Source: Solobacterium sp. (GTDB taxonomy: Bacteria > Bacillota_I > Bacilli_A > Erysipelotrichales > Erysipelotrichaceae). Taken from it: a stretch of DNA of 18,583 nucleotides. The notes beneath the pieces were generated by a model. The model was not told the origin of the DNA. It was given only the letters and a program-made list of their open reading frames with translations, and ran no database searches. Where the stretch lies: contig JAFWJP010000193.1 of the NCBI GenBank assembly GCA_017514645.1, forward strand, positions 1-18,583, written 5' to 3'. Positions 1 to 18,583 of this stretch are shown here, one piece after another (position 1 is the first letter of the stretch; each line of letters opens with the position of its first letter). Both the position numbers and the translations under genes were made by a program.

Positions 1-272
1 AATGAAGAGAATACATAGTCTTCAATTCCGGTAGTATAGACAATCGTTTTTCCAGGGTCTTCTATCCGTTTTACAAGTTCAAACCCATTGGTTATAGGCA
101 TTTCAATATCTACAAAATAAATATCATACTGACTATTGATCTCTCGCGAGTATGTACTGTATGCATGAATTTCAACACAAAACTCAAGGCGATTACAGAC
201 TTCTGTAATAACACCTTTCATCAACGGCAAAAACGAGATGTCGTCGTCTATTAAACAAATACGCAAAACCAT
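1..272 (-). CDS. LytTR-type response regulator, receiver domain only (partial, runs off left edge)
   Basis: The first 90 codons of a response regulator read on the minus strand from an ATG at 272; the rest lies outside the window. The receiver domain shows the acidic cluster D9-D10-D11, the phospho-acceptor Asp55 in the motif VDIEMP, and the conserved Thr80 followed by a Tyr (YTTGIEDY). This is the pattern of AgrA/ComE/LytR regulators, which receive phosphate from a membrane histidine kinase and bind direct repeats through a C-terminal LytTR domain not visible here. It starts 12 nt after the stop of the XRE gene, so the two are probably cotranscribed, and it is divergent from agrB-agrD. Seen: receiver motifs. 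Inferred: the LytTR output domain and the role as the AgrA of this locus, based on the neighbouring agrBD. A histidine kinase would be expected further left. The ribosome site is weak, which would fit translational coupling. Confidence 0.85.
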   Translation of the reverse strand, partial: MVLRICLIDDDISFLPLMKGVITEVCNRLEFCVEIHAYSTYSREINSQYDIYFVDIEMPITNGFELVKRIEDPGKTIVYTTGIEDYVFSS

Positions 273-284
273 ATGTAAAAGTCT

Positions 285-593
285 TTAATCCTGTTTTAAT
301 GTTTTGACGATATGACGTATAAGAAATTGCATTCTTTCATCTAATCCTGCGATATTTACGGTTTGAATATCAGGTTCATAGCATAATAGGTAATCTAAAG
401 AAACGTCGAAAATATCAGACAAACGACACGGTTTATCTTCGGGTATCTTTTTTGAGCCATCTTCAAAATTGTGCATTGTCTGAGCAGATACACCGATTTG
501 TTTCCCTAGTTCTTCTAATGTGTATCCAGACTCCAATCGTAGTTTCTTAATATTGTTTGTGCTGCCGTCAGCGTTATATGTTCGTTTTCTCAT
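285..593 (-). CDS. small XRE-family HTH transcriptional regulator
   Basis: This encodes a 102-residue protein that is mostly one Cro/C1-type helix-turn-helix domain. It spans about residues 15-69 (KKLRLESGYTLEELGKQIGV, then a recognition helix near SAQTMHNFEDG and the closing SLDYLL). A charged helical tail follows. I chose the ATG at 593, which has a GAGAG ribosome site 7 nt upstream. A TTG at 611 would add six residues, but it overlaps a TACAAT box (612-617, minus strand) that could be the -10. The gene lies between agrBD and the response regulator and points away from agrBD. It may therefore control the intergenic promoters or be a local repressor of the quorum-sensing locus. Its operator is unknown. 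The reading frame is AT-rich like the rest of 1-1625. Confidence 0.85.
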   Translation of the reverse strand: MRKRTYNADGSTNNIKKLRLESGYTLEELGKQIGVSAQTMHNFEDGSKKIPEDKPCRLSDIFDVSLDYLLCYEPDIQTVNIAGLDERMQFLIRHIVKTLKQD

Positions 594-719
594 AATCGAG
601 CTCTCGGTCAAATTGTATTGCAGAGTAACGAAACGGCAGGGATAAAACTATCAGCCTAAGATTATCTGATAGCAGAATGGCAGCACGATAAAAATCATAG
701 TAATAAATACTGATATATA

Positions 720-733
720 ATTGTGATTACAAT
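720..733. promoter_or_regulatory. small inverted repeat in the agr intergenic region (possible operator)
   Basis: ATTGT-GATT-ACAAT is a perfect 5-bp inverted repeat with a 4-nt spacer, in the very AT-rich stretch between the divergent XRE and agrB genes. It could be the operator of the adjacent XRE regulator, but a repeat this short in AT-rich DNA may be chance. Confidence 0.25.
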
Positions 734-805
734 CAGTAATAACTATCGATCGTCTACAATTGCGATATTCATATGTTTATACTATTGCTGTTTACAGCTG
801 ACTGC

Positions 806-840
806 TTGACCGGTTGTCCCGGTTTTTGACCACTTATCCC
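806..840 (+). promoter_or_regulatory. tandem direct repeats upstream of agrB, candidate LytTR response-regulator site
   Basis: TTGACCGGTTGTCCC (806-820) and TTGACCACTTATCCC (826-840) match at 12 of 15 positions and start exactly 20 bp apart, about two helical turns. They end 8 bp before the agrB -35 box. LytTR regulators such as AgrA, ComE and VirR bind pairs of short direct repeats about two turns apart and upstream of, or touching, the -35. The geometry fits; the sequence is not the staphylococcal consensus. The likely binder is the response regulator at 1-272. Confidence 0.55.
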
Positions 841-848
841 TTACTGGG

Positions 849-876
849 TTGAATAACTTGCTTCCTGTCATAGAAT
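849..876 (+). promoter_or_regulatory. agrB promoter
   Basis: A -35 box TTGAAT (849-854) is separated by 16 bp from a -10 box TAGAAT (871-876). Transcription should start near 883, only a few bases before the agrB ATG at 886, so the mRNA would be nearly leaderless. Confidence 0.55.
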
Positions 877-885
877 GTACTTGTC

Positions 886-1428
886 ATGAAAAGGATGTGG
901 TTTACAAAACAATTATATACGACTTGTGATAATATGAATGTTGATTATGATGTCGTTAAATACGGTCTAAAAGTCGAAGGCGCCTGGCTATTAGATTGTG
1001 TGGTAACACTGACCCTATGCTTTTATCTAAAAGTGTTTGTTGAATGTATAGTGTTCATAGCGGCTTTTACCTATCTTCGTTTATATTGTGGCGGATATCA
1101 TTGTAAAACATATCTATCATGCGGTATTCACTATGTTTGCATGACAACATTATCTTCGTGGGCGGCACATTATTGTCATTATCACGGATTAATGCTTATG
1201 AGCGGTTTAGTTGCATTTGTTTATCTATATATGACTGTCCCGGTTGAGAACGAAAATAACCGATTGGACTTAACAGAGCGTTTAGTTTACAGATCTCTTG
1301 CAAAAAAACGATTATGGGCCGTCTTGATTATCATGGTTGGAAGCCTTGTGGTCATACAAACTTCAGTCTTCGCGTTTGTTTTGTTGGATCTGGCATGCTT
1401 ATGCATGCTGCAGAGGAGGTTATTATGA
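886..1428 (+). CDS. agrB: AgrB-type membrane endopeptidase (accessory gene regulator B)
   Basis: This encodes a 180-residue polytopic membrane protein. AgrB is a membrane cysteine protease that removes the C-terminal tail of the AgrD precursor and helps to form the thiolactone or lactone ring. The signature RLYCGGYHCKTYLSC is at residues 65-79, and the candidate catalytic His72 and Cys79 have the same 7-residue spacing as in staphylococcal AgrB. The motif PVENENNRLDL (119-129) matches the conserved P-[VI]-[ED]-x-x-N region. About four to six hydrophobic segments lie between 35 and 172. Its length is typical (about 180-210). Its TGA overlaps the agrD ATG (ATGA), so the pair is translationally coupled. 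No ribosome site precedes the ATG, and the promoter lies only 9 nt away. The protein is unusually rich in Cys and Tyr. The C-terminus is shorter than in staphylococci. Confidence 0.88.
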   Translation: MKRMWFTKQLYTTCDNMNVDYDVVKYGLKVEGAWLLDCVVTLTLCFYLKVFVECIVFIAAFTYLRLYCGGYHCKTYLSCGIHYVCMTTLSSWAAHYCHYHGLMLMSGLVAFVYLYMTVPVENENNRLDLTERLVYRSLAKKRLWAVLIIMVGSLVVIQTSVFAFVLLDLACLCMLQRRLL

Positions 1429-1568
1429 AACTGTTCGAAGTGATGGTATCTATTGCTATGAAAGCTGCAGCTAAAGCAGCGAACGTTCCTTCGTGGAAGG
1501 GTATGTATCAGGAAGACATGCCCGAGTCTGTAAGGAAACTGAAACAACAGCCAAAGAGTATTCACTGA
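1425..1568 (+). CDS. agrD: AgrD-type signal peptide precursor with Ser in place of the ring Cys
   Basis: This is a 47-residue peptide starting at an ATG that overlaps the agrB stop, behind a strong AGAGGAGG ribosome site. An amphipathic N-terminal helix (residues 1-19, Lys/Ala/Val-rich) would anchor it to the membrane. The AIP region follows in ANVPSWKGMYQEDMPES, and then a charged tail. The Pro-Glu after an acidic stretch matches the AgrD recognition element. Counting five residues (YQEDM) back from that Pro, as in S. aureus AgrD-I, the cut would fall after Met. The predicted five-residue ring is then Ser-Trp-Lys-Gly-Met. Ser takes the place of the usual Cys, so the ring would be a lactone. 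Ring size and N-terminal trimming are inferred. The peptide is too short and too diverged for a confident mature sequence, but its position and layout make AgrD very likely. Confidence 0.82.
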   Translation: MKLFEVMVSIAMKAAAKAANVPSWKGMYQEDMPESVRKLKQQPKSIH

Positions 1569-1589
1569 CATCAACAACTTGATTTTATG

Positions 1590-1624
1590 AAAGCGTCCGG
1601 AGTGTTCCGAACGCTTTGCTTTAT
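1590..1624 (+). terminator. terminator of agrBD
   Basis: The arms 1590-1601 and 1606-1617 form a 12-bp stem (AAAGCGTCCGGA / TCCGAACGCTTT) with one C-A mismatch and a GTGT loop. A weak T-rich tail follows. It lies 22 nt after the agrD stop. Confidence 0.6.
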
Positions 1625-1657
1625 ATACGGCCTGTTTCACTGCCTGTAAGGAATCAT

Positions 1658-1679
1658 AGAAAAAGGGCCTGAGCCCTTT
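1658..1679 (-). terminator. terminator of the MarR-type gene
   Basis: On the minus strand the stem AAAGGGC / GCCCTTT (1662-1668 with 1673-1679, 4-nt loop) is followed by a run of Ts (complement of the A-run at 1660-1664). It lies directly after the MarR-type stop codon. Confidence 0.75.
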
Positions 1680-1684
1680 CCGGT

Positions 1685-2191
1685 TTACTCTTCCTCCGCT
1701 GTGATCTTGTCCAGCAGGTCCAGAAGTGTTTTCTTTTCGTCTTCCGTCAGACTGCGGAAGATGTTTTCAGCATATGCAGCCCGTTCATCCATGACTTCCC
1801 AGGCGCGCGCTTTGCCTTTCTCCGTCAATGTGATGAGCGTTGCCCGCTTGTCTGCCGGATCGACCGTACGTTCGATGTAGCGGTCTGCCTCCAGCTTGTC
1901 GATGAGCTCGGACATGGAGGACGGATTGACGCCTCTCCTCTCTGCCAGCTCTTTCTGATGGATGCCCTGTTCTCCGGCATCCAGGATCTCGGCGAGAATA
2001 CGCTCTCTCGGGAAGCGGTGCGGATGGTGCTTATGGGGTTCCCCCTCCGGGTGTCCCTTCATCGGGAATCCCTCCGGCATGGGCGGTCTGTGCATTCCGT
2101 GCATATGACGCATTCCCATCGGACGCCGCATCGTCTTCTTCTGCAGCAGACGTATTTTCTCCAGCAACTGTTCATTCAATGTCTTTTCCAT
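1685..2191 (-). CDS. MarR-family regulator with Met/His-rich N-terminal segment
   Basis: This encodes a 168-residue protein. The start is the ATG at 2191, with AAAGGAGA 7 nt upstream; a longer upstream reading frame would run through the operators and is rejected. Residues about 62-160 form a MarR winged helix: ILAEILDAGEQGIHQKELAE, recognition helix near NPSSMSELIDKLEADRYIER, wing DPADKRATLITLTEKG, then the C-terminal dimer helix. Residues 21-58 are unusual, with seven Met and eight His in 38 positions mixed with Pro and Gly. That composition is known from copper or other soft-metal handling proteins, so a metal- or redox-responsive role is a reasonable inference. It is divergent from the flavodoxin, and two palindromes lie between the genes. 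It probably represses both and is inactivated by a ligand or metal. Confidence 0.88.
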   Translation of the reverse strand: MEKTLNEQLLEKIRLLQKKTMRRPMGMRHMHGMHRPPMPEGFPMKGHPEGEPHKHHPHRFPRERILAEILDAGEQGIHQKELAERRGVNPSSMSELIDKLEADRYIERTVDPADKRATLITLTEKGKARAWEVMDERAAYAENIFRSLTEDEKKTLLDLLDKITAEEE

Positions 2192-2213
2192 TGTTGTGTC
2201 TCCTTTCTTTTGC

Positions 2214-2225
2214 TTCGGTACCGAA
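2214..2225. promoter_or_regulatory. palindromic operator 1 (MarR-type gene side)
   Basis: The perfect 12-bp palindrome TTCGGTACCGAA sits in the leader of the MarR-type gene, just downstream of its predicted -10. An identical copy lies 48 bp away, near the flavodoxin. The regulator itself is the likely binder. Confidence 0.7.
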
Positions 2226-2228
2226 CTA

Positions 2229-2256
2229 AATATAACATACATATTCGTTGTGTCAA
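2229..2256 (-). promoter_or_regulatory. promoter of the MarR-type gene
   Basis: On the minus strand, TTGACA (complement of 2251-2256) is followed after 16 bp by TATATT (complement of 2229-2234). The two 12-bp palindromes flank this promoter on either side, which is a good arrangement for autorepression. Confidence 0.6.
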
Positions 2257-2261
2257 TATAT

Positions 2262-2273
2262 TTCGGTACCGAA
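2262..2273. promoter_or_regulatory. palindromic operator 2 (flavodoxin side)
   Basis: This is a second perfect copy of TTCGGTACCGAA. It lies upstream of the MarR-type gene's -35 and 59 bp before the flavodoxin start. It could block a flavodoxin promoter in this AT-rich gap; no strong plus-strand -35/-10 pair could be picked, though TAAAAT at 2308-2313 is a possible -10. Confidence 0.7.
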
Positions 2274-2332
2274 TTATTAAAAATCATGTTACGGTGCTGC
2301 ATACTGCTAAAATAGAGGCAGGAGGTATCATC

Positions 2333-2806
2333 ATGAAAAAGTTAGTTACGTATTTCAGTGCAGAAGGAACGACCGCAAAAGTCGCCAAGGACCTTGCAGA
2401 TGCCATCGGTGCGGATCTCTATGAAATCAAGCCGGAAGTACCCTATACCAAGGCGGATCTCAACTGGATGGACAAACAGTCCCGGAGCACGCTCGAAATG
2501 AACGACCCTGCTTCGAGACCGGCACTGGCAGATCACGAAGCCGATGTAGAGGCATATGATACCGTATTCATCGGTTTCCCGATCTGGTGGTATGTCGCAC
2601 CGACGATCATCAATACATTCCTGGAAGCCTATGATTTCGGCGGAAAGAAGATCGCTTTGTTTGCGACGTCCGGCGGAAGCGGAATGGGAAAGACGGCAGA
2701 AGTGCTGAAGAAGAGCCTGCCGGATACAGCCGTCATCGTAGACGCAAAGATGCTCAACGGACATCCGGGCAAAGATGCCCTGAAAGCCTGGGCAGAGCAG
2801 TTCTGA
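2333..2806 (+). CDS. flavodoxin-family protein
   Basis: This encodes a 157-residue cytoplasmic FMN-binding protein. The phosphate-binding loop FSAEGTTAKVA is at residues 8-18. The aromatic FMN-contact region GFPIWWYVAPTIINTFLE is at about 83-100, and a second loop ATSGGSGMG at about 111-119. This is the flavodoxin_4-like group often annotated as flavodoxin or NAD(P)H-dependent quinone/flavin reductase; low-potential electron transfer is the safe description. The start ATG at 2333 follows AGGAGG at a good distance, and a longer frame starting inside the MarR gene is rejected. The gene is divergent from the MarR-type regulator, a common pairing for oxidative or electrophile stress responses, so induction when the repressor is inactivated is inferred. 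It is monocistronic, ending at a strong terminator. Confidence 0.88.
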   Translation: MKKLVTYFSAEGTTAKVAKDLADAIGADLYEIKPEVPYTKADLNWMDKQSRSTLEMNDPASRPALADHEADVEAYDTVFIGFPIWWYVAPTIINTFLEAYDFGGKKIALFATSGGSGMGKTAEVLKKSLPDTAVIVDAKMLNGHPGKDALKAWAEQF

Positions 2807-2850
2807 ATCAACCGGGCAGGTACGGCAGGTTTCCCGGGAAATACTGCGTG

Positions 2851-2880
2851 AAAGACAGTGAAAACATACTGTCTTTTTTT
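2851..2880 (+). terminator. flavodoxin terminator
   Basis: The perfect 9-bp stem AAAGACAGT / ACTGTCTTT (2851-2859 with 2868-2876) has an 8-nt loop and runs into seven Ts. Confidence 0.9.
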
Positions 2881-2931
2881 GATGAAAATTCCAAGAAATC
2901 CGGGGATCATCGGTATGTATGTGCCTGTGGT

Positions 2932-2940
2932 TGCTACAAT
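2932..2940 (+). promoter_or_regulatory. extended -10 promoter of the RidA-aldolase operon
   Basis: TG-C-TACAAT is an extended -10 element about 33 bp before the RidA start. No good -35 is visible, which is normal for extended -10 promoters. Confidence 0.5.
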
Positions 2941-2972
2941 AGAATCAGTTACCAGAGAACGGAGGTATGGAG

Positions 2973-3350
2973 ATGATTCAGAGATTCAACGGACAGGGCG
3001 GACCTGTCGCGCCGGAAATGCCGTTTTCTTCCGTCGTGATCCATGACGGTACGATGTACGTGTCCGGTACCGGCGGCTATGATCCGGCAACCGGTACTCT
3101 GCCGGATACTTTCCTCGGACAGGCGGAACAGGTGCTGAAGAACCTGACCACAGCCATTGAAAGCGCCGGAGGGGATATGAACAACGTCCTCAAGTGCACC
3201 TGTTTCGTAACCAACATGAGCTACTACAAAGCCTTCAACGAACTCTTCCACGAGTATCTTCCCTGTCAGCCGGCAAGAAGCTGTATTGAAGTCGTATCTC
3301 TTCCGGCGGGCATGTCGATTGAAATTGAAGCGATCGTCGCAATGAACTGA
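2973..3350 (+). CDS. RidA/YjgF-family reactive-intermediate deaminase
   Basis: This encodes a 125-residue protein of the usual RidA length. RidA proteins hydrolyse reactive enamine/imine intermediates such as 2-aminoacrylate, which PLP enzymes release. The C-terminal signature QPARSCIEVVSLP (residues 99-111) carries Arg102, the equivalent of the substrate-binding Arg105 of E. coli RidA, and the adjacent Cys104; IEIEAIVAMN closes the domain. I chose the ATG at 2973, which lies 7 nt after GGAGG. The ATG at 2967 is only 1 nt from it and less likely. A PLP-dependent threonine aldolase gene starts 13 nt downstream, so the pair is probably an operon. The pairing makes chemical sense, since RidA would clear by-products of PLP chemistry on Ser or Thr. 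Confidence 0.9.
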   Translation: MIQRFNGQGGPVAPEMPFSSVVIHDGTMYVSGTGGYDPATGTLPDTFLGQAEQVLKNLTTAIESAGGDMNNVLKCTCFVTNMSYYKAFNELFHEYLPCQPARSCIEVVSLPAGMSIEIEAIVAMN

Positions 3351-3363
3351 AAGGAGAACACCG

Positions 3364-4407
3364 ATGACAAACAAACCCTCCTTTTCCTGTGATTATATGG
3401 AAGGTGCCCTTCCGGAGATCCTGGAAGCTCTGCTGAAAACGAATATGGAACAGTCTCCCGGATACGGTACGGACAGCTATACCGCGTCCGCAAAGACAAA
3501 GATCAGGGAAGCCTGCGGGACACCGGATGCGGATGTCTTCTTCCTGGTCGGCGGCACACAGACGAATGCTACGGTGATCCGGGCGATACTGAAGACATAT
3601 GAAGGTGTGATCGCGGCAGAAACCGGGCACATCAGCGTTCATGAAGCCGGTGCAATCGAAGCCGGCGGTCACAAGGTCCTGACGATTCCGCACTATGACG
3701 GAAAGATCTCAGCCAGGGATCTGGAAGACTACCTCAGGAACAACCTTGCGGACGGAAACCGGGACCATATGGTCATTCCGGGCATGGTCTACATTTCCCA
3801 GCCGACGGAGTACGGGACACTGTATTCCCGGGCGGAACTGGAGCAGATCAGCGCGCTGTGCCGTGAGTACAAGCTGCCGCTGTATGTGGACGGTGCGCGT
3901 CTTGCCTATGCCCTGGCCTGCAAGGAGAACGACGTGACACTGAAGGATCTCGGCAGACTGTGTGATGCGTTCTACATCGGCGGAACCAAGTGCGGTGCAT
4001 TGTTCGGTGAAGCTGTTGTCATTCCGCAGCACGGACTGATTCCCCATTTCTTCACAACGATCAAGCAGGGCGGTGCGCTTCTGGCCAAGGGACGCATTGC
4101 CGGTATCCAGTACGATGTTCTGTTCACGGATGATCTGTACCTGAAGGCAGGCAAGGCCGGCATTGATGCGGCAGACCGGATCCGGGCAGTCCTGGAGGAA
4201 GAAGGGTATGAACTGAAGTTCGGTTCTCCCACCAACCAGCTCTTCGTAGCGCTGGATGATGCGGAACGGGAACGTCTGTCGGATGAAGTCGGACTCGGAT
4301 TCTGGGAGAATCTCCCTGACGGAAGGACGATCATGCGTATTGCGACCAGCTGGGCGACCACGGATGCGAATGTGGACAGACTGATCGAAGTTCTGAGAAA
4401 ACACTAG
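3364..4407 (+). CDS. low-specificity threonine aldolase (PLP-dependent)
   Basis: This encodes a 347-residue fold-type I PLP enzyme of normal family length. Threonine aldolases cleave L-threonine or allo-threonine to glycine and acetaldehyde. Visible features are the N-terminal D10-Y11-x-E-G, the cofactor-stacking His89 in ETGHISVHEAGAIE (86-99), Asp176 in YVDGARLA, which binds the PLP ring nitrogen, and the Schiff-base Lys209 in YIGGTKCG. The start ATG follows AAGGAG. The stop is followed by a strong terminator, making this the last gene of the RidA operon. Exact substrate preference (threonine, phenylserine, other beta-hydroxy amino acids) cannot be read from the sequence, and the wider beta-eliminating lyase family is the alternative. 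Confidence 0.9.
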   Translation: MTNKPSFSCDYMEGALPEILEALLKTNMEQSPGYGTDSYTASAKTKIREACGTPDADVFFLVGGTQTNATVIRAILKTYEGVIAAETGHISVHEAGAIEAGGHKVLTIPHYDGKISARDLEDYLRNNLADGNRDHMVIPGMVYISQPTEYGTLYSRAELEQISALCREYKLPLYVDGARLAYALACKENDVTLKDLGRLCDAFYIGGTKCGALFGEAVVIPQHGLIPHFFTTIKQGGALLAKGRIAGIQYDVLFTDDLYLKAGKAGIDAADRIRAVLEEEGYELKFGSPTNQLFVALDDAERERLSDEVGLGFWENLPDGRTIMRIATSWATTDANVDRLIEVLRKH

Positions 4408-4416
4408 AATAATCAC

Positions 4417-4457
4417 GATGAACTCTGCGGATCAGCCGGGGAGTTCATCTTTTTCTT
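4417..4457 (+). terminator. terminator of the RidA-aldolase operon
   Basis: The perfect 9-bp stem GATGAACTC / GAGTTCATC (4417-4425 with 4441-4449) has a 15-nt loop and is followed by TTTTTCTTT. Confidence 0.85.
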
Positions 4458-4530
4458 TGACGGCTTATGAAAAAAAGTTTCCGGCTTACCGGCAGATAAA
4501 GATAAAAACAGGGATTCTTCCTGTATTTTA

Positions 4531-4561
4531 TTGAAATTGTTCTCTGCCAATCCGCTACAAT
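4531..4561 (+). promoter_or_regulatory. probable promoter of the M20 amidohydrolase operon
   Basis: TTGAAA (4531-4536) and TACAAT (4556-4561) have a 19-bp spacer, slightly long. The -10 is good and lies about 180 bp upstream of the M20 gene, giving a long leader. Confidence 0.45.
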
Positions 4562-4567
4562 GAAATC

Positions 4568-4678
4568 ATGAAATACAGAGACGCAGCAAGATTCACCGGA
4601 ATGACAGGGAGCGGATCTTTCGCTGCGTCTTTTACGACATCCACCCCGAAAGGGGTACGGGCAAAGATACCGGCATAA
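4568..4678 (+). CDS. possible 36-residue leader peptide upstream of the M20 gene
   Basis: An open frame runs from the ATG at 4568 to TAA at 4676-4678. It encodes 36 residues rich in Ala, Thr, Ser and Lys/Arg, beginning MKYRDAARFTGM and ending KGVRAKIPA. It has no ribosome site, but the ATG lies 6 nt after the predicted -10, about where transcription should start, so it could be leaderless. It runs through the hairpin 4577-4632. No transmembrane segment or known motif is visible. It may be a leader peptide, or chance coding in a structured RNA. Confidence 0.3.
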   Translation: MKYRDAARFTGMTGSGSFAASFTTSTPKGVRAKIPA

Positions 4679-4687
4679 GCCGAAGAC
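4577..4687 (+). promoter_or_regulatory. structured leader with attenuator-like hairpin
   Basis: The arms GACGCAGC (4580-4587) and GCTGCGTC (4622-4629) pair. The stem extends inward through AAGAT/ATCTT (4588-4592 with 4615-4619) and is followed by TTTT, like an intrinsic terminator inside the leader. Downstream are a GAAA-capped hairpin ACCCC/GGGGT (4643-4656) and the hairpin CGGC-ATAA-GCCG (4671-4682). GTCTT (4627-4631), part of the first hairpin's 3' side, can instead pair with AAGAC (4683-4687), giving two mutually exclusive folds. This resembles attenuation or riboswitch logic, but I do not recognise a known class. Confidence 0.4.
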
Positions 4688-4743
4688 ATACAATTCATAG
4701 AAATACAGAAATCATTTTTTGATATGAAAGGGAGAATTTGATC

Positions 4744-6129
4744 ATGAACGAACGCCAGAAACAATTGATCGCAAACGCAGAAAAGAACAGAGACCTCATG
4801 TATGACGCAGAAGCGTTTATCTGGAAGCACCCGCAGACAGGATTCACGGAGTGGGAAGCGCACAATTACCTCGTACCGAAGTATGAAGTGCTCGGCTACA
4901 AGGTCAACCTGGCCGGAAAGATTCCCGGATTCGGTGATATCCCGGGATTCTGGATCGATATCGATACGGGGAGGGAAGGACCGACACTGGCGGTCTTCGG
5001 TGAACTGGATGCGCTGGATATCGCCAACCATCCGGAATCGGTCAACGGCATGACGCATTGCTGCGGACACCATGCACAGTCGGCAGTACTGCTGGGACTG
5101 GCAGCGGCTCTGAAGGAACCGGGTGCGCTGGACGGTCTCTGCGGAAAGATCCGTCTGATCGGTGTACCGGCAGAGGAAATGATCCAGCTGGCCTTCCGTG
5201 AAGATCTGCGCAAGAAGGGTGTCATCAGTTATATGGGCGGCAAGGTTGAATTCATGCACAGAGGCATTCTGGACGGTGTGGATATCGCTATGATGGTACA
5301 TGGCACGGCAGCGGGTGAAGGAGAGCCGTATGACTTCTCCTGCGGGCTGGGCAATAACGGCTGTATGGCCAAAACGATCCGCTACAAAGGAAAGAGCGCA
5401 CATGCCGGCGGTGCACCGCATATGGGCATCAACGCAGAATACGCTGCTATGCTCGGTCTGCAGGCGGTGAACAACCTGCGTGAGACATTCCAGGAGAAGG
5501 ATTACATCCGCTTCCATCCGATCATGATGGGTGTCAACTGCGCAGTCAATATTATCCCGGATGAAATGAAGATCGAAAGCTATGTCCGCGGCAAGACAAA
5601 CGAAGCAATCAAACGTGAAAACAACAAGGTCAACCGCGCGCTGGCAGGTGCAGCCCTGGCAATGGGCGCCGGTGTTGAGCTGACGGATCGCCCGGGCTAT
5701 TCCCCTGAGGTTCATGACTATGACTTCATGAAGCTGGTAGAGAAGTGCTGCTGCGATCTCGTCGGCGAAGACAGAGTGAAGTTCGACTATACAGAGTGGA
5801 GTACAGGTTCTTCCGATTTCGGTGATATTACCTGCGTCATGCCGGGTGTTCAGTTCAATGCGGCAGGTATTACAGGCACACTGCACGGAATCGACTTCAA
5901 GGTCGTCGACCGTGAGCGTCTGCTGACAAAGAACGCGGAAGCACAGCTGTTTGTCATTGATGCACTGCTCGGAGACGGTGCGGAGAACGCGAAGCGGATC
6001 ATTGCGAACTACAAGCCGACATACAATTCCATCAAGGAATACTTCGACGACATCAACAGCTTCATCCTGGACAAGGATGCGGTCGTATACGACGAGAACG
6101 GCAACGCAACGATCGACTTCAAGAACTGA
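4744..6129 (+). CDS. M20-family amidohydrolase, AbgB-like
   Basis: This encodes a 461-residue cytoplasmic metallo-amidohydrolase. AbgB-type enzymes cleave N-acyl or aminobenzoyl amino-acid amides; the true substrate here is unknown. Visible features are the catalytic-domain motif FGELDAL (85-91), the metal-site cluster HCCGHH with Cys107 and His109, the Glu pair 144-145 in VPAEE, His186 in MVHG, the dimerisation-domain motif KSAHAGGAPHMG (217-228), and the final metal ligand His381 in GTLHGIDF. The ATG at 4744 lies 9 nt after GAAAGGGAG; an in-frame TTG at 4738 is too close. The stop overlaps the GNAT start (TGATG), so both are cotranscribed. A structured leader suggests attenuation control. 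Peptidase M20D carboxypeptidase/IAA-amino-acid hydrolase relatives are alternative names. Confidence 0.9.
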   Translation: MNERQKQLIANAEKNRDLMYDAEAFIWKHPQTGFTEWEAHNYLVPKYEVLGYKVNLAGKIPGFGDIPGFWIDIDTGREGPTLAVFGELDALDIANHPESVNGMTHCCGHHAQSAVLLGLAAALKEPGALDGLCGKIRLIGVPAEEMIQLAFREDLRKKGVISYMGGKVEFMHRGILDGVDIAMMVHGTAAGEGEPYDFSCGLGNNGCMAKTIRYKGKSAHAGGAPHMGINAEYAAMLGLQAVNNLRETFQEKDYIRFHPIMMGVNCAVNIIPDEMKIESYVRGKTNEAIKRENNKVNRALAGAALAMGAGVELTDRPGYSPEVHDYDFMKLVEKCCCDLVGEDRVKFDYTEWSTGSSDFGDITCVMPGVQFNAAGITGTLHGIDFKVVDRERLLTKNAEAQLFVIDALLGDGAENAKRIIANYKPTYNSIKEYFDDINSFILDKDAVVYDENGNATIDFKN

Positions 6130-6614
6130 TGGCGGTAACGATCAGGACAGCGGAGGTATGTGATGCGGCAGTGATCGCCCATATCCAGGCAGTATCGTGG
6201 AAGAACGGATTTGCCGGGATCCTGGAAGGTGAAGCGCTGGATCTGGATGAAACACGGCTGAAAACGATGTGGGAACGTGTGCTGCAGAACAATGATCGTA
6301 CGGTATTGCTGGAGATCGATGGGCAGCCGCACTGCATGGCATCCTGGGATCAGAGCCGGGAGGAGTGGTATGACGGTGCAGAACTCATCTGCATCCACAG
6401 TCTGCCGGATCACTGGCAGGAAGGCTTCGGATCCATGGTCATGGAACGCGTGCTGAAAGACGCCAGGGAAGCTGGGTATGCGAAGATCATGCTGTGGGTG
6501 TTTGAAGAAAACACCCGCGCACGCCGTTTCTATGAGAAGCACGGATTCCGTCTGACAGACCATACCAAGACACAGCGTGGTCCTGTGGAAGTCATGTACG
6601 AAAGAGAACTGTAG
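6129..6614 (+). CDS. GNAT-family N-acetyltransferase
   Basis: This encodes a 161-residue protein with one GNAT fold, which transfers an acetyl group from acetyl-CoA to an amine. The acetyl-CoA pyrophosphate loop appears as Q97-E-G-F-G101 (the Q/R-x-x-G-x-G/A motif A) at the start of a long helix. It is followed by the strand AKIMLWVFEENTRARRFYEK and GF at 128-132, the usual motif B with the conserved Tyr. The N-terminal IRTAEVCDAAVIAHI segment is typical. It overlaps the M20 stop by 1 nt and has no ribosome site of its own, so translation is probably coupled. Pairing of a deacylase-like enzyme with an acetyltransferase suggests handling of acylated amino compounds, but the acceptor is unknown. 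Confidence 0.88.
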   Translation: MAVTIRTAEVCDAAVIAHIQAVSWKNGFAGILEGEALDLDETRLKTMWERVLQNNDRTVLLEIDGQPHCMASWDQSREEWYDGAELICIHSLPDHWQEGFGSMVMERVLKDAREAGYAKIMLWVFEENTRARRFYEKHGFRLTDHTKTQRGPVEVMYEREL

Positions 6615-6619
6615 AAATG

Positions 6620-6648
6620 AGCAGGGTTCCGGAAGGAATCCTGCTTTA
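6620..6648 (+). terminator. terminator of the M20-GNAT operon
   Basis: An 11-bp stem AGCAGGGTTCC / GGAATCCTGCT (6620-6630 with 6635-6645, one G-T pair) has a GGAA loop and a short T tail. It begins 5 nt after the GNAT stop. Confidence 0.6.
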
Positions 6649-6662
6649 CTGTGCACATATGA

Positions 6663-6678
6663 TTGACCGCGCAGTCAA
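6663..6678. promoter_or_regulatory. TetR-type operator 1 (upstream copy)
   Basis: TTGACCGCGCAGTCAA is a palindrome with the same outer arms as two further copies at 6747 and 6791. It lies 84 bp upstream of copy 2 (eight helical turns), which would allow looping by the TetR regulator. Confidence 0.65.
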
Positions 6679-6746
6679 AAGCGGTTTTGACGCTTATCTG
6701 CGGGCAGATTCCGTACAAACGGCACAAAAACAGCCGGTTCATATAG

Positions 6747-6775
6747 TTGACTGTACGGTCAATCAATGATAATCT
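6747..6775 (+). promoter_or_regulatory. tetR-ligase promoter overlapping operator 2
   Basis: The palindrome TTGACTGTACGGTCAA (6747-6762) contains the -35 box TTGACT (6747-6752). The -10 box TAATCT (6770-6775) follows after exactly 17 bp. Transcription should start near 6782. A protein bound to the palindrome would block polymerase, implying autorepression. Confidence 0.7.
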
Positions 6776-6790
6776 ATGCAAAAGGGTTGG

Positions 6791-6806
6791 TTGACTGCAC
6801 AGTCAA
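6791..6806. promoter_or_regulatory. TetR-type operator 3 (in the leader)
   Basis: TTGACTGCACAGTCAA lies 44 bp after copy 2, between the predicted transcription start and the regulator's ATG. The three copies share TTGACYGYRCRGTCAA. Confidence 0.7.
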
Positions 6807-6822
6807 CAGCAGCGTAGACACG

Positions 6823-7455
6823 ATGGCATATGAATATTTTGAAAAACTTCCGGCAGAAAGGCAGGAGCTGATCCTGTCTGCAGGCATCAGGGCATTCTCC
6901 CGGAATGCCTACAACGACATCAGTACCGAAAGCATTACCAGGGCATGCGGAATCTCCAAAGGTCTTCTGTTTCACTATTTCGGGTCCAAGAAAAACTATT
7001 ATCTCTACTGTCTGGAACAGTCCATGCTCCGACTGATCGGCGGGAAGGAAACGCTCTCAGGAGACAGCTTCCACGAAATCATCTTTGGAAGTATGAACCA
7101 GAAGATCGAACAGTGCCTGCAGTACAAGGATGAAATGCACATGGTGAACATGGCGTCCCGTGATGTGTCCGCTGATGTTGCGGAAGGCAAGGCGGAGATC
7201 CTCGGCCGCTACCGCACCATCATTCAGCTGAGATCTGCCCAGATCATCCAGAAAGCGATTGCAAAGCTGGAACTCAAGGATAATGTGAACAAGCAGATCC
7301 TGGCCGAGGGTATCCAGATCTATACCAATGCGCTGATCAACAGATATCTGCTGCAGTACCAGCAGACGCCGGATCTCTTCTTTGAGAGAAGCGAGCGGAT
7401 CAAAGCGGAGCTGAAGGATTATCTCGAACTGATGCTCAAGGGCATATGCAGGTAA
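6823..7455 (+). CDS. TetR/AcrR-family transcriptional regulator
   Basis: This encodes a 210-residue regulator. The TetR helix-turn-helix spans about residues 15-60: RQELILSAGIRAFSRNAYND, then ISTESITRACGISKGLLFHY, then FGSKKNYYLYCLE. The remaining helices form the ligand-binding and dimerisation domain, which has no recognisable ligand motif. I chose the ATG at 6823. An ATG at 6766 lies inside the promoter, before the predicted transcription start, and would put operator 3 in the coding region. No clear ribosome site is visible. The stop is 7 nt before the ligase gene, so both form one transcript that the regulator probably represses itself. The inducer is unknown, possibly a substrate or product of the ligase. 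Confidence 0.88.
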   Translation: MAYEYFEKLPAERQELILSAGIRAFSRNAYNDISTESITRACGISKGLLFHYFGSKKNYYLYCLEQSMLRLIGGKETLSGDSFHEIIFGSMNQKIEQCLQYKDEMHMVNMASRDVSADVAEGKAEILGRYRTIIQLRSAQIIQKAIAKLELKDNVNKQILAEGIQIYTNALINRYLLQYQQTPDLFFERSERIKAELKDYLELMLKGICR

Positions 7456-7462
7456 ACAGTAT

Positions 7463-8833
7463 ATGAAACGAACAGGCTTGTTCAGGGCGATGAAGCTCTG
7501 CAGAGACTATACAAAGATGAATGCTGTGCAGCGGGCACAGCTGCAGGAACAACGTCTCCGGGATCTTGTCGCATTCGCAAAGGAACACAGTCCGTATTAC
7601 AAAGCACTTTATGCTGAAGTACCCGTAGACTTTAAACCGGCGGATCTGCCGCCCGTGAATAAATCAACACTCATGGAACACTGGGATGACTGGGTGTGCG
7701 ACTGGGATCTGACACTGGCGGAAGTCCGTACGTTCATGGAGGACAAGGACAATATCGGCAGGCGGCTGAAGAACGAATACCTTGTGTTCACCACATCCGG
7801 ATCCACCGGAAATCCGCTGGTTACCGTTGTCGACCGCAGTGCGAACAATATTATGGGCGCGATCAGCGCTGTACGTGCGTTTGCCCGAAGGGAAGACCTG
7901 ATCCGGTTTATGAAACGCGGAGGAAAGAGTATCGGCGTCTTTGCGGATGAAGGATTCTATCTCGGCAACAGCAGTATCCGTTCCCGTCTTCTTGCCATGC
8001 CGTGGAAGAAACGGCAGATGGCAGTCTCCAGTGCGCTGTATCCAATTGAGCGGATCGTAGAACAGCTGAACGCGTTTCAGCCGGCAATGCTGGGAGGATA
8101 TCCCTCGAATCTGGAACTGCTGATCGAAGAGGCTGAAGCAGGCAGACTGCATATCTCGCCGGTCATCATCATGACCGGCGGGGAATATCTGTCCGAGCAG
8201 CTGCGGAACCGTCTGTCAGAAACATTTCACTGTTATGTACAGACATCGTATTCCTGTACGGAAGGCGGTACGGTTGCCTGTGAATGTCCGGAACATCATT
8301 TTCACATCAACGACGACTGGCTGATCGTTGAACCGGTGGATGCGGACGGCAATCCGGTGCCGGACGGTGTACAGTCCGAAAAGATTCTCCTGACGAATCT
8401 GTACAACTACACGCAGCCGTATATCCGCTATGAAGTGACAGACAGGGTGATCATGCACCATGAACCTTGTGCCTGCGGAAATCCTTCTCCCTGGGTCGAA
8501 CTGGAGGGCAGGACGGATGATGTTGCGGTATTCACGGAAAATGGGAATACGGTACGGATCGCACCGCTGTCCATGTACGCAGTGCTGAAGGAGGTTCCTG
8601 AACTGCGCCGCTTTCAGGTGCTGGTCTATCCGGAGAACCGGGTCATGATAAGGATCGAACCGATGGACGGAGCAGAAAAACAGACGGTATTTCCTGCTGC
8701 AAAGTCCCGTCTGGAACAGTATCTGGCCTCCCAGGGCATCCATCACGCAACCATTGAACTCTCGGATGAACCTCCTCGGCAGGATCCCTCCAGCGGGAAA
8801 TACAAACATATCGTGAATATGCAGGATCTCTGA
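7463..8833 (+). CDS. PaaK/CapK-like adenylate-forming ligase
   Basis: This encodes a 456-residue member of the phenylacetate-CoA ligase-like group (COG1541 type), which activates a carboxylate as an acyl-adenylate. The phosphate loop FTTSGSTGNPLV is at 109-120. Further motifs are GGYPSNLELL at 211-220, the adenine/acyl motif SYSCTEGG at 262-269, YIRYEVTD with the ribose-binding Asp at 320-327, a CACG pair at 336-339, and the hinge region ELEGRTDD at 346-353. The spacing is normal for the family. No other phenylacetate-pathway gene is in the window, and CapK-type relatives also occur in polysaccharide and natural-product loci, so the acid and acceptor are unknown. It is cotranscribed with the TetR gene. 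A terminator stem begins within its last codons. Confidence 0.85.
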   Translation: MKRTGLFRAMKLCRDYTKMNAVQRAQLQEQRLRDLVAFAKEHSPYYKALYAEVPVDFKPADLPPVNKSTLMEHWDDWVCDWDLTLAEVRTFMEDKDNIGRRLKNEYLVFTTSGSTGNPLVTVVDRSANNIMGAISAVRAFARREDLIRFMKRGGKSIGVFADEGFYLGNSSIRSRLLAMPWKKRQMAVSSALYPIERIVEQLNAFQPAMLGGYPSNLELLIEEAEAGRLHISPVIIMTGGEYLSEQLRNRLSETFHCYVQTSYSCTEGGTVACECPEHHFHINDDWLIVEPVDADGNPVPDGVQSEKILLTNLYNYTQPYIRYEVTDRVIMHHEPCACGNPSPWVELEGRTDDVAVFTENGNTVRIAPLSMYAVLKEVPELRRFQVLVYPENRVMIRIEPMDGAEKQTVFPAAKSRLEQYLASQGIHHATIELSDEPPRQDPSSGKYKHIVNMQDL

Positions 8834-8848
8834 AGGGATCCTGCTTTC
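8821..8848 (+). terminator. terminator of the tetR-ligase operon, stop codon in its loop
   Basis: The perfect 8-bp stem GCAGGATC / GATCCTGC (8821-8828 with 8837-8844) is followed by TTT. The ligase TGA (8831-8833) lies in the loop. Confidence 0.6.
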
Positions 8849-8907
8849 ATAACGGAAAGAATCTGTGTATATTAATATAGAGATAATATCGGAAAATCAG
8901 GGTTTTT

Positions 8908-11900
8908 ATGACGGAAGAAAGAATACAGCCGCATACAGAAGAAATGCGGAAAAAAGCGAACAGATACTTCTTCTCGAAGGTGATTTTCAATGTGGTTCTG
9001 ATCGTGCTCGGAGCGCTGCTGATCGGTGTTCTGCTGCGGAATATGCAGACAAGGGCATCCTATCAGCGGCAGAAGGAGAACAGTCAGCTGGCCCTGTCGG
9101 AAGCCCTGACAACAATGGACCGGAACGAACAGAGCGCACAGGAACTGGAAGGGATCTTCCACAAAGGAAACCAGCAGATCCTGGATGATATTGAAACAGT
9201 ACTGTCCGGCGGACTGTCGCAGGCCATGATGGAGTCTGACAACAGCATACGTTCTGACATTCTGAAAGATCTGGCAGGGCGCGGAGAGATCAGTTACCTG
9301 TACATCATGTCCAGGGACGGTCTGGTCATGAGCAGTCCGTATGCGGATATGTTCATGGTCAACCCTGCTGTGCGGGGTATCCTGACACAGGAGAATATCA
9401 ATGACATCCTGAAGTATACCGGGAACGCAGACGGTACGGTAACACCGGTACAGGTGAAGAACCGGTTCGGTACCTTCTACTTCTATTCCAAGCCGTATCA
9501 GTTCCTGGGCAATGAATATGCGCTGGTGATCGGCATCAATTCCGATGTACTGGATGAGCAGACGGCTGTGCTGAGGGATACAGCTGCGGTACTGAGCAGA
9601 ACAGCGGTCATCAATGACGGATTCCTGTTCGCGGTAAACAAGGCGGACAACCTTTTCCTGTACTTCAACAACGGAGAGGATATGCTGACGGGACAGAACG
9701 CGCTGACCTGCGGTCTTTCGGAGAATGCCCTGGCAGATGGTTATTACGGTGTTGAAACGATTCAGGGTCAGGAATACTACTGTGTATCCAGGGTCTTCGG
9801 TGATCAGGCGGTCATCTGCGCAACAGCCAGAACGGACAGGATCGTGGAAGATGATCAGTATGTCCTTTTCTGGACGATCACGGGCTTCCACATCGTCATG
9901 CTGATGTGCCTGATCTACGCCGTCATCGTACGCAATGACTTCGTACGTCATGCCGTAGAGACCGAACGGCTCACTCTGCGTGAACAATCCGAAAACCCGG
10001 TCTACTTTGACAAATCCATTTTCAAGAAGGTATTCCCGCTGATGCTGACAGGTGTCATGGTCATGTACGGGATCTCCTTCTATACCCAGACACTGCTGGA
10101 AGTCACGCAGGGTGTGGAGAAGTCCGCGGCTGCTCTGCAGGAAGTTACCGGCAGATATGAAGAAAGCATGGAGAACCGGGAAGCAATCAGCACCTACAAC
10201 GATGAGCACTTCCTGTCCACAGCGAGACTGCTGGCGTTTGTCGTAGAAGAAGATCCGGCGATCCTGAACGAAGAAACAGACCGCTACTACAGCAGATACG
10301 ATGAACTCGGCAACAAGATCTTCCTGACGGATGATGAGGGAAACCGTCTGCGTTCGGTTTCGCAGTCTGCCCGGCTGCAGAAGCTCTGTGATGCCAACAA
10401 TATCGATGCGATCTACATCTACGATGAAGACGGACATACCATTGCGACCAATACAGCGAACTGGTACTTTACGTTAAGCCGTGAGGAAGGCGATCAGTCC
10501 TATCCGTTCCTGCAGGTTCTGGACGGCAGAACGGATGATTATGTACAGACACGTCAGACAAGTGAGCTGGGTGAAGATTCCCAGTTCATCGGTACGGCAC
10601 TGCGTTACTATACGATGCTGGATGAGAACGGTGATACGGTCTATGTATCGCGTTCGGCATACGAGAGATCGGCGGCGGAGAACGGCGTCAGCGACAATAC
10701 AACAGCTGACGGCATTACGGAGCACCGGTCACTGATCCAGATTGAAATGAATGTCGGTCTTTCCGATCGTCTGCTGGAACCGACCGATGCGGCAAGGGTG
10801 CTGACGACCAGCATGCTGGACGGCGGTGCTATCGTCATGTTCGACGCAAGCGAGGACCATAGCTGCCTGTATTCACCGATCGAAGCGAGCATCGGTGTAC
10901 CCGCTGCGGATCTCGGCATTTCAGACAATGCGTTCTCCGGCCTGGATTACTACGGATTCACCCGGGTCAACGGTGTGACCTACTTCCAGTATTTCCGGTA
11001 CCTGAGCGGGTACTTTATCGCGACAGCGATTCCCAAATCGTCAATGTACAAAGCACGTGTCCCGATCGCCCTGACCACCTCGGTTGTCTGCTTTATCCTG
11101 ATCCTGATCCTGTCCCTGACGGTCACCCTGACAAACAAGGAAGAGGAAAGGCTGTATCAGGCAGTCAGTGAAGAAGAAGCGGAACGAGGACTGAACGCGT
11201 CCATCTTCAGCATCATTCTTCCGTCCGGACGCAGAACATCCACGACCAATGCGGCTGCCCGCTGGGACAACCGCTACATCTCCTGGAATGAAAAGAGTCC
11301 GGAACAGAAACTGGTCGATATGATCAAGGTCGTTGTCCTTGCCATGATGATCTATGTCATGCTGGCGGTATTCGGCGCCTTTACGATGTTCAGCGAAGAT
11401 TCGGTCATCCGCTATATCATCAGCGGGTCCTGGGATCGTGGATGGAACGTCTTCGCCATGAGTGCCTGCGCGATCGTACTGATGGCGACAGTCATTCTGG
11501 TCAGCATATTCCGGATTCCGGTACGGATCATTACTTCCCTGCTCGGTACAAGAAGCGAAACGCTCGGTCATCTGCTGCTGTCCATTCTGAAGTACGGCGG
11601 TACGATCGGCGCGCTGTTCTACTGTCTGTACCTGTTCGGCCTGGATGCCGGCGGACTGCTGGCCAGTGTCGGTATTCTGTCGCTGGTCATCGGTCTTGGC
11701 GCCCAGAGTCTGATCCAGGATATCATTGCCGGTATCTTCATCGTATTTGAAGGGGAATTCCGCGTCGGTGATATCGTTACGATCAAGGACTTCCGCGGTA
11801 CCGTACTGGATATCGGTCTGCGTACGACCAAGATCATGCGCAACGACGGCAATATCAAGATCTACAACAACAGTGAGATTTCCGGCGTCCTGAACATGAC

Positions 11901-12264
11901 GAAGGAGACGTCGGTCGCATCCACGACGATCAGTATCGAATACGGCCAGGATATCGACTATGTCGAAGCCGTACTGGCACGTGAACTGCCGAAACTGAAG
12001 GAGAAGAACGACAAGATCGTGGACGGTCCTACCTATCTCGGAGTCTCCGGACTGGGTGACAGCGGTGTATCGATGACGGTCATCGCGCGCTGCAGCGAGC
12101 AGAATGTCCGCGGCATGAACCGCTTCCTGAACAAGGAAGTGCTGCAGATCTTCTACCGCAACGGCATCAACGTCCCGTTCCCGAACGTTACGGTGTCCCA
12201 GCTCGAGATGACCGGAAGAAAGACTATGGCGGACTTCACGGAAGAACAGGAGGAAAAGAAATGA
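8908..12264 (+). CDS. MscS-family channel with two large extracytoplasmic sensor-like domains
   Basis: This encodes an 1118-residue membrane protein. TM1 is at about 24-43, followed by an outside region at 45-316. TM2 is at about 318-341 and TM3 at about 375-397, followed by a second outside region at 398-715. TM4 is at about 719-741 and TM5-TM7 at about 804-827, 847-868 and 888-911. The pore helix and MscS core span 913-965, including ASVGILSLVIGLGAQSLIQD, the GIFIVFEGEFRVGDIV turn and the start of the beta-domain, and the C-terminal vestibule reaches about 1100. Both outside regions have a helical stalk and then strands like a Cache/PAS-type domain (e.g. IYIYDEDGHTIATNT). MscS alone is about 280 residues. 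Known MscS proteins open on membrane tension. Ligand-modulated gating is inferred. An AGGG ribosome site lies 5 nt before the ATG. The stop overlaps the lipoprotein start (ATGA). Confidence 0.85.
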   Translation: MTEERIQPHTEEMRKKANRYFFSKVIFNVVLIVLGALLIGVLLRNMQTRASYQRQKENSQLALSEALTTMDRNEQSAQELEGIFHKGNQQILDDIETVLSGGLSQAMMESDNSIRSDILKDLAGRGEISYLYIMSRDGLVMSSPYADMFMVNPAVRGILTQENINDILKYTGNADGTVTPVQVKNRFGTFYFYSKPYQFLGNEYALVIGINSDVLDEQTAVLRDTAAVLSRTAVINDGFLFAVNKADNLFLYFNNGEDMLTGQNALTCGLSENALADGYYGVETIQGQEYYCVSRVFGDQAVICATARTDRIVEDDQYVLFWTITGFHIVMLMCLIYAVIVRNDFVRHAVETERLTLREQSENPVYFDKSIFKKVFPLMLTGVMVMYGISFYTQTLLEVTQGVEKSAAALQEVTGRYEESMENREAISTYNDEHFLSTARLLAFVVEEDPAILNEETDRYYSRYDELGNKIFLTDDEGNRLRSVSQSARLQKLCDANNIDAIYIYDEDGHTIATNTANWYFTLSREEGDQSYPFLQVLDGRTDDYVQTRQTSELGEDSQFIGTALRYYTMLDENGDTVYVSRSAYERSAAENGVSDNTTADGITEHRSLIQIEMNVGLSDRLLEPTDAARVLTTSMLDGGAIVMFDASEDHSCLYSPIEASIGVPAADLGISDNAFSGLDYYGFTRVNGVTYFQYFRYLSGYFIATAIPKSSMYKARVPIALTTSVVCFILILILSLTVTLTNKEEERLYQAVSEEEAERGLNASIFSIILPSGRRTSTTNAAARWDNRYISWNEKSPEQKLVDMIKVVVLAMMIYVMLAVFGAFTMFSEDSVIRYIISGSWDRGWNVFAMSACAIVLMATVILVSIFRIPVRIITSLLGTRSETLGHLLLSILKYGGTIGALFYCLYLFGLDAGGLLASVGILSLVIGLGAQSLIQDIIAGIFIVFEGEFRVGDIVTIKDFRGTVLDIGLRTTKIMRNDGNIKIYNNSEISGVLNMTKETSVASTTISIEYGQDIDYVEAVLARELPKLKEKNDKIVDGPTYLGVSGLGDSGVSMTVIARCSEQNVRGMNRFLNKEVLQIFYRNGINVPFPNVTVSQLEMTGRKTMADFTEEQEEKK

Positions 12265-13325
12265 TCAAGCGTCTCGGCATCATTGCGCTGTTCAGCTGTA
12301 CAGTGCTGGCGGCATGTTCTTCCGGAAGCCCGAAGGAAGAAGAGATACCGGTATCCGTACCGGAAACGACCGTGGTCAGACAGGCACTATGGTCCAACGG
12401 ACATATCTTTACATCCATTGCGCAGGAACAGGGCTATTTCGCGGATGAAGGCATCACCGTGGAATTCGTTCCGGTGACGAGCGATGCGGAAGTGTTCCAG
12501 TTTCTGCAGGAAGGGAAGATCGATGTTGCGGCGAATTCGGGTACAAACCTGCCGCTGCAGTATATCTCTGAGGGTCTGGATCTGACGATCTTCGGCGGAT
12601 ATATGCTTACCGGGTGCATGCCGGTGTTCGGAAGAGCGGACGCGGAATGGAACGGTATCCAGGATCTTGTAGGAAAGACGATGGCGTGTGAACCGAATCT
12701 GTTTGCGATTACAGGACCGCTGCTGGATCTCGGCTATGACCCCCTGAATGAGATCACCTGGTACAATCCCGAGAATCAGGAAGACCGTGTACGGGCGGTA
12801 GAAAGCGGAGAAGCGGACTACGGACTGGTCGGTACATCACTGAACTACGAGATCAATACCAATCCGAATCTGAAGGTTCTGACGTATGCCAGCGACATTC
12901 TTCCGGACTATTCGTGCTGCCGGGCGGAAGCCATGACTTCCTGGGTCAATGAGAATCCCAATACAGTCAAAGCTCTGCTGAAAGGCTGGATCCGGGCAAT
13001 GGCCTACTACGATTCCCATCATGAGGAGACGGTAGCGCTGACGGCGGATCTGCTGCAGCAGGACGAGGAATACGTCAGAGCGTATCTGGACAATCCTCGC
13101 TGTGATCTCAATGTGGATCCGATGAAGAGCGCAGTGGAGCGTGCCTGGGACTACATGGAGCGTCTGGGTCTGCTGGACAAGGAAGCGGAACAGATCGACA
13201 TTGATGACCATATCAACGTTGACCTGTACAAGCTCGCTCTGGATGAATGCCAGGCCCAGTACGGAGAAGAGAATCCGAAATTCTACGAACGCATGCAGGC
13301 ACAGTATGCCAGAAACAATCAATGA
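12261..13325 (+). CDS. NMT1/THI5-type substrate-binding lipoprotein
   Basis: This encodes a 354-residue extracytoplasmic protein. A short signal peptide (MIKRLGIIALFSCTVLAAC) ends in a lipobox with the lipidated Cys19. The mature part has the SsuA/ThiY-like binding fold: LWSNGHIFTSIAQEQGYFADEGITVEFV, the DVAANSGTNLPLQYISEGLDL ligand loop region, VGKTMACEP, and the helical C-terminal lobe. Family members bind small organic molecules such as sulfonates, pyrimidine precursors or aromatic acids. The ATG overlaps the channel gene's stop, so their translation is coupled. No ABC permease or ATPase gene lies anywhere in the window, so it probably does not serve a local ABC importer. It may deliver a ligand signal to the channel's outside domains or feed a transporter encoded elsewhere. 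Confidence 0.87.
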   Translation: MIKRLGIIALFSCTVLAACSSGSPKEEEIPVSVPETTVVRQALWSNGHIFTSIAQEQGYFADEGITVEFVPVTSDAEVFQFLQEGKIDVAANSGTNLPLQYISEGLDLTIFGGYMLTGCMPVFGRADAEWNGIQDLVGKTMACEPNLFAITGPLLDLGYDPLNEITWYNPENQEDRVRAVESGEADYGLVGTSLNYEINTNPNLKVLTYASDILPDYSCCRAEAMTSWVNENPNTVKALLKGWIRAMAYYDSHHEETVALTADLLQQDEEYVRAYLDNPRCDLNVDPMKSAVERAWDYMERLGLLDKEAEQIDIDDHINVDLYKLALDECQAQYGEENPKFYERMQAQYARNNQ

Positions 13326-13340
13326 TCCTGACAGCAGGAT
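13325..13340 (+). other. short intercistronic hairpin after the lipoprotein gene
   Basis: ATCCTG-ACAG-CAGGAT forms a 6-bp stem starting at the stop codon, with no T-tract. It may slow exonucleases or partly attenuate; it is unlikely to terminate. Confidence 0.35.
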
Positions 13341-13360
13341 GAGTTAAGGAGAAAACAGAG

Positions 13361-14134
13361 ATGAATCTTACAGTATTGATTCTTGGAGTACTGGCAATCT
13401 ACATGATCATCAAGGTACGGTCACTGTCGAGCCGCAACAAGCAGATCGGGGAAGTCATGGAACTGATGGATCATCTGGACGACGCGGAGACATTCTACCG
13501 GCTTGCGGATGAGAAGACGGCGTCGGAGAATGCGGAATTCCGCAACAAGGTACGCTGCATCAAGATGTTCGGCGATGCGTATTTCTCGGAAAGCGACCGC
13601 TTCCGGGAAGATCTGGAAGCCCTGGAGCCTGCAGCGCTGTATCTGCGGAACGGAAAGACGGATATTCTGAACGATGAAGACAGTTTCTTCTATCTGTTTC
13701 TGGCGATCCCGAACAAGCTGTATCATACGGGAAACGCGGCACTCATTGCGCCGCTGTATCAGAAACTGGATGAACATGCGGAAGTGCTGGATACACTGCT
13801 GATATCCAGGCTGGGTCACGAGGCTGCGAAGTTCTACCGGAAGGAAGAGGATGGCGGAAAGGCTTTCTTTGAACAGTTCCTGGACGGAGATTATGCCGGG
13901 TACCGGTACAATCCGCAGCTGATCGGCATCTACAAGAATATCGCCATGGCCTTCCTGGCAAAGCTGGCGCAGGATGCAGGTGAAGGGATTCCGGAGGAAT
14001 ATCTGGAGGAACTGCGTACATTTGCGGCCGGCAAGCTTGGAAGCCGCTGGATAGATGAACTGGGGATCACGATTCCCTCAGTTGAGCCGGAAACAGTTCA
14101 GGAAGACGACGAAGAACAATCATCAGGATCCTGA
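13361..14134 (+). CDS. membrane-anchored helical protein of unknown function
   Basis: This encodes a 257-residue protein that I do not recognise. Residues 2-18 form one hydrophobic segment without a cleavage site, so it should be an inner-membrane anchor with positive residues (KVRSLSSRNK) just after it. That places the C-terminal bulk inside the cell by the positive-inside rule. Residues 28-240 are mostly charged amphipathic helices, rich in Glu, Asp and aromatics, like a TPR-type or similar helical-repeat scaffold, but no repeat consensus is clear. The last 15 residues are an acidic, low-complexity tail. A good AAGGAG site precedes the ATG, and it lies 35 nt after the lipoprotein gene, so the three genes are likely cotranscribed. 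A structural or adaptor role in the module is a guess. Confidence 0.8.
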   Translation: MNLTVLILGVLAIYMIIKVRSLSSRNKQIGEVMELMDHLDDAETFYRLADEKTASENAEFRNKVRCIKMFGDAYFSESDRFREDLEALEPAALYLRNGKTDILNDEDSFFYLFLAIPNKLYHTGNAALIAPLYQKLDEHAEVLDTLLISRLGHEAAKFYRKEEDGGKAFFEQFLDGDYAGYRYNPQLIGIYKNIAMAFLAKLAQDAGEGIPEEYLEELRTFAAGKLGSRWIDELGITIPSVEPETVQEDDEEQSSGS

Positions 14135-14148
14135 AGATCCTGATTTTC
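14122..14148 (+). terminator. terminator or attenuator before the symporter gene, stop codon in its loop
   Basis: The perfect 9-bp stem ATCAGGATC / GATCCTGAT (14122-14130 with 14136-14144), with loop CTGAA, is followed by TTTTC. The preceding gene's TGA (14132-14134) is in the loop. The symporter ATG is only 21 nt further on, so the hairpin could partly terminate transcription and set the symporter's expression level. Confidence 0.6.
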
Positions 14149-14168
14149 TGTACGGGGTGGCAGCGGGA

Positions 14169-15776
14169 ATGAAGAAAAGTTTTCACAAGAGTAATGTAGA
14201 GGAGATGCTGGCGTTTATCGCTGACAATGTCCGGAAACACAAACTGAAGAGCAAGGAAGAAAACAGAGCGCTTCTTATGGCAGAGGAAACGCTGGTCGGC
14301 ATGCTGGAGCACACAACCGGGGATGAAGTCACCATCGGTGTGAGCTATTTCGGCGGAACGCTGAAGATACGCATGAGTGCCAAGGGGGACAGTTTTGATC
14401 CGATGTCGGATCCGAACGATGACCAGATGCACGCAGCGCTGATGAAATCCTTCGCTTCGGATATCCATATCAAGAGTTCCAAAGGAATCAACACCATTAT
14501 CATTACAGCGTTCAAATCCCGTTATCTTCTGCTGTACAAACTGGTCTTTGCCGGTATTCTGAGCGCTGCACTGTCCGGGATGCTCATAGCCGTCAGTTCT
14601 CCGCAGGTCTGTCAATGGGTATCGGAACAGATCATGACAACGGGAAAGACGCTGTTCATGAACTGCTTGAATATGCTGATTCCACCACTGGTGTTCTTCT
14701 CCATTGCCAGTGCTATTGTGGGCTTTGGTGATACCTCCCAGCTGGGACGGATCGGCGGAAAGACCATGGGTCTGTACGCGTTCACGACAGTCTGCGCAAC
14801 GATGATCGGTTTCCTGCTGGTGGAACTGATCAAGCCGTACCGGTTCGGAAACCTGAATCTGCAGGCGATCGATTCCGCGCAGTCCGGGTTCAGCATGTCC
14901 TTTACGGAATCTCTCATCAATGTGATTCCGGACAATATCGTAGCGCCGTTCCTCAATGCGGATACGGTGCAGATCATCTTCCTGGCGGTCGCTGTCGGTC
15001 TGGGTGTCACCGCTGTCGGAACGAAGGGAAAAGCCTTCCAGGACTTCATCAATGCCGGCAACGAAGTGTTCCTCAGAATGACCAATGCCCTGGTGGGCTT
15101 TATGCCGTTTCTTGTCTTCTGCATCATCGGTGAAGTGCTGCTTGGAGGAAGTGCCGGAGGAAGCGGAATGGGTCTTCCGATCATTCTCGGTATCGGTGTC
15201 TATGTACTGGCTATTGTGGTGATGATCGTGTTCTACCATTTGATGCTGTGGGTACTGGGCAGGCTCAGACCGCTTGTCTTCACCCGGAAATACCTGCCGT
15301 ACATGCTGCAGGTGGTCGGCATCGGTTCCTCCAGTGCAGCCATTCCGCTCAACATGAAGGTGTGTGAAGAACTGGGTATTGATAAGAAGGTATACTCTCT
15401 TTCGATACCTCTCGGTGCGACAGTGAACATGGACGGTACCACGATCTACATGTCCGTGTTCGGTCTTCTCCTGGCAAGGCTCTACGGTCTGCCGATCAAT
15501 CTGTCCGTATACTTCACCCTGACATTCGCGATCCTTCTGCTTTCTGCAGGTGCGCCGCCGGTCATGGGTTCCTCCATCATCTGCCTGACCGCATTGCTGA
15601 GAACACTGGGTCTTCCGGTGGAGGAAGCAGTCTCCATGGTGCTGGGTGTCGAGGTCATTGCCGGACTGCTGCGGACAGCGAACAATGCGGTCTGTGATAT
15701 GGTCGGTTCCCTGATCGTCGCCAACCAGGAAGGACTGCTGGACAAGGATAGATACTATTCAGCGGTACAGGGCTGA
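14169..15776 (+). CDS. dicarboxylate/amino-acid:cation symporter with N-terminal pseudo-RsbW-like domain
   Basis: This encodes a 535-residue membrane protein. Residues about 6-115 look like a small HATPase_c_2/RsbW-type domain: a helix near EENRALLMAEETLVGMLEH, strands TIGVSY and LKIRMS, then SAKGDSFDP. The ATP-binding Asn and the Asp before the glycine loop are replaced (Gly44, Ala71), so it is probably inactive. From about 119 it is a DAACS transporter: the hairpin-1 Ser cluster GIGSSSAAIP (384-393), NMDGT (420-424), hairpin 2 near GAPPVMGSS (461-469), and TM8 with Arg502, Asn506 and Asp510. DAACS proteins couple Na+ or H+ to uptake of Glu, Asp or dicarboxylates. I chose the ATG at 14169; the upstream extension overlaps the previous gene. 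A GTG at 14157 is possible. Confidence 0.87.
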   Translation: MKKSFHKSNVEEMLAFIADNVRKHKLKSKEENRALLMAEETLVGMLEHTTGDEVTIGVSYFGGTLKIRMSAKGDSFDPMSDPNDDQMHAALMKSFASDIHIKSSKGINTIIITAFKSRYLLLYKLVFAGILSAALSGMLIAVSSPQVCQWVSEQIMTTGKTLFMNCLNMLIPPLVFFSIASAIVGFGDTSQLGRIGGKTMGLYAFTTVCATMIGFLLVELIKPYRFGNLNLQAIDSAQSGFSMSFTESLINVIPDNIVAPFLNADTVQIIFLAVAVGLGVTAVGTKGKAFQDFINAGNEVFLRMTNALVGFMPFLVFCIIGEVLLGGSAGGSGMGLPIILGIGVYVLAIVVMIVFYHLMLWVLGRLRPLVFTRKYLPYMLQVVGIGSSSAAIPLNMKVCEELGIDKKVYSLSIPLGATVNMDGTTIYMSVFGLLLARLYGLPINLSVYFTLTFAILLLSAGAPPVMGSSIICLTALLRTLGLPVEEAVSMVLGVEVIAGLLRTANNAVCDMVGSLIVANQEGLLDKDRYYSAVQG

Positions 15777-15780
15777 TAGA

Positions 15781-15809
15781 AAAAGACGGATCACTGTGAT
15801 CCGTCTTTT
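15781..15809. terminator. bidirectional terminator between symporter and asparaginase
   Basis: The perfect 13-bp stem AAAAGACGGATCA / TGATCCGTCTTTT (15781-15793 with 15797-15809) has a 3-nt loop. T-runs are present in both directions, serving the two convergent genes. Confidence 0.9.
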
Positions 15810-15820
15810 AAGTATGTATG

Positions 15821-16834
15821 TCAGTCAGCGGTTCCGTATACCTTCCACTCACCGATGACATCCTTGCGGAAACGGTCGCGGATGGAGTGGAAATCGTCGG
15901 TCTTCGCGGTAATGCACATCAGCTTGGCAAGGATCGTTTCCGAGGTCATCGGGCCTGCCGCAATCGCACCGGCTTCCGCTGCACTTACACCGACGCTGTA
16001 GATGTCGAGATCTGCGCCTTCATAGGTGCACTGGGTGGTGATGATGGTGAGGATGCCCTTGTCCGTGAGTGCTTTGACCGCCGGGACAAGATCACGTCCT
16101 TCGTTGGGGATGCCGCCGATGCCGAATCCTTCAATGATGATGGCCTTGTAGCCCAGATCTCCGAGGGCTTTGAGACGTGCGGGTTCGAATCCCGGTGTGA
16201 TCTTCAGCAGGAAGACATCATTGCAGAGATCAAGCTGTACCTGCAGCGGTTCCGTCGGTTTTTCCGGGATCATGGCCTCATTGATCTGCAGGACGTTGTC
16301 CACGTAGGTACCGACCAGCGGAGCGTTGATGGATTCAAACGCATGGAAGGTCGTGGAGCGTGTCTTTTCGGCGTGGATGCCCTTGATGACATCGTAGTCA
16401 AAGACGATATACACACCACAGAGACGGTCATCCAGCGCAGTCAGGAAGGCGTGCAGGATGTTGCGCTTGGCATCGGTATCCGGGGCGCTGATGGGCAGCT
16501 GTGAGCCGGTGAGGACAACCGGGAACGGCAGGTTCTTCAGCATGAAGCTCAGGGCGGATGCTGTATAGGCCATCGTATCGGTACCGTGTGTGATGACAAC
16601 GCCGTCAAATCCGTCGGAGTGCTCCTTGATGGCCTGGGCCAGGGTCGTCCAGCCTTCCGGCTGCATGTTCGAGCTGTCAATGCTCATGACTTCATAGCAG
16701 CTGATCTCACACAGTCCCTGAAGTTCCGGGATCATGGCAGCCATTGCGGCACCGCTCTCTGTCGGTGTCAGTCCGTGTCCGCTGTCCGTACTGGCGATGG
16801 TACCGCCTGTCGATAACATCAGTATCTTTTTCAT
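15821..16834 (-). CDS. ansA: type I L-asparaginase
   Basis: This encodes a 337-residue cytoplasmic amidohydrolase that converts asparagine to aspartate and ammonia. There is no signal peptide, which points to the type I (cytoplasmic) class; the length fits. The first catalytic Thr is Thr12 in the motif STGGTIAS. The second triad region is His83-Gly-Thr85-Asp86-Thr87 (ITHGTDTMAYTASAL), followed by the lysine region SAPDTDAKRN with Lys123. The C-terminal domain motif EGFGIGGIPN is also typical. AAGGAG lies 11 nt upstream of the ATG. It is convergent with the symporter and divergent from the membrane-protein operon. It is placed next to a dicarboxylate/amino-acid symporter, which could take up aspartate-like compounds, but on the opposite strand. 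Confidence 0.92.
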   Translation of the reverse strand: MKKILMLSTGGTIASTDSGHGLTPTESGAAMAAMIPELQGLCEISCYEVMSIDSSNMQPEGWTTLAQAIKEHSDGFDGVVITHGTDTMAYTASALSFMLKNLPFPVVLTGSQLPISAPDTDAKRNILHAFLTALDDRLCGVYIVFDYDVIKGIHAEKTRSTTFHAFESINAPLVGTYVDNVLQINEAMIPEKPTEPLQVQLDLCNDVFLLKITPGFEPARLKALGDLGYKAIIIEGFGIGGIPNEGRDLVPAVKALTDKGILTIITTQCTYEGADLDIYSVGVSAAEAGAIAAGPMTSETILAKLMCITAKTDDFHSIRDRFRKDVIGEWKVYGTAD

Positions 16835-16864
16835 GATGGTATATGCTCCTTGTCTGTTGATTTC

Positions 16865-16873
16865 AGTTTAGCA
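16865..16873 (-). promoter_or_regulatory. asparaginase extended -10 promoter
   Basis: On the minus strand TG-C-TAAACT (complement of 16865-16873) is an extended -10 about 30 bp before the ansA ATG. No convincing -35 is visible. Confidence 0.4.
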
Positions 16874-16904
16874 TAGTTTGAAGAACAGGCGATGGGTTGT
16901 GTTG

Positions 16905-16910
16905 TAGAAT
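16905..16910 (+). promoter_or_regulatory. -10 box of the membrane protein-PgeF operon
   Basis: TAGAAT ends 8 nt before the ATG at 16919, so transcription should start at or just before the start codon. The -35 is weak. Confidence 0.4.
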
Positions 16911-16918
16911 AATGCTGT

Positions 16919-17557
16919 ATGAAACAGGAAAAAACAAGGAAAACCAGAATGGTTCTTTCAGCGTTGATCTTCGTGCTGGTCCTCTATGCCTGGCTCTCAA
17001 TGATGTTGAGCGGTGAAGGTACATTGTCAGAAAAAGGACTCGGGAGTCTGAAGTACTTTACGGTGGACTCCAATCTGCTTATGGGTGCGGCTGCGCTGAA
17101 TCTGGTACGGGAAGATCTGGCGGTACTGCGGGGGACCAAGAACAAGGTGTCCGCTGCTGCCGTACGGCTGTACTATGCCGGGGCTGTGTCGGTTGCCCTG
17201 ACATTCCTCGTCACGGTATTGTTCCTGTCGAGGATCTTCGGTCTCTGGGTGCTGTATGTCGGTGCGAACTTCTGGATGCATCTGGTGGTGCCGGTCCTCG
17301 GTGTCTGTGTGTTCTGCATCTTTGTGCGGGAATACAGGCTGAACATGAAAGATACCCTGGTGTCATTGATACCGCTGGGTATCTATGCGGTCTACTACGT
17401 CGGAATGATCCTGAAATACGGTCTGGAGGATCCGCGGACGGACTGGTACTATTTCTGCTTTACAGGCATCCGTACACTACCCATCGTCCTGATCGTCATT
17501 TTCCTTGTGATTCTGGGTACATCGTTGTTGATGAGAAAGGCGGTCAACCGGACATGA
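16919..17557 (+). CDS. six-helix integral membrane protein (Pr6Pr/FAR-17a-like)
   Basis: This encodes a 212-residue protein with hydrophobic segments near 11-30, 47-64, 82-103, 118-136, 147-165 and 186-206, and a basic N-terminus (KQEKTRKTR) that should be inside. The motifs YFTVDSNLL (46-54, at the start of helix 2) and HLVVP (121-125, in helix 4) resemble the FT-x-x-SN and H-x-x-P motifs of the Pr6Pr/FAR-17a-AIG1 group, whose eukaryotic members hydrolyse fatty-acid hydroxy-fatty-acid esters. Bacterial roles are unknown, so this is a weak family call. No ribosome site precedes the ATG and the -10 is 8 nt away, so translation may be leaderless. Its stop overlaps the PgeF start by 4 nt. Confidence 0.75.
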   Translation: MKQEKTRKTRMVLSALIFVLVLYAWLSMMLSGEGTLSEKGLGSLKYFTVDSNLLMGAAALNLVREDLAVLRGTKNKVSAAAVRLYYAGAVSVALTFLVTVLFLSRIFGLWVLYVGANFWMHLVVPVLGVCVFCIFVREYRLNMKDTLVSLIPLGIYAVYYVGMILKYGLEDPRTDWYYFCFTGIRTLPIVLIVIFLVILGTSLLMRKAVNRT

Positions 17558-18405
17558 AGGATGATCTGAGACGGAAAGCAGGGAAGGATTTCCTGCAGAT
17601 CCGGAGCTATGTGAATGAAGACGGCAGTGAACTGCCGGTACTGAAGTTTGAAACACTGGAACAGTATTCCTTTCTGGAACATTGTTATTCCCTGCGGGAC
17701 GGCGGGGTGTCGGAGGGAATCTACGCTTCGATGAATCTGTCCTATGCCCGGCAGGATGATCCGGAGAATGTACGGCGGAACTATGAGCGGATTGCCGGAA
17801 TCTTCGGCAGACATGCGGAGGATGTCGTTGTTACGCGGCATGAACACGGTACGCATGTGATCCGGGTAGATCATGCGGGTGAGCCGGAACCGGCTGAAAT
17901 GCGCTATGACGGCATTGTGACCAATGTGCCGGGTGTTGTGCTGTGCGCGCTGGCTGCGGACTGTATGACGGTGATTTTTGCGGATCCGGTGCAGAAGGCG
18001 GTCGGTGTCTGTCATTCCGGCTGGAAGGGAACACTGGGGCGTATTTCCCGGGAAGTTGTACAGACCATGACCCGGGAATACGGAACGGATCCGAAGGATG
18101 TGATCTGCGGGATCGGTCCGTCGATCTGCGGAGACTGCTACGAGATCAATGACGAGATTGCCGGAAAATTCCTGGAGGGATTCCCCGGTCATGGGGCAGA
18201 GATCCTCGTGGACAAGCACAACGGTCATCAGATGCTGGATCTGCACAAGTGCTGTGAGATCACGCTGAAGGAGTGCGGTGTCCGTACCGTGCTTGTCACC
18301 GATGTCTGTACGATGGAGAATCCGGAACATCTCTTTTCCCACCGGGTCATGGGCAATGCCCACGGGAATATCGGAGCATTCATCGGTATCAAGGAGGAAG
18401 TATGA
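17554..18405 (+). CDS. pgeF: PgeF/YfiH-type multicopper-oxidase-fold enzyme
   Basis: This encodes a 283-residue protein of the DUF152 family, annotated as polyphenol oxidase, purine nucleoside phosphorylase or peptidoglycan editing factor. Metal-site residues are His98 in RHEHGTHV, Cys137 in AADCMT, and His154 in GVCHSGWKGT. Other family motifs are GPSICGDCYEI (188-198) and a C-terminal CTMENPEHLFSHR. The length is slightly above the usual 240-270 because of a longer N-terminus. The start ATG overlaps the preceding stop, and the glycosyltransferase start overlaps its own stop (ATGA), so the three genes are translationally coupled. In E. coli, PgeF removes misincorporated Ser or Gly from peptidoglycan stems; a cell-envelope role fits the glycosyltransferase neighbour, while nucleoside phosphorylase activity is also reported for the family. 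Confidence 0.88.
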   Translation: MKDDLRRKAGKDFLQIRSYVNEDGSELPVLKFETLEQYSFLEHCYSLRDGGVSEGIYASMNLSYARQDDPENVRRNYERIAGIFGRHAEDVVVTRHEHGTHVIRVDHAGEPEPAEMRYDGIVTNVPGVVLCALAADCMTVIFADPVQKAVGVCHSGWKGTLGRISREVVQTMTREYGTDPKDVICGIGPSICGDCYEINDEIAGKFLEGFPGHGAEILVDKHNGHQMLDLHKCCEITLKECGVRTVLVTDVCTMENPEHLFSHRVMGNAHGNIGAFIGIKEEV

Positions 18406-18583
18406 CAAAAGTCAGTATCATAGTGCCGGTATACAATGCGGCAGAGCGTCTGGAACGCTGTATCCAGAGTGTACTGGGACAGGAATATCAGGATCTGGAA
18501 CTGATTGCTGTGGATGACGGCAGTACGGATGATTCTGCGGAACTGCTGGATGAATATGCCACAAAGGATCCTCGTCTGAAAGT
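18402..18583 (+). CDS. GT2-family glycosyltransferase (partial, cut by right edge)
   Basis: The first 60 codons are visible. They show the GT-A nucleotide-binding start VSIIVPVYNAAERLERCIQS and then LIAVDDGSTDDSAE, the classic family 2 pattern with the DDGS motif contacting the sugar nucleotide. The product should add a sugar to a wall or surface polymer. The start ATG overlaps the PgeF stop and follows AAGGAGG. The acceptor and the rest of the domain are outside the window. Confidence 0.9.
   Translation, partial: MTKVSIIVPVYNAAERLERCIQSVLGQEYQDLELIAVDDGSTDDSAELLDEYATKDPRLK

Follow-up and report, generated by a model that had tools for sequence, protein, structure and literature searches.

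How does an agr-type locus close the ring of its signal when the cysteine of the usual thiolactone is replaced by serine, and is such a replacement a rarity or a property of the lineage? These questions are raised by an agrB-agrD pair of Solobacterium sp. that lies near the left end of the DNA analysed here (the window), which is one whole contig of 18583 bases (G000:C170) from a source assembly of 307 contigs that is 69% complete. As read from the sequence, the pair would be an autoinducing-peptide (AIP) operon of the agr type making a five-residue lactone signal closed on Ser23, a reading to which we give a probability of roughly 0.74. The features on which the argument draws are the following.

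3..272, minus strand: response-regulator receiver, AgrA-like, RR1 type, cut by the contig end (PF00072, 28.8 bits, below the cut-off of 30.2)
285..593, minus strand: HTH regulator of the XRE family, opening the divergent operon; start at ATG 593, with TTG at 611 also possible (HTH_3, E 2e-7)
809..820, plus strand: predicted operator half-site 1, ACCGGTTGTCCC; direct repeat, pattern found in the window and relatives
829..840, plus strand: predicted operator half-site 2, ACCACTTATCCC, 20 bp from the first; direct repeat, pattern found in the window and relatives
849..876, plus strand: sigma-70-like promoter TTGAAT-16-TAGAAT, 8 nt past the operator (9/12 matches; weak alone)
886..1428, plus strand: agrB, predicted membrane peptidase/cyclase of the AgrB family, 180 aa (PF04647, E 3.8e-24, 85.5 bits, cut-off 23)
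1414..1419, plus strand: AGGAGG, ribosome-binding site of agrD, read from the sequence
1425..1568, plus strand: agrD, pro-peptide of 47 residues made up of a leader, the core VPSWKGM and the tail YQEDMPESVRKL (TIGR04223, 34.5 bits, cut-off 19; subfamily alignment)
1491..1505, plus strand: codons of the predicted five-residue ring Ser23-Trp-Lys-Gly-Met27 (Ser, Thr or Cys at the ring column of every AgrD called; five-residue rings among the AIPs listed in PMC12312760)
1590..1617, plus strand: terminator-like hairpin after agrD (MFE -16.5 for 1569-1640, z -1.77; weak alone)

The agrB-agrD pair and its predicted ring

The pair belongs to the agr kind, as the sequence-only reading had claimed: both products exceed the cut-offs of their family models well beyond chance, and agrD adjoins agrB so closely that its start overlaps the agrB stop by four bases (ATGA). 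A Pfam scan of AgrD gave no match, while TIGR04223 does match it. AgrB carries the predicted catalytic residues His72 and Cys79 together with Arg65 and Gly70. These four correspond, with identical spacing, to H77, C84, R70 and G75 of S. aureus AgrB, where they are reported to matter (PMC10196373). The His72/Cys79 spacing pointed out earlier is thus present, and both residues are invariant in the 76 aligned AgrBs (76/76 each; Arg 74/76, Gly 71/76). In the source assembly, at its 69% completeness, this is the single AgrB found. A structure model has seven helices (8 rows, mean pLDDT 69.6, pTM 0.59), and a sequence search for an AgrB relative with a solved structure found none.

The pro-peptide had been described as a 47-residue AgrD with Ser in the place of the thiolactone Cys, followed by Pro-Glu. 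This description holds: the sequence around the ring reads ...AANVP-SWKGM-YQEDMPESV..., with Pro33-Glu34 downstream of Ser23. Between residues 10 and 34 there is no Cys or Thr, and Ser23, the sole Ser, Thr or Cys of this stretch, stands at the ring position of the alignment, four residues ahead of the predicted cleavage site. This makes a Ser-Trp-Lys-Gly-Met lactone the best prediction. As a prediction, the serine lactone draws support from the family models, from the residue spacing shared with S. aureus AgrB and from the homologues. What counts against it is the polar, cationic character of the ring, Cys-type rings in our set being mostly hydrophobic.

The window and its closest relatives, all in one genus, form a subfamily of nine AgrDs with the common motif P-[S/T]-x-K-x-x-[YFW]-Q-[EP]-x-[ML]-P, in which Pro22 and Lys25 never vary and the ring position holds Ser in seven and Thr in two. 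All relatives come from uncultured Erysipelotrichaceae or Solobacterium MAGs, one of them from sheep rumen. The genomes of the RUG series are of rumen origin. Five of the nine AgrDs stem from a single MAG, RUG11122 (G026), whose five AgrB/AgrD loci (L054-L057 and L059) carry four Ser rings, all different, and a single Thr ring; at 4.0 Mb and 7% contamination, this MAG may be a mixture of genomes. In the sheep-rumen relative (L034/L060), AgrB is broken in frame and the AgrD frame comes after it.

Ring residues across the order and descent of AgrB

The ring residue was followed through 315 genomes of the order, of which 75 passed an AgrB search at E 1e-8, with 130 places. The DNA retrieved covers 118 of these 130 places, the other 12 being weak, fragmentary or with stops. 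The loci examined hold 119 AgrB entries, among which L087 is false, L189 is counted twice and L062 lies outside the order. AgrDs were called in a first pass (68) and with a matrix built without the ring column (9), 41 entries staying without a call. Seeds and acceptance were chosen by the analyst, the seeds had Ser, Thr or Cys at the ring column, and the ring-blind matrix was trained on the resulting calls. Near copies were kept, for example L037/L013/L052, L005/L116/L118, L142/L145 and L058/L059.

The first pass gave Ser in 53 AgrDs, Cys in 10 and Thr in 5. When rows were left out in turn, the ring-blind matrix found the anchor again in 68/68, four of them (L175, L165, L189, L172) at 8 bits or less, and it brought in nine further rows, seven with Cys and two with Ser. 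Altogether, the 77 AgrDs called comprise 55 Ser, 17 Cys and 5 Thr, and a single row of the Cys type lies outside the order; within the order, the 76 are divided into Ser 55, Cys 16 and Thr 5. In the genus of the window, Ser and Thr are the sole states called (23 and 2 of 25; Cys 0). Among the ORF rows left uncalled, 40/40 above 8 bits have Ser, Thr or Cys at this position (copies of one locus counted), and other residues occur at the anchor in five rows, none of which exceeds 7.5 bits. Elsewhere between -14 and +12, Ser, Thr or Cys is found in 0 to 32 of 68, with peaks at -5 and -2. A further three rows of the order with Ser (G189, G190, G196) score 3.4 bits each and stand outside these counts.

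With 55 of 76 AgrDs in the order and 23 of 25 in the genus, Ser at the ring is therefore a lineage trait in this group and not a rarity. The suggestion that the exact peptide is uncommon survives in part: of the 77 AgrDs called, a single one has SWKGM, but rings of the form SxKGM are found repeatedly (SKKGM, SRKGM, SQKGM, SNKGM), and no ring residue was called more often in the order than Ser. Beyond the order, a sample of the wider phylum contains Ser types as well as Cys types. Six rows from one family outside the order carry Cys (in one case Ser) one residue further from the anchor, and the spacing between ring and anchor is therefore not universal.

The census also contains a second AgrD type, in which Q-x-D-x-R follows the ring instead of MPE and which is encoded on the strand opposite agrB. 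It has Ser in 17/17 rows, 14 of them in the genus (L006, L012, L013, L036, L037, L040, L041, L048, L052, L068, L092, L132, L140, L141, L148, L161 and L166). Viral contigs were searched for relatives and yielded none. Distant AgrBs are present in seven plasmids and a phage-labelled record; three of these eight were read, and both AgrDs found in them are of the Cys type. In the phage-labelled record (L225, MT836121.1), which is unverified and originates from human faeces, an AgrB is accompanied by a Cys-type AgrD and a kinase-like ORF.

An AgrB tree was built from 76 of the 77 rows (L189, too short, was left out). On this quick tree, in which branches are long and near copies favour clustering, the Ser, Thr and Cys states require 5 changes, as compared with a mean of 20.1 in shuffles; 0/200 shuffles were as low. 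Hence, the choice of ring residue follows AgrB descent. Thr occupies the ring position in five AgrDs, L058, L059, L096, L186 and L187, with the rings TLKTA (twice), TWGGL and TWIWM (twice), at three places on the tree; it accounts for 3 changes, 2 of them forced by starred branches. One Thr origin lies inside the starred nine-row clade of the window, and the others fall in an open six-row fork with three Ser types. The two Thr rows of the genus have near-identical AgrBs. In the open-licence literature searched, we recognised no paper on threonine-lactone AIPs or on AgrD of this order.

At AgrB positions 73, 83, 125 and 34, the residue differs with the type of ring residue, strongly so in raw counts. 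Position 83 is Ser in 16/17 and Thr in 1/17 of the Cys-type rows and Tyr in 31/59 of the Ser/Thr-type rows; counter to this link, one Ser/Thr clade has Ser83 in five of its six rows. The tree supplies one or at most two independent pairs, and we take the link between position and ring as a lead only. From these data, we tentatively propose, at slightly worse than even odds, that agr in this order works chiefly as an oxo-ester system, in which most AgrB lineages would be specialised for a hydroxyl, Thr lactones (TLKTA in the subfamily of the window, TWGGL and TWIWM) would be made in up to three lineages, and AgrB positions 73 (after His72) and 83 (four past Cys79) would set the use of a thiol or a hydroxyl.

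Control region and divergent regulator genes

Ahead of agrB, the predicted operator has the form ACC-N3-T-N-TCCC, present twice at a pitch of 20 bp (809-840). The pattern was derived from three loci, the window, L054 and L055, whose own scores are hence not independent; L057, L058 and L059 are independent rows, the last two being near copies. A pair at >=13/16, that is at least 13 of 16 positions, is found in 6/9 subfamily loci (the window and five of its eight relatives), with 0/500 shuffles for each, and it sits 39-66 bp before agrB in these six loci. No significant pair was seen in the remaining 3/9 subfamily loci (L056, L060 and L061). A general test for 12-base repeats (18-24 bp apart, 10 or more identities) detected none in the window and was positive in L054, L055, L056, L058 and L059, at 34, 2, 26, 17 and 17 of 1000 shuffles, respectively. 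Over the whole window, the pattern has one exact match, and matches with up to 3 mismatches were seen in 39/200 shuffles. The operator claim therefore rests on the relatives. Among 222 loci, the exact form is limited to the window, in its several copies, and to a pair of loci from one MAG. A regulon search of the source assembly returned the exact site at agrB and one site with two mismatches. Further targets in that assembly are not claimed, since a reversed control pattern also gave one site with two mismatches. The flanking signals are common by chance: sigma-70-like sites in 600-1700 number 6, against 3.7 in shuffles, and terminator-like sites one, against 0.9.

At the left end of the window, the receiver and HTH genes are on the minus strand, divergent from agrB-agrD on the plus strand. 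In BLAST comparisons, the receiver scores 51-68 bits against RR1 of five relatives and at most 42 bits against their second regulator, RR2, so that the window apparently has no RR2 between the two operons, like L060, where RR1 and a kinase gene are present with neither HTH nor RR2. In L055, L057 and L058, HTH, RR1 and kinase genes come in this order, followed by RR2 in the facing orientation and then by agrB-agrD; L056 has the order of L055 with no HTH listed. LytTR domains were found in RR1 of L055, L056 and L058 and, among the RR2 proteins scanned, in those of L055 and L058. The two kinases scanned, of L055 and L057, have GHKL; with 166 aa, the ORF for RR1 in L057 is short. In the source assembly (69% complete, 307 contigs), no LytTR domain was found, and the window contig holds no histidine kinase; its kinase gene should lie past the contig end.

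In 400-base windows, GC is 33-42% over 1-1600 and 42-59% over 1601-5000. The lower GC of the agr segment as compared to the genes beyond it may reflect horizontal acquisition. Elsewhere in the window, 16919-17557 encodes a 212-aa protein with no Pfam match above cut-off and a weak match to DUF1600.

Proposed mechanism, alternatives and known systems

Taken as an agr-type operon, the locus would work as follows. The AgrD leader would take the pro-peptide to the membrane, where AgrB, through His72/Cys79, would cleave it after Met27. AgrB is known to hold its product as a thioester intermediate, and the fragment would here be held on Cys79. Attack of the Ser23 hydroxyl on the thioester would then release the five-residue lactone Ser-Trp-Lys-Gly-Met, with an exotail that would probably include Val-Pro; export and N-terminal trimming would follow. 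A histidine kinase encoded outside the contig would sense the lactone and phosphorylate the divergently encoded regulator, presumably of the LytTR type. This regulator would bind the 20-bp-pitch repeat at 809-840 and raise agrBD transcription, giving autoinduction.

The size of the ring is where another outcome would be least surprising, though still unlikely. If AgrB cut after Tyr28, a six-residue Ser lactone, SWKGMY, would result. A six-residue ring, [CVLVTL] of C. acetobutylicum, is listed in PMC12312760, residue 28 is Tyr, Phe or Trp in 9/9 subfamily AgrDs, and the six AgrDs from another family of the class show that Cys or Ser can stand one residue further from the anchor. On the other hand, the Cys-type AgrDs of the order keep Cys at the distance of Ser23 from the conserved Gln/Glu, and most rings tabulated in PMC12312760 have five residues. 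Slightly less probable is a homodetic (N-to-C amide) cyclopentapeptide as the active signal, formed by an O-to-N acyl shift after loss of the exotail. AIPs without exotail do rearrange; for the Listeria AIP, a lactone analogue had rearranged to 48% within 22 h (PMC11297923). For the peptide of the window, this would require removal of the full exotail, including the bond after Pro22, and the Pro that precedes Ser/Thr in 9/9 subfamily AgrDs may hinder such trimming.

Whether a residue other than Ser23 closes the ring was the result that the sequence-only reading had named as fatal to it, and the homologues gave no sign of one. Lys25 could in principle form a side-chain lactam, and it is more constant in the subfamily (9/9) than the ring position itself (seven Ser, two Thr). 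In the wider set, Lys is found at this position in 11/68 AgrDs, the ring position being Ser, Thr or Cys in all those called, and a ring closed on Lys25 would have three residues only. We rejected Lys25 on the wider set and regard a lactam as the least credible of the outcomes weighed here. The peptide might also block or kill competitors instead of being sensed by its producer. A cationic ring, a contig without receptor gene and a relative MAG with several divergent copies would fit this role, and a rumen survey groups the class with bacteriocin classes, as uncharacterised (PMC13289728). The divergently linked RR1-type response regulator, with a kinase gene beside it in relatives, and the operator-like repeat ahead of agrB argue against it and make such a role improbable.

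Serine-lactone signals are already known elsewhere, and the pair of the window is of a known agr kind. The nearest parallel is agr of S. intermedius/pseudintermedius (RIPT[STGFF]), in which an AgrB/AgrD pair also has Ser for Cys and a five-residue lactone, predicted in our case (PMC12312760, PMC10482373, PMC3673130). The staphylococcal ring ends in Phe-Phe and its genes are described as agrBDCA, whereas the ring of the window holds Lys and the operon of the HTH regulator is divergent. Agr2 of Clostridioides difficile (NSA[SSWVA]), likewise from a gut anaerobe, has a five-residue ring starting with Ser (PMC12312760); unlike the window, it is listed as agrB2D2C2A2 and has no Pro-Ser-x-Lys core in the sequence given there. 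The analogies drawn earlier with the S. intermedius group and with enterococcal Fsr stand as far as the Ser lactone goes, that with Fsr being looser. GBAP of Enterococcus faecalis (QN[SPNIFGQWM]) is a Ser lactone closed on a C-terminal Met (PMC12312760), as predicted here, but its ring has nine residues; in the alignment, the single Ser, Thr or Cys of the window core is followed five residues later by the aromatic-Gln pair, which does not fit a nine-residue ring. Moreover, fsrD is described as lying inside fsrB in another frame, or just downstream in frame, whereas agrD of the window is an ORF of its own that overlaps agrB by four bases in a different frame. With S. aureus agr, the window shares the AgrB residues and their spacing and, by our prediction, cleavage directly after the ring (PMC10196373). 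It differs in that S. aureus makes a Cys thiolactone and requires Asp33-Glu34 after the ring, the equivalent residues of the window being Tyr28-Gln29. AgrB1 and AgrB2 of S. aureus are reported to fail to process a Ser-containing AgrD (PMC10482373), so Ser is not workable with every AgrB.

Overall, what was less expected in this locus and its relatives is the genus-wide use of Ser/Thr, the Thr rows, the invariant Pro-[Ser/Thr]-x-Lys core of the subfamily and the two-site operator. For the rumen, agrA/agrB have been reported in 199 genomes, with the evidence termed limited (PMC10838665). If our reading is true, AIP discovery by thiolactone trapping would, as these counts suggest, miss most signals of this group, and it becomes open to test which AgrB residues choose between thiol and hydroxyl for ring closure. 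The staphylococcal serine lactone, which reviews call an exception among staphylococci (PMC10482373), would then stand beside an order in which Ser is the commonest ring residue called and Thr is a further variant.
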